Assembly (NCBI RefSeq): GCF_004362715.1
Contig: NZ_SNYC01000005.1
Coordinates: 931,781 to 995,780, forward strand
Direction of reading: 5' to 3'
DNA from: Pedobacter metabolipauper
GTDB lineage: Bacteria > Bacteroidota > Bacteroidia > Sphingobacteriales > Sphingobacteriaceae
DNA length: 64,000 bases
Shown: one piece after another, positions 1 to 64,000 of the stretch
How positions within the stretch are numbered: the stretch's first letter is position 1
Layout: each line of letters starts with the position of its first letter
Notes under the pieces: generated by a model
Databases searched by the model: none
Told to the model about the DNA's origin: nothing
What the model saw: the letters and a program-made list of their open reading frames with translations, nothing else
Program-made: the position numbers and the translations under genes

Positions 1-2
1 TC

Positions 3-107
3 CACATCTCATCCATCAAAGTGGAACTGGATGAAAACGGATCACTGTTTAAAGAAGATACGGTTAAGTTTACCAGTGAGCAGATGGATAAGTTTATTGC
101 GTTTTAA
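3..107 (+). CDS. C-terminal end of a truncated gene (partial)
   Basis: An open frame enters from the left edge and stops at TAA 105-107, giving about 34 residues with no start in the window. The tail has the shape ELDENGSLFKEDTVKF...MDKFIAF. An acidic DENG turn followed by a short amphipathic helix resembles the end of NAD(P)H-dependent FMN reductases, but this is only a weak impression. The stop overlaps the 3' end of the opposing gene by 14 bases, so the two genes converge. Confidence 0.5.
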   Translation, partial: HISSIKVELDENGSLFKEDTVKFTSEQMDKFIAF

Positions 108-552
108 AACTCATCCAGGTTTTTCCTTCATTACCAAAAACAAAATATCCGGGGTACAGCATTTCAGCAAGATCTTCCAGAGCCTCTACCGCTACAGCAG
201 CATCACCTGCTAAAAGAGCAGCGTCATCCCATAAGTAAACCCGGCTATATTCTACTGAAGGCCATTCCGGCCGGAGGAGTGACGGTACCACGCCCATAAG
301 CTGCAGCATACCCATATCTTCTTCCATATAGATAACCACCCTGGCATTCATCACGTCACTTTGTAAGATACCACCTGCATCATTAACCAATCCTTCCAGG
401 CTCCAGTCTAATGTGTTCTTAGTATCCAGACAGGCAACAGTAACCTTATCCATAAACTTGATCTTATGCTGAATTATATCTACCCGATCCTGAAGCATTT
501 CACGCTGTGCTTCGTCTTCCACCTTATTTATAACCGCATTTAAAAAAGACAT
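94..552 (-). CDS. Hypothetical protein, 152 aa
   Basis: I do not recognise this protein. It is soluble, acidic and has no signal peptide or membrane segment. The N-terminal 40 residues look helical (VEDEAQREMLQDRVDIIQHKIKF is amphipathic). The middle contains hydrophobic strands around ARVVIYMEEDMGMLQL, and an alanine-rich helix AGDAAVAVEALEDLAEML precedes a YPGYFVFGNEG turn. The ATG at 550-552 is the only plausible start. It converges with the truncated gene at the left edge and is divergent from the binding lipoprotein at 599, with a 46-base gap that must hold both promoters. No function is proposed. Confidence 0.7.
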   Translation of the reverse strand: MSFLNAVINKVEDEAQREMLQDRVDIIQHKIKFMDKVTVACLDTKNTLDWSLEGLVNDAGGILQSDVMNARVVIYMEEDMGMLQLMGVVPSLLRPEWPSVEYSRVYLWDDAALLAGDAAVAVEALEDLAEMLYPGYFVFGNEGKTWMSFKTQ

Positions 553-598
553 ATTGATTTATTTACTAATTTGGTGCAAAATTAGTATTCCTTAGCTG

Positions 599-2230
599 AT
601 GCATCGTATTATAATCAATATTTTTTGCGGCCTGCTGATCGCCCTTACTGTATCCTGCGGAAGTACTTCTTCAGACAACGGCAAGAAAGTGTTCAACATG
701 AACCTGAACGACAACCTGACCTCTCTGGATCCGGCTTTTGCACGCAATCAAAACGCAATGTGGATGATCAACCAGATCTTTAACGGCCTGGTACAAATTG
801 ACAGCGACCTGAATATTATGCCTTGTATTGCCAAAAGCTGGCAGAACTCTGCTGATGGGCTAACCTACACCTTTATTCTGCGCAACGATGTTTACTTTCA
901 CAACCACCCCCTCTTTAAAAACGGAAAAGGAAGAAAGGTTATCGCTGCTGATTTTGTATACAGCTTTTATCGTTTAATAGATCCAAAAGTAGCATCATCC
1001 GGGGGATGGATCTTTAGCGACAAAGCTACCGGCATCGAGAATTTCAAAGCGATTAACGACACCACATTCCAGGTGCACCTGATCAAACCTTTTCCTGCGT
1101 TTATGAAGCTGCTCACTACCCAATACTGTTCTGTGGTGCCTAAAGAGATTGTGGAACATTACGGCAAAGATTTCCGCAGCAATCCAATCGGCACCGGTCC
1201 GTTTAAATTTAAGCATTGGAAAGAAGATGAGATCCTGGTGTTGCTAAAAAATGAAAACTACTGGGAAAAGCAGGACAACCAGCGCCTGCCCTTTCTGGAT
1301 GCAGTTAAAGTGACATTCATCAGTGACAAGCAAAGTGCATTTATGAACTTCTTAAAAAAAGAACTCGATTTCTTTGACAAGGTTGATGGCAGTTACCGGG
1401 ATGATATTTTAACCAAGAGCGGAAAAATGACCACCAAATACAAGGGCAAGTTTAATATTCGCAAAAGCCCTTACCTGTGTACGGAATATGTTGGCATCAT
1501 GGTAGACAGCTCCAAAGCCATTGTAAAGAACTCACCGCTAAAATATAAAAAGGTAAGACAGGCAATCAACTACGCGATTGATAAGCCAAAGCTCATCAAA
1601 TACCTGAGAAACGGAGTAGGTATCCCTGCAACATCGGGCTTTATCCCGGAAGGTATGCCCGGGTATGACAGCAGTGCGGTAAAAGGCTATCACTATGATC
1701 CCAAAAAAGCTGCGCGCTTACTGGCAGAAGCCGGCTTTCCTAATGGAAAAGGAATGCCCATGGTTACACTGAGCACATCAACTACTTACAAAGATCTGAT
1801 TGAGTTTATACAGGGTGAACTTCATGCCATAGGCATGAATGTTAAGGTAGATGCCAGCCCGAGTGCGAGTTTACGCGACCTCATGTCTAAAAATGAAGTA
1901 AATTTCTTCAGGGGCTCCTGGATTGCCGATTATCCGGATGGAGAGAATTACATGGCCATGTTCTATTCGAAGAACAAAGTTCCTAATGGCCCGAATTATA
2001 CTGCCTACTTTAACAAAGACTTTGACCGGCTGTTTGAACAGAGTTATTTCATCAGCAATGATGAACAACGCTACCTGCTGTATCAGAAAATGGACCGGAT
2101 GGTTTTAGAATATGCGAACATTGTTCCTATTTTTTATGACCAGTCTATCGTTATGACCCAAAATAACATTAGCGGATATGCCATAAATGCGCAAAACCTG
2201 ATGATCCTTAAAACAGTTAAAAAGAAGTAG
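599..2230 (+). CDS. ABC transporter substrate-binding lipoprotein, family 5 (peptide/nickel type)
   Basis: The 543 residues match the extracytoplasmic solute-binding family 5 (OppA/DppA-like). The N-terminus is a lipoprotein signal with a hydrophobic core and lipobox LTVSC, so Cys20 should be acylated and the protein anchored in a membrane. Family hallmarks are visible: LDPAFARNQNAMWMINQIFNGL near the mature start, SADGLTYTFILRNDVYFH, the ADFVYSFYRLIDP segment, IGTGPFKFKHW and VRQAINYAIDK. The substrate is probably an oligopeptide. No permease or ATPase gene is adjacent, so it is either an orphan component or has a scavenging role. It ends just before a strong hairpin shared with the opposing receptor gene. 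Confidence 0.88.
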   Translation: MHRIIINIFCGLLIALTVSCGSTSSDNGKKVFNMNLNDNLTSLDPAFARNQNAMWMINQIFNGLVQIDSDLNIMPCIAKSWQNSADGLTYTFILRNDVYFHNHPLFKNGKGRKVIAADFVYSFYRLIDPKVASSGGWIFSDKATGIENFKAINDTTFQVHLIKPFPAFMKLLTTQYCSVVPKEIVEHYGKDFRSNPIGTGPFKFKHWKEDEILVLLKNENYWEKQDNQRLPFLDAVKVTFISDKQSAFMNFLKKELDFFDKVDGSYRDDILTKSGKMTTKYKGKFNIRKSPYLCTEYVGIMVDSSKAIVKNSPLKYKKVRQAINYAIDKPKLIKYLRNGVGIPATSGFIPEGMPGYDSSAVKGYHYDPKKAARLLAEAGFPNGKGMPMVTLSTSTTYKDLIEFIQGELHAIGMNVKVDASPSASLRDLMSKNEVNFFRGSWIADYPDGENYMAMFYSKNKVPNGPNYTAYFNKDFDRLFEQSYFISNDEQRYLLYQKMDRMVLEYANIVPIFYDQSIVMTQNNISGYAINAQNLMILKTVKKK

Positions 2231-2251
2231 TTCCGGCAGTACCGGAACTAC
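2227..2251. terminator. Hairpin terminator between convergent genes
   Basis: Perfect 10-bp arms, GTAGTTCCGG at 2227-2236 and CCGGAACTAC at 2242-2251, enclose a 5-base loop. Read on the minus strand the hairpin is followed by TTCTTTTTAA, a good U tract for ending the receptor transcript. The plus-strand side has only a weak T-rich tail. The left arm overlaps the stop codon of the binding lipoprotein gene. Confidence 0.75.
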
Positions 2252-2258
2252 AGGCTAT

Positions 2259-4673
2259 TTATTTCTGCTGCTGAACGCCACCACCCATTCCACCCTGGTC
2301 TTCTTTTTTCAAGTCGTCATTTTTGATTGTTTTCTTCTCTGTAAACTTCAGTTTACCAAATTTATAGCTGAAGTTTAATCCAAATGAGCGCAATGGGTAA
2401 TGAATATCTGTTCGCTGCACTGAGGTAGCTGTACTGTTATTCGTTTTGATGTTCAGATCCCTGCTGAACGGGTTCAATACATTCAAGCCAATGGTTGCCG
2501 TTTTATTGAATATTTCTTTTTTTACTGCTCCTCCATAAAAATACATGGCATCTGTTTTACCTTGGAATGTACGTTTTGGTGAGTTGATCACTCCCCAAAG
2601 TTCCGTATTCCACCCGCCAGAAAATGCATAGGCAGAACGTGCATAAATGGTATAATTTAACAATGTTCCGGTACTGATGTTATTGGCGGCGTTATTAACT
2701 TCATAAGTATTCAATCCAAAATTACTCATCAACGTCCATTTTGGTTTCGGATTGTATGATCCAAACAGATTGAATCCGTACGACTGGCTGGTGCCTACGT
2801 TGATATAGGTGGTGAGGTTTTTATTAACCCCATTTTCGGTAACCGGATTGATCGAACTTTCGATCACATCCTGTGTGCTTCTATAAAATACAGATGCATT
2901 GATCACCGATCCTTTAATGAACGTAGAATAGCCAAATTCGATATTATCGGTTAACTCGGGTGACAGTTTCGGATTACCCTCTAATGGGTTATAAATGTCA
3001 CTTTCATTCCTGAACGGGTTCAGATAAAATAAACTTGGGCGCTGTACCCTGCGGTTATAACTCAGCTTGATTGTAGTCATCCCTTTTAAGGTTTGCGAGA
3101 CGATCAAACTTGGGAATAGGTTAAAATAATCATTATTGAAGCCCTGGGTATTACCAGCCATTCCATCGATCATTGTATATTCTGCCCTTAGCCCTGCCTT
3201 TGCAGTGATCTTTGGTGTTAACTTAAAGCCTATAACCCCATATGCCGAAGCCACATTCTGATCGTAATCAAAGTCTTCGGCATTTAGATCGTAATCACTT
3301 ACAATGTTCCTTACTATCCCCTTTAACCCAGTTTCAAGCGTTGTTGTCTTACTAAACGGGTAGGTATAGTCTGCTTGCAGCGTGTACTCATTATTTTTTC
3401 CGGTATTGTCCCTAAACTGCACAATTTCGGGAACGCCGGCTGTTAAAAAGCGATTTGTAAATTCACTCTCGTTCCTGCCGGTAGACAGCTGTGCGGAAAT
3501 GCTGAATTCTTCTCCTTCTTTTTTGCTTGTTTTGCGGTAATCAACATTCCAGTCCATATTGTTAAAGCTCATGTCATTATCCCTAATGTTCTGAGAAAGG
3601 ACTTGGTTTACCAGGATGTCGTTAGTTCCGGGACCTCCGTTAGAGAACCGGTTTAACTTAACGGTTGAGCTGATGTTGTTATAACCATTGATGTCATAAT
3701 CCAAACCCACACTGCCATTGTATCCAACCCTGGACCAGTCTGAATATCCGTTTTGAGAAACCGTATTGGTAACCCCATTGATTACAGAGCTGTTAAACAG
3801 CACTACATTGGATTTTTGCGGATAGGCATGATTTACACCCAGGCTTGTGGTTACAGCCAAACGGCCTGTTTTAACATTAAAATTAAAAGCTCCATTATTG
3901 GACCGTGTTCCTGCTGTAGCATTGATGCTTCCGCTGGTTCCTTCTGCGGTCTTCTTTTTAGTGATGATGTTGATGATCCCGCCTGATCCTTCTGCATCGT
4001 ATTTTGCAGAAGGGCTGGTAATCACTTCTACACTTTTGATCTGCTCTGCAGGGATCATCTTTAACGCATCAGCCACGCTGTTTGCCATGGTACCAGATGG
4101 CTTGCCATTGATCAGTATCCGTACTGCACTTCCGCGAAGCTGAACGTTACCGTTCATGTCTACAGAAAGCATCGGTACTTTACGCATCACATCTGTTGCA
4201 TCGCCACCGGCGTTGGTTGCATCTGCTTCAGCGTTGTAAACCAGCTTATCTACTTTATTTTCAATCAAAGCCTGCGCACCAACAATGGCTACTTCTTTAA
4301 GCGTACTTTCTGTAGGACTAAGGTAAATGGTGCCGGCATTCAGATCTGGTTTCTCAGGAGTAGTTTTCACTGATATGATCCTTGATTTGTATCCCATAAA
4401 CCCAATAGACATCTTGTACTGATCAGGTGTAACATTCTGCAAGGATACTTTTCCTCTTTCGTCAGATACTGCCCCGTTAACTGATTTGTTGTCTTTTTCT
4501 TTTAATAAAGAGACACTGGCGTAATCAATCGGTTTTTTAGTTAAAGAGTCTAAGATCACTGCGGTGATCCTACCTGTTACTTTTGGTTTTTGCACTGCGC
4601 CCCCTAAAGGGAATTGTGCCTGCGCACTAAATACGAACCCAAAAGCCAATATAAATAGTATAGTTTTTTTCAT
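2259..4673 (-). CDS. TonB-dependent receptor-like outer-membrane beta-barrel protein
   Basis: The 804 residues start with a signal peptide (MKKTILFILAFGFVFSAQA). A CarboxypepD_reg-like domain follows at about 30-115 (ITAVILDSLTKKPIDYASVSL), then a plug domain at about 120-235 (DVMRKVPMLSVDMNGNVQLRG, IEVITSPSAKYDAEGSGGIINIITKK) and a beta-barrel at about 380-785 of the outer-membrane beta-barrel family 3 type. The C-terminus carries a glycine/glutamine-rich tail after the last strand, which is unusual for a barrel. The likely role is outer-membrane uptake or an associated function, with unknown substrate. The 409-base upstream region holds a 16-bp palindrome and five phased 11-bp repeats, so expression is probably regulated. 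Confidence 0.9.
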   Translation of the reverse strand: MKKTILFILAFGFVFSAQAQFPLGGAVQKPKVTGRITAVILDSLTKKPIDYASVSLLKEKDNKSVNGAVSDERGKVSLQNVTPDQYKMSIGFMGYKSRIISVKTTPEKPDLNAGTIYLSPTESTLKEVAIVGAQALIENKVDKLVYNAEADATNAGGDATDVMRKVPMLSVDMNGNVQLRGSAVRILINGKPSGTMANSVADALKMIPAEQIKSVEVITSPSAKYDAEGSGGIINIITKKKTAEGTSGSINATAGTRSNNGAFNFNVKTGRLAVTTSLGVNHAYPQKSNVVLFNSSVINGVTNTVSQNGYSDWSRVGYNGSVGLDYDINGYNNISSTVKLNRFSNGGPGTNDILVNQVLSQNIRDNDMSFNNMDWNVDYRKTSKKEGEEFSISAQLSTGRNESEFTNRFLTAGVPEIVQFRDNTGKNNEYTLQADYTYPFSKTTTLETGLKGIVRNIVSDYDLNAEDFDYDQNVASAYGVIGFKLTPKITAKAGLRAEYTMIDGMAGNTQGFNNDYFNLFPSLIVSQTLKGMTTIKLSYNRRVQRPSLFYLNPFRNESDIYNPLEGNPKLSPELTDNIEFGYSTFIKGSVINASVFYRSTQDVIESSINPVTENGVNKNLTTYINVGTSQSYGFNLFGSYNPKPKWTLMSNFGLNTYEVNNAANNISTGTLLNYTIYARSAYAFSGGWNTELWGVINSPKRTFQGKTDAMYFYGGAVKKEIFNKTATIGLNVLNPFSRDLNIKTNNSTATSVQRTDIHYPLRSFGLNFSYKFGKLKFTEKKTIKNDDLKKEDQGGMGGGVQQQK

Positions 4674-4809
4674 ATAATTTGTATTTCTTCCATTAGTCTA
4701 CGCAAGGTATATTTTGTTACAGCCTGGAACTATAGAATGATGACCACCTGCGAACAAGAGTCGGTGAAACGCGTCTTTTTATCGGTTAAATTATATAGCC
4801 ACCGGATAC

Positions 4810-4825
4810 AATACGTAAACGTATT
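4810..4825. promoter_or_regulatory. Perfect palindrome, candidate operator
   Basis: AATACGT and ACGTATT are perfect 7-bp arms separated by AA. The site lies about 140 bases upstream of the receptor start on the minus strand. A dimeric regulator could bind here; no regulator gene is adjacent. Confidence 0.35.
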
Positions 4826-4918
4826 CCAGTATAGGACAGCATGCATAGTCAATTCAAAATTAATTAGGCAAAAGGTATAGCCTATTTAGGATAAGACATG
4901 ACATTGGTAAGCCAATTC

Positions 4919-4973
4919 CTTTTGCTTTTCTTTTGCTACCCTTTTGCTATTGTTTTGGTATCCTTTTGCTCAG
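4919..4973. repeat. Five direct repeats with exact 11-bp period (CTTTTGCT units)
   Basis: CTTTTGCT starts at 4919, 4930, 4941 and 4963, and a diverged copy GTTTTGGT starts at 4952. The period is exactly 11 bp over five units, so every copy faces the same side of the helix. The three linker bases vary. This fits a row of protein-binding sites or a small minisatellite upstream of the receptor promoter. Confidence 0.8.
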
Positions 4974-5032
4974 AGCAATAGAACAGCAGTTTAAAGGCAA
5001 AATTATAGCACACAGACAGCAAAGTTATTTAC

Positions 5033-5071
5033 AGTACCTGACCGTAACTTAGCAGTACGCGATCAGGTACT
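5033..5071. terminator. Inverted repeat downstream of leuS, possible terminator
   Basis: AGTACCTGA (5033-5041) and TCAGGTACT (5063-5071) are perfect 9-bp arms with a 21-base loop, 12 bases beyond the leuS stop. The minus-strand tail is not U-rich, whereas TTTATTTT follows on the plus strand, so terminator activity for leuS is uncertain. Confidence 0.4.
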
Positions 5072-5082
5072 TTATTTTAAAT

Positions 5083-7881
5083 TTAAAGTACGATGTTAAC
5101 AATACGTCCTTTTACTACGATCACTTTCTTTGGCGTTTTACCATCCAGGTATTTTTGAACCTGCTCATCAGCCATTACTGCATCTTCAATTGCTTTAACG
5201 TCCAGTGACAGGCTTAAGTTTAAATTTAAGCGTGTTTTACCATTTACAGAGATTGGGTAACTAAACTCATCTTCTACTAAATAGGCCGGGTTAAACTCGG
5301 GGTATTTAGCATAAGACAAGCTTCCTTCTTCATGCCCAAGCTGCGCCCATAGTTCCTCACAAATGTGCGGTGCATAGGAAGAAAGTACAACTACCAAATC
5401 TTCCAATACCTGCCTGTTCTTACATTTCAGATCGGTAAGCTCATTAACCGCGATCATGAAGCTCGATACAGAAGTATTGAATGAAAAGCGGTCAATATCG
5501 TCCTGAACTTTTTTAATGATCTTATGCAGTGCCTTTAATTCTGCTTTTGAAGGAACAGAATCACTGACATTAAATACCCATGTATCGTTATGGAACAACC
5601 TCCAGAACTTACGAAGGAATTTAAATACACCTTCAATGCCGTTTGTATTCCAAGGCTTACTTTGTTCCAGCGGTCCTAAGAACATTTCATACATGCGCAG
5701 CGTATCTGCACCGTAGTTTTCGATCAGTATATCCGGGTTTACAACGTTAAACTTAGATTTAGACATTTTCTCTACCTCGACACCACAAATGTATTTGCCG
5801 TTCTCCAGGATAAATTCGGCATCTGCAAATTCTGGTCTGAATAGCTTGAACTTTGCAATATCCAGGACCTCATTTTCAACAATATTTACATCAACATGCA
5901 ATGCTGAAGTTTTATAATCTTTCTTTAAGCCCTGAGACACCAAAGTGTTGGTACCTTTTCCATTTTCGTCAACCACACGGTAAACAAAGTTACTCCTGCC
6001 CTGGATCATTCCCTGGTTAATCAGCTTTTTGAACGGTTCTTCTTCCTGCACATAACCCAGATCTTTTAAGAACTTGTTCCAGAAACGGCTGTACAGCAAA
6101 TGTCCGGTTGCATGTTCTGAGCCACCAATGTACAGATCTACATCTTTCCAATATTCAATGGCTTCTTTAGAAGCAAAACTGCCATCGTTCTGCGCATCCA
6201 TATAGCGGTACCAATACCAGCTAGATCCTGCCCAGCCCGGCATGGTGCTCAGTTCATATTCATACTGATCTTCATAACTCCAGTCTTCAGCCCTGCCCAA
6301 TGGCGGCTCGCCGGTTTCTGTAGGCAAATATTTATCAATTTCAGGAAGCATTAAGGGAAGCTCCTCTTCTTTGATCAGGTATGGAAGTCCGTTCTTAAAA
6401 TAAACCGGGATGGGTTCTCCCCAATAACGCTGGCGGCCAAAAATGGCATCACGCATGCGGTAATTGATCTTTGCCTTACCCGCTCCTTTTTCTGCAAGCC
6501 AATTGTTTAATGTGGGGATAGCCTCTGCATAGGTCATTCCGTTAATAAATCCGGAATTAATGTAGGTACCTTCCTTAGTGGCATCAGCCTGAACATCTAT
6601 TTCTTTTTGCGCATCAAGGATCTGTACAATTGGCAAGTTGAAGTGCTTTGCAAATAACCAGTCGCGCTGGTCACCGCTTGGTACGCCCATTACCGCACCA
6701 GTTCCATATCCGGCAAGCACATAGTCTGCAATCCACAGCTGAACACGTTCACCACTAACCGGGTTAATGACATAGCTACCGGTAAAGGCACCCGAAACTG
6801 TTTTTGTATCCGCCATGCGGTCCAGCTCAGATTTCTTCTTTGTCTGCGTAATGTAGGTCTCTACTGATTCCTTTTGAGCAGGCGTGGTCAACACCGAAAC
6901 CATTTCATGCTCTGGAGCAAGCACCAGGTAAGAAACGCCAAATATGGTGTCTACCCTTGTGGTAAATACTTCAATGTAGTTGTCAAACGATGCCGGTGCA
7001 TTCTCTATCGGGAACCGTACGCTCGCGCCTACACTCTTACCAATCCAGTTGCGCTGCATTTCTTTAACTGGCTCTGGCCAGTCTATCGTATTTAAGCCTT
7101 GCAGTAAACGCTCAGCATAAGCAGAGATGCGCATGCTCCACTGCATCATTTTCTTCTGCTCAACGGGATGACCGCCACGCTCAGAATATCCATCCTTTAC
7201 CTCATCGTTGGCAAGTACAGTTCCGAGTGCAGGGCACCAGTTCACCGTGCTTTCCCTCAAATAGGTTAGGCGGTATTTTAACAGTTCTTCCTGTTTTTCT
7301 TCCGGGGTCATGGTAGCCCAGTCTGACGGCATGAAAGACTTAATATCTTCATCACATACCGCCTTAACATCGGCACTGCCCGAGGCATTAAATTTCTCAA
7401 TTAAGGTGGTGATGTCTTCTGCGCGGTCATTTTCCAGGTTGTACCAGGAATTGAACAGCTGCATAAAGATCCATTGGGTCCATTTATAATAAGAAGGATC
7501 ACTGGTGCGGACTTCCCTGCTCCAGTCAAATGAAAACCCGATCTTATCCAGCTGGCGTCTGTAGGTATTGATATTGGTTTCTGTAGTTAATGCCGGGTGC
7601 TGACCGGTTTGTATCGCATACTGCTCTGCTGGCAGTCCAAAGGAATCGTATCCCATTGGATGCAGTACATTAAAACCCTTTAACCTTTTGTATCTTGAAA
7701 ATATATCAGAAGCGATGTAACCCAGCGGATGACCCACATGCAAGCCTGCCCCGGATGGGTAAGGGAACATGTCCAGCACATAAAACTTAGGTTTTGAGGT
7801 ATCTGTATCGGCTTTAAACGTTTGGTTTTGAGCCCAAATTTTCTGCCACTTTTGTTCTATTTCTTTAAATTGGTAATCCAT
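5083..7881 (-). CDS. leuS: Leucyl-tRNA synthetase
   Basis: Class I aminoacyl-tRNA synthetase that charges tRNA-Leu with leucine in the cytoplasm. The HIGH-type motif is present as HVGHPLGY near residue 48, preceded by YPSGAGL. The CP1 editing domain follows ([19 protein letters not shown]), and the second catalytic motif is EKMSKSKFN, then the anticodon-binding region and C-terminal domain. The length of 932 residues is normal for Bacteroidota. A run of about 50 residues before [16 protein letters not shown] is an insertion seen in this phylum. The start at [13 protein letters not shown] matches the conserved N-terminus. It stands alone, with a ClC channel upstream on the same strand. Confidence 0.98.
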
Positions 7882-7929
7882 TACAACATTTCCTTTATAT
7901 AGGGGGCGAAAATAACTAAATAAAGGCTG

Positions 7930-9165
7930 TTATAGAAACTGTTTGATTAAAAAGTGCTTAGGGGTTTTATTTTCTGCCGGATTATAGATGTTATGTGAGC
8001 CGGAAATGAGGTAAGACACGGTACAGGCAACAATCACATAAATACCACAAGAAATGCCAAATAGCTCCAATGCCATTACGCAGCAGGCTACCGGTGTTTT
8101 AGATGCCCCGGCAAAAACGGCTACAAAGCCCATTCCGGCAAGCAGGCTGATGGGTAATGGAAGCCAGATAGATAAGGCACTGCCCAGCGTTGCCCCGATA
8201 AAAAACAATGGCGTTACCTCTCCGCCTTTAAAGCCCGCACCAATTGTCACTGCGGTTAACAGCATCTTTAAAGCAAAGTCCTCAGGCGCAGAATAATGCA
8301 GAAAAGAATCGACGATTACAGGAATTCCCAGTCCGATGTATTTATAGGTGCCCAATAGCATCACCAGGACAACAACCAGCATGCCACCTGCAAATGGCCT
8401 GAGGGGCGCGTACTTTATCGCTTTAAACACTTTGCCAAACAGATGGGTAAACTGCACAAATGCAACTGCAGCCAGTCCGAAGGCAATCCCGGCCAATACA
8501 GATATGCCTATCCCCTGAAACGAGATTACCGGGATCTCCGTAATCGCATAATGGGTATGGCCAACGCCCCACAGTTCAGTCACGCCTGCTGCGATAAAAG
8601 CAGCCGCAATTGCAGGAACAATTGCTTTGTATAGGATCCTGCCCATCAGCAAAACCTCAAGCCCAAAGATCGCACCTGCCACAGGCGTACCAAATACAGA
8701 TGCAAAGCCAGCGCTTAAACCGGCAATCAATAGGATGGTGCGTTCTTGTTTAGTCAGTTTAAAAGGCCTGTGCAGTTGATCTGCTGCTGCAGCAGACATC
8801 TGCAGCGCTGTTCCTTCCCGACCGGCCGAGCCTCCGAATAAATGGGTAATGATCGTTCCCAGTAACACCAGCGGTGCCATTTTAAATGGGATCACGTTAC
8901 CGGGATTGTGAATGGTATCCAGCACAAGGTTATTGCCGCGCTCCACGTCATTACCCAAATAATGATACAAAAGCCCGGTAAGCAAACCAGCTACAGGCAA
9001 TAAATAAATGATGCGGATGTGTGCCTCCCTGAATGTGGTTGCCCAATTTAGTGCCGTTAAAAAAATGGCTGATAACGTGCCCGCAGCAATACCCACAATA
9101 AGCAACAGCAAGATCCATTTTAAGAAAATGAAAATATACGCGTTATAATTTATTTTTTCAGACAT
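7930..9165 (-). CDS. Voltage-gated (ClC-type) chloride channel/transporter
   Basis: The 411-residue membrane protein has about ten hydrophobic segments typical of the ClC fold. Selectivity motifs are recognisable: GGSAGREGTALQ (gating glutamate in GREG, with Thr where Pro is usual), FGTPVAGAIFGLE, and GFKGGEVTPLFFIGATLG near the C-terminus. No CBS domain is attached. It should carry chloride or another anion across the inner membrane, as a channel or an H+ antiporter; the sequence alone does not settle which. It is 48 bases upstream of leuS on the same strand and may be co-transcribed with it. Confidence 0.92.
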   Translation of the reverse strand: MSEKINYNAYIFIFLKWILLLLIVGIAAGTLSAIFLTALNWATTFREAHIRIIYLLPVAGLLTGLLYHYLGNDVERGNNLVLDTIHNPGNVIPFKMAPLVLLGTIITHLFGGSAGREGTALQMSAAAADQLHRPFKLTKQERTILLIAGLSAGFASVFGTPVAGAIFGLEVLLMGRILYKAIVPAIAAAFIAAGVTELWGVGHTHYAITEIPVISFQGIGISVLAGIAFGLAAVAFVQFTHLFGKVFKAIKYAPLRPFAGGMLVVVLVMLLGTYKYIGLGIPVIVDSFLHYSAPEDFALKMLLTAVTIGAGFKGGEVTPLFFIGATLGSALSIWLPLPISLLAGMGFVAVFAGASKTPVACCVMALELFGISCGIYVIVACTVSYLISGSHNIYNPAENKTPKHFLIKQFL

Positions 9166-9350
9166 AAATACCTTCCAAAACTATAGAAAACTAAGCAGGT
9201 TTTCATGCAGAAATCCTTAATTTTAAGTCGCCCAAACTAATTTTCTCTAAATTTCGTTATATGGTTTTACTGCGATTAACCGATAAAAGGCATATAATTT
9301 AAATTTGTTGGGTATATTTTTTTATTTTCGCAAAACATAAAGATAAATAC

Positions 9351-10229
9351 ATGGAAGAATTTGAAGTGAGCGATGCTTCTAAAAAGACTAAAACCATTTA
9401 TATTTCTACAATCTTCAGTATTGCATTGGTTTTACTAATGCTGGGCATGCTGGGGTTGATACTTGTTCATGCAAAGAACCTTTCCAACTACGTGAAAGAA
9501 AATATTGTGTTGAATATCATTGTAGATGAGGGCGCAAAAGAAACCGATGTATTGCAGTTCCAAAAAGAACTGAATGCCAATCCTGCAATCAAACAAACCC
9601 AATATGTAAATAAGGAGATGGCAGCAAGAAACCTAACCAAAGACCTTGGTGAAGATTTTGTTAACTTTTTAGGATACAACCCGCTGCTTTCTACTGTTGA
9701 TGTGTACTTGAAGGCAGATTATGCGAACAATAAAGGTATTGAAGATCTAAAAACCAGCATCGCCAAAAACCCAGTGGTTAAAGAGGTAATCTATCAAAGT
9801 TCACTGATCGATATGGTGAATAAAAATATCAATACCATTGGCCTGATCATTTTAGGCTTTGCTGCCATCTTACTGATCATCTCTGTGGCACTTATCAACA
9901 ATACGATCAGGCTGGCCATTTATTCTCAGCGTTTCCTGATCAAAAGCATGCAGCTTGTTGGTGCTACACGCAACTTTATCCGCAAGCCATTTATCCTGCT
10001 TGCCGCTTTACACGGACTTATTGCAGCATTTATTGCCATTTTAATATTATTGGGTCTTTTATATTATGCCCAGAAAGAAATTCCTGAGATTGTGATCTTA
10101 AGGAACTATACTGAATTTGGTATCGTTCTACTTGGTTTAGTGGGTATCGGCATCTTTATTACTGCCATCAGTACCTCATTTGCAGTGAGCAAATATTTAC
10201 GTTTAAAAATTTACGACCTTTACAGATAA
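9351..10229 (+). CDS. ftsX: Cell division ABC transporter permease FtsX
   Basis: The 292 residues have the FtsX layout: a cytoplasmic N-terminus, TM1 (IFSIALVLLMLGMLGLILVHA), an extracellular domain at about 50-165 and three C-terminal TM segments with the SMQLVGATRNFIRKPF coupling segment. FtsX pairs with the ATPase FtsE to control peptidoglycan hydrolases at the septum; ftsE is not in this window. The stop overlaps the ATG of the next gene (TAATG), suggesting coupled translation. A TATTTTCG element close to the -7 consensus lies upstream at about 9327. Confidence 0.95.
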   Translation: MEEFEVSDASKKTKTIYISTIFSIALVLLMLGMLGLILVHAKNLSNYVKENIVLNIIVDEGAKETDVLQFQKELNANPAIKQTQYVNKEMAARNLTKDLGEDFVNFLGYNPLLSTVDVYLKADYANNKGIEDLKTSIAKNPVVKEVIYQSSLIDMVNKNINTIGLIILGFAAILLIISVALINNTIRLAIYSQRFLIKSMQLVGATRNFIRKPFILLAALHGLIAAFIAILILLGLLYYAQKEIPEIVILRNYTEFGIVLLGLVGIGIFITAISTSFAVSKYLRLKIYDLYR

Positions 10230-10450
10230 TGGCAGAGAAAAGAACTACACCTGCAAGCCAGGAAAAAACAGAATTAGTATTTACTAAAAAGAACTACCAA
10301 TTGTTACTGATCAGCATTGCGATCGTTGTACTTGGTTTTATTTTAATGATCGGCACTACTGATATTTACGATTTCAGAAAGACCTTACTTGCTCCAATGG
10401 TGGTGTTGTTTGGATTTGGGTTCGGCGTTTATGCGATCTTAAAGAAATAG
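10229..10450 (+). CDS. DUF3098 small membrane protein
   Basis: A 73-residue protein with two predicted membrane helices (LLLISIAIVVLGFILMIG and LLAPMVVLFGFGFGVYAI) separated by a short loop containing DIYDFRKT. This is the DUF3098 pattern of Bacteroidota, usually found between ftsX and uppP, as here. The start overlaps the ftsX stop and uppP follows after 6 bases, so the three are one transcript. The molecular role is unknown; the context suggests a part in envelope or division processes. Confidence 0.9.
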   Translation: MAEKRTTPASQEKTELVFTKKNYQLLLISIAIVVLGFILMIGTTDIYDFRKTLLAPMVVLFGFGFGVYAILKK

Positions 10451-10456
10451 TAATTC

Positions 10457-11251
10457 ATGGATTATTTACAAGCCTTTATTCTTGCTGTAATAGAGGGTTT
10501 GACTGAATTTTTACCGGTATCGTCAACCGGCCACATGGTTATTGCCAGTTCTTTTATGGGCATCGGCAATGACGACTTTGTTAAGTTATATGAAGTGGCC
10601 ATCCAGTTAGGTGCCATTTTAGCTGTTGTGGTGCTTTATTGGAAAAAGTTCTTCGACTTTTCTAAATGGCAGTTCTATGTAAAGCTGATCATTGCAGTTA
10701 TTCCTGCATTGATCTTCGGAAAGCTTCTAAATGATTTTATTGATGAGAAGCTTGGCGACCCCCGGTTTATTGCAATCGTTTTATTATTAGGTGGTATTGT
10801 CTTGTTGTTTATAGACCGGTTTTTCAAAAAGCCCCAAATTAACAATGAAGCTGAAATTAGTAACCTTACTGCATTTAAGATTGGCTGTTACCAGGTACTT
10901 GCCATTGTTTTCCCTGGATTGAGCAGAAGTGCAGCAACCATTATTGGTGGTATGCAGCAAAAGCTAAGCAGAAATGCTGCCGCTGAGTTCTCTTTCTTCC
11001 TGGCTGTACCTACCATGTGCGCCGCTACAGGATATAAACTTCTGAATGGTTATGAACTGTTGAATTCAGAGAACGTTAAATTCCTTCTTTTTGGAAACGT
11101 TGTTGCGTTCATTGTTGCCATCATTGCCATTAAATCTTTCATCGGATTTTTATCCAAACACGGCTTCCGGATCTTCGGATGGTACCGGATTGTAATTGGT
11201 GTGGTTATCCTTGCACTCTACTTTTCGGGTGTTGAAATGAACGTACTATAA
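10457..11251 (+). CDS. uppP: Undecaprenyl-diphosphatase UppP (BacA family)
   Basis: Removes a phosphate from undecaprenyl diphosphate so the lipid carrier can be reused in peptidoglycan and polysaccharide synthesis. It is a membrane protein of 264 residues with the two family signature blocks: EGLTEFLPVSSTGH near the N-terminus and FPGLSRSAATIIGG in the middle. Eight hydrophobic segments are visible. It sits in the ftsX operon, and its TAA overlaps the ATG of a 38-residue ORF in the form TAATG. Confidence 0.97.
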   Translation: MDYLQAFILAVIEGLTEFLPVSSTGHMVIASSFMGIGNDDFVKLYEVAIQLGAILAVVVLYWKKFFDFSKWQFYVKLIIAVIPALIFGKLLNDFIDEKLGDPRFIAIVLLLGGIVLLFIDRFFKKPQINNEAEISNLTAFKIGCYQVLAIVFPGLSRSAATIIGGMQQKLSRNAAAEFSFFLAVPTMCAATGYKLLNGYELLNSENVKFLLFGNVVAFIVAIIAIKSFIGFLSKHGFRIFGWYRIVIGVVILALYFSGVEMNVL

Positions 11252-11367
11252 TGGTTGCCCTGGCTGAAGGCATCGTTGAATTTATCTGCGAGTTGCTTTT
11301 TCAAGCCGGGCTTGATACGGGTATTGATGTAATAACAAGAAAAAAGAAACGTGCTAAAAGAAATTGA
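11251..11367 (+). CDS. Small ORF, 38 aa, coupled to uppP
   Basis: ATG 11251-11253 overlaps the uppP stop (TAATG) and the frame runs to TGA 11365-11367. The peptide has a hydrophobic N-terminal half (MVALAEGIVEFICELLFQAG) and a strongly basic end (TRKKKRAKRN), like a small membrane-associated peptide. The same stop-start overlap joins ftsX to DUF3098 upstream, so translational coupling is plausible. The ORF fills the gap between uppP and truB almost exactly. I do not recognise a family. Confidence 0.5.
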   Translation: MVALAEGIVEFICELLFQAGLDTGIDVITRKKKRAKRN

Positions 11368-11380
11368 GCGAGAACGAGAG

Positions 11381-12097
11381 ATGTCTGAATCTGAAGAACC
11401 CATACCTGCAAAAATATTTCCTGAATTTAATTTTGCTGAAGGAGAATTACTACTCATCAACAAACCCTATAAATGGACCAGCTTTGATGTAGTTGGTAAG
11501 ATCAGGAATTCCCTAAAGCCTTTAAAGCTAAAGGTTGGCCATGCCGGAACATTAGATCCGCTGGCTACAGGGCTATTGATCTTATGTACCGGAAAATTAA
11601 CCAAGCAAATAGACACCTTTCAGGCAGAAGAAAAAGAATATACCGGAACCCTGGTACTTGGTGCCACCACCCCTTCTTTTGATTTAGAGACGGCCATTGA
11701 CCAGACCTTTCCGTTAGATGGGATTACTGAAGAAGCCATTTACACTGCCACTGCTCCTTTTAAAGGCAGCATTCAGCAATATCCCCCGGCGCATTCTGCA
11801 GTTAAAGTAAACGGAGAACGCTTATATGTTAAAGCCAGACGTGGAGAAGAACCAGAACTGCGGTTGCGTGACGTAACGGTTTCTGAATTCGAGATTACCC
11901 GCATCGCGCTTCCTGAAGTCGACTTTAGAATCGTTTGCAGTAAAGGAACATACATCAGGTCGCTGATCTCTGATTTTGGCAGGCACCTGGATAATGGCGC
12001 TTACCTGTCCAAACTTACCCGTACACGCAGCGGCAGCTTTTTGCTTGAAAATGCATTTGAGGTATCAGATTTAGTTAGCTATCTTCGTAACAAATAG
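11381..12097 (+). CDS. truB: tRNA pseudouridine(55) synthase TruB
   Basis: Makes pseudouridine 55 in the T loop of tRNAs. The catalytic segment GHAGTLDPLATGLL contains the family Asp (D in LDPLA). INKPYKWTSFDVV near the start, QYPPAHSAVKVNGERLY and KGTYIRSLISDFG are further TruB motifs. At about 238 residues it is of normal length without a long C-terminal PUA domain. I prefer ATG 11381 over the in-frame GTG 11351, because that GTG lies inside the preceding small ORF and only adds a charged extension. The gene belongs to the ftsX-uppP-truB-ribF transcript. Confidence 0.95.
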   Translation: MSESEEPIPAKIFPEFNFAEGELLLINKPYKWTSFDVVGKIRNSLKPLKLKVGHAGTLDPLATGLLILCTGKLTKQIDTFQAEEKEYTGTLVLGATTPSFDLETAIDQTFPLDGITEEAIYTATAPFKGSIQQYPPAHSAVKVNGERLYVKARRGEEPELRLRDVTVSEFEITRIALPEVDFRIVCSKGTYIRSLISDFGRHLDNGAYLSKLTRTRSGSFLLENAFEVSDLVSYLRNK

Positions 12098-12101
12098 TGT
12101 T

Positions 12102-12965
12102 ATGCAAACCCATCTTCAAAACAATAGCTTAAGGTATCTCAAAGATCTGCTGCTGATCACCCTTGGAATTGTATTTGCTTGTTTTGGCTTAAAGAGTTTC
12201 TTAATGCCCAACGACTTTATCGATGGTGGCGTAACCGGCATTTCTTTATTGATCAGCCGGCTAACCGGTTTTGAACTTTACTATTTGATCCTTATAATCA
12301 ACATTCCCTTTATCCTGCTTGGCTACAAACAAATTGGGAAAGGCTTTGCAATTAAAACAACCATAGCAATTATTGTTTTGGCGCTGATGTTGTTCCTGGT
12401 TCCTTTTGAGCCGGTAACGCACGATAAATTACTGATTGCAGTTTTTGGCGGACTATTTTTAGGTGGCGGCATCGGCTTGGCGATGCGTGGCGGCTGTGTT
12501 ATTGACGGCACTGAAGTACTTGCCTTATATATCAGCAGGAACAGCATTCTTACAGTAGGTAACATCATATTGGTATTGAATGTGCTGATCTTTGGTGTGG
12601 TTGCTTATTTCCTGGATATTGTTACGGCGATGTATTCTATCCTTACCTATCTTTCTGCGTCGAAAACCGTAGACTTTGTGGTTAACGGACTGGAGCAGTA
12701 TACCGGTGTTACCATCATCTCTGATAAAAATGATGTGATTAAACAATTCATTACTGACAAGATGAAGCGCGGTGTTACCGTTTATAAGGGTGAAGGTGGT
12801 TATGGCATTAAAAAAGATATTGACATTTTATATACTGTTGTAACCAAGCTGGAGATGAGTAAGCTTCAATCGGAGATCAGACAAATTGATCCGGATGCTT
12901 TTGTTGTACAGCAACAAATTGCTGACATTAAAGGAGGCGTGGTTAAACGCCAGGCTTTACATTAA
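12102..12965 (+). CDS. YitT family membrane protein (DUF161 + DUF2179)
   Basis: A 287-residue protein with about five N-terminal membrane helices and repeated glycine-rich turns (FIDGGVTGISLLISR, GGCVIDGTEVLALYISR), followed by a soluble DUF2179 domain from about 225 (GVTVYKGEGGYGIKKDIDILYTVV). YitT-family proteins are widespread and their transport substrate is not established. It follows truB by 4 bases and precedes ribF by 24, so it is part of the same operon. Confidence 0.9.
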   Translation: MQTHLQNNSLRYLKDLLLITLGIVFACFGLKSFLMPNDFIDGGVTGISLLISRLTGFELYYLILIINIPFILLGYKQIGKGFAIKTTIAIIVLALMLFLVPFEPVTHDKLLIAVFGGLFLGGGIGLAMRGGCVIDGTEVLALYISRNSILTVGNIILVLNVLIFGVVAYFLDIVTAMYSILTYLSASKTVDFVVNGLEQYTGVTIISDKNDVIKQFITDKMKRGVTVYKGEGGYGIKKDIDILYTVVTKLEMSKLQSEIRQIDPDAFVVQQQIADIKGGVVKRQALH

Positions 12966-12989
12966 GCAGCTAATAGAGAGATACATTTA

Positions 12990-13928
12990 ATGAAGATATA
13001 CAATCACCTTTCCGAGTTTAAGAAACTAAATAATGCCGTTGCTACCATTGGTACCTTTGATGGGGTACATTACGGACATCAAAAGATCATTAAGCGCTTG
13101 TGTGAACTGGCGAAAGCCAATGGCGGAGAAAGTGTGATCCTTACCTTTTTTCCTCATCCCCGGCTGATCATAGACCCGGAGAACCAGGACCTGAAGATGA
13201 TCAATACCATTCATGAAAAGGCAAAGATCCTGGCTGGTCTTGGTGTTGACCATTTGATCATTACTCCGTTTACCCGCGACTTTTCTAATCTTAGCCCTTC
13301 AGAATACATTAAAAACATACTCGTTGACACCATAGGCATCAAGCAAATCATTGTGGGTTATGATCACCGTTTTGGTAAAGACCGGAAAGGCGGTATGGAT
13401 GATCTTATAGAATTTTCAAAGAAGTGCGACTTTAAAATTGAAGAAATTCCGGAACAGGATATCAATGATGTTGCGGTAAGCTCTACCAAGATCCGTAAGG
13501 CGGTATTAAATGGAGAAGTTGCCCTGGCAGCAAGTTTTCTGGGCTACAACTTTTCCATCTACGGTCGCGTCATTAAAGGCGACAAGATTGGCCGGACCAT
13601 CGGCTACCCTACGGCTAACATATTTGTTGAGGAGACCTATAAACTCATCCCTTCCGACGGAATCTATGCGGTAACTGTAGAATTAAACGGCGCATCTTTT
13701 CAGGGCATGGCCTATATCGGACAGCGTCCTACCATCAATGGGATGACGCGAAACATCGAGGTAAACATCTTCGATTTTGATCAGGAGATCTATGGACAGA
13801 ACATCAAGATGAATTTCCTTGAATTTCTACGGCATGACGTTAAATTTACGGGGCTTGAAGCTTTAAAAGAACAATTATTTAAAGACAAAGAAGCAACGCT
13901 TGCTTACTTCAAAAACCAATCTTTATAG
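12990..13928 (+). CDS. ribF: Bifunctional riboflavin kinase / FAD synthetase
   Basis: Converts riboflavin to FMN and then FAD. The N-terminal adenylyltransferase domain (about 1-180) has TIGTFDGVHYGHQKII with the HxGH nucleotide-binding motif, and SSTKIRKAV near 165. The C-terminal kinase domain has GDKIGRTIGYPTANI and GMAYIGQRPTING, then the EVNIFDFDQEIYGQ segment. At 312 residues it is full length. It is the last gene of the operon; a 70-base gap separates it from the antiporter gene. Confidence 0.97.
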   Translation: MKIYNHLSEFKKLNNAVATIGTFDGVHYGHQKIIKRLCELAKANGGESVILTFFPHPRLIIDPENQDLKMINTIHEKAKILAGLGVDHLIITPFTRDFSNLSPSEYIKNILVDTIGIKQIIVGYDHRFGKDRKGGMDDLIEFSKKCDFKIEEIPEQDINDVAVSSTKIRKAVLNGEVALAASFLGYNFSIYGRVIKGDKIGRTIGYPTANIFVEETYKLIPSDGIYAVTVELNGASFQGMAYIGQRPTINGMTRNIEVNIFDFDQEIYGQNIKMNFLEFLRHDVKFTGLEALKEQLFKDKEATLAYFKNQSL

Positions 13929-13998
13929 AATTTTTATGGGTTTTTATACGTAAAAACGCCCTTTTTATTGTATATTACGGCAAAACACAATTTTGCCT

Positions 13999-16221
13999 AT
14001 GATTCATTTACCAACTTTAATCTCTGATTTAGGACTTATTCTTGCCGCTGCCGGTGTAGTTACACTACTTTTTAAAAAGATCAAACAGCCGCTTGTTTTG
14101 GGGTATATTCTTGCGGGTGTACTGGTTGGACCTTATCTCGATTTTCTGCCTTCTGTTAAAGATCACGAAAGCATTACCATTTGGGGCGAGATTGGTGTGA
14201 TCTTCCTTTTATTTAGTTTGGGATTAGAATTCAGTTTCAAGAAACTGGTTAAAGTTGGCGGCTCCGCATCCATTACCGCCATAGTAAAAGTTGGCTTCTT
14301 AATACTTGCCGGATATTTTGTTGGTAAAGCCATGGGATGGAAAGACATGGACAGTCTGTTCCTCGGTGGTATTTTATCCATCTCATCCACCATGATCACC
14401 ATCAAAGCATTTGAAGAACTTGGTATTAAACATAAGAAATTTGCAGGCCTTGTTTTTGGTGTACTGATCGTAGAAGATCTTGTGGCCATCTTATTACTGG
14501 TGCTCTTTTCTACCCTTGCTGTTAGCCAGCAATCGGCAGGAACAGAGATGCTGTTTTCCATTCTTAAGCTCGGTTTCTTTTTAACCCTTTGGTTTTTAGG
14601 CGGTATATTCTTAGTACCTACATTCTTAAAGGCAACCAAAAAGCTGATGAATGATGAGACCATGCTGGTGGTATCGCTTGCACTCTGCCTGGTCATGGTA
14701 CTGCTGGCAGTACAGGTAGGCTTCTCTCCCGCCCTTGGTGCATTTATCATGGGTTCTATCCTCGCAGAAACAACACAGGCAGAACGGATCGAACATTTAA
14801 CCAAATCGGTAAAAGACCTGTTCTCTGCCGTATTCTTTGTTTCAGTAGGGATGCTGATTGATCCCGGTGTACTGGTAGAATATGCGTTTCCGATCATTGT
14901 GATCACACTGGTTATCATCCTGGGTAAAATTATATTTACGGTACTCGGCGCGTTACTTGCCGGACAGCCTTTAAAAACTTCGGTACAGGCGGGTATGAGT
15001 TTGGCACAGATTGGAGAGTTCTCATTCATCATTGCCACACTTGGTGTTACCTTAAAGGTTACCAGCGACTTTCTATATCCCATTGCTGTTGCTGCTGCCG
15101 CAATAACTACATTTACTACACCTTACCTGATCAAACTTTCAGAGCCATTTTATAATCTGCTAACCCGCATTTTACCCAAAAGATGGCTGGATGCCATTGG
15201 CCGTTACAGTACAGGCACAGAAGGCATAACCCGGCTTAGTGACTGGAAAGTGCTGCTTAGGGCGTACACCTTTAATACCATCATCCACTCGGTAATTATC
15301 ATTGCGGTGATATTTTTGGCATCAAGATTCTTACAGCCATTTATAGTGGAGAATATTGGGAACGGCATGAATGGGACCATCATCAGTGTGGTGATCTCCT
15401 TCATCCTCATGTCTCCATTTTTATGGGCTTTATCTATCCGGAGAATCCAGAAAACAGCCTATGCCCATTTGTGGTTAAATAAGAAATATACGCGGGGGCC
15501 TTTAATCTCTATCGAGTTTTTCAGGGTTGCGCTGGGTGTTTTCTTTGTCGGCTTTTTAATGTACGAGTTTTTTGACACCTGGGTTGCTGCGGGTATTGCC
15601 CTGCTGCTGACCATTGTAGGCATGATCGTTTTCTCCAGAAAGCTGCAGGCTTTTTACGATAAACTGGAGAAGCGCTTTTTACTGAACTTAAATGCCCGCG
15701 AAGCACAGAATGCACAACCGGAGATCTTACCCTGGGATACCCACCTGGAAGAGCTTGTGGTGGCCCCGGAGTCTAGCTTGGTTGGTAAAACATTAATGGA
15801 ACTGTCTGTTAGAGAAAATTATGGGGTTAACATTGCACTGATTGAACGCGGTACCATCATGATCCCTACACCTGGACGGGAAGACCGCCTGTATCCGCAT
15901 GATAAGGTGCTGGTGATTGGAACAGATGATCAGCTGGCTGCCATTAAAGAACTTTTTCAGGGAAACATTGATGAGCATAAAGAAGCATCGTTTCCTAAAA
16001 AGGACATGACGCTGCAAAAGATCGTCATCAACAGCAGCTCACCTGTATTTGGTCAGACCATCCGCAACTCAGGGATCCGTGAAACCACCCAGGGTCTTGT
16101 AGTTGGCATAGAACGAAATGGTGAGCGCATCCTAAACCCGGATTCGAACCTGATATTTGAGAATGAAGATGTGGTATGGATTGTGGGCAATAACAAAAAG
16201 GTACCGGATTTGTTAAAGTAA
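13999..16221 (+). CDS. Monovalent cation:proton antiporter (KefB/CPA2 type) with TrkA-C domains
   Basis: An N-terminal Na+/H+ exchanger domain of about 390 residues has repeated membrane helices, including PLVLGYILAGVLVGP, GVIFLLFSLGLEFSFKKL and FGVLIVEDLVAILLL. Further helices follow to about 560. Two TrkA-C-like ligand-binding domains occupy about 580-660 and 670-740 (SSLVGKTLMELSVRENYGVNIALIERG; VFGQTIRNSGIRETTQGLVVGIERNG). No TrkA-N domain separates them, so the layout differs from KefB/KefC. It should exchange K+ or Na+ for H+ across the inner membrane. ATG 13999 is preferred; a TTG two codons upstream is possible. Confidence 0.92.
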   Translation: MIHLPTLISDLGLILAAAGVVTLLFKKIKQPLVLGYILAGVLVGPYLDFLPSVKDHESITIWGEIGVIFLLFSLGLEFSFKKLVKVGGSASITAIVKVGFLILAGYFVGKAMGWKDMDSLFLGGILSISSTMITIKAFEELGIKHKKFAGLVFGVLIVEDLVAILLLVLFSTLAVSQQSAGTEMLFSILKLGFFLTLWFLGGIFLVPTFLKATKKLMNDETMLVVSLALCLVMVLLAVQVGFSPALGAFIMGSILAETTQAERIEHLTKSVKDLFSAVFFVSVGMLIDPGVLVEYAFPIIVITLVIILGKIIFTVLGALLAGQPLKTSVQAGMSLAQIGEFSFIIATLGVTLKVTSDFLYPIAVAAAAITTFTTPYLIKLSEPFYNLLTRILPKRWLDAIGRYSTGTEGITRLSDWKVLLRAYTFNTIIHSVIIIAVIFLASRFLQPFIVENIGNGMNGTIISVVISFILMSPFLWALSIRRIQKTAYAHLWLNKKYTRGPLISIEFFRVALGVFFVGFLMYEFFDTWVAAGIALLLTIVGMIVFSRKLQAFYDKLEKRFLLNLNAREAQNAQPEILPWDTHLEELVVAPESSLVGKTLMELSVRENYGVNIALIERGTIMIPTPGREDRLYPHDKVLVIGTDDQLAAIKELFQGNIDEHKEASFPKKDMTLQKIVINSSSPVFGQTIRNSGIRETTQGLVVGIERNGERILNPDSNLIFENEDVVWIVGNNKKVPDLLK

Positions 16222-16265
16222 TTTAGATATTTGATTTATTCTAACAGACAGCAGCTTTCACAGCA

Positions 16266-17303
16266 ATGAAGATAGACCAGGAAAAAAGTGATTTTTTAGA
16301 TGAGATGCTGAACCACTGGCAGGAAGAAAACCTGTTGTCTGAAGATACCGTAGAGAAATTGCGCAGCAGCTATGAGGCTAAAAGTTTCGACTGGCGCCGG
16401 CTGGCTCAATATTCATTCTGGGTGGCTATGGCTTGCGGGGTAATTTCATTAGGTGCACTATTGATCGACAATAAGATTTTACACTACCTGGAAAGCTTGT
16501 TTGATGCATCAGACCTGATGATCAGCATCCTTTCTGCTGTTGCAGCGGTTATAGTCTACTACCTTGCATTTAAAAGAAAGAAATCAAAATCTAACCAGGT
16601 ATTTAGCAATGAGGCCCTCGTCTTTAGCGGGGTGATGCTTACCGCAAATGCAATTGCCTATCTGGGCAAATCCCTGGATAATGGGAGCTCCCATTTTTCG
16701 CTGCTCATCCTGTTCTCGGTATTTGTTTACGGCATTCTGGCTTTTGTATTTAAGTCGAGGCTCATCTGGGCCTTTGTACTGATCTCCCTTGGTGCATGGT
16801 TTGGTACAGAAACCGGTTACCTATCCAGGTGGAACTATTATTTTGCCGGCATGAACTATCCGCTCCGCTTTGTATTTTTTGGGCTGATCGTTACTGCAGT
16901 CTCTTTCATCTTTAAGAACAATAAGAAACTGGTTATTTTTTACCAGACCAATTACATCTGCGGAATGATCTATTTATTTGTTTCCCTGTGGCTGCTTTCG
17001 GTATTCGGCAATTTTGGGACACTTGAAGAATGGTATTCAATTAAACAGCTTAGCCTTTTTTACTGGGGAATACTATCTGCATCCGCTTGCATCGTCAGCA
17101 TCTTTGCCGGCTTAAAATACCGGGATGATATTGCAAGGGAATTTGGCATTACCTTTCTTTTCATTAATCTGTATACGCGTTACTTTGAATATTTTTGGGA
17201 CAGCTGGCACAAGGCTTTATTTTTTAGCGTACTGGCTGCATCATTCTGGCTCATCGGACGTAAGGCAGAAAAGATCTGGAACCTGGAATTTCTTAAAAAT
17301 TAG
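16266..17303 (+). CDS. DUF2157 domain membrane protein
   Basis: A soluble N-terminal part of about 50 residues (MLNHWQEENLLSEDTVEKLR) with the DUF2157 pattern of a short helical domain is followed by eight to ten membrane helices to residue 340. Family function is unknown. It starts 44 bases after the antiporter and may be co-transcribed with it. It converges with the LysE-type gene, with 49 bases between the ends and no obvious hairpin there. Confidence 0.85.
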   Translation: MKIDQEKSDFLDEMLNHWQEENLLSEDTVEKLRSSYEAKSFDWRRLAQYSFWVAMACGVISLGALLIDNKILHYLESLFDASDLMISILSAVAAVIVYYLAFKRKKSKSNQVFSNEALVFSGVMLTANAIAYLGKSLDNGSSHFSLLILFSVFVYGILAFVFKSRLIWAFVLISLGAWFGTETGYLSRWNYYFAGMNYPLRFVFFGLIVTAVSFIFKNNKKLVIFYQTNYICGMIYLFVSLWLLSVFGNFGTLEEWYSIKQLSLFYWGILSASACIVSIFAGLKYRDDIAREFGITFLFINLYTRYFEYFWDSWHKALFFSVLAASFWLIGRKAEKIWNLEFLKN

Positions 17304-17352
17304 CACATTAGAAATCGCTTTTACTGCGGGTGGCCTCTTATACCTTATATGC

Positions 17353-17973
17353 TTATTTGATGAAATGTATATAGACTATTTTGCCGATGTGGTATGCGGA
17401 CAGTATAAAGAACAAAATAGCGATACTTTTATTGACCAGGTAACTGCTTAATGCAAACTTCTCCTGAATATATTGAGCAAAGCGGGCAAAGCCATACAAG
17501 GCCAGCGCGGCACCAATACCAGAACCGATGCTAAATATAGAGATCGACAGGTATCCAATGTCTATCCACTCATGAGAGATCAGGTAAGTACCTACAAATA
17601 ACCAATATGGAATCTGCATGGGATTGACGACACCCAATAACATCCCGTACCGGATGCTGTCTTTTTTCGAGTAATCTGCCTTAGGCATTTCCTTTCTTGA
17701 TCTCCAGGTAATTACACCCAGTACCCCAAACATTAAGACCATGACCACGTCGATCACGTCACCCAATTTGATCTCGCTGGAAAGCCACTGCACAAAGCGC
17801 ATTACGCCAAAGGTAAACAGGATCTCTATGGATGCAAAAGCCCCAATAAAGTATAGTGCCTGCCGGATTCCGCGCGTTATGGTAATCTGAACTACGGTCA
17901 GGTTTATATTTCCTGGAGGGATATATCCAACCATATTTAAGATGATACCCAGGAAGAAGGTTAATAAAAGCAT
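17353..17973 (-). CDS. LysE-family amino-acid exporter-like protein
   Basis: A 206-residue membrane protein with six hydrophobic segments. The N-terminus FFLGIILNMVGYIPPGNINL fits the LysE/RhtB family pattern, in which GxxPGP-like residues follow TM1, here changed to GYIPPGN. The family exports amino acids and related small molecules. The substrate cannot be read from sequence. It follows uvrA by 14 bases on the same strand. Confidence 0.82.
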   Translation of the reverse strand: MLLLTFFLGIILNMVGYIPPGNINLTVVQITITRGIRQALYFIGAFASIEILFTFGVMRFVQWLSSEIKLGDVIDVVMVLMFGVLGVITWRSRKEMPKADYSKKDSIRYGMLLGVVNPMQIPYWLFVGTYLISHEWIDIGYLSISIFSIGSGIGAALALYGFARFAQYIQEKFALSSYLVNKSIAILFFILSAYHIGKIVYIHFIK

Positions 17974-17987
17974 GTGCGAAGATAATA

Positions 17988-20789
17988 TTATTTCAAATGT
18001 GCTTTCAAATACTTCGCAGTATATGATTTTTTTGAGTGAACCAGATCTTCTGGTGTACCTTCAAATACCACATGACCACCTTGATCACCACCCTCCGGAC
18101 CGATATCTATTACCCAGTCTGCAGATTTGATCATATCCATATTGTGCTCAATCACCAAAATGGTGTTTCCCTGTTCAATTAAGGTATTCAGTGCAATCAG
18201 CAGCTTTTTAATATCGTGGAAGTGCAAACCCGTTGTAGGCTCATCGAAGATGAACATCGTTTTATTGGCATTATTACCTTTAATTAAAAAAGATGCAAGC
18301 TTGATCCGCTGGGCCTCACCACCAGAAAGTGTATTTGACGACTGCCCCAAATGAACATAGCCCAATCCAACATCAACCAAAGGCTGAAGCTTGTTTAAGA
18401 TCTTTGTTTCATTTTTGAAAAAAGCGACAGCTTCTTCGATGGTCAGGTCCAGAATATCCGCTACATTTTTATCCTGGTAAGTTACATCAAGTACCTGCTG
18501 TTTAAATCTTCGTCCGCCGCAGGTTTCACAGGGCAGATAAATATCAGCCATGAACTGCATTTCGATCTTCACTTCTCCCTCACCCTGGCACACATCACAA
18601 CGTCCGCCTTCCACATTAAATGAAAATGCTGCAGGTTTTAATCCAGCAGCTTTAGATGCCGGCAGCGCAGAGAACAAGGCACGCACATCATCCCAAGCCT
18701 TTACATAGGTTACCGGGTTGGATCTTGATGATCTTCCTATCGGATTTTGATCAACCATTTCCACCTGGCTAACCAGCTCATAATGTCCAAATATACCGTC
18801 ATAAGAACCCGTTTGCTCTCCTGCATAATTACCAATTGCTTTCTGAAGCGCCGGATACAGGATCTTTTTGATTAAGCTTGTCTTTCCGGAACCGGATACC
18901 CCGCTAACTACAGTAAATACGCCAAGCGGAAACTTCACATCAATATTCTTCAGGTTATTCTCTCGTGCACCTTTAATCAGCACATGGTCTTTCCAGGTTC
19001 TGCGGGCGTTGGGAATTTCTATTTTCTCTGCTCCGGAAAGGTATCTGCCGGTCAGGCTTTTTTTATCTTTTATGATTTCTTTATAGGTACCGCTAAAAAC
19101 GAGGTTCCCGCCATGCGTTCCGGCTTCAGGGCCTATATCAATGATGTGATCTGCGGCTTTCATCATTTCTTCCTCATGCTCAACCACCAAAACAGTATTA
19201 CCCACATTACGAAGCGACAGGAGCACCTCGATCAGCTTATTGGTATCACGGGGGTGCAATCCGATGCTTGGCTCATCCAGCACGTAAATAGACCCTACCA
19301 AACTGCTTCCTAAGGAAGTAGCCAGATTGATCCGTTGGGATTCTCCGCCGGACAAGGTATTGGAAAGGCGGTTTAGGGTTAGGTAGCCCAAACCTACATT
19401 GTTCAGGTACAGCACACGATTACTGATCTCTGCCAGTAAACGTTTGGCTATCTTCTCATCGTTCTTAGATAGGTTCAGGTTATTAAAGAAATTGAGGATG
19501 CCGGAAAGCGGCATCAGCACGACATCAATAATTGACTGATCATTGATCTTCACATAAGAAGCATCCTTACGCAGCCTGGATCCTTTACAATCCGGGCAGG
19601 AAGTTTTACCACGATAACGGGAAAGCATTACCCGGTACTGGATCTTATAGGTTTGTTCTTCAAGTTCCTTAAAGAAAGCATCCAGTCCCTCGAAATATTT
19701 ATTACCGGTCCAAACCAACCGCTGCTCTTTCTCTGTAAGCTCATTGTAAGAACGGTGAATCGGGAAATCAAATTTTGAAGATGCCTTAACAAACCGGTTT
19801 AGCCATTCCCGCATCTTCTCTCCCCGCCATGGTGCAATGGCATTGTCAAAGATACTTTTACTCTTATCCGGAATTACCAGGTCTTCATCAATCCCGATCA
19901 CATTACCATAACCTTCACAGCGTTTACACGCGCCATATGGATTGTTAAAACTGAAGAAGTTAGGAGTAGGCTCTTCAAAGCGGATACCATCCAGTTCAAA
20001 GCGATCACAAAAGTGGGTCAACTTCCCTTCATGCTCCACATAGCAGTCTCCTTTTCCCTCAAAAAAAGCAGTTTGTGCCGAGTCAGCCATGCGGCTGATG
20101 GTTTCTTCTTCTTCATTAACTACAATACGGTCGATCAGGATCTTTACCGTATGTTCATCCTGAAGTTCAAAGTCTTTAAAATCAGCATCTTCAAGTATCG
20201 ACTCTATCTTTTCGATCTTATCTTTATAGGAGATCCGTAAAAACCCTTTCTGCAGCAATACGGCAAGCTCTTCTTTTATTGAGCGGTTGTTGTGCGGAAA
20301 CAGCGGGCAAAATATAGTGGCCACGCGGTCTTCACCGAGTGAAGTAATAAAATCAACCACGGTAGTCACGGTATCTTTCTTCACCACCTTTCCGGAAACC
20401 GGCGAGTACGTTTTGCCTATTCTGGAAAACAGCAGTTTCAGGTAATCGTAAACCTCTGTGGAGGTACCTACGGTAGAGCGTGGATTGGAGGTAATTACCT
20501 TTTGCTCAATGGCAATGGCCGGGGCAATCCCTTTAATATAGTCTACGTCCGGCTTATTCATCCGGCCCATAAACTGACGGGCATAAGATGACAAACTTTC
20601 AACGTACCTGCGCTGGCCCTCTGCGTATAAAGTATCAAATGCCAGGGAGGACTTGCCAGAACCAGACATACCGGTAATGACTACCAGCTGATTTTTTGGT
20701 ATCGCTACATCAATATTTTTAAGATTGTGAACTCTGGCACCCTTTATGATTATATGTTTATGCGGATCTTTATCGATTTCGTTATTCAT
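17988..20789 (-). CDS. uvrA: Excinuclease ABC subunit A
   Basis: DNA damage recognition ATPase of nucleotide excision repair, acting with UvrB and UvrC. Two ABC modules are seen: Walker A VITGMSGSGKSSLAFDTLY near 35 and VVSGVSGSGKTSLIKKILY near 630. Signature motifs LSGGESQRINLATSLG and LSGGEAQRIKLASFL, and zinc-finger cysteine pairs (CKRCEGYG, CDVCQGEG, CETCGGRR) are also present. The 933 residues are full length. The start MNNEIDKDPHKHIIIKGARVHNLKNI agrees with the conserved N-terminus. Confidence 0.98.
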   Translation of the reverse strand: MNNEIDKDPHKHIIIKGARVHNLKNIDVAIPKNQLVVITGMSGSGKSSLAFDTLYAEGQRRYVESLSSYARQFMGRMNKPDVDYIKGIAPAIAIEQKVITSNPRSTVGTSTEVYDYLKLLFSRIGKTYSPVSGKVVKKDTVTTVVDFITSLGEDRVATIFCPLFPHNNRSIKEELAVLLQKGFLRISYKDKIEKIESILEDADFKDFELQDEHTVKILIDRIVVNEEEETISRMADSAQTAFFEGKGDCYVEHEGKLTHFCDRFELDGIRFEEPTPNFFSFNNPYGACKRCEGYGNVIGIDEDLVIPDKSKSIFDNAIAPWRGEKMREWLNRFVKASSKFDFPIHRSYNELTEKEQRLVWTGNKYFEGLDAFFKELEEQTYKIQYRVMLSRYRGKTSCPDCKGSRLRKDASYVKINDQSIIDVVLMPLSGILNFFNNLNLSKNDEKIAKRLLAEISNRVLYLNNVGLGYLTLNRLSNTLSGGESQRINLATSLGSSLVGSIYVLDEPSIGLHPRDTNKLIEVLLSLRNVGNTVLVVEHEEEMMKAADHIIDIGPEAGTHGGNLVFSGTYKEIIKDKKSLTGRYLSGAEKIEIPNARRTWKDHVLIKGARENNLKNIDVKFPLGVFTVVSGVSGSGKTSLIKKILYPALQKAIGNYAGEQTGSYDGIFGHYELVSQVEMVDQNPIGRSSRSNPVTYVKAWDDVRALFSALPASKAAGLKPAAFSFNVEGGRCDVCQGEGEVKIEMQFMADIYLPCETCGGRRFKQQVLDVTYQDKNVADILDLTIEEAVAFFKNETKILNKLQPLVDVGLGYVHLGQSSNTLSGGEAQRIKLASFLIKGNNANKTMFIFDEPTTGLHFHDIKKLLIALNTLIEQGNTILVIEHNMDMIKSADWVIDIGPEGGDQGGHVVFEGTPEDLVHSKKSYTAKYLKAHLK

Positions 20790-21054
20790 TGTTTTCTGGA
20801 TAGAATACTGCTAATATACCTCAAAAAATGAATATGCCGTTCTTTGAGGAAGTGCAAAAATAAGGCAATGAATCAATTTTAATTTTTTTTTAACACTTTT
20901 TATATTGAATTCTAATAAAAAAATGGTTCTTTTGAACTAATAAACCAACTTACCCATTCACCATCTAAACTTAACAGGAGAAACGATATCGAATCAAACA
21001 ACTACTAAGTATTTTTTTAGCAACACAGCAAGGGAATTTAGTTAGGGAACTCCT

Positions 21055-21630
21055 ATGAAATTACAAGAACATAATGATCAAGAACTGGTATCCATGTACC
21101 TCACTGGTAATGAATCCGTTTTAGAAGAACTTCTGCGCAGGCATAAGACCAAGATCTATACCTCCATTTATTTATTGGTAAAAGATCAGTACCTGGCCGA
21201 AGATATTTTTCAGGACGCATTGATTAAGGTGATCAATACATTGAGATCAGGTAAATATAACGAGGAAGGTAAATTTCTTCCCTGGGTGATGCGTATTGCA
21301 CATAACCTGGTTATTGACTTTTTTAGAAAGGAAAAACGCGCTCCGTCTATTATCAGTGCGGATGGTTCCGATGTATTTGACATGCTCCAGTTTCATGAAG
21401 AAAGTGCTGAGGACCGCATGCTTAGGGAACAGACCCATTTAGATTTGAGGGCGATGATCCATCTTTTGCCAGACGACCAGAAAGAAGTACTGATCATGCG
21501 CCATTATGCAGACCTGAGTTTTAAAGAAATTGCAGACTTAACAGATGTAAGTATAAATACGGCACTGGGTAGAATGCGTTATGCATTGAGCAATCTTCGT
21601 AAGATGATGAAGGTTAAAGAAATATCCTGA
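21055..21630 (+). CDS. RNA polymerase sigma factor, ECF (sigma-70) family
   Basis: A 191-residue sigma factor with region 2 (LVKDQYLAEDIFQDALIKVI, then GKFLPWVMRIAHNLVIDFFRK) and region 4 (LPDDQKEVLIMRHYADLSFKEIADLTDVSINTALGRMRYAL, an HTH). Regions 1 and 3 are absent, as in ECF sigmas. No anti-sigma gene is adjacent; instead a 65-residue unknown ORF follows after about 100 bases. The 265-base upstream region holds no gene and two AT-rich stretches. The target regulon is unknown. Confidence 0.93.
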   Translation: MKLQEHNDQELVSMYLTGNESVLEELLRRHKTKIYTSIYLLVKDQYLAEDIFQDALIKVINTLRSGKYNEEGKFLPWVMRIAHNLVIDFFRKEKRAPSIISADGSDVFDMLQFHEESAEDRMLREQTHLDLRAMIHLLPDDQKEVLIMRHYADLSFKEIADLTDVSINTALGRMRYALSNLRKMMKVKEIS

Positions 21631-21727
21631 TTTATATAAAAAAAATGTTACACAGAATTATTGTGTAGGTTAAACTAAAGTAGTAATAATATCGTTAATT
21701 AGGAAAACTAATACATGTTTATTGCTT

Positions 21728-21922
21728 ATGATAAAAACCTCTACTTCTGTTAACCCATTAAATTACGCGCATTCCGGTCTTGATATTCCGGGAACAAACG
21801 AGCTTGAGAAAAAGGATGTCCAGTTCTACGATAGTCTGAGACCGCATTTAGATCAGCTGGCTAAAGATCCTTCTGACGATGTCATTGCTAAGATCTTAGC
21901 TTATTCCAGCATTAATCGCTAA
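21728..21922 (+). CDS. Small hypothetical protein, 64 aa
   Basis: Soluble and acidic, with no signal peptide. The C-terminal half VQFYDSLRPHLDQLAKDPSDDVIAKILAYSSI looks like two helices. ATG 21728 is preferred over a TTG two codons upstream. It lies alone between the ECF sigma gene and nth, and is followed by a cluster of CGTTGA repeats and a strong terminator. A role as a partner of the sigma factor is possible only by position. I do not recognise a family. Confidence 0.65.
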   Translation: MIKTSTSVNPLNYAHSGLDIPGTNELEKKDVQFYDSLRPHLDQLAKDPSDDVIAKILAYSSINR

Positions 21923-21926
21923 GAAA

Positions 21927-22029
21927 CGTTGAGCGCGTTGATCGTTGAGAGTGTCAGCAACGTTAACGTTGAGAACGTTGAAAGTACTAAGAACTTTTAA
22001 GATCTTCTTCAAAGGAACCTGAGCGTTGA
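21927..22029. repeat. Cluster of six CGTTGA hexamers
   Basis: CGTTGA begins at 21927, 21936, 21943, 21967, 21976 and 22024, with CGTTAA at 21961. Most are preceded by A or G. The spacing is irregular. The cluster lies between the small ORF stop and the terminator at 22061, so it would be transcribed as a 3' untranslated segment. Confidence 0.55.
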
Positions 22030-22060
22030 GTGCCTTACGTAATTTTAAAAATGATTTAAA

Positions 22061-22087
22061 GCCGTCAATATTTTGACGGCTTTTTTA
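22061..22087 (+). terminator. Rho-independent terminator
   Basis: GCCGTCAA (22061-22068) and TTGACGGC (22073-22080) are perfect 8-bp arms with a TATT loop, followed by six T residues. It ends the sigma factor/small ORF transcript just before the nth promoter. Confidence 0.9.
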
Positions 22088-22101
22088 TTTCCATGTTTAT
22101 A

Positions 22102-22109
22102 TATATTTG
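22102..22109 (+). promoter_or_regulatory. Bacteroidota -7 promoter element of nth
   Basis: TATATTTG matches the TAnnTTTG consensus exactly and ends only 3 bases before the nth ATG. With normal spacing, transcription would begin at or next to the start codon, giving a leaderless or nearly leaderless mRNA. No clear -33 TTG is seen. Confidence 0.5.
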
Positions 22110-22112
22110 CAG

Positions 22113-22781
22113 ATGCTTAAAAAAGACAGGTATAAACTTTTTGTGTCTCACTTCTCTGCTAAACAGCCAAATGCCGAAACGGAACTGCATTACAACAACC
22201 CTTTTCAACTGCTCGTGGCTGTGATCTTATCTGCTCAATGTACAGATAAGCGGATCAACCAGGTAACCCCTGCCCTTTTTCAGCGTTTTCCAAATGCCAA
22301 AGCACTGGCTGATGTTACGCCAGATATTGTGTTTGATTACATCAGAAGTGTAAGCTATCCAAACAACAAGGCTAAACACCTGGTTGGAATGGCCACAATG
22401 CTGCTCCATGAATTTAATAACGAGGTGCCGTCAGACATTGACCAACTGCAGAAAATGCCTGGCGTTGGGCGGAAAACGGCAAATGTAATTGCATCTGTAA
22501 TCTATAATGCTCCAGCTATGGCAGTTGACACCCATGTTTTCCGGGTTTCTAACCGGATTGGACTGAGTAGTGGTAAAACACCGCTTGCAGTAGAGAAGGA
22601 ACTGGTTAAAAATTTGCCTGAACATACCATCCATGTAGCCCACCATTGGCTAATCTTACATGGAAGGTACGTTTGCGTGGCCAGATCGCCTAAATGCAGC
22701 ATATGCGAAATCACAAACATTTGCAAGTATTATCAAAAGAATAATAAAATAACTAATTTATTTAGTGATCCGGCACTATAA
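22113..22781 (+). CDS. nth: Endonuclease III (DNA glycosylase/AP lyase)
   Basis: Base excision repair enzyme that removes oxidised pyrimidines and cleaves at AP sites. The HhH motif LQKMPGVGRKTANVI contains the catalytic Lys in GRKTA, and the catalytic Asp is in AMAVDTHVFRV. The C-terminal 4Fe-4S ligands are seen as C-x6-C-x2-C-x5-C in CVARSPKCSICEITNIC. About 222 residues is the normal length. ATG 22113 (MLKKDRYKLF) matches the family N-terminus. A short basic/polar tail follows the cluster. Confidence 0.97.
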   Translation: MLKKDRYKLFVSHFSAKQPNAETELHYNNPFQLLVAVILSAQCTDKRINQVTPALFQRFPNAKALADVTPDIVFDYIRSVSYPNNKAKHLVGMATMLLHEFNNEVPSDIDQLQKMPGVGRKTANVIASVIYNAPAMAVDTHVFRVSNRIGLSSGKTPLAVEKELVKNLPEHTIHVAHHWLILHGRYVCVARSPKCSICEITNICKYYQKNNKITNLFSDPAL

Positions 22782-22912
22782 ATAAAATTATTATCTGTTA
22801 TTTGTTGTTTTAAATTAAATATTAACATATATTTGCTAATAATATTAGCAGATCATAAATTATCTTTTTTAGTAACGCAGATGATTTATCTTTACGAACA
22901 GAATATAAGAAC

Positions 22913-23932
22913 ATGAGCACAAACGCAAACGCAGACAAATTAAAAGCATTACAACTTACATTAGATAAGTTAGAAAAATCATATGGTAAGGGAACGGTTA
23001 TGAAACTGGGTGATAGTGCTGTTGAGCCTATTGAGTCTATCTCTACCGGATCTATCAGCCTGGATATTGCCTTAGGAATTGGCGGTGTACCTAAAGGACG
23101 TGTGATTGAAATATATGGCCCCGAATCATCAGGTAAAACAACCTTAGCTACACACATCATTGCTGAAGCACAAAAAAAAGGTGGTATCGCTGCATTTATT
23201 GACGCAGAACATGCCTTTGATAAAGGATATGCTAAAAAGCTAGGTGTTGATGTAGACAACCTGCTAATCTCACAGCCAGACAACGGTGAGCAGGCCCTTG
23301 AAATTGCAGACAACCTGATTCGTTCCGGTGCTATAGATGTGATCGTAATTGACTCTGTTGCAGCCCTGGTTCCTAAAGCAGAGATTGAAGGAGAAATGGG
23401 TGATTCTAAAATGGGACTACAAGCCCGCTTAATGTCGCAAGCCCTGCGTAAACTAACAGGAACAATCGCTAAAACCGGATGCTGCTGTATCTTCATCAAC
23501 CAATTGCGTGAAAAAATCGGTGTGATGTTTGGTAACCCGGAAACAACAACCGGTGGTAATGCGTTGAAATTTTATGCTTCAGTACGTTTAGATATCCGCA
23601 GGACTTCACAAATTAAAGATTCTGATGAAGTATCCGGAAATCGTGTTAAAGTTAAAATCGTAAAAAACAAAGTTGCCCCACCTTTCCGAATTGCTGAATT
23701 TGATATCATGTTCGGTGAAGGAATCTCTAAGACTGGTGAGATCATCGACCTTGGTGTTGACTTTAACATCATCAAAAAAGCAGGATCATGGTTTTCCTAT
23801 GGAGATACGAAGCTTGGACAAGGAAGAGATGCCGTTAAACAATTGCTAATGGACAACCCTGAATTATCGGAAGAAATTGAGGCAAAGATCAGGGCTGAAG
23901 TAACCGGCGATAAATTAGAAGAGAAATTATAA
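22913..23932 (+). CDS. recA: Recombinase A
   Basis: DNA strand-exchange ATPase of homologous recombination. Walker [12 protein letters not shown] is near residue 67, MAW-like [12 protein letters not shown] follows, then Walker [11 protein letters not shown], loop L1 [22 protein letters not shown] and loop L2 with [17 protein letters not shown]. The length of 339 is normal. The TATCTTTA element at 22887-22894 is close to the -7 consensus. No SOS box is visible, as expected where LexA regulation is absent. A terminator follows 18 bases after the stop. Confidence 0.98.
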
Positions 23933-23950
23933 TCAATACAAGATAAAGCG

Positions 23951-23986
23951 AGCGGGACAATCTAAACAGGTTGCCCCGCTTTTTTA
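23951..23986 (+). terminator. Rho-independent terminator of recA
   Basis: AGCGGGACAATCT and AGGTTGCCCCGCT pair with two mismatches around an AAAC loop, followed by a run of six T. It lies 18 bases after the recA stop. Confidence 0.85.
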
Positions 23987-24009
23987 TGATCACATATTAC
24001 CGATTCTTA

Positions 24010-24231
24010 TTACCGGTAACTCGGAGCCTGTGACTTGGCAGGCACCAATGAATTGGCCTCTATGAATTTACTGTCAAATTTAACAATGGCATAAATCGCA
24101 ATAATGGCCATAAATACCAATACAGACAGCCCCAGATAATTTCTTTTTTTATCTTTTCTAATGATCCACACCAGGAAAATAATTAATGGGATCAGCATTA
24201 GCCCAAAAAAAACAAAACTCATTACACTCAT
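24010..24231 (-). CDS. Small membrane protein, 73 aa
   Basis: Two predicted membrane helices (VFFGLMLIPLIIFLVWII and LGLSVLVFMAIIAIYAIV) flank a basic loop RKDKKRNY; the C-terminus is polar. ATG 24231 or the third-codon alternative at MSFVFF are both possible. It follows tsaD by 21 bases on the same strand and is probably co-transcribed. I do not recognise a family. Confidence 0.7.
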   Translation of the reverse strand: MSVMSFVFFGLMLIPLIIFLVWIIRKDKKRNYLGLSVLVFMAIIAIYAIVKFDSKFIEANSLVPAKSQAPSYR

Positions 24232-24252
24232 AATTTCCTCTGATTATATTAA

Positions 24253-25254
24253 TTAAAATTCCATCCTTGACATAGGTGACACATCCTGACCCACAAAATC
24301 CTTCTTTAAGTATTTATGATATCCGGCAATAGCGATCATTGCCGCATTATCTGTACAATATTCAAAAGCCGGAATATATACCTTCCAGTCCAGTTCTTCT
24401 GCCAGTCTGGTTAGCTCAGCCCGTAAACCACTGTTCGCAGAAACTCCTCCTGCTATCGCAATGTCTTTAATGCCGTATTGTTTTGCAGCTTTTTTCACCT
24501 TATTCAGCAGAATATAAACAATGCTATGTTGTACAGACGCACAAATATCGTCCAGGTTCTCTATTATGAAATCTGGATTTTCCAGTTCCTGCTTTCTTAT
24601 AAAATATAAGATCGATGTTTTTAAACCGCTAAAACTATAGTTTAAATCTTTGATCTGAGGCTCTCCAAATTTAAATGCAAGTGGATTACCCAGCTTTGCA
24701 TGCTTGTCGATTAACGGGCCTCCGGGATACGGCAAATTCAATATTTTAGCCGTCTTGTCAAAAGCTTCACCCGCAGCATCATCCAGCGTCTCCCCCACAA
24801 TTTCCATATCAAAATAATCCTTTACCAATACAATCTGGGTATGCCCTCCGGAAACCGTCAGACAAAGAAAAGGAAATGATGGTTTAGGATCATCAATAAA
24901 ATGCGCCAGGATGTGGGCATGCATATGATTAACCGATATTAATGGCAGATCTAAAGCCAGTGCAAATGACTTGGCAAAAGATACACCGACCAATAAAGAA
25001 CCTAATAATCCCGGACCACGCGTAAAAGCAACTGCATCCAGCTCTTTTTTGTTAACTTTAGCATCAATTAATGCTTGCTGTATAACAGGTACTATATTTT
25101 GCTGGTGTACCCTTGAAGCTAATTCAGGGATGACACCACCATAATTTTCGTGAATTGTTTGGTTTGCAATAACATTGGCTGTAATTTTGCCGTTGTTACA
25201 AATAGCAACCGAAGTTTCATCACAAGAAGATTCTATAGCAAGGATTACCGACAC
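24253..25254 (-). CDS. tsaD: tRNA N6-adenosine threonylcarbamoyltransferase TsaD
   Basis: Transfers threonylcarbamoyl to A37 of ANN-decoding tRNAs, acting with TsaB, TsaC and TsaE. Hallmarks are AIESSCDETSVAI at the N-terminus, metal-binding HMHAHI near 110, LTVSGGHTQIVLV and IAGGVSANSGLR. The length of 333 residues is normal. It is divergent from the TamB-like gene with very little DNA between the two, so the promoters must overlap the coding ends. Confidence 0.97.
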   Translation of the reverse strand: MSVILAIESSCDETSVAICNNGKITANVIANQTIHENYGGVIPELASRVHQQNIVPVIQQALIDAKVNKKELDAVAFTRGPGLLGSLLVGVSFAKSFALALDLPLISVNHMHAHILAHFIDDPKPSFPFLCLTVSGGHTQIVLVKDYFDMEIVGETLDDAAGEAFDKTAKILNLPYPGGPLIDKHAKLGNPLAFKFGEPQIKDLNYSFSGLKTSILYFIRKQELENPDFIIENLDDICASVQHSIVYILLNKVKKAAKQYGIKDIAIAGGVSANSGLRAELTRLAEELDWKVYIPAFEYCTDNAAMIAIAGYHKYLKKDFVGQDVSPMSRMEF

Positions 25255-25322
25255 GTTTATTATTATTAAGCTACAAAACTATTAAAAAACTATTAAAAAT
25301 ACTTCTTTGGATTGTCGCATCA

Positions 25323-28300
25323 GTGTTATTACTTGTTGCCGTACTGGTATTTTCACTCCAGTTTAAGCCAGTTCAAACATTTATTGCTAAAAAAGCCGCC
25401 GCCTACCTATCGAAAGAACTCCATACAACGATCTCTATTAAAAGCGTTTATATCAAACCTTTTAAGTCTGTAGTATTTGAAGACCTGCTCGTTTTGGATC
25501 TGCAGAAAGATACCTTATTAAGCACGCCTGCTTTTATGGTCGATCTGAACCAACTTTCGTTAAAAAACCGGATCATCGATGTAAATACCGTACAGATCAA
25601 TCGCGGATCATTTTATTTAAAAGCTTTAAAGGACAGTACCACCAACCTGGACTTTATCATTAATTACTTTGATTCCGGAAAGCCTAAGGTTAAATCAACT
25701 AAAAAACCTTATGAGATCTCTTTTGACCGGGTTATCATCAATAACCTCAGTTTTAAATATAAGAACTTTAAAAAAGACACTGTTATTAAAGGTGTAAATT
25801 TTGACGACATTGGTTTAACGAACTTGAATGGGATCTTTGAACAGATCAATACAACTGATCACCTGCTGCAGGCCGACATCAAGAACCTGACCTTTAAAGA
25901 GAAAAGTGGTTTTTATCTGAAAAACTTAACCTCCTTTGCCACGATTGACACCAATAGCATTGAGTTAAAAAAACTGATGCTGGTTACAAACAGAAGCCGG
26001 TTGTCCGATTATTTTAAGATGCGTTTCAATAGCTTCAAAGACTTTAGCGATTACACCAATAAGGTGCGCATGAACGCAGAGTTTAAAAATAGCTTTCTAT
26101 CTTCAAAAGACGTAGCCTATTTCTCTCCCCAGCTTGGCAACATGAACTTAAATTTGGGTATTGATGGTAAAATATCAGGATTGGTCAATAACCTTAAGGC
26201 TAAGAAGCTCTCCATTCAGGCAGGGAAAGCAACTTATATTAAAGGGGATTTTATTGTTAAAGGCCTGCCAAATCTTAACGAAACCTTTATGGATCTTAAG
26301 ATTGAAATGGCGGGAACGAACAAAACAGATCTTGATGAGCTCTTAGCCAATGTAACCGGAAAACAGAAAAAATTAATCCCTGTTGTTGTCAGCAAATTCG
26401 GCAACATCAACTTTAACGGTTCCTTTACTGGTTTTCAAAATGACTTCATTGCCTATGGGGAGTTTAAAACTGCATTGGGCCGTTTGGTATCGGATGTAAA
26501 TATGAAAATTGATAAGCAGGGCGTACCTTCTTATACCGGAAATATAAAGACCCACGATTTTAATCTGGGTGCTTTAATCAATGAAAAATCATTAGGAAGA
26601 CTAACCGCCTCGCTTTATGTAAAAGGCAGGGGAACTGAAATTAACAGTCTTTCTGAAAAGCTTAATGGTGATATTGATTACATTGACTTTAATAAATACC
26701 GTTACCGAAACGTTAAGATTGACGGAACATTTAACAAGAAATATTTTGATGGCAGCTTAAAGATCAATGACAAGAACGTTCAGCTTGTATTTGATGGGGG
26801 TGTGAACTTAAATCCTAAATTGCCTGTATTTAATTTTAAGGCCACCATTAAAAATGCGCGGTTAAGAACACTGAAGCTATATAAAGATTCATTGAAGATA
26901 GATGCCACATTCAGCACAAACTTTTCAGGCACCAACCTAAATAACATTCAGGGTAACCTGCTGATCCAGCAAATCAGACTGGATAATGTGAAAGGGATCT
27001 ATAATATCGATTCTGTACAACTCAAAGCCAGCGGAACGGGCAAAGAAAGAAGCCTGACGGTTAATTCCGATATTCTTGATGCGAGTATCAAAGGGCAGTA
27101 TGACCTTAACTCCCTTCCTGATTACTATAAAGCCCTCGCTAAACGGTATATTCCTTCCCTTAAAACAGACAATAAACCATTCGGAGAACAAACTTTTCAG
27201 TTTGACCTGAAGATCAAGCGATTCGAACCTGTGGCAGAACTTCTGGTTCCTGGATTGGAAATTGAGGATCAGGCGGTCTTTGTCGGCAATTTTGATTCGC
27301 AAAATAACATCGCCACCTTAAACGGATTCGTCAAAAAGCTGAAATATAAAGGCATGATCGTCAACAATATCATTGTCGATGAAAACACGTCTACCAACCA
27401 GCTTCAGGCTATTATCACATCAGACCGCGTAGATCTGAACGACAGTCTTTACATTAAGAATGTCAACATCTCAAACATCCTGCGTAACGACAGTTTATCG
27501 CTCAATGTTAAGTTATCAAATGCGGATGATGCCAATCAGCTGGATTTAAACGGACTGATCGAATTTGCCAGTGACACCACTGCGCGCGTAAGTATTTTGC
27601 CATCTATTCTTAAGATCAACAGTGAGGACTGGAAGATCCAGGAGAAGGTGCGGATTAGTTTCCATGAAGGAAAAACAGAGATCAGCAATTTCGATCTGAG
27701 CAACGGAAATCAGTTGCTGACGATTGATGGTGTGCTTTCCAGCGATCCTAAAGATGTGATGCTGGTCGGATTTAAAGAATTTGATCTTAACACATTAAAT
27801 CCTTTTGTTAAAACCCTTGGTGTAAAGCTGGCCGGAAAAGCCAATGGCGAAACCAAATTATATGACATCATGAAATCGCCAAGGATCTCTGACAACCTTA
27901 AAATTGATTCCCTAAGCTTTAATGACACTTATATCGGTGTACTGAGCGACACTTCTTCCTATGACCGCGGCAATAACCTGGCTAACATCTTTACCCAGAT
28001 TGTAACCGGCGATAAGGAAACATTTAAAGTGACAGGAAACCTCGATCTCACTAAAAAACTCATCGACCTGAATGTAAAGCTGGACGATAGTGAACTTGCA
28101 GTGTTAGAACCGTTTGTAAAAACCCTGGTATCCAATCTTAAAGGGCAGATCTCTGCTGATCTAACGATCAATGGCCCTTTTAGTAAACCTGCGATCAATG
28201 GTGATCTATCCTTTAATAAGGGACAAATGACCATCAATTATCTCAAAACTGCTTACACCTTGTCTGATGATGTGAGTGTGGAGAACAGCGTTATCGGCAT

Positions 28301-29753
28301 TGATGACCTGAAACTGGTTGATGTTGACGGGAATGAGGCTGTAGCCAATGGCACGGTAGACCTGAATGTGATCAGCACACCTACCATTGACATTACGGTT
28401 GTAGCTAAGGATTTTATGGCCTTAAACACCACAGAAAAAGACAATGCGCTATACTTTGGAAAAGCTTACGGTAGTGGTACCTTTAAATTTAAAGGACCTA
28501 CCAATAAGATGTTCATTGACATTGATGCGAAGACCGAGAAGGGAACAGTGTTCAACTTACCGCTTAACAGCTCAGAGATGGTTTCTACTAAAGACTTCAT
28601 CACATTTGTAAGCAAGGATACCGCAAGTTACGTTAAAAAGCAAACCAGTTTTGACGGACTAACCATGAGCTTAAAGCTGGTAGTGGATGCCAACAGTACG
28701 GCCAATATATTTACATCTCTTGGAAACTTAAGCGGCAAAGGGTATTCGAAAAACCTTGCCCTGAATATCAATAGTCTTGGTGATTTTGAAATGTCTGGTG
28801 ATTACATCATTGAAAGCGGAAGTTTTGACTTTACGGCACAGGAGATCATCAATAAAAAATTTACCATCAGACAGGGCGGTACGATCCGGTGGACTGGAAA
28901 CCCGACTACCGCACAGATCAATTTAAAAGCCATTTACGCCTTAAGAGCTGGCTTAAGTGATTTGTATACTGCAGCAAACCGGGATGGTGGCACAAACACC
29001 AATGAGCGGGTTTTAACGGAAGTTGAGATGGGCTTAACGGGATCTTTATTAAAGCCGGATATTAAACTCGATATCTTCTTCCCATCAAATCCTGCTGTCA
29101 AAGAAGATTTGCAAGCTTATTTTAATGACGACAATAACCGGAACTTACAGGCATTGAGTTTAATTATCAGGCGCAGTTTTGCTCCCGGAACAGGAAAAGA
29201 AGCTTTGGGAAAACAACTTACCTCTGGTGTAACGAGTACGGCAACAGAACTCTTGTTTAACCAGTTTAACAATGTGCTGTCGTCACTTAACCTGGACTTT
29301 GTTGACATCAATATTAAGTCTTTAAGTGAGGCCAATGCATCCTTCCGGTTCTTTAATGACCGGCTGATCTTAAACGCGGGTATTGTAGACCGGAGAAGCA
29401 CAAACGATCTGTCACCAATTGGCTTTACCAGTAATAACGTGGGTGGTGAAGTTGAGATTCTAACCTTAATTAAAAAGGATGGTACCCTGGTAGGAAAACT
29501 GGCAAACAAACCACCTACACAGCAGAGTAATTTCTTTAATACAGGTATTAGTCAGAATAACAACGTTACTTCACTGGGTTTGATCTATACCCAGCAATTT
29601 GATAGTTTCAGAGAATTTATACAGAAGCTAACCGGAGAATACAAACGGAATCAAAAAAAGAAAGCGGATACTGCTGAAAAACCAGTACCCGCTAAACCTG
29701 TTCTCAATAGGGCAGCTATAATTAACGACAAGAAAACGACGTCAAAGAAATAG
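25323..29753 (+). CDS. TamB-like translocation/assembly module protein (DUF490)
   Basis: A 1476-residue protein anchored by an N-terminal hydrophobic helix (LLLVAVLVFSLQFKPVQ). It is followed by very long beta-rich repeats of AsmA/TamB type and ends in a DUF490 domain at about 1050-1420 (GDYIIESGSFDFTAQEIINKKFTIRQGG, LNAGIVDRRS). TamB-like proteins span the periplasm and help move lipids or outer-membrane proteins. The start is uncertain: no ATG exists after the in-frame stop at 25236. GTG 25323 cuts into the helix, and an ATT at 25281 would give a complete IKKLLKILLWIVAS anchor. A lysine-rich C-terminal tail is present. Confidence 0.9.
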   Translation: MLLLVAVLVFSLQFKPVQTFIAKKAAAYLSKELHTTISIKSVYIKPFKSVVFEDLLVLDLQKDTLLSTPAFMVDLNQLSLKNRIIDVNTVQINRGSFYLKALKDSTTNLDFIINYFDSGKPKVKSTKKPYEISFDRVIINNLSFKYKNFKKDTVIKGVNFDDIGLTNLNGIFEQINTTDHLLQADIKNLTFKEKSGFYLKNLTSFATIDTNSIELKKLMLVTNRSRLSDYFKMRFNSFKDFSDYTNKVRMNAEFKNSFLSSKDVAYFSPQLGNMNLNLGIDGKISGLVNNLKAKKLSIQAGKATYIKGDFIVKGLPNLNETFMDLKIEMAGTNKTDLDELLANVTGKQKKLIPVVVSKFGNINFNGSFTGFQNDFIAYGEFKTALGRLVSDVNMKIDKQGVPSYTGNIKTHDFNLGALINEKSLGRLTASLYVKGRGTEINSLSEKLNGDIDYIDFNKYRYRNVKIDGTFNKKYFDGSLKINDKNVQLVFDGGVNLNPKLPVFNFKATIKNARLRTLKLYKDSLKIDATFSTNFSGTNLNNIQGNLLIQQIRLDNVKGIYNIDSVQLKASGTGKERSLTVNSDILDASIKGQYDLNSLPDYYKALAKRYIPSLKTDNKPFGEQTFQFDLKIKRFEPVAELLVPGLEIEDQAVFVGNFDSQNNIATLNGFVKKLKYKGMIVNNIIVDENTSTNQLQAIITSDRVDLNDSLYIKNVNISNILRNDSLSLNVKLSNADDANQLDLNGLIEFASDTTARVSILPSILKINSEDWKIQEKVRISFHEGKTEISNFDLSNGNQLLTIDGVLSSDPKDVMLVGFKEFDLNTLNPFVKTLGVKLAGKANGETKLYDIMKSPRISDNLKIDSLSFNDTYIGVLSDTSSYDRGNNLANIFTQIVTGDKETFKVTGNLDLTKKLIDLNVKLDDSELAVLEPFVKTLVSNLKGQISADLTINGPFSKPAINGDLSFNKGQMTINYLKTAYTLSDDVSVENSVIGIDDLKLVDVDGNEAVANGTVDLNVISTPTIDITVVAKDFMALNTTEKDNALYFGKAYGSGTFKFKGPTNKMFIDIDAKTEKGTVFNLPLNSSEMVSTKDFITFVSKDTASYVKKQTSFDGLTMSLKLVVDANSTANIFTSLGNLSGKGYSKNLALNINSLGDFEMSGDYIIESGSFDFTAQEIINKKFTIRQGGTIRWTGNPTTAQINLKAIYALRAGLSDLYTAANRDGGTNTNERVLTEVEMGLTGSLLKPDIKLDIFFPSNPAVKEDLQAYFNDDNNRNLQALSLIIRRSFAPGTGKEALGKQLTSGVTSTATELLFNQFNNVLSSLNLDFVDINIKSLSEANASFRFFNDRLILNAGIVDRRSTNDLSPIGFTSNNVGGEVEILTLIKKDGTLVGKLANKPPTQQSNFFNTGISQNNNVTSLGLIYTQQFDSFREFIQKLTGEYKRNQKKKADTAEKPVPAKPVLNRAAIINDKKTTSKK

Positions 29754-29755
29754 CC

Positions 29756-30967
29756 TTAGCCTTTCATAATCTGGTGGCCCATTTTATCTCTTTTCGTTTT
29801 CAGGTAAAGTTCATTGTGAACATTACTTTCAATCTCTATAGCGATATTCTCCACAATCTCTAAACCATAACCGATTAATCCGGCACGTTTAGTTGGGTTG
29901 TTAGACATCAATCTCATTTTAGTTACTCCCTGTGCTCTTAGTATTTGTGCACCAACGCCATAATCTCTTTCATCACCTTTAAAGCCCAATTCAATATTGG
30001 CTTCTACGGTGTCAAAACCAGCATCCTGAAGATTATAGGAACGTAGTTTATTTACCAGTCCAATGCCACGGCCTTCCTGGTTCATATATACAATTACACC
30101 TTTACCTTCTTTATGGATCATCTCCATGGCCTTATGCAGCTGAGGGCCGCAATCGCACCGGCATGATCCAAAAATATCACCGGTTACGCAAGAACTGTGT
30201 ACCCTTGTCAATACCGGTTCATCTTCCTTCCACTCCCCTTTGCTAATGGCCAAATGGGTTGCATTATTATCAGTCTGCGTGTAAGCGGTCATTTTAAAAT
30301 CACCCCATTCCGTTGGCAGGTTTACGGTAACTTCTTCTTTGATCAGGCTTTCTTTACTTAGCCTGTAGGCGATAAGATCACGTATTGAAATGATCTTTAG
30401 CTGATGCTGTGCAGCAATTTTAATCAGATCTGGTAAACGTGCCATTTCACCATCGTCCTTCATGATCTCAACAAGTACACCCGCAGGCTCCATGCCTGCC
30501 AGTCTGGCCAAATCAACAGAGGCTTCGGTATGTCCGGAACGTCTTAAAACGCCGCCTTCTTTAGACCTAAGCGGAAATATGTGACCGGGTCTGCCTAATT
30601 CTGCAGGATCTATATCCGGATTGATCAAAGCCTTGATGGTCTTTGAACGGTCTGAGGCTGAAATTCCAGTGGTACAGCCATGACCAACAAGATCAACAGA
30701 AACGGTAAAATTCGTTTCAAAAGCTGCAGTATTCTTTCCAACCATCAAGTCTAAGCCCAATTCATCGCATCTTTCTTCTGTTAAAGGAACGCAAATCAGA
30801 CCCCGGCCATAGGTTGCCATAAAGTTTATCATTTCAGGGGTAGCATTGGCAGCAGCAGTAACAAAATCGCCTTCGTTCTCTCTGTCTTCATCATCTACTA
30901 CAATAATCGCTTTACCCGCTTTTATTTCTGCAATAGCTTCTTCTATTGCATTAAGTTTGATTTCCAT
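29756..30967 (-). CDS. ribBA: Bifunctional DHBP synthase / GTP cyclohydrolase II
   Basis: Catalyses two entry steps of riboflavin synthesis. The N-terminal RibB domain (1-200) shows [14 protein letters not shown], the [14 protein letters not shown] segment and GRPGHIFPL. The C-terminal RibA domain (about 205-400) has the zinc cysteines in [15 protein letters not shown], then [17 protein letters not shown] and [12 protein letters not shown]. The 403 residues are full length with both active sites intact. No FMN riboswitch is evident in the 157 bases upstream. It converges with the TamB-like gene, the stops being 2 bases apart. Confidence 0.97.
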
Positions 30968-31124
30968 TTCTCGAATCTATTAATAACCGGGTATATAATA
31001 ATCAACCGGTTAATCATCCATATGATGTTACAAAGTTACAACCTTAAGCGTCAATATTATCGCACAAATATCATAAATAAGTAATGAAAAGTATCGTGCT
31101 GCAATCAGGATAAAAGCCTTAAAA

Positions 31125-32561
31125 TCAACTGGGATCACCAGTTAATTTCTTCTTTTTGAAAAGATTAACTATAAGTTGTTTAAAATAATTGACATCAAAT
31201 AACGCAGAATCTACCGTTGCCTTATAGGTTAAAAATGCACCAAGTGGTGAAAGAACAATGATGGCGAGCCACATTCCTAAAAATGGAAGTAAAGTACCTG
31301 TCAATGCAGACTTTTCTGCAACCGTTGTGATGATGTGGTAGAGCAGGAAAAATACAATGGCCATTACCACAGGTAAACCCAGTCCCCCTTTCCTAATGAT
31401 TGCTCCAAGTGGTGCACCAATAAAGAACAACAGTACGCACGAAACGGCCAGCGTAAATTTGCGCTGGTATTCGATTTCAATCTTAATCAGGTTTCTAACC
31501 CGGTTCTCATGATCTTCTATCCTGCCGGAAGTTGCCTGTTTTATAGAGGTTGCCAGATCTACCGCACTCTGAACTACGGCAAGACGTTGTTGTGATGGGA
31601 TGGAACTAACAATATTACCATTGATATCCTTTACAGGAACCTTCACTTTGGTATATCCCTTGGTAAAGTTATTTTGCTTGTAATAGCTGCTTATGTTGGC
31701 TACAGCAAAGTGATTTATGCTATCTAATTCTTTAGAGAGGGAATCGCCTTTCTTTGTTAGTCCTTTCAGGTTTAGCATTTGGGTATTGTCCCGGAAAGCC
31801 TGCTCATCGGTACGGTTCATTTTAAAGCTGGAGATGTCCAGCTTCTGAACACTTTCGCCAAACCTGGACCGGGTCATTTCCTGTCTTGGGTTGGTGTAGG
31901 TATTCCGTCCGTTAGATTCCTCATAGCGAACACCGTCCTTTAGCTTGATTAAAAGAAACTGGTTGTTGCTTTCCATCTTTCCCTCTTTGGCAATGATGAT
32001 CTTTGCAATTCCATTTGGGCTGTTGTGATCATAGATCATTACATTGTAGAGTGTTACCCCATCCTCGCCTTTACGGTCTACCCGAATAGAATATCCTGGA
32101 ACACTGTTGTTAAATACGCCTTCTTTAATTAGAAAAGACAGTTTTTTATTCCTGATGTCCCACAATAACGAACCAAATTTAAGGTTTGCTTTGGGCAGCA
32201 TATAATCTGAGAATATAAATGAGCTGATTGCCAGGCCAATGATGAGCACAAAAAGTGGCATCATCGCTTTCTGTAGAGATACCCCTGCAGATTTGATGGC
32301 TACAAGCTCGTAGTTTTCTCCGAGTGTACCGAACGTCATGATGGAAGACAGCAAAACCGATAATGGCAATGCCATAGACACGTTTGATGCCGACGCATAA
32401 CACATCAGTTCCAGTATGGTATACCACTCAATGCCTTTTCCGATTAGATCATCAACGTATTTAAACAGAAAAAACATTAATAAGATAAACATCACAATAA
32501 AAAATGTGACGATAAATGGCCTAATGAATGCTTTGAGCAGAAGTAAATGAATCTTTTTCAA
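31125..32561 (-). CDS. LPS export permease, LptF/LptG family
   Basis: A YjgP/YjgQ-family permease of 478 residues: three N-terminal membrane helices (FIVTFFIVMFILLMFFLFKYV, MALPLSVLLSSIMTFGTLGENYELVAIKSAG), a large periplasmic beta-jellyroll of about 110-370, and three C-terminal helices (FTLAVSCVLLFFIGAPLGAIIRKGG). The ELVAIKSAG coupling-helix region is a family hallmark. With LptB it moves lipopolysaccharide out of the inner membrane. The protein is longer than the E. coli homologues because the periplasmic part carries an insertion, as is common in Bacteroidota. The START-like gene lies 30 bases upstream. Confidence 0.93.
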   Translation of the reverse strand: MKKIHLLLLKAFIRPFIVTFFIVMFILLMFFLFKYVDDLIGKGIEWYTILELMCYASASNVSMALPLSVLLSSIMTFGTLGENYELVAIKSAGVSLQKAMMPLFVLIIGLAISSFIFSDYMLPKANLKFGSLLWDIRNKKLSFLIKEGVFNNSVPGYSIRVDRKGEDGVTLYNVMIYDHNSPNGIAKIIIAKEGKMESNNQFLLIKLKDGVRYEESNGRNTYTNPRQEMTRSRFGESVQKLDISSFKMNRTDEQAFRDNTQMLNLKGLTKKGDSLSKELDSINHFAVANISSYYKQNNFTKGYTKVKVPVKDINGNIVSSIPSQQRLAVVQSAVDLATSIKQATSGRIEDHENRVRNLIKIEIEYQRKFTLAVSCVLLFFIGAPLGAIIRKGGLGLPVVMAIVFFLLYHIITTVAEKSALTGTLLPFLGMWLAIIVLSPLGAFLTYKATVDSALFDVNYFKQLIVNLFKKKKLTGDPS

Positions 32562-32591
32562 TATACAAATGTAGACAAAGCTATCGAAAAA

Positions 32592-32972
32592 CTAGGCACC
32601 TATTACACTGTGCAGATAGTTAATCTGGTTATCCCAGATCAGTGTTCTTTCTGCGCGTGTTTCATCCGTAGCAAAATCGGTTATAGAAAGGGCAACATCA
32701 TTTGTTAGTTCATCCTGAACAATTTCCATTTCAAAATAGCAATGCGGCTCATCGTCCACCCACTTAAATTTGACCAGTTTGTTCTCTTTGATGCTTAACA
32801 GCTTTGCCTTTTGAATTTCATCATCCCATGTGAATGTATAAACCTGGTCGCGGAAAATTACGTCATCCGCAAACCATTGAGACAAACCGTTAGGTTCGCT
32901 AATAAAGCTGAATAATATGCGAGGAGACGATCTCAATTCATATTCCAAAGTAAATTTTTTCTTTTCCGACAT
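32592..32972 (-). CDS. START-like domain (SRPBCC) protein, 126 aa
   Basis: A small soluble protein of the START/AHSA1-like helix-grip fold: FTLEYELRSSPRILFSFISEPNGLSQWFADDV, then a strand-rich middle and a C-terminal helix WDNQINYLHSVIG. This compact version is conserved in Bacteroidota next to LptF/G, as here. Ligand and role are not established; the fold binds small hydrophobic molecules in many relatives. It probably forms a two-gene operon with the permease. Confidence 0.88.
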   Translation of the reverse strand: MSEKKKFTLEYELRSSPRILFSFISEPNGLSQWFADDVIFRDQVYTFTWDDEIQKAKLLSIKENKLVKFKWVDDEPHCYFEMEIVQDELTNDVALSITDFATDETRAERTLIWDNQINYLHSVIGA

Positions 32973-33044
32973 CGTTAAACACCTTATCCCTGAGTTAATA
33001 GACTATTTTTTTAATATTTGTTTCTAAAGAAAAGTAAATTATTC

Positions 33045-33052
33045 TATATTTG
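33045..33052 (+). promoter_or_regulatory. -7 element of the tRNA-Met promoter
   Basis: TATATTTG is an exact TAnnTTTG match 29 bases before the tRNA 5' end. TTTC at 33021-33024 lies about 20 bases upstream and may serve as the -33 element. Confidence 0.7.
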
Positions 33053-33080
33053 CAACTCTTTAAAAAAAAGGACGACACCC

Positions 33081-33154
33081 GGCGGGGTAGCTCAGATGGT
33101 TAGAGCGCAGGATTCATAACCCTGAGGTCGGCAGTTCGATCCTGCTCCCCGCTA
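33081..33154 (+). tRNA. tRNA-Met (CAU anticodon)
   Basis: A 74-base cloverleaf. Acceptor GGCGGGG pairs with CCCCGCT (G1-U72 wobble); the D arm is GCTC/GAGC, the anticodon loop TTCATAA gives CAU, and the T arm GGCAG/CTGCT encloses TTCGATC. The discriminator is A and CCA is not encoded. The anticodon stem CAGGA/CCCTG has one A31-C39 mismatch. Lack of the initiator GGG/CCC anticodon stem suggests elongator Met, or an Ile(CAU) tRNA if modified to lysidine. Its 3' side is the apparent insertion site of the island. Confidence 0.95.
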
Positions 33155-33205
33155 CATAAGGAAACAACATATACAGGTTGTTTCCTTTTTTTATGCCAAT
33201 AAAAA
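33152..33205. repeat. Left copy of the island-flanking repeat (candidate attachment site)
   Basis: It runs from the last bases of tRNA-Met through its terminator. CTAC, AAGGAAACA, the 18-mer GTTTCCTTTTTTTATGCC (33180-33197) and ATAAAAAT all recur in the right copy at 48873-48926 with identical spacing. The serine recombinase gene lies about 310 bases inside this end. Confidence 0.6.
33160..33192 (+). terminator. Terminator of tRNA-Met
   Basis: GGAAACAAC (33160-33168) and GTTGTTTCC (33177-33185) are perfect 9-bp arms with an 8-base loop, followed by seven T. A diverged copy of this hairpin lies at the far end of the island. Confidence 0.9.
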
Positions 33206-33260
33206 TCTGTGGTCCAAACTGTTACAACTTGGACAAATCGTGTTCGACAATCACTAAAAA

Positions 33261-33296
33261 ACTTTTTAGACTTTTATCCAAAACGGTCTAAAAAGT
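33261..33296 (-). terminator. Terminator of the recombinase operon
   Basis: ACTTTTTAGAC (33261-33271) and GTCTAAAAAGT (33286-33296) are perfect 11-bp arms with a 14-base loop. On the minus strand the hairpin lies just after the small ORF stop and is followed by a T run. Confidence 0.75.
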
Positions 33297-33312
33297 AGCT
33301 CTAAGAATATAC

Positions 33313-33510
33313 TTAAGTCGATTTTAATAGGTTCGACTTCTTCTTAGGGTTTTGAGCGTTTTGCACATCTTCTATTTTGTTATAATTCTTTGCCACCAGA
33401 TAAAGAAATTCCAAGATAACATCAGCTTCCCTATCATCAACAGCGACACCATTCTTAGCCAAAATAGAAATTGCCCGTTTAACCGAAATCTTTCTTTCTA
33501 TAAAGTTCAT
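33313..33510 (-). CDS. Small protein associated with the serine recombinase, 65 aa
   Basis: A soluble basic protein with KISVKRAISILAKNGVAVDDREADVILEFLYLVAKNY, a helix-turn-helix-like pair of helices, and a lysine-rich tail. Small ORFs of this type commonly sit directly after serine recombinases in Bacteroidota. It begins 7 bases after the recombinase stop, so the two are co-transcribed and end at the hairpin 33261-33296. It could be a directionality or accessory factor, but that is only positional inference. Confidence 0.75.
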   Translation of the reverse strand: MNFIERKISVKRAISILAKNGVAVDDREADVILEFLYLVAKNYNKIEDVQNAQNPKKKSNLLKST

Positions 33511-33517
33511 ATCTAAA

Positions 33518-34981
33518 TTAATCGTTTTTGTTCAACACCAGTATTTTTGATAATGCGGAGTGTAATTCCAAGGAAATTTCTCCTGTAAAGAAGTCCACCT
33601 TGGACGGAGGGATAAGCGTGATGAGATGCTTTTTATCGGGAATGTCCAACATAGCGTAATTGCCAAAAATTTCTGTAACAGATCCATGATCTAATTGACG
33701 CTTTAGATCAATATTGTTTAGCTTATCGAGCGTGTCACTAAGCTCTTTCTTGAGAATTGCAGATCTTGCCAGATATTCTTTTTTGAATTCACTATAATCG
33801 TCAAATTTAAATTCGTCTTCTACATACATTTTTCTGGCTTTAGAAAGTGTTGATTGTTGCCTTGCCAGCTCTCTTAAAAGTTCTGCTCTTTCATTCAAGC
33901 ATTCTGTCCTATTCGTATTTAGATTAACATCATCCAAAATAAGATCAAAAAGATGTATAGCTTTATTGGAAAGGACTAATTGTTGGAGTTTACGTTCATA
34001 GTTATAATTTAAGAGTACTGCGTTGATTCTCGTCCTACATCTTCCGCGGCAATGATAATATGGATATTTGTATTTTGAACCTTTGGAAAAACTTCCGCAA
34101 ACCCTTTTGCCACAAAGCGGACATACCAAAAAACCTGTTAGAAAAAATGTTGCTTTTAGCTCTTCCGATCTCCTAGAAACCCTTCTCTTTGTGTTGATGA
34201 TATCCTGCACCTTATAGAAAGTAGACACTGAGATCAAAGCTTCATGATTTCCTTTAACCATCTGCGTTTCTTCAGCATTCAGCTTCACTGGAATCAGACC
34301 GCAATAAACTGGATTACGAATAATCTTGGAAAAATTTGAAGACGAGCAGAGAAAGCCTTTATCGGCTGCCATCTTTCTAACATCCGTGATTCTGTAGATA
34401 TTTTTTGCTAACTGAAGAAAAACCCACCTGATAACACTCGCCTCAGGTTGTTTTGGTGCAATAAACTTTTTACCATCCAGTCCAGTACGGTTTACAAATC
34501 CCATCGGTGCCTTGTTTGGATGTCGCCCCATCTGCCGAGCTCTGCGCATTCCATTTGCTGTATTGAGGGCACGTCTGGTATTTTCTGCTTCCGGAACGGA
34601 TAGATAGACTGCAAGCATCACCGAACTCTCCGGAATATCGAGATCGACAGGCTGATCGATGGCCATTGCCTTGGCATTGTACTTCCGTAATATACCGATC
34701 ATCTCGTAGGCATATTGTATGTTACGACTGAACCTATCCCACTTGATGAATAAGATATTCTTTTCTTCTTTGGTACGTTCCTTTTTAACGGCCGATACAA
34801 GTTGTTTCCATTCGGGCCGATTGAAGTTCTTTGCTGAAAAGTCCTCCCTGTAAACTCCCTTAACATTTATATTATTGGAGTCACAATATTTGAGCAATCG
34901 ATCCTCTTGTTCAGGCAAGGAATAGCCCTTCCTTTTTTGTTCGTCTGTACTTACACGGACATATAGATAAGCTGATTTCAT
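33518..34981 (-). CDS. Large serine recombinase (site-specific integrase)
   Basis: The 487 residues start with a resolvase catalytic domain. The nucleophile is Ser11 in YLYVRVSTDEQKRKGYS; the arginine-containing segments FIKWDRFSRN and ENTRRALNTANGMRRARQMGR follow. A recombinase domain comes next (APMGFVNRTGLDGKKF; IIRNPVYCGLIPVKL), then a zinc beta-ribbon (CPLCGKRVCGSF...YHCRGRC) and a coiled-coil C-terminus. It is the likely integrase of the island and reads towards the tRNA-proximal end. The protein appears intact. Confidence 0.93.
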   Translation of the reverse strand: MKSAYLYVRVSTDEQKRKGYSLPEQEDRLLKYCDSNNINVKGVYREDFSAKNFNRPEWKQLVSAVKKERTKEEKNILFIKWDRFSRNIQYAYEMIGILRKYNAKAMAIDQPVDLDIPESSVMLAVYLSVPEAENTRRALNTANGMRRARQMGRHPNKAPMGFVNRTGLDGKKFIAPKQPEASVIRWVFLQLAKNIYRITDVRKMAADKGFLCSSSNFSKIIRNPVYCGLIPVKLNAEETQMVKGNHEALISVSTFYKVQDIINTKRRVSRRSEELKATFFLTGFLVCPLCGKRVCGSFSKGSKYKYPYYHCRGRCRTRINAVLLNYNYERKLQQLVLSNKAIHLFDLILDDVNLNTNRTECLNERAELLRELARQQSTLSKARKMYVEDEFKFDDYSEFKKEYLARSAILKKELSDTLDKLNNIDLKRQLDHGSVTEIFGNYAMLDIPDKKHLITLIPPSKVDFFTGEISLELHSALSKILVLNKND

Positions 34982-35304
34982 ATGGACATTATATAAATTC
35001 TTAATATAAGTTCTGCATTTTTTAGGAAATCAGAATGCTATTATGTTGGATATAGCTCAGTTTAACTCAATAAATAATCAACTATTTAATTATTGTTATC
35101 CTACTATTTTCTGCTAAATTTAAAGAACTGATAAAAATGCTCCCATGGTTAAAACATTTTCAAAGATGGATACCGGAATAACCCTAATTAGGAATTTCGC
35201 CCCACATTCAAATCAAGAAAAAGAAGTCTCTTTTTTCCCAACTACAATTTATAATAAAAGGAAATACTTTTTATTGATTACTAATATTTTTAGTATATTT
35301 ACTT
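34982..35304. other. AT-rich intergenic region with promoter for the TcmP gene
   Basis: These 323 bases separate the divergent recombinase and TcmP genes. A TATATTTA sequence at 35294-35301, one base from the TAnnTTTG consensus, lies directly before the ATG at 35305. An open frame of 56 codons (35145-35315) crosses the TcmP start and is not convincing as a gene. I see no recognisable regulator site. Confidence 0.4.
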
Positions 35305-36384
35305 ATGGCAGGTAAAAATCTGTTCAGAAAGCCTTTTGACGAAGGGACGATTGTAAAACTTAAACTTTATACAGATTATTTAAATGAATGGGCTCCCGTT
35401 TTTTTATCAAAAAAAGTTCCAATATGGAAGACGATACAAATATTCGATTTCTTTGCCGGGCAGGGAAAGGACTCACTTGATAACCCCGGAAGTCCTTTGA
35501 TAGCTTTGGAAGTAATTAGATCTTTTGAAAAGCTAATCATTGAAAGGGAGCTTACAGTCATACTTCATTTCAACGAGTTGGAGGAGGAAAAGTATAATGC
35601 CCTAGTTGAGTGTCTTGAAGGTTGTGAAGGAAATTTTAAAATTAGAACGTATAAACAAGATTTTCAAAGTTTATTTAACGAGTGTTATGAATCAATGAAA
35701 GAATCTGCCAATTTTCTATTTCTCGATCAAAATGGAATAAAAGAAATCACTTCAGAATTATTTGCAAGAATAATTGTTTTAAAACAGACTGATTTTTTAT
35801 TTTTTATATCATCATCATACTTTCGGAGATTTGCAAATACTCCAGAATTTCAAAAACATTTCCCTTTCGACCCAATTGAAATGCAGAACATAGAATACTA
35901 TCATATCCACAGAAAAGTCCTTGCTCATTATAAGTCACTGATCCCAGTTGGAAAAACATATTATTTAGCACCGTTCTCCATTAGAAAAGAGCGAAATATT
36001 TATGGACTAATTTTTGGGACCAATCATACATTAGGTATAGAAAAGTTTTTAAATGTAGCATGGAAAAATGACAAATTAAGAGGAGAGGCAAATTATGATA
36101 TTGATAGTGAAAAAATTGACATTCGCTCTCCAAGCCTTTTTCCTCAATTTAATATTCCCAGTAAAAGAGACGTTTTTGAAAAAAACCTAACTGCTAAAAT
36201 ACTTTCAGGGGAAATTTGTAAAAGAAATGATGCCTACCTATTTACATTAAATGAAGGCTTTTTACTAAAAGATGCGAATACAGTTCTCAAAAAACTTTGG
36301 AACGATAAAAAAATAAAATCTGTTATTGAGTATATTTCAACAGATTTGCACAAACACAAACAGGACATACCTATAATTATATAA
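35305..36384 (+). CDS. tcmP: Three-Cys-motif partner protein TcmP-like, 359 aa
   Basis: The N-terminal 230 residues resemble TcmP. KLYTDYLNEWAPVFL is followed by a methyltransferase-like strand-loop IQIFDFFAGQGKDS, which resembles the SAM-binding motif I. A later acidic-hydrophobic strand NFLFLDQNGI would correspond to motif IV. A C-terminal part of about 100 residues looks winged-helix-like. TcmP genes are typically adjacent to Gp37/Gp68 (DUF5131) genes, as here with a 3-base gap. The biochemical role is not established; a nucleic-acid modification role is often suspected. It is notably AT-rich. Confidence 0.8.
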   Translation: MAGKNLFRKPFDEGTIVKLKLYTDYLNEWAPVFLSKKVPIWKTIQIFDFFAGQGKDSLDNPGSPLIALEVIRSFEKLIIERELTVILHFNELEEEKYNALVECLEGCEGNFKIRTYKQDFQSLFNECYESMKESANFLFLDQNGIKEITSELFARIIVLKQTDFLFFISSSYFRRFANTPEFQKHFPFDPIEMQNIEYYHIHRKVLAHYKSLIPVGKTYYLAPFSIRKERNIYGLIFGTNHTLGIEKFLNVAWKNDKLRGEANYDIDSEKIDIRSPSLFPQFNIPSKRDVFEKNLTAKILSGEICKRNDAYLFTLNEGFLLKDANTVLKKLWNDKKIKSVIEYISTDLHKHKQDIPIII

Positions 36385-36387
36385 ATT

Positions 36388-37149
36388 ATGGCACAATCAA
36401 ATATCGAATGGACTGAATTAACCTGGAACCCCGTAACAGGTTGTAGCAAGATTAGCCCTGGCTGTAAATTTTGCTATGCGGAAACAATGACTAAACGCTT
36501 GACAGCAATGGGAGTAGAAAAATATAAAGATGGGTTTAAAGTACGCACTCACCCAGAGACATTAACCATTCCCTTTACCTGGAAAAAACCTAAAGTTGTT
36601 TTTGTTAATTCCATGAGCGATCTATTCCATCCAGATGTCCCTATTGAATTCATAAAGGCAGTGTTTGGAGTTATGAATAAAACTCCCCAACATATTTATC
36701 AGGTATTGACCAAAAGATCTGAAAGGCTTGTTGAAATAGCTAATGAATTAACCTGGTCATCAAATATTTGGATGGGTGTTTCTGTAGAAAATGAAGATTA
36801 CACTTACAGGATAGATGATCTTTCGCTAACTCCTGCAAAGATTAAGTTCCTATCCATTGAACCGCTTATTGGCCCAGTAAGAACCTTGAATCTACAGGGT
36901 ATTGATTGGGTAATTGTTGGAGGAGAATCTGGCCATAAGGCAAGACCTCTAGAAAAAGAATGGATTGATTATGTCAAAGCTAAATGTGAAAAAGAAAAAG
37001 TTGCATTTTTCTTCAAACAGTGGGGGAAACCAAAATTCAATGCAAATCAAAATGACCCGACAATTGATGCAAAGCATCCAAAACATGCAAAAGGGGGCTG
37101 TGAATTAGATGGGAAAATTTTCAGAGAGATGCCAATAAAAGCCGCTTAA
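36388..37149 (+). CDS. DUF5131 (phage Gp37/Gp68) family protein
   Basis: The 253 residues carry the diagnostic N-terminal block NIEWTELTWNPVTGCSKISPG with a three-cysteine motif Cys19-x6-Cys26-x2-Cys29 in CSKISPGCKFCYAE. This arrangement is like a radical-SAM/Fe-S cluster site. Further family blocks are VFVNSMSDLFHPDVP, WMGVSVENEDY, FLSIEPLIGPV and VIVGGESGHKARPL near the end, then FFKQWG. Families of this kind are found in phages and islands with TcmP partners. It is followed by a second TcmP-like gene on the opposite strand, with 4 bases of overlap. Confidence 0.9.
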   Translation: MAQSNIEWTELTWNPVTGCSKISPGCKFCYAETMTKRLTAMGVEKYKDGFKVRTHPETLTIPFTWKKPKVVFVNSMSDLFHPDVPIEFIKAVFGVMNKTPQHIYQVLTKRSERLVEIANELTWSSNIWMGVSVENEDYTYRIDDLSLTPAKIKFLSIEPLIGPVRTLNLQGIDWVIVGGESGHKARPLEKEWIDYVKAKCEKEKVAFFFKQWGKPKFNANQNDPTIDAKHPKHAKGGCELDGKIFREMPIKAA

Positions 37150-37991
37150 GTTTTCTTTTTATTATGTATCCTTACAAGGTCATTTGCTATCTTGATAGCA
37201 CTGGCATTGTTCGAAGCACAAAAGAAATGGTACATTAAAGAATTGTTACTGTTGACAATTATATAAGGTTCTGAAACAAGCTCAAAGACAGTCATTAACT
37301 TTTTGCTATAAATCTCAAATAGCTTATCGTTTGCTTTTGTAGATTTAGTGATGACCTTTCTCGGGCCAAATAAATCCGTCACAACCTCCTCATCATAAAT
37401 GCTTGTTTTTATTATTTCTCTATTGACTCCAAAAAACTTCTCCAACCGTTGCCACCAAGCTTCTGAAATATTCAGATCTCGCTTTAACAATCTGTTTGCA
37501 CCAACCCCTGTCGGGCTCAAAATCCAAAGGTCTACACCCAATCCTTTTAACAGTTCTATCGAGGTCCAGTCTAAATTCATCCCAAATGGATCCAAGAAAA
37601 CTAACGCTTTTCTGAAAGAATTTTCACGAAGATATGATGCCAATCTTTTCAATACATCATTACAGTCTTCTGCTACTACAAAAACATTGTTAGTAGGTCG
37701 CTTTATTTTTAGGGCCAATTCCAGAAGCAGCTTTTTTTCTTCATCCTTTTCAACAAAATAATAGATATCGAAACTCCGTGGGATGGCTATGCCTACTACT
37801 TTTTGGGCCGCTCCTTCGATAACCTTAAAATCCTTCACATTGCCAATCTTAATTTCGCCACTGCCAGCGAACCCATCAAAATAAGTAAGATGAAAATTTT
37901 GATTATTCATTATGTACAAATATGCAGAAGCATATTTCTCTAAAATTTCAATTTTGGTTTCTGTCCATATACCACCAAATTCGTTTTGCAT
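37146..37991 (-). CDS. tcmP: Second TcmP-like protein, 281 aa
   Basis: WTETKIEILEKYASAYLYIM leads into LTYFDGFAGSGEI, the canonical TcmP motif, then ALVFLDPFGMNLDW (motif IV-like, with an Asp-Pro-Phe) and LWILSPTGVGANRLL. It is shorter than and clearly different from the TcmP-like gene at 35305, so it is not a recent duplicate. The two TcmP-like genes flank one DUF5131 gene, the second in convergent orientation. Its promoter should lie in the 378-base gap at 37992-38369. Confidence 0.85.
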   Translation of the reverse strand: MQNEFGGIWTETKIEILEKYASAYLYIMNNQNFHLTYFDGFAGSGEIKIGNVKDFKVIEGAAQKVVGIAIPRSFDIYYFVEKDEEKKLLLELALKIKRPTNNVFVVAEDCNDVLKRLASYLRENSFRKALVFLDPFGMNLDWTSIELLKGLGVDLWILSPTGVGANRLLKRDLNISEAWWQRLEKFFGVNREIIKTSIYDEEVVTDLFGPRKVITKSTKANDKLFEIYSKKLMTVFELVSEPYIIVNSNNSLMYHFFCASNNASAIKIANDLVRIHNKKKT

Positions 37992-38369
37992 ATCGAACGC
38001 TTTAAGTTTAAAGTAATGTAGTGATTTTCTTAAAAAAAGAAAAATAATTACCTTTATTTAAACCTTAAAAATATTAGTTTTCAAACAATTATAGAAAAGT
38101 CATTTCACCAATGCTTTTGACATTAAAACGCATCGCATAGACCGCATTATTACTATCAGCATATGTTTTAACATCTAGATAAACCAAAATATTCACCCTA
38201 TTCTTATAGTGACAAAAAAATTGTAAACGCATTGATTCCCAACATGTAGGAATACTACCTAGCAATTAGACATTTTTCTATATCGGTGGAGATAAGGGAC
38301 TGATTGGCAGGCCGGAAAGTTAAATCATTTAAGAATAATTATTATGTTTGTCATAAATCACGCTTCTGA
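37992..38369. other. Intergenic region with a probable gene remnant
   Basis: These 378 AT-rich bases separate the TcmP-like gene and hamA, which are divergent. They hold the small minus-strand open frame at 38089-38232 described separately, and otherwise only promoter-like AT-rich DNA. The bases just before hamA turn more GC-rich, marking the change in composition. Confidence 0.4.
38089..38232 (-). CDS. Small ORF or C-terminal gene remnant, 47 aa
   Basis: ATG 38230-38232 to TAA 38089-38091 encodes a peptide with a protein-like pattern: RLQFFCHYKNRVNILVYLDV then KTYADSNNAVYAMRFNVKSI. Alternating hydrophobic and polar residues suggest two beta-strands. The frame stays open upstream to a TTG at 38263-38265 (adding LGSIPTCWES). 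It may be the tail of a lost gene or a small real gene. I do not recognise a family. Confidence 0.35.
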   Translation of the reverse strand: MRLQFFCHYKNRVNILVYLDVKTYADSNNAVYAMRFNVKSIGEMTFL

Positions 38370-39368
38370 ATGACTCTTCTCAATTTAGTTAACATCAACA
38401 AGGGCTGGATTGACCGCGAGCTTACGAATCATTATGCAGAAAATGTAAATGATAAGCTAAAGGTCAGGCTTTTCACGATTAAAGCCTCCGGTACCACGAT
38501 TTCACCGAATTCGCTTGCGAACGCATTGCTGGATTTTCTGCCCGACTATTTCAAGACCAAAGTTGAAATCGATGCAGAAGTCAGGCGACAAATGGATGCT
38601 TTTGTCGCTGAGGGCTCCACTGCCACGGAAATTGAGATGCGCGAACAAAGCATTGCCCTGGTCCAGAACCGCACCTATCGCCAGGCCTCTAAGTTTTTTA
38701 ATAGAAAATCAGCTGACAATAAAACTGGAAAATACGGGGAGCTATTGTTGTTCGCCTGTGCAGAAGCGCTCTTCGACTGCAAGATGATCGCCCATAAGAT
38801 CACCAATATAACCAACTATCATGATGAGGTTAAAGGTGGGGATGGCATATTCCTAGGCAACTATCTGCTGAGTGATTCTACAAAGAAAGCGGCTTACTTT
38901 ATCGGAGAATCCAAAGTTTGGAAGCAATACGCTTCCGCCCAGACAGATGCTTTGAATTCGATAAACCGATTTTATGACGATGATGTACAGGCCAACTTTA
39001 CCGGACTTGAATTTTTTATTGCCAAAAAGGATATCAATAAATTCGATGATGGCCAGATCGATATCAACCAGATTTATGACCGACTAAACCCGACTTCAAG
39101 TGCTTTCAAAGATCAGGTTGCGGTGCACCCTATCTTGATCATGTATGATTCTCCGAGTTATACCAGGCTGATGACCGAGGCTGCCGACAACGTTGCCCTG
39201 GAGGCATTGATCGCGGAATCGGTCAAGGCTAAACTGCTCAGGACACTTGAGCGTGTTTCGGCAAAGGTTGGGGCTTATAAGCACCTTAATAAGGTTTATC
39301 TGGACTTCATTCTCATTCCCACCGAAAGCGTAGATGCGTTTAATAAAGCCATGGACAATCTGATTTGA
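38370..39368 (+). CDS. hamA: Hachiman defence protein HamA (DUF1837 nuclease)
   Basis: A 332-residue protein matching the DUF1837 component of Hachiman, an anti-phage system in which HamA is a nuclease held inactive by HamB. PD-(D/E)xK-type residues are visible in order: Glu124 in GKYGELLLF, Asp158 in VKGGDGIFLG, and Glu180-x-Lys182 in FIGESKVW. It overlaps hamB by one base (TGATG), and no other helicase candidate is nearby. It is noticeably GC-richer than the genes on either side. Start ATG 38370 follows a TGA, with no clear ribosome-binding site. Confidence 0.87.
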   Translation: MTLLNLVNINKGWIDRELTNHYAENVNDKLKVRLFTIKASGTTISPNSLANALLDFLPDYFKTKVEIDAEVRRQMDAFVAEGSTATEIEMREQSIALVQNRTYRQASKFFNRKSADNKTGKYGELLLFACAEALFDCKMIAHKITNITNYHDEVKGGDGIFLGNYLLSDSTKKAAYFIGESKVWKQYASAQTDALNSINRFYDDDVQANFTGLEFFIAKKDINKFDDGQIDINQIYDRLNPTSSAFKDQVAVHPILIMYDSPSYTRLMTEAADNVALEALIAESVKAKLLRTLERVSAKVGAYKHLNKVYLDFILIPTESVDAFNKAMDNLI

Positions 39369-42007
39369 TGGAAGAAAATAGTTTATATACGCAGGCTTTT
39401 GACCATCAGGATCTAAGTGCGGTCATCTCCGATTTATCGTTAAACCTCTTATCGGAACGTTTTAGCGCTATTGTCAAAACTGGTATTGATCGGGAGAAAT
39501 TAAAGAAAGCGGTATGGCTGGCCTCCGTGCTTTCGACCAGTGAAGACAATCTGCACCAGAAAAGGGCGCAGTTATTTGCCTCATTATTATTTCTGGCCTT
39601 TCAGGATGACATTGAGGTATTAAAGAGCTGTTATGTGCTTTTTTCCCGGCTGGGTAATCTGACAGGCACGAAGTTTTTAGCAAACCTGTATATTGACAGT
39701 CAGCAGACCCCGGTCGATTTGCAATCGAAGTATGCTTTCAATGATATGCTCAATCAGGAACTGCTCAGTCAGCGTGCGCGGCATATCATCAATACCTACA
39801 AAAATTCCTTTCTGGTTACTGAATTTCAAAAAGCACTCTGGACGAACCTGGGCAGCGAAAACAACCTGGCGATATCGGCGCCAACCTCTTCCGGGAAGTC
39901 ATTTATAATCAAGCAATTCCTGATCAATAAATTTCATGAGACGGGTCCCTTCAAAGCGCTTTATATCGTCCCCTCGAAGGCACTGATCAATCAGGTGAGT
40001 GAGGAATTTTATCTGGAGATTGATGAGCAGACGCATATTAAAACCTCCTATCTGGAGGAGGCGGAAAAGTTTGAAAAGGAACTGTATATTCTCACCCCTG
40101 AAAGGTGTATTAAGTTACTGGGCAGCGGGATTCCGATAACATTTATTTTCGCGGACGAAATACAGGGCGTAGAGGATCTCTCGGGCAGGGGTCTGGTCTT
40201 CGAGTATGTTTATAATGAATTGCCTATGGCCTTTCCTGAGGCTAAAATCATTACTGCGGGACCAAATATCAAGCTGCCTGAAGCGACATTTGTTGAAATT
40301 TTCGAGAAACCCTGTGCCAAAGTCGCTACCGCGGCCTCTCCCGTTTTTCAGCTTAAGGTCATCCTGAAGTTAGCGGAGCACTACAACTTTGCAGTCGAAG
40401 TCATTTCCGATAGCGGGAAGTCCAGGAAATTTATTCAGGATTTTGGTTTTAACTCCGTTTCGGTGTCGACAGAGGGTACAGCGGTCGCCAACCTGATCCA
40501 TAAGATTGCGCCTGATGACATCAATATTGTTTATACCAAAGGGGGCGCGCTGGCTGAAAACTGGGCGCTGAAGTATAGCCTGATCGCCCCTCAGCCAGAA
40601 GTCCGGGATCCCGACATCAATGAACTGATCAGTTTTTTAAAAGAAGACATTCACCGGGACTATTATCTGGCCAAATGTCTTCAGCACGGGGTCGCCTATC
40701 ATCATGGAAGTCTTCCGGATCTGGTTCGGAAGGAAATCGAGGAGCTGTTTGCCAAAGAAAAGATTCAAACGATTTTTTGTACATCGACGCTCCTTGAAGG
40801 GGTGAACCTGCCGGCCAATAACCTGTTTACGCTCCAGCCCAAAAAAGATAAATATGATCTGAGCAAATTTGAGTTCGGGAATCTGATCGGGAGAGCGGGC
40901 AGACTGAATGCCTCCCTTTACGGAACGATATATTATATCGAGCGAGCAAAGGATGATATTGCGGCCTGGGAGTATTTTAATTCCGATTACAATAAACAAA
41001 TCAGGACATTTTCCACTGCGGCACTGAACTACCTGGATATCAGCGAGCTGTCTCTGGAGATGAATGATATCCAAAAACAGGATGCCGAATCGACCTCCAG
41101 GGCCAGGCAGATAAATGTTTTCTTAAAACATAAGTTCATCAAGGGAGAAGAGGTTTTAATGAACTACCTGCAAAAACAGGATTTTACAGGAGACCGGCTG
41201 ACCCAGATCATCTCAACCCTTAATGGGCGTATGTCATCCCTTACGATTTCCAAAAAAGTTCTGGTGAATAACCCTTCGATCGACCCTTTATTACAGGATC
41301 GCCTGTATAAAACGATCATTAACGGGGACATCCGGGAATGGGTGATCAATAAAAATGCCGCTTTCAATGATTATTTAAGTTTCGCAGAGGTAGACAACAT
41401 CCCTCACCACTTTCGGCCGTTTTACCTTCAGTTTGTTGCGATCGTGGAGAAGCTGGACGCCGTATTTCAGATTGTAGAGGAGTGTAAGGTCAAGTACCAC
41501 CGTTGGATCTCACCCCGTTCGATGTGCCTGCAGGCAAAAAGATGGCTTTATGGCGACCCGATTGGAAAGATCATCAGCAGTAATATTGCCTATCTTGAAA
41601 AGAAAAACCGTCTGGATACTAGTCAGCTGGATGAGGTGAACCGGGTGATCAATGAGACCATCAAATATAATTCAACCGTTACCACACATTTGCTTCCCAA
41701 GTACGTCAAAATCTTAATTGATGTACTGGAGTCAATCCTGACCGACGGCCAAAAAGAGGAATACAAACTCACGCTTAGCCTGGCGACGATGCTGGAGCTA
41801 GGTACGCAGGAACCAGCGGTCATCAGGCTGATTTCTGCAGGCATCTCTCGAAATGTGGCTTTGAATATCTTTGACATCTATAAGAAAAAAGTTCCCAGCT
41901 ATCAAAGGGAGAATGTCGATATTTTAAACTGGTTATCCGCGCAGCATCAAGTTGAGGGCCTGAAGCCCATTTACAACCGATACCTGAAACGATTAAAACT
42001 ATTGTAA
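39368..42007 (+). CDS. hamB: Hachiman defence helicase HamB
   Basis: An 879-residue superfamily 2 helicase. Motif I APTSSGKS is at about 171-178, motif Ia LYIVPSKALINQ, motif II ADEIQ (DEIQ instead of DEAH) near 262, and motif VI LIGRAGRL after the strand-containing LEGVNLPANNLF. A long C-terminal helical region follows. In Hachiman, HamB scans DNA and releases HamA when damage or unusual DNA is met. ATG 39368 overlaps the hamA stop; an upstream TTG at 39365 would add one residue. The catalytic motifs are intact. Confidence 0.9.
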   Translation: MEENSLYTQAFDHQDLSAVISDLSLNLLSERFSAIVKTGIDREKLKKAVWLASVLSTSEDNLHQKRAQLFASLLFLAFQDDIEVLKSCYVLFSRLGNLTGTKFLANLYIDSQQTPVDLQSKYAFNDMLNQELLSQRARHIINTYKNSFLVTEFQKALWTNLGSENNLAISAPTSSGKSFIIKQFLINKFHETGPFKALYIVPSKALINQVSEEFYLEIDEQTHIKTSYLEEAEKFEKELYILTPERCIKLLGSGIPITFIFADEIQGVEDLSGRGLVFEYVYNELPMAFPEAKIITAGPNIKLPEATFVEIFEKPCAKVATAASPVFQLKVILKLAEHYNFAVEVISDSGKSRKFIQDFGFNSVSVSTEGTAVANLIHKIAPDDINIVYTKGGALAENWALKYSLIAPQPEVRDPDINELISFLKEDIHRDYYLAKCLQHGVAYHHGSLPDLVRKEIEELFAKEKIQTIFCTSTLLEGVNLPANNLFTLQPKKDKYDLSKFEFGNLIGRAGRLNASLYGTIYYIERAKDDIAAWEYFNSDYNKQIRTFSTAALNYLDISELSLEMNDIQKQDAESTSRARQINVFLKHKFIKGEEVLMNYLQKQDFTGDRLTQIISTLNGRMSSLTISKKVLVNNPSIDPLLQDRLYKTIINGDIREWVINKNAAFNDYLSFAEVDNIPHHFRPFYLQFVAIVEKLDAVFQIVEECKVKYHRWISPRSMCLQAKRWLYGDPIGKIISSNIAYLEKKNRLDTSQLDEVNRVINETIKYNSTVTTHLLPKYVKILIDVLESILTDGQKEEYKLTLSLATMLELGTQEPAVIRLISAGISRNVALNIFDIYKKKVPSYQRENVDILNWLSAQHQVEGLKPIYNRYLKRLKLL

Positions 42008-42169
42008 CATTGCAAGAGAACGTTTTGCGATATACTGTATCACAATTGGCGAGCAGTAGGCGCGTATTTAACATTAAACCACCGTTATCCTTGATAAGCT
42101 AAAAATATTACTGTATAACAATTTATTTATCTTGATCTAATAACAAACAAATTAATTTATACGCTCATT

Positions 42170-43633
42170 ATGATTCAAAAATTCTTTCACGCATCTTTCG
42201 ATGCGATTGACTCGCTTACTGCACCGCAAACATTAAAACTGGAAACCGATCATTATTTATTAAATGGATACGACATTTTGATCGGTAAAGCTGAAACTGG
42301 ATTTTCAGCGAAAATTAATTTTATGCCTTTCAAAGGTTATAGTTCGAGTCAGATGCACACTATCGAATTTACCGAGCCGATTAAACTTTTAAACAAGGAC
42401 AAAAATCTATTCCTGCCGGAAAAATCGATCTATCTAAACCAGTTTTTCAGAGACTTCAATAGCGACGATCCTACTATAGAAATAAAAGGCAATATTAGCC
42501 AAATTTCGACATGTGCGCAAAATACAGATTTTGATAACACATATTTAAGGCTTATTATTCCTGTGGATTCGGATGAAAAATTACGGAACGTTAGGGGCTG
42601 GGAGTTTAAAACCGATCTGAAATCGAAAAACAGAAATTTGATTAAAGTTAATATCGGAAATGCAGAATATCATTTTTTTGAGTTCCACACAGATAGCGCT
42701 GCCTATCTGGTGGTTGATACAACAGAACCTTCTAATGAAAGCGAATTTAAAAAAATCAGTCATGCTATTTTACTTGCCCAAGGTTTTCTGTATGGAAATC
42801 TGTATTTGAGCGAGGGCTATATTTTATCATCACAGTCAGCAGATTTTGCAGACATTAAGAACGTTAGTTTCTCAACGTACCGCGAATCCATCATGACAGG
42901 ATACCGCATACATACCACTAATGCCTATTCGGTACATAACATGACTGGTAAAACTGAAGAGGAAATCTCAGCGAAACAGGAGGAAGTTCAGGAATGGATC
43001 AACGACATTATAGAAATTGAAGAGTCGATATTCAGTGCACTATCCGAATTGTTTTATAATTCCGAACCCATCTCCAGGGCAGCAATTGTTACGCTCCAGG
43101 GAAACCTACTTTCGTTAGAAATCAAGGGCTCAGCCTACAGCCTTGCCCTTGAAGCAATAACTAAGGTGATAATGGATGAACACAAGGAAGATAGGCCAAA
43201 GCCTGTATCTGCTCCTATATTTAAAAAGCTTAAAGAAAAAATATATAGTGTGCTGGATGAAATTCTTCCTGAACGTCCGGAAAACGCAATAACACGTAAA
43301 ATTTTAAATGATCGTTTAAATAACTGGAACAGCCCGACAAACGCCGATAAACTGAAGAAATCTTTTCATTTTGTCGATTATGAGTTAAATGAATATGAAA
43401 TTAACGCTTTAAAAGCAAGAGACAAGTTCCAGCATGGTGAATTGCCAGTTAGTGATAATGCCGACGACGTGGTGTTCAAAGAAGTTTATTTTATGTGCTT
43501 GATTATGCACCGTCTGATATACGTCCTAATTTTAAAGCGTATAGGTTATTCCGGATATATAATCAACTATCCACAGATGCATTCGTATATCACCAAAAGG
43601 GATCTGAAAGAAAAATCGTTCTACAAACTATAA
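42170..43633 (+). CDS. ApeA-like HEPN-domain protein
   Basis: The N-terminal half (about 1-270) is strand-rich and resembles the ApeA N-terminal domain in layout (YDILIGKAETGFSAKINF, with a hydrophobic AILLAQGFLYGN near 200). The C-terminal half is helical and ends in a HEPN-type motif R417-D-K-F-Q-H422, fitting the Rx4-6H pattern of HEPN ribonucleases. ApeA-type proteins are single-gene abortive-infection factors. It lies 162 bases after hamB on the same strand but is less GC-rich, so it is probably a separate defence gene. Confidence 0.7.
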   Translation: MIQKFFHASFDAIDSLTAPQTLKLETDHYLLNGYDILIGKAETGFSAKINFMPFKGYSSSQMHTIEFTEPIKLLNKDKNLFLPEKSIYLNQFFRDFNSDDPTIEIKGNISQISTCAQNTDFDNTYLRLIIPVDSDEKLRNVRGWEFKTDLKSKNRNLIKVNIGNAEYHFFEFHTDSAAYLVVDTTEPSNESEFKKISHAILLAQGFLYGNLYLSEGYILSSQSADFADIKNVSFSTYRESIMTGYRIHTTNAYSVHNMTGKTEEEISAKQEEVQEWINDIIEIEESIFSALSELFYNSEPISRAAIVTLQGNLLSLEIKGSAYSLALEAITKVIMDEHKEDRPKPVSAPIFKKLKEKIYSVLDEILPERPENAITRKILNDRLNNWNSPTNADKLKKSFHFVDYELNEYEINALKARDKFQHGELPVSDNADDVVFKEVYFMCLIMHRLIYVLILKRIGYSGYIINYPQMHSYITKRDLKEKSFYKL

Positions 43634-43693
43634 ACGTTCAGCGCCATCTCATCAATTTCGCAGTTACCTCTAGTCAAGGCGAAACTAGATTTA

Positions 43694-43903
43694 ATGGCTT
43701 TTAGAGTTTAAAAATGCTTTGATGATTTAGGTATAAAAATAGAGGAATTGGATACAAAATATTCCTAGGAAGACTTTAAAAAACTCCGGTTAAAATATCT
43801 AGTTGAGGCGGAGAAAATGTTCGGTCCGAAAATCGAGTGCGATTTTGAATGGATTCTTACGGCCAATACCGTACCAAAGTTTAGTTATGTGGATAAACCG
43901 TGA
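43694..43903 (+). pseudogene. Decayed gene fragment with in-frame stops
   Basis: One frame reads as protein-like sequence interrupted by stops: TAA at 43709, TAG within the next 60 bases, and a final TGA at 43901-43903. Readable blocks include KCFDDLGIKIEELDTKYS, EDFKKLRLKYLVEAEKMFG and ECDFEWILTANTVPKFS. Composition resembles a helical soluble protein. It is probably the remnant of an island gene inactivated by point mutations. I do not recognise the family. Confidence 0.55.
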
Positions 43904-44141
43904 CGGTTGACTCCATCTTGCCGAAAACTAAATTTATATTAAATCCCACGTCGTTATGAATTTCGCGATACGGGCTACCTAGAATGGTTTTTCCAGTAAA
44001 CCTCCAGATGCTGGCTAATCCGCCTACAGTTTGGGTAGGAATCACGTGTACACTTTTGCTAAATACCCAATGGATCAAAACTAAGTCTATCATGAAAAAC
44101 CACCAAAATCGAGGAGAAGTCACTTTCGTTGAAACATACAA
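43881..44141 (-). CDS. Possible small protein, 86 aa, last in the RT operon
   Basis: It starts 24 bases after the stop of the receiver-HEPN gene on the same strand. The N-terminal third has a hydrophobic aromatic stretch (FWWFFMIDLVLIHWVF) that could be a membrane segment, and the rest looks like beta-strands (GLASIWRFTGKTILGSPYRE). The 3' end overlaps the decayed fragment on the plus strand by 23 bases. It could be a fourth operon member or another remnant. No family is recognised. Confidence 0.35.
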   Translation of the reverse strand: MYVSTKVTSPRFWWFFMIDLVLIHWVFSKSVHVIPTQTVGGLASIWRFTGKTILGSPYREIHNDVGFNINLVFGKMESTVTVYPHN

Positions 44142-44165
44142 TCAAGAATTTAAAAATAATAAAAG

Positions 44166-45812
44166 CTAACTATGGGTTCTGAATAATTTCAATATCGCTA
44201 TTAGGTCTTCAAAATCCTGTAACTTTATAGTAGTCGCGCTTCCATGAGAGATGGAATTTCTTTTTTCTACCAATTGACCAATTCGTATAAGATAAGCATT
44301 GTCTTTTGAAAATTTGAAGGCCATTGTGAAAGATATCTTTCCCAGCCCCCTTCGTGCTCTCACTTTCTTATTAGAGGTCTGAATCTGAAAATTGTAGTTT
44401 ATTTCATCATGGACCATTTTATAATTAGTGCCAACCTTCATTTGAATGATTGTTCCAGTAAGGTCCATAACTTCTCCATGCGTGCCTGTAACCAACGCAT
44501 CAGTATGCTGTTCAATCGGTAAAAATAAGCTTATGAACGCCGTCTCCCACATGCCAAGCTTTAAAAGCTTAAAAAACTCATTTAGCGAATTTTGAGAGTA
44601 AGCCATAAAGCTTAAATCACTATTACCAGTCTGAGAGATAGCTTGTTCTTTTAAAGTGAAAAACTTCCTTAAATATTTCTTTTCAAAACATATCTCTACC
44701 TGTTTTTTAAAGCTTTCATAGTTTTGAAGACTTAAATTATCTGGAATAAGGTATTTAGGAGACTCTTTGATATAGTAGCCGTCAGCTCCAAGATCTATCA
44801 AATCACGCATATTCCAAGCCTTGTTGGAAGCGGTAAAAATCATAACCTGAGCACCTTCATTGATGGTTTTAATTTCTGCCAGTATCTTTGTCCCGCTATA
44901 ATAGCCGATTGGATGAACAGTTCCTGCAATATCTTCTTTCCAAGGTAGTAAACGTAAATCCAGTAAGATCAGATCCCATTCTAAATTAATTTGAGCACGA
45001 ATGTCTGCCATAAAATTAGCTTCGGAAAGATTATTACCAGTAAGGGGAACAACAGTTGCCCTATTAAAAATTTTGGTCAAGGCTTGAACCCAGCCTTTAT
45101 CACCCTCATCATCAATATAAAGGATTTTTTTCCCGGCAGCAGGTATTAGGTTAGGTGTAGATGTTACATTATCCGCCACTGAAGCGGCTGTTCGGCTTCT
45201 GTTAACACTTAAAAGATATTTAAAATATAGAGAAGGCTTACGCTGTAAGGCAGGAGTAGAAGCCGTTAAAGATCCTAAGTTAGCAATCTTATCGAGCTGT
45301 ATAACACCCCACTCGTTTGCCATAGAATGAGGCCCGATGGTTTCGGGGCCTTTTATAATTACGTTGTCTAAAACCTTATTTTTAAATTCAGATTTGGAAA
45401 TAGGCGTAGTAAAATTTAAGTGAGCTTTAATCTCTGTGGAATCTAAAGGGGCCAATACGCTCCCTTCTGTAGCCGCGATAAGTGCATACCGATTACTTTG
45501 GTTTATCAGTAGGGTTTCAAGTGAGCTGTCAGAAATTAGAATGATGGGAATCAGGTTATCCTCTCCAATCCGTTCGCTGAGGCGGATATGCAGTGCAATT
45601 CTCAGTCCCAACTCATTATTGCCACCTTCTCCAAGGGAAACGGGGACTATCAGTTTTTTGATTGAATTCTGTGCGAAAATTCTCGCAACGTAATCATCAA
45701 TTTCTTTATCTGTGCGAAGGTCTACATATTCGATCGGGGATACGCCAATTTCGTGTGTGATCTTTTTGCTAAAAGGGTTATTATCGTCATCAAGAATAAA
45801 TGCTCCGTCCAT
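44166..45812 (-). CDS. Receiver-domain and HEPN-domain protein (candidate effector of RT operon)
   Basis: A 548-residue protein with three parts. Residues 1-150 form an alpha/beta domain (KKLIVPVSLGEGG, LIPIILISDSS), itself receiver-like. Residues 225-355 form a receiver domain with an intact quartet: Asp234-Asp235 in LYIDDE, Asp285 in LILLDLR, Thr327 in IFTASN and Lys349 in YYIKES. The C-terminus (about 400-545) is helical and carries R518-N-S-I-S-H523, a canonical HEPN RNase motif (RNxxxH). It would be an RNase effector under receiver control. Its start overlaps the preceding receiver gene by 23 bases. Confidence 0.75.
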   Translation of the reverse strand: MDGAFILDDDNNPFSKKITHEIGVSPIEYVDLRTDKEIDDYVARIFAQNSIKKLIVPVSLGEGGNNELGLRIALHIRLSERIGEDNLIPIILISDSSLETLLINQSNRYALIAATEGSVLAPLDSTEIKAHLNFTTPISKSEFKNKVLDNVIIKGPETIGPHSMANEWGVIQLDKIANLGSLTASTPALQRKPSLYFKYLLSVNRSRTAASVADNVTSTPNLIPAAGKKILYIDDEGDKGWVQALTKIFNRATVVPLTGNNLSEANFMADIRAQINLEWDLILLDLRLLPWKEDIAGTVHPIGYYSGTKILAEIKTINEGAQVMIFTASNKAWNMRDLIDLGADGYYIKESPKYLIPDNLSLQNYESFKKQVEICFEKKYLRKFFTLKEQAISQTGNSDLSFMAYSQNSLNEFFKLLKLGMWETAFISLFLPIEQHTDALVTGTHGEVMDLTGTIIQMKVGTNYKMVHDEINYNFQIQTSNKKVRARRGLGKISFTMAFKFSKDNAYLIRIGQLVEKRNSISHGSATTIKLQDFEDLIAILKLFRTHS

Positions 45813-46455
45813 ATCTTACATAAAATTTAATAATCTTGTCAAGTAAATTTATATAGCTGCGCCCGTCGAGGTCTGCAAATTGCTTTTTGAGCTCTTCTCC
45901 GGACTCTGAAATTGTAGAAAATTTTTCGACCAAATCTATCGCATCCTTTCGAGCGATCTCCATTCCATGAACTGCAATAAAGTTAGCGATCTGTGCATGC
46001 AAGTCTTCGAGTTCCCGATGTTTAAAGTTCTTGCCATAGGCTAGGATTTTGAGCTGAATTTCGCCAATCGTTTTGTAATGTAAAATGAAATCTTCAAGGT
46101 TTGTATAGAAAAGCCTTTTATTAAGTCCAGTAATTTCTTTTTGTTTAATTTCTCCCTGTTCGAAGCCAGTGAAACTATTGCTGAATAATACAAGAGGACA
46201 CTTGTCTATTCTTGCTCCATCCTTGATGTTTTCGGCGACTTTGGTGCTGCCTTGTAAAATTTCACCAGCGGAATTGAAATCGGGAAAGGAATCATGAAGC
46301 AAAATGCATGCGGCAGATTTTAACATACTAAAATCATCACTTTCGCTGCGTCTGTTCCAAACAGTAAGCACATCACTATAAGTACCATCGGCAATATAGT
46401 TGCAACCATACTCACGCTGCTGTTCACGTCTGTTATCATCAATTAGGTAGATCAT
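45790..46455 (-). CDS. Receiver-like protein, 221 aa, linking RT and HEPN genes
   Basis: The N-terminal 120 residues have the receiver layout: Asp6-Asp7 in IYLIDDNR, Asp55 in CILLHDSF, Ser92 in VLFSNSF and Lys113 in NKRLFY, so the usual acid pocket, phosphoacceptor, Ser/Thr and Lys positions are occupied. Helices continue to the end (LEDLHAQIANFIAVHGMEI; SYINLLDKIIKFYVRYG). The ATG overlaps the RT stop (TGATG), and its 3' end overlaps the next gene by 23 bases, so translation is tightly coupled. No histidine kinase gene is nearby. Confidence 0.7.
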   Translation of the reverse strand: MIYLIDDNRREQQREYGCNYIADGTYSDVLTVWNRRSESDDFSMLKSAACILLHDSFPDFNSAGEILQGSTKVAENIKDGARIDKCPLVLFSNSFTGFEQGEIKQKEITGLNKRLFYTNLEDFILHYKTIGEIQLKILAYGKNFKHRELEDLHAQIANFIAVHGMEIARKDAIDLVEKFSTISESGEELKKQFADLDGRSYINLLDKIIKFYVRYGRSIYS

Positions 46456-48521
46456 CAGTAGAATCTTAATAAATGTGTAAATCCCGAAATGAGCTCTTTG
46501 TTGACCGGTCTTTTTTGGGAGAGTTTTTCCTTGTCGCTGAGCATATCAACTTCAAAATCTCCATCAGCAAAACTAGCTCTAACTGCCCAGTTGCAAAGTC
46601 CATGAAAAAGCTTTAACGCATCTGAGAAATTACCGTTAAGTAACTCTTTAGGAAGCGCATTTTTATAACATCTAGAACCGACGTGCGTAATCTCCAGAAC
46701 TTTCATAAGACTGCCGTTGACTTCTTGTTTACTGAAAGCAATATGGATAGTTTTTGAAATCCCAATTCGCTCAAGTATCCCATCTAAGAGATGCCTGACG
46801 CCGCTTAAAACCAGTTCAACATCTGTATAGAATTCAGCGGCTTCCAAATTTGAATAATCAATCTGTAACTCATCATAATCCTCTCCAAATTTTTCCCGGA
46901 CCGTGCTTTCAATGCGATTGCGTAAAGCGGGTGGTCGAAATTGTATACTTTCTTTAAAGGGTCTGATTAAATTGTCCCGTATTAGTTTTGAGCGAATCGG
47001 GTGGGTTCCAGGATTTAGGCGTACCCATTCTTTTATTTGCTTTGAACTCCAACCAATATTAATTTCTATACGTTTGCCATCTTCATACTTCCACCAGTTT
47101 GGTTCTTCTTCGAACGCGAATTGATAAACTCTAGCGTATAATTGTTTGGTGATGTAATTTTCTTTAACGCCTCTGAAAAAATCTCTGACTGCATACATCA
47201 TTATCCTATCGTAATCAAACACCGCATCAACCATATCAAAATCATGAGTAAGATATTTAAGTCCATCACTGTCTTGAAAAAACCTTAAAAATCTTGCTAA
47301 ATCTTTTGGTCGATGTTCGCTGAAATCACCCTTGTGCGTTGACGATGACTTCTGTTTTTTTTCAGCAAAACGCTTATTGGCTAATTTTTTAAAACGCTTG
47401 GAGAGTTTAAGATATGTAGGATGATTTTCTCCAGTAACCATTTTCATATAATTCAGCCTGCCATCGAGGGTCGAATGTAATGTCGATTCCATCTCCTTAT
47501 CAGAAATCAAGCTACGGTCATTGAAAAATTTTATTTCAGCCTCGTGGTAACCATACTTTTCCCAATAGTATATATACATACGCAGAGGCTTAAGATATTC
47601 CCTTTTAACGTTAGTCTTTTCGTTTACGACGATTCCAGTAACCTCTTGACGGGCGCTTTTGCCTAAAAGTCGGGTTTTAGATTCGTTGATTTGGAAGCCC
47701 TGTTCTGAAATAATCCTCACAAGTTCAATTAAGAAAGCAGAGCCTTCCTCAAAAACGTTATTATTACCTGAAAACGTAATATCATCAGCATAGCGCGTGT
47801 AAACCAATTGGTTTGCCTTGGCAAGTGATTCAAGTAAATTGTCTAGGTTTTGGCAAACGGCATTAGAGAGTAAAGGCGAGGTTGGGGCCCCTTGAGGTAA
47901 TATAAATTTACGGGAGGAATTTCGTATCCCTTTCTTCAATGGCGCTCTCATAGTACAAAGTCCAGAGAGATGTTCTGCGATACTTTTTCGCTCTCCAGAG
48001 AGGTTAAATGGAGGACGCATTAATGCTTCTTTAACCATCTCACTATCAATAGAAGGAAAAAAGTCTTTCAAATCTATGTTAAATACATACTTTTTGCCCA
48101 CATGTACTACAGCGTTGGAAACTACAGATGAACCTTTCTTAAAACCATGTGAACATTGATGTCCTTGAAAAACACAGGAAAGAAGAAAGTTAATGAGCCG
48201 ATGGATAAGCATAAGCTCTTCAGAGGGTGCGCTGATGTGGCGGTATCTTCCAGAACGCTTTTTTATAGAAAAATTACTATAGGTTGGGCTATCTTCGCCA
48301 ATTTCGAATTGACTCAAAATCTGGCAGCAGTATGTCTGACCAAGATCATTTATATCTAGCAAACTCACCAGATGCACTAAGATCTGATAAAATTCCTGTT
48401 GCGAAGCACAGGCATGAAACTTGCTGGCGACTTCCTGCCGCTGTTCCTGGGTTATCTGCTTTAGTGGATCTTTCAAATTAGTAAAAGGATGGGGACTAGC
48501 GAATTCAATATAGTAAGTCAA
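46455..48521 (-). CDS. Retron-type reverse transcriptase with long C-terminal extension
   Basis: The RT domain (about 70-380) shows the retron region-X motif NAVVH at 136-140, FNIDLKDFFPSI at 147-158, QGAPTSP at 210-216, the catalytic YADD at 244-247 and the region-Y VTG motif at 294-296, then a thumb with DGRLNYMKMV. Catalytic residues are intact. About 300 residues follow with no domain I can name; the segment at 560-665 (LLSGVRHLLDGILERI-like pattern, then KTIHIAFS and VLEITHVG) has a faint ATPase/kinase look. Start is TTG 48519-48521, directly after an in-frame TAG 15 bases upstream. It leads the receiver and receiver-HEPN genes. Confidence 0.88.
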   Translation of the reverse strand: MTYYIEFASPHPFTNLKDPLKQITQEQRQEVASKFHACASQQEFYQILVHLVSLLDINDLGQTYCCQILSQFEIGEDSPTYSNFSIKKRSGRYRHISAPSEELMLIHRLINFLLSCVFQGHQCSHGFKKGSSVVSNAVVHVGKKYVFNIDLKDFFPSIDSEMVKEALMRPPFNLSGERKSIAEHLSGLCTMRAPLKKGIRNSSRKFILPQGAPTSPLLSNAVCQNLDNLLESLAKANQLVYTRYADDITFSGNNNVFEEGSAFLIELVRIISEQGFQINESKTRLLGKSARQEVTGIVVNEKTNVKREYLKPLRMYIYYWEKYGYHEAEIKFFNDRSLISDKEMESTLHSTLDGRLNYMKMVTGENHPTYLKLSKRFKKLANKRFAEKKQKSSSTHKGDFSEHRPKDLARFLRFFQDSDGLKYLTHDFDMVDAVFDYDRIMMYAVRDFFRGVKENYITKQLYARVYQFAFEEEPNWWKYEDGKRIEINIGWSSKQIKEWVRLNPGTHPIRSKLIRDNLIRPFKESIQFRPPALRNRIESTVREKFGEDYDELQIDYSNLEAAEFYTDVELVLSGVRHLLDGILERIGISKTIHIAFSKQEVNGSLMKVLEITHVGSRCYKNALPKELLNGNFSDALKLFHGLCNWAVRASFADGDFEVDMLSDKEKLSQKRPVNKELISGFTHLLRFY

Positions 48522-48544
48522 GATATAACCAGATTTCTATCTCA

Positions 48545-48650
48545 TTATAAAGTGAACATTTCCCCTGGCCATAAGGCCCGGTGAATGTGCCGATCATTGG
48601 CCGCAGAACGGCCCAGCACAGGATCAATTTCTTTGCTGTCCCTATCCATT
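48545..48650 (-). ncRNA. Candidate structured RNA (possible retron msr-msd) upstream of the RT
   Basis: Just upstream of the RT start the DNA becomes GC-richer and shows nested inverted repeats. GGCCG/CGGCC (48599-48603/48609-48613) has a 5-base loop, enclosed by TGTGC/GCACA (48586-48590/48616-48620). GGCC/GGCC (48567-48570/48575-48578) has a 4-base loop, enclosed by ACATT/AATGT (48556-48560/48584-48588). Retron RTs are preceded by such RNAs on the same strand. A 34-codon minus-strand frame also runs through it, so a coding remnant remains possible. Confidence 0.4.
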
Positions 48651-48872
48651 CCAAATATAACATTTCATAACTAAATACAACAGAAAGCATCCAAAAATCA
48701 TTTTAAACGACATGTCTACTCCCGCCATAGCTTATCATCAACCCGATTATGAAAAACACTTACAATAATTTCTTTTTCCTGTACTGCCCCTCAACTCTGT
48801 TCTTCAACACTTTTTCAAAATTTACAATCGCTTCACAATGCTCATAAAAGTTCGACATATTGCCGCTCGACT

Positions 48873-48926
48873 CTACTAAAGGAAACATCAATAACATGGT
48901 GTTTCCTTTTTTTATGCCTATAAAAA
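48873..48926. repeat. Right copy of the island-flanking repeat (candidate attachment site)
   Basis: It shares CTAC, AAGGAAACA (48879-48887), the exact 18-mer GTTTCCTTTTTTTATGCC (48901-48918) and ATAAAAAT with the copy behind tRNA-Met at the same relative spacing. It retains a GGAAACA/TGTTTCC hairpin with a T run. The bases just upstream (TTCGA..., CGCTCGACTCTAC) loosely resemble a tRNA 3' end. Confidence 0.6.
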
Positions 48927-48978
48927 TAGGTGACAAAAAACTCCGATCTTCCTTAATAATGTCACGATAATTGTATTG

Positions 48979-49054
48979 CGACAAAAATAGCGATAATTTT
49001 GTCGTAATAACTAATATCCCGACAAAATATCATATATTTGTCGGGATATTAGTT
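48979..49054. promoter_or_regulatory. Paired palindromic operators over the Fic promoter
   Basis: Site 1 is CGACAAAA (48979-48986)/TTTTGTCG (48997-49004). Site 2 is the perfect 18-bp inverted repeat AACTAATATCCCGACAAA (49009-49026)/TTTGTCGGGATATTAGTT (49037-49054). Both have a 10-base spacer and the same CGACAAA box, and their centres are 40 bp apart. An exact -7 element TATATTTG (49033-49040) overlaps the right arm of site 2, so binding would block transcription. Confidence 0.75.
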
Positions 49055-49062
49055 TAATCATT

Positions 49063-50457
49063 ATGAAAAAGGTTAGAAATCATACCGAGAACTTGTTAGC
49101 AATAATAAATTCTTATCCTAACGGCATCAACATCAATGAGGTTGCCAAAGCATTCACCAAAGGCATTTCTACTCGTAGTTTACAGCGCTTATTATTAAAA
49201 CTAAGCAATGAGGGACGTATCATGATTAATGGTGCGGCACGCAGCACAAAATATCACCCAATAATAAAAGAAGAAGAAAGACAGGAAATAGGAGTAGCAG
49301 AGCCGGCTGCTAAATTTATCCGCCCGGCACCCCGTATCATTCCGCTATCTGATAAAGGTAAATATGCACTCACGCGCATTAGCACTCCCATTCAACAGCG
49401 AATACCAGTGGGCTATCAGCAGAACTTTTTAAAATCCTATCAACCCAATATTGACAGTTATCTTTCTGGCGAAGAAAAGAAGCATTTAGCTGCATTAGGA
49501 AATACTGGCATTGACAGGCCTGCGGGAACCTATGTACAACAGATTTTGAATCGGCTGCTGATCGACCTCTCCTGGAACTCAAGCAGGTTGGAAGGTAATA
49601 CGTATAGCTTACTGGATACTGAAAGACTCATTTTGCAGGGACAGGCAGACGATAGCAAATCTGCAAAAGAAGCACAAATGATCCTTAACCATAAAGATGC
49701 CATAGAGTTCATTGTGCAAGCTGCCCAAGACATTGGATTTAACCGATATACTTTTCTGAATCTTCATGCTATGCTGGCCAATAATCTTCTTACAGATTTG
49801 GAGGCCCCGGGCAGATTAAGGTCAATGGCGGTTGGCATAACAGGCTCTACCTATATCCCTCTTGCCATTCCCCAACTAATCGGTGAATACTTTGATCTTA
49901 TACTGGAAAAGGCCAAACAGATCGAAAACCCATTTGAACAATCATTCTTTCTGATGGTGCATTTGCCCTACCTGCAGCCATTCGATGATGTAAATAAAAG
50001 GGTATCAAGACTTGCAGCCAATATTCCTTTGATAAAACAAAATCTTTCCCCACTATCCTTCATCGATGTTCCGGAAGATCTATATTTCAAGGGAATGATG
50101 GCGGTATATGAACACAATGATATCAATCTCTTGAAAGAAGTTTTTCTATGGGCCTATGAACGATCTGCGCAAAAATATGCTGTGATCAGGCAGTCCATCG
50201 GAGAACCTGACATCTTCAAGCTAAAGTACCGTGATTCCATTAGAAACCTCATTACAACAATTATTATTAATGAATTGGATTCAAAAGATGCGCAAAAAAG
50301 AATAAAAATTAATGTTGAGGAACTACCTAAAGAGGATCGGGAGCAGTTTATCTCATCTGTTGAAACCGAACTCATGGCAATACACGAAGGAAATTTCGCA
50401 AGATATAGGGTCAGTCAGCGGGAATTTTTTAACTGGCAGAAAATTTGGAACACTTAA
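49063..50457 (+). CDS. Fic family protein with N-terminal winged helix
   Basis: A 464-residue protein. Residues 1-60 form a winged-helix-like domain (INEVAKAFTKGISTRSLQRLL, then a GRIMIN wing), followed by a Fic_N region and a Fic core at about 220-330. The active-site loop reads QPFDDVNKR at 305-313 where HPFxDGNGR is usual, so the catalytic His position is Gln305. An inhibitory-type motif SSRLEG is at 173-178. Activity as an AMP transferase is therefore doubtful. The N-terminal domain is a good candidate to bind the palindromes at 48979-49054 (autoregulation). Confidence 0.88.
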   Translation: MKKVRNHTENLLAIINSYPNGININEVAKAFTKGISTRSLQRLLLKLSNEGRIMINGAARSTKYHPIIKEEERQEIGVAEPAAKFIRPAPRIIPLSDKGKYALTRISTPIQQRIPVGYQQNFLKSYQPNIDSYLSGEEKKHLAALGNTGIDRPAGTYVQQILNRLLIDLSWNSSRLEGNTYSLLDTERLILQGQADDSKSAKEAQMILNHKDAIEFIVQAAQDIGFNRYTFLNLHAMLANNLLTDLEAPGRLRSMAVGITGSTYIPLAIPQLIGEYFDLILEKAKQIENPFEQSFFLMVHLPYLQPFDDVNKRVSRLAANIPLIKQNLSPLSFIDVPEDLYFKGMMAVYEHNDINLLKEVFLWAYERSAQKYAVIRQSIGEPDIFKLKYRDSIRNLITTIIINELDSKDAQKRIKINVEELPKEDREQFISSVETELMAIHEGNFARYRVSQREFFNWQKIWNT

Positions 50458-50461
50458 ATTC

Positions 50462-50827
50462 TCAGCTTTCTCTCAATATCTTGTCCATCTTCCTGCCCTT
50501 GGCCAACTCATCAACCAATTTGTCCAAATACCGAACCTGCTGCGTCAAAGGATTCTCGATGTCTTCAATACGATACCCACAGATTAGCCCGGTAATGAGC
50601 CCTGCATTTGCATTTAGCGACGCCTGTTGAAAGAAGGCTTCAAAGGTTACCTTTCTTTCGATCAAGTCTTGCAATTTCTTATCATCAAACCCAGTTAACC
50701 AGGTTATAACCTGATGTAATTCGTCTTTCGTTCTACCTTTCTTTTCCACTTTTGCTACATACATTGGATAGACCGAAGCAAAGGTCAACTTTGCCATACG
50801 CTGATTGTGTATATCGGAAGTATTCAT
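50462..50827 (-). CDS. DUF2200 family protein
   Basis: A 121-residue soluble protein that matches the DUF2200 pattern: MAKLTFASVYPMYVAKVEKKGRTKDELHQVITWLTGF near the N-terminus, then FFQQASLNANAGLITGLICGYRIEDIENPL and YLDKLVDELAKGRKMDKIL. Relatives are short, single-domain and of unknown function. The gene converges with the Fic gene, with 4 bases between the stops. Confidence 0.9.
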   Translation of the reverse strand: MNTSDIHNQRMAKLTFASVYPMYVAKVEKKGRTKDELHQVITWLTGFDDKKLQDLIERKVTFEAFFQQASLNANAGLITGLICGYRIEDIENPLTQQVRYLDKLVDELAKGRKMDKILRES

Positions 50828-51019
50828 ATTTTAAACTTTAACGTTAATCCTTATTTTTCACTTAGCTAGTCTCAAATTACCAGACCATAACATACTACCT
50901 AATAAATTTAATGAACTAAATTAGAACAGTTGAAAAATATTGGGAAAAACTGAAATTAAATTCCATAAACAGGTATCAACATCTGTAAAACCATCCGATA
51001 ATAGCATTTAGATGTCGAA

Positions 51020-52336
51020 TTACATTTTAACAGGCAGTGCTCTGGTCATGATACTATTAAAAATTACAGCATCGAAAATAAGTGGCCAGCTTCTCAAAAA
51101 ATCCTTATACCCGTAAGGTCTCATGGCTCGTTTCTTACTTAGCCATTGTCCATCAGGCAACAAGCAATTAGATTTGAAATCTAAAAATGCATTTTTAAAC
51201 CCAGCTTTATTAAACAGTGCTTCAAAAGAGTCCTTTGTCTGAGATCCAATCTGGTGCGGAGTTTGCATATTGTACCACGCCCATTCGCCACTGTAGGCAG
51301 TAAAACATATAGAATATACTTTCTTACCTAAGCTGTTTTTTATATAATCACCCATAACTGGTGGATAAATCTCAGTTGCCGGAATGCTTTTATTGTCAGG
51401 CGACCTACCTATATGCCAGCTGGCAGCCCAAACGATAATCTTATCATTAGCATATCGATTATTTGTTAGCCAAATCAGGTTCTCTGCCATTAAAGAATCC
51501 CTGATCGTAGCCGCATTAGCAAGCTCGCCCGATTCAATCTTTTTCTCAGCCAGGATAGCAGGTAAATATTCCCTTGTAGATATCCAGATCTGTTTCCAAT
51601 AGCTCGTCACATCATCAGGAGGTAATGAAGAGATATCCTTGATCTTCTGATCTAAGATGTGCTTAAAAGCAGGCAACTTCTCTCTAATACTGATCCGTTC
51701 TGCATTCGCAACGGCTTGATCCTGAGTAAACCCAAACACAAGTGCACGATACACTTTATAAAACGTATCCTGTTGCATCTGGTTCTCGAATGGAATATCA
51801 TACTTTTTTAAGAACATCAGAAAATCTACAGGAAGATCCCGTTTTAAAAAAAAGCCATGAAGCTGAGTATCAAAACCTGTAATCCGCAGTGGTTTCGCCG
51901 TTTTAACCGAACCAGCAATATATTTTGCAAGCGGTAAAAATTGTTGCGTATGTCCCCACAATTCAAATGTTGAATTCTGAATGGCATTTAAAGGATCTTT
52001 ATCCCAATGAGCAACACTCCATGCCCTTTCAGCATTATAAAAGCTACTTTCAAAAGCGAGAACATTGAAACCCATCTGCTCATGTAGAAACCTTACCATC
52101 CTTGTTTTAGCTTCTATAGTTGTTCCGTCTCCATGAGTTTCTTCCCCTAAAAGCACCAGCCGTGCATCGCCTATTTTTCGCTTCAAATCTGCAAAGTCCC
52201 TGTAGTCCGCATTGTTGAAATCTATCGCTATTTCCGAGGCATTTTTCTTGATAAACCGAACCTCCTTTTGTCCGTAACTCTGAAGTCCAGGCAGGCAAAG
52301 TATCAATAAGATTAGTTTAATTCTTATCATGTTCAA
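51020..52336 (-). CDS. Erythromycin esterase-family protein, secreted
   Basis: A signal peptide (MIRIKLILLILCLPGLQSYG) is followed by the esterase-family core: LVLLGEETHGDGTTIEAKTRMVRFLHEQMGFNVLAFES near residue 55, then WAASWHIGRSPDN near 300. The Glu-His pair of GEETHG is the putative catalytic centre of the Ere family. Members hydrolyse macrolide lactones in some cases but most have unknown substrates, so resistance cannot be assumed. It stands alone, with 192 bases of unremarkable DNA to DUF2200. Confidence 0.9.
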   Translation of the reverse strand: MNMIRIKLILLILCLPGLQSYGQKEVRFIKKNASEIAIDFNNADYRDFADLKRKIGDARLVLLGEETHGDGTTIEAKTRMVRFLHEQMGFNVLAFESSFYNAERAWSVAHWDKDPLNAIQNSTFELWGHTQQFLPLAKYIAGSVKTAKPLRITGFDTQLHGFFLKRDLPVDFLMFLKKYDIPFENQMQQDTFYKVYRALVFGFTQDQAVANAERISIREKLPAFKHILDQKIKDISSLPPDDVTSYWKQIWISTREYLPAILAEKKIESGELANAATIRDSLMAENLIWLTNNRYANDKIIVWAASWHIGRSPDNKSIPATEIYPPVMGDYIKNSLGKKVYSICFTAYSGEWAWYNMQTPHQIGSQTKDSFEALFNKAGFKNAFLDFKSNCLLPDGQWLSKKRAMRPYGYKDFLRSWPLIFDAVIFNSIMTRALPVKM

Positions 52337-52374
52337 TAATTAATCATAAAGGGTTTATTTAGTTTACCGAGCTT

Positions 52375-52575
52375 TCAGCTGATATCAAGAATATCACCTG
52401 GTTTGCAATCCAATACCCGGCATATGGCTTCTAAAGTGTCAAATCGTACACCTTTAGCTTTACCTGTTTTTAAAATAGAGAGGTTTACTATGGTTAGCCC
52501 AACCTTTTCTGATAGCTCTGTTAGTGACATTTTCCTTTTGGCCAGCATGATATCCAGATTAATAATGATAGCCAT
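52375..52575 (-). CDS. XRE-family helix-turn-helix regulator, 66 aa
   Basis: A compact Cro/C1-type HTH: IINLDIMLAKRKMSLTELSEKVGLTIVNLSILKTGKAKGVRFDTLEAICRVLDCKPGDIL, typical of the HTH_26 regulators. It follows the DUF2975 gene by 2 bases, a very common pairing, so it probably regulates its own operon. The operator at 53263-53303 upstream of the pair is the likely target. Confidence 0.93.
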   Translation of the reverse strand: MAIIINLDIMLAKRKMSLTELSEKVGLTIVNLSILKTGKAKGVRFDTLEAICRVLDCKPGDILDIS

Positions 52576-52577
52576 AC

Positions 52578-53222
52578 TTAAATAAATGTTTCGTTTTCAT
52601 TCTTAAGGTCTACGCCGGCTTTAAAAGCTAAGCCAAATGCCAGTAAAGCAAGTCCAATCAAAGTCTCAGTGCCTATTAACTTAGTTAGATTTTGGATATC
52701 GTAATTAGAATCATTTAGATTCAATTTAATCATACAATTGATGAATAACTCCTTAGTTATCCACCTGAAGATCGGCAAGAATAAAAGCACAACGGCTCCT
52801 GACATGATCAAAGAAGTATTCCGGACTGTAAAAACGCTATCCATACTAAAGGACATAAAAAGTCTCTTGACGCACAATAGTAAATAACCGATTGAAAGCC
52901 AATAAATCAGCTGTGAAAGTTGAAATAAAACCGCCGGTAACGAGAAAAGTTCAGCATAGGATTTAAACCGCATGGCTACTAAAGCCGTATGAGTAGGCTC
53001 TACAATAGTTTTACTGTTAAACCAAGTGTCCAGTGTTCTTGCAGACTTCAAATTCTTTGGCTTCGCAATTAAATCATATACTTCATACTCTTTAATGCTT
53101 TTACTTAATCTCGGTGCACCGGAGGAGAATAACTTTATGATTAAAAATATACTATAAAACACCAATACCAACGTGGATATAAAGTTCAGGGTTTTAATGG
53201 TTTTGTTTTGTGATAAGTTCAT
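52578..53222 (-). CDS. DUF2975 family membrane protein
   Basis: A protein of about 214 residues with four predicted membrane helices (LNFISTLVLVFYSIFLIIKL; LFQLSQLIYWLSIGYLLLCVKRLF; SLIMSGAVVLLFLPIF; LIGLALLAFGLAFKAGVDL). DUF2975 proteins are paired with small XRE regulators, as here. ATG at 53220-53222 is chosen because the promoter at 53243-53272 predicts transcription starting about 14 bases before it. The longer frame starting at 53249 would begin inside the promoter. Confidence 0.88.
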   Translation of the reverse strand: MNLSQNKTIKTLNFISTLVLVFYSIFLIIKLFSSGAPRLSKSIKEYEVYDLIAKPKNLKSARTLDTWFNSKTIVEPTHTALVAMRFKSYAELFSLPAVLFQLSQLIYWLSIGYLLLCVKRLFMSFSMDSVFTVRNTSLIMSGAVVLLFLPIFRWITKELFINCMIKLNLNDSNYDIQNLTKLIGTETLIGLALLAFGLAFKAGVDLKNENETFI

Positions 53223-53242
53223 ACCTAACATGATTATACACA

Positions 53243-53272
53243 CAAACATAGGTATTATTTAAAATAAAACAA
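53243..53272 (-). promoter_or_regulatory. Promoter of the DUF2975/XRE operon
   Basis: On the minus strand TTG (53270-53272) and the -7 element TATGTTTG (53243-53250) are separated by 19 bases, the classic Bacteroidota spacing. Transcription should start around 53236, which fixes the DUF2975 start at 53222. Confidence 0.7.
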
Positions 53273-53571
53273 TAATATTTTATCGTTTTATTTTAATAAA
53301 ACGAAATTAGAACCCTCTCTATTAACACAATTATAATGGCACTTAATGTCTGTTCCGTACCAAATAACTTTAGTTTTTATTGCAAATACTTTAGTAATCA
53401 TACCACAAATTCATCATAACCAATGAGTCAATGCCGATGATAATCGGCTCCCGTATCCTGATTTTCCGTTAAGCTATGAACTGCTAAATGACGATAACCT
53501 CAATATTTACAATACAGTAACAGTACAGAAAAGAAAATAAGCGTTAACTTAGTGCATTAACTCATCTACAA
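53250..53571. other. Intergenic region between DUF2975 and the secreted protein gene
   Basis: The first 50 bases hold the promoter and operator of the DUF2975 operon. From 53304 to 53571 I see no gene, hairpin or repeat; the stretch is AT-rich and presumably carries the promoter of the secreted protein gene. Confidence 0.4.
53263..53303. promoter_or_regulatory. Operator-like repeats at the DUF2975 promoter
   Basis: CGTTTTATT/AATAAAACG form a perfect 20-bp palindrome at 53284-53303. A third half site AATAAAAC at 53263-53270 overlaps the -33 region. The pattern fits binding by the small XRE regulator at the -33 region. Confidence 0.55.
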
Positions 53572-53982
53572 ATGAAACCATTCACCTTTTTTCTTGCCTT
53601 ATTGCTAACTACCCTTGGCGCATCATACGCCCAGACTAAAAATAAAGCACCCCAAATTAACTACCTGATGGTGGATGGTAAAAAAGCACCCGGTACGGCT
53701 TACTTAAACCCCGGAGAAAAGTATCTCGTCAAAGTATCAGCCGCAGATCCCGAGAATGATAAGATCACGGCCAAATGGGAGTTGTTTCATGAATCAGAAC
53801 TGACCGCAGCAGCAGAAAAAAAAAGAAAACCAATAGCCATACCGGATATGGTAACTGGGTCATTAGAAAATGTCATTCTTGATGTACCAATTGAAGCCGG
53901 ACCATACCGATTGTTTTTACAGGTAAGCGACATCCATAAGAATACAAGCAGCACAAGTATCGCACTCATTGTCCTCAAATAA
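53572..53982 (+). CDS. Secreted beta-sandwich protein, 136 aa
   Basis: A signal peptide (MKPFTFFLALLLTTLGASYA) precedes one domain of about 115 residues with immunoglobulin/cadherin-like features: YLNPGEKYLVKVSAADPENDKITAKWEL (the AxDPExDxIT pattern seen in PKD- or cadherin-type modules), GPYRLFLQVSDIHKN and a final strand. It probably acts in the periplasm or at the surface. No partner gene is obvious. Function unknown. Confidence 0.75.
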   Translation: MKPFTFFLALLLTTLGASYAQTKNKAPQINYLMVDGKKAPGTAYLNPGEKYLVKVSAADPENDKITAKWELFHESELTAAAEKKRKPIAIPDMVTGSLENVILDVPIEAGPYRLFLQVSDIHKNTSSTSIALIVLK

Positions 53983-54029
53983 ATAAAACAAAGCACATTG
54001 GTTGCAGGCAACTATCTTTTTAATACATC

Positions 54030-54479
54030 ATGATCGAACAATCTATAGAAAGACTTCAATCTTTATGTGATAACATACCAGGATTATTATTAGAAATTGA
54101 CGAAAACACTTTTTCTATGAAACCCAATCCTGAAAAATGGAGTAAAAAAGAAATCATAGGACACCTTATTGACAGTGCCACCAACAACCACCATAGGTTT
54201 GTAAGGGGACAATTTGAAGAAACTCCTGCAATAACCTATGATCAAAACAAATGGAACCAGGGCAATTATTACCAGCTGATCAACAGCACCCAGATCATTT
54301 CGTTTTGGGAAGCATATAACAGACAATTACTGGAACTGATAAATCACCTGCCAAAAGAGAAATTAAACCATAACATAAACGTAGGTACAGAAAATAATCC
54401 TACCATTGGATTTTTGATTGACGATTATGTTCAGCACCTGGAACATCATTTAAAACAGGTTCTTGAATACAGCCTTTGA
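54030..54479 (+). CDS. DinB superfamily protein
   Basis: A 149-residue four-helix-bundle protein of the DinB type: KPNPEKWSKKEIIGHLIDSATNNHHRF (first metal His in GHLID) and YVQHLEHHLKQVLE (His pair near the C-terminus), so the triad of metal-binding histidines appears present. Substrate is unknown; relatives include thiol-dependent transferases. It starts 47 bases after the secreted protein gene. Confidence 0.9.
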   Translation: MIEQSIERLQSLCDNIPGLLLEIDENTFSMKPNPEKWSKKEIIGHLIDSATNNHHRFVRGQFEETPAITYDQNKWNQGNYYQLINSTQIISFWEAYNRQLLELINHLPKEKLNHNINVGTENNPTIGFLIDDYVQHLEHHLKQVLEYSL

Positions 54480-54707
54480 TACATTTAATTGGTAAATTAT
54501 AAGCAAACCGGACAAAACATTAATCAGGTTTATTTTTCTACACTGTCCTTTAAAGCTGGCAGAATTGTTGGCAGTCAAAGAATGTAATAGACAGCGATAA
54601 TCAATATATACAACTCTGTTAAATTCACAGCAATAGAACATCAGCAAGTTTCGGATTTTATGACCCTTAATGTATCTCTACATTCGTACTATAAAATTTA
54701 AAAGAAA

Positions 54708-55562
54708 ATGACTGAGCAAGAAAACATAAACTATAAACGAATTGCTGAAGCAATAGATTATATCAAAACCAATTTCAGGGAACAACCGAACCTTGATGAA
54801 GTCGCAGAAAAGGTACATCTAAGTTCCTTTCACTTTCAGCGGCTTTTTTCTGAATGGGCAGGTACCAGTCCGAAAAAGTTTTTGCAGTATATTAGTATAG
54901 CACACGCCAAAAAATTATTGAAAGAAAATCAAGCCACTCTCTTTGAAACCGCTTATGAAACAGGGCTGTCCGGAACAAGTCGTTTACACGATATGTTTGT
55001 AAATATAGAAGGCATGTCACCAGCAGAATATAAGAATGGCGGGAAGAACCTTTTCATCAATTACAGTTTTGCAGAAAGCCGTTTTGGAAATATGGTTGTA
55101 GCATCAACGCAAAAGGGCGTATGTATGATGTTTTTTTATGAAGATGAATCATCTGCATTTTCAATTTTACAAAATCAATTTCCAAATGCATCATTTACCA
55201 GGAAACTGGATCTGTTTCAGCAAAATGCTTTATATATTTTCCAAAATGACTGGAGCAAGCTGCCCGAAATAAAGCTCCATTTAAAGGGGACAGATTTTCA
55301 GCTAAAGGTATGGGAAACGCTGCTTAAAATTTCAATGGGGCAACTCTCAACCTATGGAGAGATTGCAAAAAAGATAGAAAACGCAACTGCTTCAAGGGCT
55401 GTAGGTACTGCGATAGGTAGTAATCCCGTTGCTTTTCTAATCCCCTGTCACCGGGTAATACAATCTACAGGAAATTTGGGTGGCTACATGTGGGGCAGTA
55501 CACGTAAAACGGCGATCATAGGTTGGGAAAGTGCACATACTAATGAAAAGCCGGATCAATAA
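54708..55562 (+). CDS. AraC-type HTH fused to O6-methylguanine-DNA methyltransferase (Ada-like)
   Basis: Residues 1-110 are an AraC HTH (LDEVAEKVHLSSFHFQRLFSEWAGTSPKKFLQYI). From about 185 on the MGMT domain carries FQLKVWETLLKISMGQLSTYGEIA and the reactive Cys in NPVAFLIPCHRVIQSTGNLGGYMWG. The N-terminal Ada zinc domain is missing but is encoded separately downstream. It repairs O6-alkylguanine and probably controls the operon. TACATTCG at 54679-54686, close to the -7 consensus, is a plausible promoter. Confidence 0.94.
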   Translation: MTEQENINYKRIAEAIDYIKTNFREQPNLDEVAEKVHLSSFHFQRLFSEWAGTSPKKFLQYISIAHAKKLLKENQATLFETAYETGLSGTSRLHDMFVNIEGMSPAEYKNGGKNLFINYSFAESRFGNMVVASTQKGVCMMFFYEDESSAFSILQNQFPNASFTRKLDLFQQNALYIFQNDWSKLPEIKLHLKGTDFQLKVWETLLKISMGQLSTYGEIAKKIENATASRAVGTAIGSNPVAFLIPCHRVIQSTGNLGGYMWGSTRKTAIIGWESAHTNEKPDQ

Positions 55563-55569
55563 AAAATCA

Positions 55570-56283
55570 ATGGAGAACATACATTCTAAACTTGACACTG
55601 TAAATTGGGAATACTTCAGGGAGGAAATGCACAACAATGGCTTTGCCATCATTCCAAACCTCCTGACCGATGAACAGTGTGAGGAAATAAAAAACAACTA
55701 TACAAATGCGGACCTATACAGAAAAACGGTCGTGATGGAACGCTACCGGTTCGGCCTTGGAGAATACAAATATTTCAATTACCCCCTTCCTACCCTCATT
55801 CAAAGCATTCGTACAAATATTTACGCTCAATTAGCTCCAATTGCCAATGCCTGGTTTAAAGTACTAAATATAGACAGGATATTTCCGGAAACACATCTGG
55901 AGTTGCTGCAGCAATGCCACGAGAGCAATCAGTTAAAAGCAACGGTTTTGATTTTAAAATATGGCAAAGGAGGATACAACACTTTACATCAGGATTTATA
56001 TGGAGATGTATATTTTCCCATCCAAACCGTTTTATTCCTAAACGACCCAGATCAGGATTTTACCGGTGGAGAATTTGTGCTAACACAGCAAACGCCACGC
56101 GCACAATCCAAAGCAATCGTTTTGAAACCAAAAAAAGGCGACATGTTAGCTTTCACTACTAATTTTAGGCCTGTAAAAGGATCAAGGGGATATTATCGGG
56201 CAAACATGAAACACGGTGTAAGCGAAATCCATAGTGGAGAACGTCATACTTTAGGAATCATATTTCATGACGCATTGAGTTAA
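55570..56283 (+). CDS. 2OG-Fe(II) oxygenase in the alkylation-repair operon
   Basis: A protein of about 237 residues with iron ligands His-x-Asp in NTLHQDLYGD and a distal His in NMKHGVSEIHSGERHTLGIIFHD, where the Arg would bind 2-oxoglutarate. Strand blocks FPIQTVLFLNDPDQDFTGGEF and GDMLAFTTNFRPV support the double-stranded beta-helix fold. It is distinct from the AlkB at 56520. ATG 55570 follows the MGMT gene by 7 bases; an in-frame ATG at 55531 inside that gene is less likely. The substrate is unknown but the operon points to alkylation damage. Confidence 0.88.
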   Translation: MENIHSKLDTVNWEYFREEMHNNGFAIIPNLLTDEQCEEIKNNYTNADLYRKTVVMERYRFGLGEYKYFNYPLPTLIQSIRTNIYAQLAPIANAWFKVLNIDRIFPETHLELLQQCHESNQLKATVLILKYGKGGYNTLHQDLYGDVYFPIQTVLFLNDPDQDFTGGEFVLTQQTPRAQSKAIVLKPKKGDMLAFTTNFRPVKGSRGYYRANMKHGVSEIHSGERHTLGIIFHDALS

Positions 56284-56287
56284 CCGC

Positions 56288-56533
56288 ATGATCCTTCACA
56301 TAGAAATCAGCAATGCTGATTTAAGGAATAAGCTAAAAGAAAAGACCATTCGCTTTGGAGGAAATTGTAAACTTAAAATTTACGGAACCCTGCAATGTAA
56401 ATCGGGCAAACGGATGAAAAGAGAAAACAGGGTCTTCTTCCAATCAGAGGAAGATGCTTTGCTAAACAGTTACCGCCCATGCGGAAGTTGTATGAGTTCA
56501 GAATATAAGAAATGGAAAGATGGAATTATTTGA
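56288..56533 (+). CDS. Stand-alone Ada metal-binding domain protein, 81 aa
   Basis: Strand-rich block KIYGTLQCKSGKRMKRENRVFF and the final YRPCGSCMSSEYKKW correspond to the zinc-binding methylphosphotriester-sensing domain of Ada, including the RPCxxC pair. Cysteines are seen in GGNC, LQCKSG and PCGSC, so one of the usual CxxxC positions seems shifted. The domain is normally fused to AraC-MGMT; here it is a separate gene between the 2OG oxygenase (4-base gap) and alkB (14-base overlap). Confidence 0.82.
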   Translation: MILHIEISNADLRNKLKEKTIRFGGNCKLKIYGTLQCKSGKRMKRENRVFFQSEEDALLNSYRPCGSCMSSEYKKWKDGII

Positions 56534-57137
56534 AAGAACGGTAGACGAGTTTGCCAATTTATTACCTAAAGATGGGACGGTCAATTATTTCGGGAAACTA
56601 CTGAACCAAACAGCCGCCAATCATTATCTGCAAGTCTTATTAAACGACATTGACTGGAGAAATGATGAGGCGGTTATCTTCGGCAAAAGAATAATCACCA
56701 AACGTAAAGTAGCCTGGTATGGAACAGAGCCATTCCAATACACATATTCTAATACCACAAAACACGCATTACCCTGGACAATGGAATTATTGGAGTTAAA
56801 AACTTTGGTAGAACAAAAAACTGGTGAAACTTTTAACTCTTGTTTATTAAATCTATATCATAATGGAGACGAAGGAATGGCTTGGCATAGCGATGGAGAA
56901 ACCGATCTTAAAAAAAATGGAGCCATTGGTTCGTTGAGTTTTGGAGCAGAAAGAAAATTCAGCTTTAAACATAAAACAACAAAAGAAAAAGTAGAATTAA
57001 TTCTCGAACATGGAAGTCTGTTGATCATGAAAGATAGTACACAAAAACATTGGCTTCACAGGCTTCCACCAACCAGGCTGATTTCAAATCCAAGAATAAA
57101 TTTAACATTCCGGACAATTGTTAATCAAAATTTATAG
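56520..57137 (+). CDS. alkB: Alpha-ketoglutarate-dependent dioxygenase AlkB
   Basis: A DNA/RNA demethylase of about 205 residues. The Fe(II) ligands are His-x-Asp in GMAWHSDGETD and His in KHWLHRLPPT; the 2OG-binding arginines are in PRINLTFR. The nucleotide-recognition strand LNLYHNGDEGMAWHSD is typical. It overlaps the preceding ORF by 14 bases and closes the Ada-type operon. No terminator is seen in the 122 bases before the AraC gene on the other strand. Confidence 0.95.
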   Translation: MELFERTVDEFANLLPKDGTVNYFGKLLNQTAANHYLQVLLNDIDWRNDEAVIFGKRIITKRKVAWYGTEPFQYTYSNTTKHALPWTMELLELKTLVEQKTGETFNSCLLNLYHNGDEGMAWHSDGETDLKKNGAIGSLSFGAERKFSFKHKTTKEKVELILEHGSLLIMKDSTQKHWLHRLPPTRLISNPRINLTFRTIVNQNL

Positions 57138-57259
57138 TCTTTAACAAGTTTTCTAACTCCCTCAACTCTTTCCGTCAGGGTTCGCATTAAAAATCTTTTT
57201 TCCTATAATTAACTATATTTTATCTGCCAACAACTGATAAATCCGATCTGACTTGATAT

Positions 57260-58075
57260 CTATTCAACCCGTTCAGTAGGTGCATAACCAAACCGTTGCT
57301 TAAATGCATAACCAAAATGAGAAAGGTTTTCAAAACCAGTCTCCAGATATACCTCTGAAGGCTTTCGGTTTTTCTCCCTGATTTGATAATGCGCCAGTTC
57401 CAGTCTTTTTCTCGTAAGCCATTTCTGCGGCGTTGTTTGAAAAGCTTTTTTAAAATCACGCTTAAAAGTAGTCAGACTGCGGCCGGTTAGATATCCGAAT
57501 TTTTCCATAGACATGTTAAACATATAATTTCGCTCCATAAAATCAACGATGCCGATCTTTCCAGGTTCAGCAAAATTTGCCAGCAACTGGTCAATACCCG
57601 GATCAATTGTCCTGACAATATGGATCGCCTCCTCTATTTTCAATGAAGCAATTGCCTGAGGCAATTTTTCTTTGAGCTCAAAGTAAGGAACTAGAGATGC
57701 CAGGCAGCTTTTAAGTAATGGATGCTGTCCAAAAATCTGAAACGCAGGCTGTGCCGGCACCGCAGCTAAATGATTTGATAGCCCATTTTTCTGATAGTAG
57801 TCTTTAAGCTGGCCCGATCTGAGGTGCATCGTCACCGATTGATGTGACAATCCGTCCTTGGGATAATTGAGAACAGTGGCCAGCAGATGACGGGGAAAAA
57901 GCAAGGTGTCGCCAGCTCCAAATACATGGGTATGGTCTGCCTGCACAATTTTTGTTTCTCCGGAGATCAGCCAAACCAGCAGATGATCTTCGAACAGCAC
58001 GTCTGCTTTGAAGAACATATCTTCAAAGCAGGAACGCTTAATGTCGTCATGAATATATTGCAGTTGATGGGCCAT
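57260..58075 (-). CDS. AraC-family transcriptional regulator
   Basis: A 271-residue regulator with a cupin-like sensing domain (about 20-110: VLFEDHLLVWLISGETKIVQADHTHVFGAGDTLLFPRHL) and two C-terminal HTH motifs (MEKFGYLTGRSLTTFKRDFKKAFQTTPQKWL and PSEVYLETGFENLSHFGYAFKQRFGYAP). It is 42 bases downstream of the SDR gene on the same strand and probably controls it through the 22-bp direct repeat at 59198-59233. Confidence 0.93.
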   Translation of the reverse strand: MAHQLQYIHDDIKRSCFEDMFFKADVLFEDHLLVWLISGETKIVQADHTHVFGAGDTLLFPRHLLATVLNYPKDGLSHQSVTMHLRSGQLKDYYQKNGLSNHLAAVPAQPAFQIFGQHPLLKSCLASLVPYFELKEKLPQAIASLKIEEAIHIVRTIDPGIDQLLANFAEPGKIGIVDFMERNYMFNMSMEKFGYLTGRSLTTFKRDFKKAFQTTPQKWLTRKRLELAHYQIREKNRKPSEVYLETGFENLSHFGYAFKQRFGYAPTERVE

Positions 58076-58117
58076 AGTCGTCAGAACTAAATTAGTGAAT
58101 TAATTGCACACCAACGT

Positions 58118-59149
58118 CTAATCTGCCGTAAATATCAACTGGATAAGCCGCTCTGTGAGCTGCCATAACCGTCGGGCATCGCTTGCATCCAGTGAATATG
58201 GCTTTACCCCACGAAGTGTTGAGGGCCGATCATATTGATGATCGATATTTCCAAGGTCAAGTTCGGCTATATCTGCATCCTCGCAATACACCCCCCCAAT
58301 ACCTTCTAACAGGGAACTGGTGGCACACCATAAAGATGTTGCAGCACCCTGGCTTAGCGTTTTGAGCTTTTGCGCCACTTCAGGATAAATATCACCATTT
58401 GCATCGTGGGTACCCATTTGCTGAAATAACGCCATTGGGGCAACCCGCCCAAGATCTGTACCATTCACTGAACCAGGATGAACAGCGAACGCCCGAACGC
58501 CAGATGGTTTGCCCCGATGATCCAGTTCCACAGTAAATAAGTTATTGGCTGTTTTCGATTGACCATATCCCTGCAGGGTCTCGTATTCACGATGTTCAAA
58601 GTTGGGATCGTTAAAATCAAATGGGGCCATCTGATGCCCGAAAGATGAAACATTGATCACTCTTGCACCGTTGGCTTTTTTTAGTGCAGGCCAAAGTCTG
58701 GCAGTAAGCTGAAAGTGGCCCAAATGATTGGTAGACAACTGCGATTCATTGCCTCGGGAATCACGCTGGAGCGGCACCCACATAATACCCGCATTATTAA
58801 TCAAAAGGTGCAGCGGACTTCCGGTCTCAAGATATTTATGCGCAAAAGCATCAATAGAATCCGGACTCATCAAATCCAGCTGTGATACAGTAACGTTTAT
58901 CAATCCCTCCAGGTTCTTTGCAGCTTTATCCAGATCGCGTGCAGGAACAATTACACTAGCTCCCGCAGCAATTAGTGCCTTAACGGTTTCTAAACCAATA
59001 CCAGCATAGCCACCCGTAACAATGGCATACTTTCCGTTCAGGTCAATTCCCTGCATTACATCTAATGCAGTGGAGAAAGCATTAAAGCCTGAACCAATGG
59101 GCTGTTGTAAAGCACCATTGTAGTTGTCTGTTATTTCTTCTTTTTTCAT
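58118..59149 (-). CDS. Short-chain dehydrogenase/reductase
   Basis: A 343-residue SDR with cofactor motif TGGYAGIGLETVKAL, NNAG at INNAGIMWVP, an active-site Ser (VINVSSFGHQ) and the YxxxK pair in YGQSKTANN. The N-terminal 25 residues add an extension, as in light-dependent protochlorophyllide-reductase-like SDRs. It probably uses NADP(H) with an unknown substrate. It shares the strand and is close to the AraC regulator, and its promoter has an AraC-type direct repeat. Confidence 0.93.
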   Translation of the reverse strand: MKKEEITDNYNGALQQPIGSGFNAFSTALDVMQGIDLNGKYAIVTGGYAGIGLETVKALIAAGASVIVPARDLDKAAKNLEGLINVTVSQLDLMSPDSIDAFAHKYLETGSPLHLLINNAGIMWVPLQRDSRGNESQLSTNHLGHFQLTARLWPALKKANGARVINVSSFGHQMAPFDFNDPNFEHREYETLQGYGQSKTANNLFTVELDHRGKPSGVRAFAVHPGSVNGTDLGRVAPMALFQQMGTHDANGDIYPEVAQKLKTLSQGAATSLWCATSSLLEGIGGVYCEDADIAELDLGNIDHQYDRPSTLRGVKPYSLDASDARRLWQLTERLIQLIFTAD

Positions 59150-59451
59150 GCTATATTTTTATTAACAGCACAAAATTAGATAGATATGCTAAGATAAGTT
59201 TTGTTTTAAAGACCTAAATGTTTTGTTTTAAAGGCCACATCAGACCATAAATTACACCCATTTGAATTGGAATAAAACTCAACCATTAAAGAAACAAGAT
59301 TAGGCTTATTGAACACATTTCAGGCAAAGCGAATCATTAAGCAGTCTGGTTATCAAACTACAATTTAGATTTTGGGCCTGCGTGTGCAATAAAAATCAAA
59401 CATCCGTGTTAAAGAGGTTGTAAAGTAAACTTGAAATAAACACCGGAATAT
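59150..59451. other. Regulatory intergenic region between SDR and the small ORF
   Basis: These 302 bases hold the SDR promoter with its direct repeats (59171-59233). The rest, 59234-59451, is AT-rich with no gene or hairpin that I can see. Confidence 0.5.
59171..59233 (-). promoter_or_regulatory. SDR promoter with 22-bp-spaced direct repeats
   Basis: The exact 14-mer GTTTTGTTTTAAAG occurs at 59198-59211 and again at 59220-59233, 22 bp apart. On the minus strand a consensus -7 element TAATTTTG lies at 59171-59178. The proximal repeat occupies the -33 region, where no TTG is present. This fits an activator-dependent promoter bound by an AraC-type dimer. Confidence 0.65.
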
Positions 59452-59685
59452 ATGGGATTGAAAATGCGCATAACGTATAATGATAAAGATTATGTCTATG
59501 AAATTATAGATGGCGCTTCGATCAATAAAGAAACAACCGACTTAAAGATCATATTAAACGGTCATCAGCTCAGCTTGCATAAAGATGCCAGTAAAAAATG
59601 GGTGGTGACAGACAGTGAAATAACTATAGATCCTGATTTTGCCCAGGCCATCGGGAGGTCAGTATCACTCCGGTACCGGATGTGA
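59452..59685 (+). CDS. Small hypothetical protein, 77 aa
   Basis: A soluble, strand-rich protein: MRITYNDKDYVYEIIDGASINKETTDLKIILNGHQLSLHKDASKKWVVTDSE, then ITIDPDFAQAIGRSVSLRYR. ATG 59464 (MRITY) is an alternative start, four codons in. It is isolated between divergent promoters and a strong terminator. I do not recognise a family. Confidence 0.65.
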   Translation: MGLKMRITYNDKDYVYEIIDGASINKETTDLKIILNGHQLSLHKDASKKWVVTDSEITIDPDFAQAIGRSVSLRYRM

Positions 59686-59788
59686 TGCTCGTTCGGCTGG
59701 ATAATGGAGAGAAAAACAAGTCTACGAAAATGGATCACTCGGGGTAATAGAAATATACCCTAAGTAAATACTACAGTTAATAACAGGC

Positions 59789-59837
59789 AATAAAGACTAG
59801 CTGGAATCATTTAGATAATGTCCGGCTAGTCTTTATT
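59789..59837. terminator. Strong bidirectional terminator
   Basis: AATAAAGACTAGC (59789-59801) and GCTAGTCTTTATT (59825-59837) are perfect 13-bp arms, extended inward by TGGA/TCCG pairing with one wobble. It separates the small plus-strand ORF from the convergent alkaline phosphatase gene. Confidence 0.85.
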
Positions 59838-59861
59838 TAACCTGGCTAATTATATTAATAA

Positions 59862-61271
59862 TTAAGCTCCCAATCCTGCAGCACGCAGCATCAGTTGATG
59901 AAGATCTGTATTTTTAACCATAGGCTTTAGCATCTCACTTCCCGGGCCATACATTGCCAGCTCCACGTAATCACCCGAATGGCCCATAGAACCCCAGGAA
60001 ACAGAAGTATGCTTCACCTGCATTTCTGCCAGCAGCTTAAACGGAAGTTTTTTAGGATTATATAAACCCGTTCCATCCATCGTTTGGTAATGTGTCAATA
60101 AGGATGCGGCTTCTTCTTGTTTAAAAACCAAACCCTGGGCTGCTTCAATACGCTCAATAACCTGTTTCGGTGTATGGTTGCTGGTAATCCCGTTTAAGAT
60201 CCAGTCGTTGGTATGTTTAAAAGATTTAATCTTATCAAAGTTAGCATTTACATCACCACCGGCAGAGAATAACCCAGGATTTGCATTTCCATGATCTGTA
60301 GTCAGGATGATCAGTGTGTCTTTATTTTTCTCCGCAAAAGCGATGGCAACACCTACAGCCTCATCAAAAGCAACCTGGTCATAGATCAGTCCGCCGGTAT
60401 CATTGGCATGTGCACCCCAGTCTACTCTTCCGCCTTCGACCTGCAGCACAAAACCTTTCTTATTCTTTTCCATCAGCTTAATGGCCGTGTCCGTCATCTC
60501 CGCCAAAGTAGGCACAGCTGCAGCCTTCGCGCTGTCATTATTTCTATCCAGTGTATAAGGCAATCCATCTTCATGAAAAACACCCAATACTGGTTTAGAG
60601 TCCGCAGCACTTTTGCTCAGCATTTCCTGACGGTTCCTTAAAACAGAAAAACCACCTGCTTTAAAACTTTCAAAAAGATCCTTCTTATCCTGTCTTTTAT
60701 CGGCACTAAAGAACTCCGTTCCACCACCCATCATCACATCAAAACGAAGGTCAAGATATTGTAGCGCAATACCTTCCTGATCATCTCTGCCACCACTATT
60801 TACGCAAAACCCTGCAGGCGTAGCATGGGTAATCGGTACAGTAGTTACACAGCCTACAGATTTACCAGCAGCTTTGAACTTTTGAAGAATCGGTTTATGC
60901 AGCGTTCCGTCAGCACCAACATTGATAGATCCATTGTTTACGCGTACACCCCCGCCCCACGCAGAACTTGCAGCAGCAGAGTCTGTAACCAATGCATTTG
61001 CAGACGCAGTGTCCATCAGCGATCTTACCGCCTTTTGCTGCTCATAAAGCGATAACCAGTGTGATGACCTTCCATCTCTGCGCTGTATAAATAAGTTGGC
61101 CATCGTCAGTGTGCCGATGCTCATACCATCACTCACAAGAAATATGATATTTTTAGCTGTTTTCCCACTAATGACTGGAATTTCATGATCTGCAGCGAAA
61201 CCAGTTAGTGGTGCCAATGCAGTTCCTGCAGCTAGTATGGATGTATTTTTGAAAAAGTCTCTTCTTTTCAT
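59862..61271 (-). CDS. Alkaline phosphatase, secreted
   Basis: A 469-residue alkaline phosphatase with a twin-arginine-like signal (MKRRDFFKNTSILAAGTALAP). Catalytic features are FLVSDGMSIGTL (metal-binding Asp), TDSAAASSAWGGG (nucleophile region), ITHATPAGFC, and TTDHGNANPG with the metal His. The enzyme frees phosphate from phosphomonoesters in the periplasm. It lies 169 bases after the SusD gene on the same strand, so it may belong to the same uptake locus. Confidence 0.94.
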   Translation of the reverse strand: MKRRDFFKNTSILAAGTALAPLTGFAADHEIPVISGKTAKNIIFLVSDGMSIGTLTMANLFIQRRDGRSSHWLSLYEQQKAVRSLMDTASANALVTDSAAASSAWGGGVRVNNGSINVGADGTLHKPILQKFKAAGKSVGCVTTVPITHATPAGFCVNSGGRDDQEGIALQYLDLRFDVMMGGGTEFFSADKRQDKKDLFESFKAGGFSVLRNRQEMLSKSAADSKPVLGVFHEDGLPYTLDRNNDSAKAAAVPTLAEMTDTAIKLMEKNKKGFVLQVEGGRVDWGAHANDTGGLIYDQVAFDEAVGVAIAFAEKNKDTLIILTTDHGNANPGLFSAGGDVNANFDKIKSFKHTNDWILNGITSNHTPKQVIERIEAAQGLVFKQEEAASLLTHYQTMDGTGLYNPKKLPFKLLAEMQVKHTSVSWGSMGHSGDYVELAMYGPGSEMLKPMVKNTDLHQLMLRAAGLGA

Positions 61272-61440
61272 TTTGATATTTTAGTAATCATAAAGCCGCC
61301 CTTAAAGAGCAGCCTTACTTTGTAGTTCATTAAATCATGCAGTTAACGCAGACAAAGTTAAGTACATCAGATAAGCTTAATATTTACATTACATTAGCTT
61401 ATCAATACCTTATTGTCACAATTCTGAAGGTTAACCAAGC

Positions 61441-62991
61441 TTATGGGGTATAACCCGGATTTTGCTTAAGGTTCCCGTTGAGGTTAATCTCACTCTTCGG
61501 GATTGGGAAAAGTTCCTGCCTGCCCGGTACAAACTTTCTACCCAATTCATTGACGGCATTGATCTTACGATCGGCAATGCCCAGTGTGATCAGGTCAAAC
61601 CAGCGTTGTCCTTCCATACCCAGTTCAACACGGCGCTCATGGATCACCTCTTCATTGAATGCTACGGGAGTAAGGCCAGATTTAAAATTCGGCATATTCA
61701 CACGGTTACGCACTTGATTGGCAGCCTCATAAGCAACAGTTGTTGCACCATTTACCTGGTTCTCTGCTTCAGCAAGCATCAACAATAAATCTGCATATCT
61801 GAACGCGATCAGGTCAAGTCCCCTATCGCCAGAACTTAATGCACCAAATGTATATTTCCTCAATGCAAAGTCAGTTTCCAAAGAAGCATTTCCAGCTTTA
61901 CCGGTATATACACCAAAAAAGTAACTGCTGCCAGGCAAATATACGGTAGCAGCCAAACGAGGATCGCGGTTTACATAAGGCCTTAGGGGCGTAACGATTG
62001 ATGCCGCATCAGTAATAGGTAAACCATCGGTACCGTAAAAATCAGTCACAAAATTACCATGAATAGAGATCCTTGCCGTTTGGTTGGCCTGGTTAGGTGC
62101 ATAGTTATTATGAATGGACTGACCTTGTCCAATTGCAGCATCATATTTTATCTGGAAAAGAATCTCCGCATTGTCTTCACGGTCCTCAGCAAACACGGCT
62201 TCATAGTTGGACTGCCCATTGGTTCCATCACCGATCTTAAGCAGCTTAGCACCACCAGCTATCGCAAAGGTATTCGCCGTTTTAATTGCTCCAAGCGCAT
62301 CAGACCAGCTGCCTTTACCCATACGGGCTTCATAAAGCAACACCTTTGCCCGCATACCTAAAGCAGCCTGTTTGGTTAATCTTCCGGTTTGCGACAAATA
62401 AGGTTTTACATCGAGTGCATTCCCTGCCTCATTTAATTCTGTTTGTATGAACCCGATCATTTCTTCCCGTGGTGCTTGTTTTAGCGACAAAGCTTCCGTA
62501 CGTGAAATGGATTTGGTAACCAATGGGATATTTCCGTAAAGATAAACCAGGCGCATATAGGCCATTGCCCTAAGAACCCTTGCTTCAGACCTGATGATGT
62601 TCCGCTCTGCACTGGTCATATCACCGGGTACCTCAATATTATCGAGCAGCGTATTGGCGCGCTGTATCACCTGATAGTTGTACAGATAATACTCAGCCAG
62701 CTTTTCAGAGTTATCTGTAACGCCTACCCCTTTAGAAAAATTGATAAGCTCTGCAGCCCTGGTATTTAAAATCGCATTATCAGAAATGCCATCCAGTTCT
62801 ATTGGATTGCCAAATACAGCACCCTCACGCAGCGAACGGTAAACTCCAAACAAGCCCGGATTAAGGCTCGATGCATTATTGTAAAACACTTCAGGTGCCA
62901 ATGTATCTTCCGGCAGCTTCTCCAGGAAGTTTTTCTTGCATGCACTCAGTGAAAGCGATAGTAGTAAAAGAATAAAGTATTGAAATTTCAT
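61441..62991 (-). CDS. RagB/SusD family nutrient-uptake lipoprotein
   Basis: A 516-residue SusD-like protein. The signal peptide ends with lipobox LSACKK, so Cys18 is lipidated and the protein is exposed on the cell surface. Tetratricopeptide-like helices appear around VLRAMAYMRLVYLYGNIPLV, and the C-terminal FNEEVIHERRVELGMEGQRWFDLITLG is the classic SusD signature. It caps the adjacent SusC-like channel for import of a nutrient that cannot be named from sequence. The stop of SusC is 10 bases upstream. Confidence 0.95.
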   Translation of the reverse strand: MKFQYFILLLLSLSLSACKKNFLEKLPEDTLAPEVFYNNASSLNPGLFGVYRSLREGAVFGNPIELDGISDNAILNTRAAELINFSKGVGVTDNSEKLAEYYLYNYQVIQRANTLLDNIEVPGDMTSAERNIIRSEARVLRAMAYMRLVYLYGNIPLVTKSISRTEALSLKQAPREEMIGFIQTELNEAGNALDVKPYLSQTGRLTKQAALGMRAKVLLYEARMGKGSWSDALGAIKTANTFAIAGGAKLLKIGDGTNGQSNYEAVFAEDREDNAEILFQIKYDAAIGQGQSIHNNYAPNQANQTARISIHGNFVTDFYGTDGLPITDAASIVTPLRPYVNRDPRLAATVYLPGSSYFFGVYTGKAGNASLETDFALRKYTFGALSSGDRGLDLIAFRYADLLLMLAEAENQVNGATTVAYEAANQVRNRVNMPNFKSGLTPVAFNEEVIHERRVELGMEGQRWFDLITLGIADRKINAVNELGRKFVPGRQELFPIPKSEINLNGNLKQNPGYTP

Positions 62992-63001
62992 CTGTATTAA
63001 A

Positions 63002-64000
63002 TTAAAAGGTTACATTAAGACCGGCAGTAATAATTTTTGCCTGTGGAAGTGAAGTGGTTACATAAGCTTCTGTATCCAGACGCTCCGGATCGAAGTCTTT
63101 AAATTTGGTGGTCGTCCACAGGTTTTGTCCGTTTAGATAGATCCGGATACTCTGTGCAGGAAGTCTTGTAATATTTTTCTTACTGAAGGTATATCCAAGC
63201 TGTATATTTTTTAAACGCAGGTAATCTCTTTTCTGTACCCAGAATGAAGAAGGTAAACTTTCTACAGTCTTCCCATTATAACCGCTTCTGTCAGACCAGA
63301 TCCTTGGCATCGTTGTACTCGGATTTTCAGGAGTCCAGCGGTCTTCCCATATTTTACGGACACCAGCTCTTGGAAACGGACCGTTTAACCTTGATATAAA
63401 TGCATCAGCCTTACCGATGCCCTGAAACAGTGCCGCAAAATCAAAACCTTTATAATTTGCGCTCAGGTTAAATCCAAACAACCACTGCGGCTGACGGTTT
63501 CCCATCACCACGCGGTCCTTTTCAGTAATCACACCATCATTATCCGTATCCTGAATCCTGAAATCACCAGGAACCGGCTTACCAAACAGCGCATGATCAG
63601 GTGCATTGCTAATCTCTTCAGTACTCTGGAATATACCCTGGGTAATGTATCCATACATGGCATTGATAGATTCGCCGCGCATCAGGTAAATGTTGTTTAT
63701 AGAACTGATCTCTACACGGTCTTCTGCTCCCCCAAGTGTCGGATTAATGGCAAGCACTTTATTTTTGATATAAGTTACGTTGGCACCAAGACCAATGTTC
63801 ACATCACCAATCCGGTCCCTGTAGTTAATGGCGCCTTCCCATCCTTTATTTTCAACAGAAGCCGCATTTACAATAGTTGGGCTCACAATCCCCGTTACCA
63901 ATGGATTTCTTAATTCGGTGAGGATATCATCCGTTCTTTTAACAAAATAATCAGCCTCCAGTGTAAACTTAGCGTTGAATAAGCCAAGCTCCAGGCCGAT
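63002..64000 (-). CDS. SusC/RagA family TonB-linked outer-membrane protein (partial)
   Basis: The 3' part of a SusC-like gene whose 5' end lies beyond the right edge; about 332 residues of barrel C-terminus are visible. Frame is open to the edge (LGLFNAKFTLEADYFVKRTDDILTEL). Family blocks near the end are NWS-type GFNLSANYKGFDFAALFQGIG, RIWSDRSGYNGK, RLKNIQLGYTF and the final LPQAKIITAGLNVTF ending in Phe, as expected for barrel insertion. It pairs with the SusD gene 10 bases downstream. Confidence 0.93.
   Translation of the reverse strand: MGLELGLFNAKFTLEADYFVKRTDDILTELRNPLVTGIVSPTIVNAASVENKGWEGAINYRDRIGDVNIGLGANVTYIKNKVLAINPTLGGAEDRVEISSINNIYLMRGESINAMYGYITQGIFQSTEEISNAPDHALFGKPVPGDFRIQDTDNDGVITEKDRVVMGNRQPQWLFGFNLSANYKGFDFAALFQGIGKADAFISRLNGPFPRAGVRKIWEDRWTPENPSTTMPRIWSDRSGYNGKTVESLPSSFWVQKRDYLRLKNIQLGYTFSKKNITRLPAQSIRIYLNGQNLWTTTKFKDFDPERLDTEAYVTTSLPQAKIITAGLNVTF

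Follow-up and report, generated by a model that had tools for sequence, protein, structure and literature searches.

Retrons are bacterial phage-defense elements that guard effectors such as nucleases, TIR domains, and Toprim domains, and their RT-DNA (msDNA) carries a 2'-5' linkage. As described in PMC6868368, the noncoding RNA (ncRNA) of a retron lies upstream of the reverse transcriptase (RT) on the same strand and has complementary 5' and 3' ends; its msr part forms one to three hairpins, and its msd part forms a single long hairpin of about 10 to 50 bp. The same paper places the guanosine used for priming at the inner end of the a1 stem, mostly within TAGC and sometimes within a variant of it, and names YxDD, NAxxH (region X), and VTG (region Y) as motifs of the retron RT. 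The described systems closest to the locus reported here, as judged by RT models, are types XI (RT-protease), XII (RT-TIR), and I-C (RT-Toprim, Ec67/Eco2), all of which likewise carry a fused C-terminal domain; Eco2 (type I-C) has the closest RT fold.

The window that we analyzed is a 64,000-nt stretch of Pedobacter metabolipauper (assembly GCF_004362715.1, contig NZ_SNYC01000005.1, positions 931,781 to 995,780 of the forward strand). On its minus strand lies an operon that is best read as a retron variant with new cargo, namely, an RT-fused HisKin-conflict domain, a 221-aa protein, and an iREC-REC-HEPN-like protein. The complementary-ended ncRNA is a feature in common with retrons as outlined in PMC6868368. 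Compared with types XI, XII, and I-C, the RT ends in PF22561 rather than in a protease, TIR, or Toprim domain, further genes follow downstream, and the candidate priming motif is TTGA. Judging from its sequence and that of its relatives, the element at 48482 to 48653 (minus strand) is very probably the msr-msd template RNA of this retron, and this identity is consistent across every sequence test that could be run.

An RT accompanied by the kinase-like gene, the third gene, or both was found in at least 43 distinct loci. This set comprises 44 loci from local profile searches of genomes, plasmids, and contigs, minus two duplicates (L001, which is the window, and L004, which equals L095), plus L167; it is a lower bound, as the contig scan behind it covered the best 80 matches. 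Local profiles recognized the kinase-like domain in 39 of the 44 listed loci; the counts for the second and third genes were 33 and 42, respectively. The kinase is fused to the RT in some loci and encoded separately in others. A search with PF22561 that was not guided by the RT gave four matches in 295 genomes of the class, including that of the window, each next to an RT and the third gene, and no match in 14 control genomes. Searching 399 genomes for the conserved core as an exact DNA pattern, which proved too strict, retrieved only the window.

The RT fusion (RT-HK; 673 aa) is encoded at 46455 to 48476 (minus strand) with a TTG start, an assignment that draws on matches to RVT_1 and to PF22561 at the C terminus (314.5 bits against a cutoff of 27), on the starts of relatives, and on the predicted fold. 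Its motifs read NAVVH, VTG, and YADD; across the kinase-type RTs (n = 43, window included), NAxxH is present in 41, VTG in 39, and YxDD in 43. The nearest RT models in PADLOC are those of type XI (E = 4e-98), type XII (5e-91), and type I-C (9e-82). The predicted structure has a mean pLDDT of 85.1 and a pTM of 0.55, so that the relative placement of its domains is unsure. Its RT fold matches retron RTs best (Eco2: Z, 24.9; rmsd, 4.5; 321 residues), compared with a Z of 17.1 for DRT2 (rmsd, 6.4; 300 residues). The RT start had been placed at 48521. In L002, L033, and L167, the RT begins right after the complementary 3' end of the RNA (a2), with a GTG or TTG equivalent to the TTG at 48476 in the window. 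This TTG is most likely the start here as well, and 48521 thus looks like an artifact of calling the longest open reading frame (ORF), a call within which the 3' end of the RNA falls. For L050, L003, L104, L055, L078, and L100, in which the longest ORF covers a2, the RT start was shifted to a downstream ATG.

An active histidine kinase has a phospho-acceptor His and ATP-binding N and G boxes, a receiver domain has an acidic pair, a phospho-acceptor Asp, a Thr or Ser, and a Lys, and HEPN ribonucleases have an Rx4-6H motif. The C-terminal part of RT-HK, which the structure search barely tested, aligns to the hybrid response regulator LvrB (8vc9; Z, 12.6; rmsd, 2.6; 135 residues), where Z values below 8, or below 13 for helical bundles, count as middling. 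The second gene (45790 to 46455, minus strand) encodes the 221-aa protein, for which no Pfam family was found. The third gene (44166 to 45812, minus strand) encodes a 548-aa protein, the presumed ribonuclease effector, whose iREC domain (PF22563) scores above the Pfam cutoff. Its matches to Response_reg (19.4 bits, cutoff 30.2) and to HEPN PF18735 (23.5 bits, cutoff 28.4, in a region that the structure search barely tested) fall below theirs. The model of this protein (mean pLDDT, 85.2) has a receiver fold at residues 226 to 384 that matches 2qr3 (Z, 12.3; rmsd, 2.2; 118 residues). In an alignment covering 39 of the 43 loci (A7), D235, D285, T/S327, and K349 are kept in 39/39 sequences, as are R518 and H523 of the Rx4H motif. 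No solved structure with sequence similarity to either the kinase-like domain or the third protein was found.

HisKin-conflict and iREC are, to our knowledge, known only as Pfam domains; both score well above their Pfam cutoffs in this operon, where, in contrast to the Pfam entries, they are linked to a retron RT and an ncRNA. The LvrB alignment and the receiver fold and residues of the third protein recall two-component systems and hybrid response regulators. In this case, the input would be an RT with its RNA, and the output a HEPN-like domain in place of a DNA-binding one. Searched alone, the HisKin domain had no PADLOC match up to an E value of 1, and neither the second nor the third protein had a PADLOC match. 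The retron effector set is without a match in the PADLOC defense library.

At the effector step, the kinase-like domain could be a catalytically dead scaffold, with the receiver and HEPN parts released by conformation alone and no phosphotransfer, an arrangement that would be compatible with a retron. No conserved Asn was seen at the expected N-box position in the alignment of the kinase-like domain (A8, 36 of the 43 loci), and iREC is by its Pfam name an inactive receiver. On the other hand, H411 of the kinase-like domain is invariant (36/36 aligned), and its constancy, like that of D285, T/S327, and K349, is as expected if phosphorylation matters. We regard the scaffold reading as quite possible, at somewhat below an even chance, while a phosphorelay onto HEPN as such comes close to, but falls short of, an even chance in our estimation.

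The template RNA spans approximately 172 nt from a1 to a2, and its extent is drawn from the fold, a covariance-model match, and covariation (all RNA features are on the minus strand). Just 5' of a1, at 48652 to 48659, lies a promoter-like element, TATATTTG. This fits TAnnTTTG, which we take to be a Bacteroidota-type -7 promoter element and which occurs near a1 (from up to 60 nt before the region to 14 nt into it) in 28 of 41 loci, compared with 33 of 740 background windows. The a1 end, GGATAGGGACAGC (48635 to 48647), pairs in the predicted fold with a2, GCTAGTCCCCATCC (48487 to 48500), and has equivalents in relatives; a2 is further supported by a covariance-model match and by covariation, and its end is 10 nt from the RT start codon. 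Between these ends follow an inner stem strand, AAATT, that leads into an invariant TTGA (48623 to 48630), hairpin 1 of the msr with a conserved bulge motif (48586 to 48620), hairpin 2 (GGCC/GGCC, 48556 to 48588, from the window fold and the consensus of four sequences), and an AU-rich 3' stretch (48501 to 48555). The last is presumed to be the reverse-transcribed template (msd) and varies in length and sequence among relatives. Thus, the msr has two hairpins, of which hairpin 1 covaries, and the msd shows no long hairpin; it forms a weak, interrupted one that is poorly kept in three relatives.

The original prediction placed a candidate template RNA at 48545 to 48650. That interval lies within the element but is too short, with a2 and the 3' part missing. 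Both of its nested hairpins (TGTGC/GCACA around GGCCG/CGGCC and ACATT/AATGT around GGCC/GGCC) are present in the sequence. They are partly mutually exclusive, as proposed: the outer ACATT strand of hairpin 2 overlaps the last bases of GCACA in hairpin 1, so the two outer stems compete. The interval is also richer in GC than its surroundings: its G+C of 0.50 compares with 0.39 for the RT gene and 0.32 for the 400-base stretch upstream of the whole element. Folded by itself, it stands out only slightly (z, -1.99; matched by 6 of 200 shuffles), whereas the element at 48482 to 48653 has a folding energy of -58.2 kcal/mol (z, -3.32; matched by 1 of 200). The proposed fit of position and strand to a retron msr-msd agrees with the complementary ends, the hairpins, the covariation, and the RT family. 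Within the window, the a1/a2 complementarity is no better than chance (25.6, compared with a mean of 25.4 and a maximum of 39.6 for 20 random sequences of like dinucleotide makeup); it is relatives that supply the support for a1/a2. Rfam gave no match at the RNA site, either at gathering thresholds or at E values up to 10, and three weak matches elsewhere.

In L002, L033, and L167, the region before the RT has the layout a1, AAATTGA, hairpin 1, hairpin 2, AU-rich stretch, a2, and start codon. The 43 loci provided 41 ncRNA regions; the remaining two are L076, whose contig ends at the RT, and L053, at which the ncRNA was not recognized (1 of 42 loci examined). For 21 of 42 loci, the best complementarity score exceeded that of every one of the 20 random sequences, and in L070, L066, and L100 the best complementary pair differed from the adopted a1/a2. 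Six loci (L043, L045, L060, L073, L078, and L111) have a different first hairpin, GTCCGA...GTCGG, but in them TTGA is retained and the a1/a2 ends are long.

A covariance model built from L002, L033, and L167 with the window excluded (R1) matched the window at 48485 to 48648 (minus strand; 53.3 bits, E = 9.1e-11), with a runner-up at 11.5 bits. Over the whole genome, R1 gave two matches, of which the retron site was the best and the other scored 23.8 bits. In 38 further, more distant loci, it retrieved 19 matches (E up to 1), 17 of them directly before an RT, in 17 loci. A second model, from the 5' half of 17 distant kinase-type relatives (R2), ranked the retron site first in the window by a narrow margin (20.0 bits, E = 0.067, versus 19.1 bits at an unrelated spot) and for this reason was not relied on there.

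Covariation was scored in a sequence-based alignment (A6) of 33 of the 41 ncRNA regions, window included. Left out were poorly aligning regions of the Bacteroidales type (L043, L045, L051, L060, L073, L078, and L111) and L092. The helices scored were the outer and inner a1/a2 helices and the lower part of hairpin 1, with the structure taken from L050 and L104. Paired cells amounted to 89.4%, compared with 68.3% after shuffling, where the a1 starts had been set in each locus from a common motif or from complementarity, a procedure that favors pairing of the ends. The covariance analysis across homologous loci that the original prediction had proposed as a check came out in its favor. Of 20 pairs, 17 showed changes on both sides. 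The covariation score was 0.510, versus 0.175 for shuffled alignments (0/500 shuffles) and at most 0.124 for slid versions; relatedness alone can beat shuffles, less so for the pair count, and is preserved in the slid control. The lower stem of hairpin 1 is paired in 95.2% of cells, with four of five pairs changed on both sides, and in the inner helix two pairs fail in 20/33 and 14/33 sequences.

Directly after the inner stem, TTGA is invariant in A6 (33/33) and visible in the 41 ncRNA regions. From its position, G48625 within this motif is the best candidate for the priming guanosine. A TAGC-like motif is present as CAGC in the window and is absent from L002, L033, and L167. That TTGA occupies the position of the TAGC-like motif, and that the msd is without a long hairpin, would also fit an RNA that is reverse transcribed by nonclassical priming, such as the protein priming of some DRT systems; the system would then be retron-like rather than a retron. 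The NAxxH and VTG motifs of the RT, the better match to retron folds than to DRT2, and the resemblance of the a1/a2 ends to those of retrons make this improbable.

A quick RT tree (109 of 132 rows, with long branches and with the TIR reference dropped as too short) clusters the 43 kinase-type RTs, with 10 label changes compared with a shuffled mean of 34.0. RTs closely related to them also occur without the kinase. When 44 such kinase-less loci were searched with R2, a match was found before the RT in 14 (12 at E <0.01; best, L099 at 97.8 bits; L058 and L096 were weaker), and 2 of 19 matches lay away from the pre-RT position. Because R2 finds matches before kinase-less RTs, the RNA apparently accompanies the RT rather than the effector. 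One of these loci, L105 (7014 to 11662), combines a close relative of these RTs and a matching ncRNA with TOTE-type conflict genes after the RT, whereas the window has the kinase/receiver/HEPN set in their place, an apparent exchange of effectors behind one RT/ncRNA cassette. In other sister loci that lack the kinase, the genes downstream are similar in size.

The same matches bear on the reading of the element as a regulatory leader or attenuator of the RT operon, structured but not reverse transcribed. Its location between the promoter-like element and the RT start, with a2 so near the start codon, would suit such a role, but a related RNA precedes RTs that have no kinase-like gene, and the paired ends with an invariant TTGA at their junction fit RT priming; we consider a leader very unlikely. 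Least credible is a coding remnant, a short peptide gene or its decayed end, which the original prediction had raised on account of a 34-codon frame. A 61-aa ORF exists, and in the window, in L002, and in L033 an open frame with similar residues runs through the segment, but in L167 it is interrupted. Substitutions relative to the window are spread evenly over codon positions (14/16/12, 11/13/12, and 14/15/12) without an excess at the third, and alignment gaps measure 1, 2, and 3 bases. The protein-level conservation of the frame that would have told against the original prediction was not seen; the stems covary, and the similar residues are attributed to conserved RNA motifs.

Several features of the neighborhood deserve mention. 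A 19-bp direct repeat (33179 to 33197 and 48900 to 48918) is the sole 19-mer in the window that recurs more than 5 kb apart. Its first copy lies just after a tRNA gene (33081 to 33154), within a terminator-like hairpin, and its second copy lies near the retron. The two copies bracket an ORF that reads as recombinase-like (33518 to 34981) as well as defense genes and are likely the ends of an integrated island. A Hachiman pair, HamA and HamB (38370 to 42007, plus strand), is found near the retron, and between HamB and the retron operon is a gene for a 487-aa protein (42170 to 43633, plus strand) with a weak Apea-like HEPN match below the Pfam cutoff. A Fic-domain protein (49063 to 50457, plus strand) is encoded just beyond the presumed island end.

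From the RNA structure, the retron-type RT, the association of the genes, and the intact receiver and Rx4H residues, we infer how a transcript, RT-DNA, a priming site, phosphotransfer, and a role in defense may be connected. A promoter just 5' of a1 would give one transcript that runs from the ncRNA through RT-HK and the 221-aa gene to the iREC-REC-HEPN gene. The RNA would fold with a1 paired to a2 and two hairpins between them, and the RT would bind it, prime at a guanosine at the inner end of the a1/a2 stem (48625 being the best candidate), and copy the AU-rich part into RT-DNA. As long as no phage disturbs it, the complex of RT-DNA, RNA, and RT would hold the fused kinase-like domain in check. 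The freed domain would then drive the receiver of the third protein, directly or via the 221-aa protein, and the receiver would unleash the HEPN ribonuclease, whereupon growth would stop.

We tentatively propose, with a little less than even confidence, that this locus represents a new retron type in which an RT-DNA sensor controls a phosphorelay-like chain, the RT and ncRNA form an exchangeable cassette with TOTE among its effectors, and priming occurs at TTGA instead of TAGC. Such a system is not known from the main retron classification. Among the papers listed in a literature search, none was recognized as describing a retron with a histidine kinase or receiver module; these papers included PMC6868368, PMC12548924, PMC7159879, PMC8195603, PMC13092281, and PMC8934634. 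Now that the ncRNA is delimited and the RT start revised, the system can be put to the test, and it may find use in RT-DNA technology for Bacteroidota. If the proposal is correct, one RT-DNA sensor would trigger a separate enzyme by signaling, instead of by direct sequestration.
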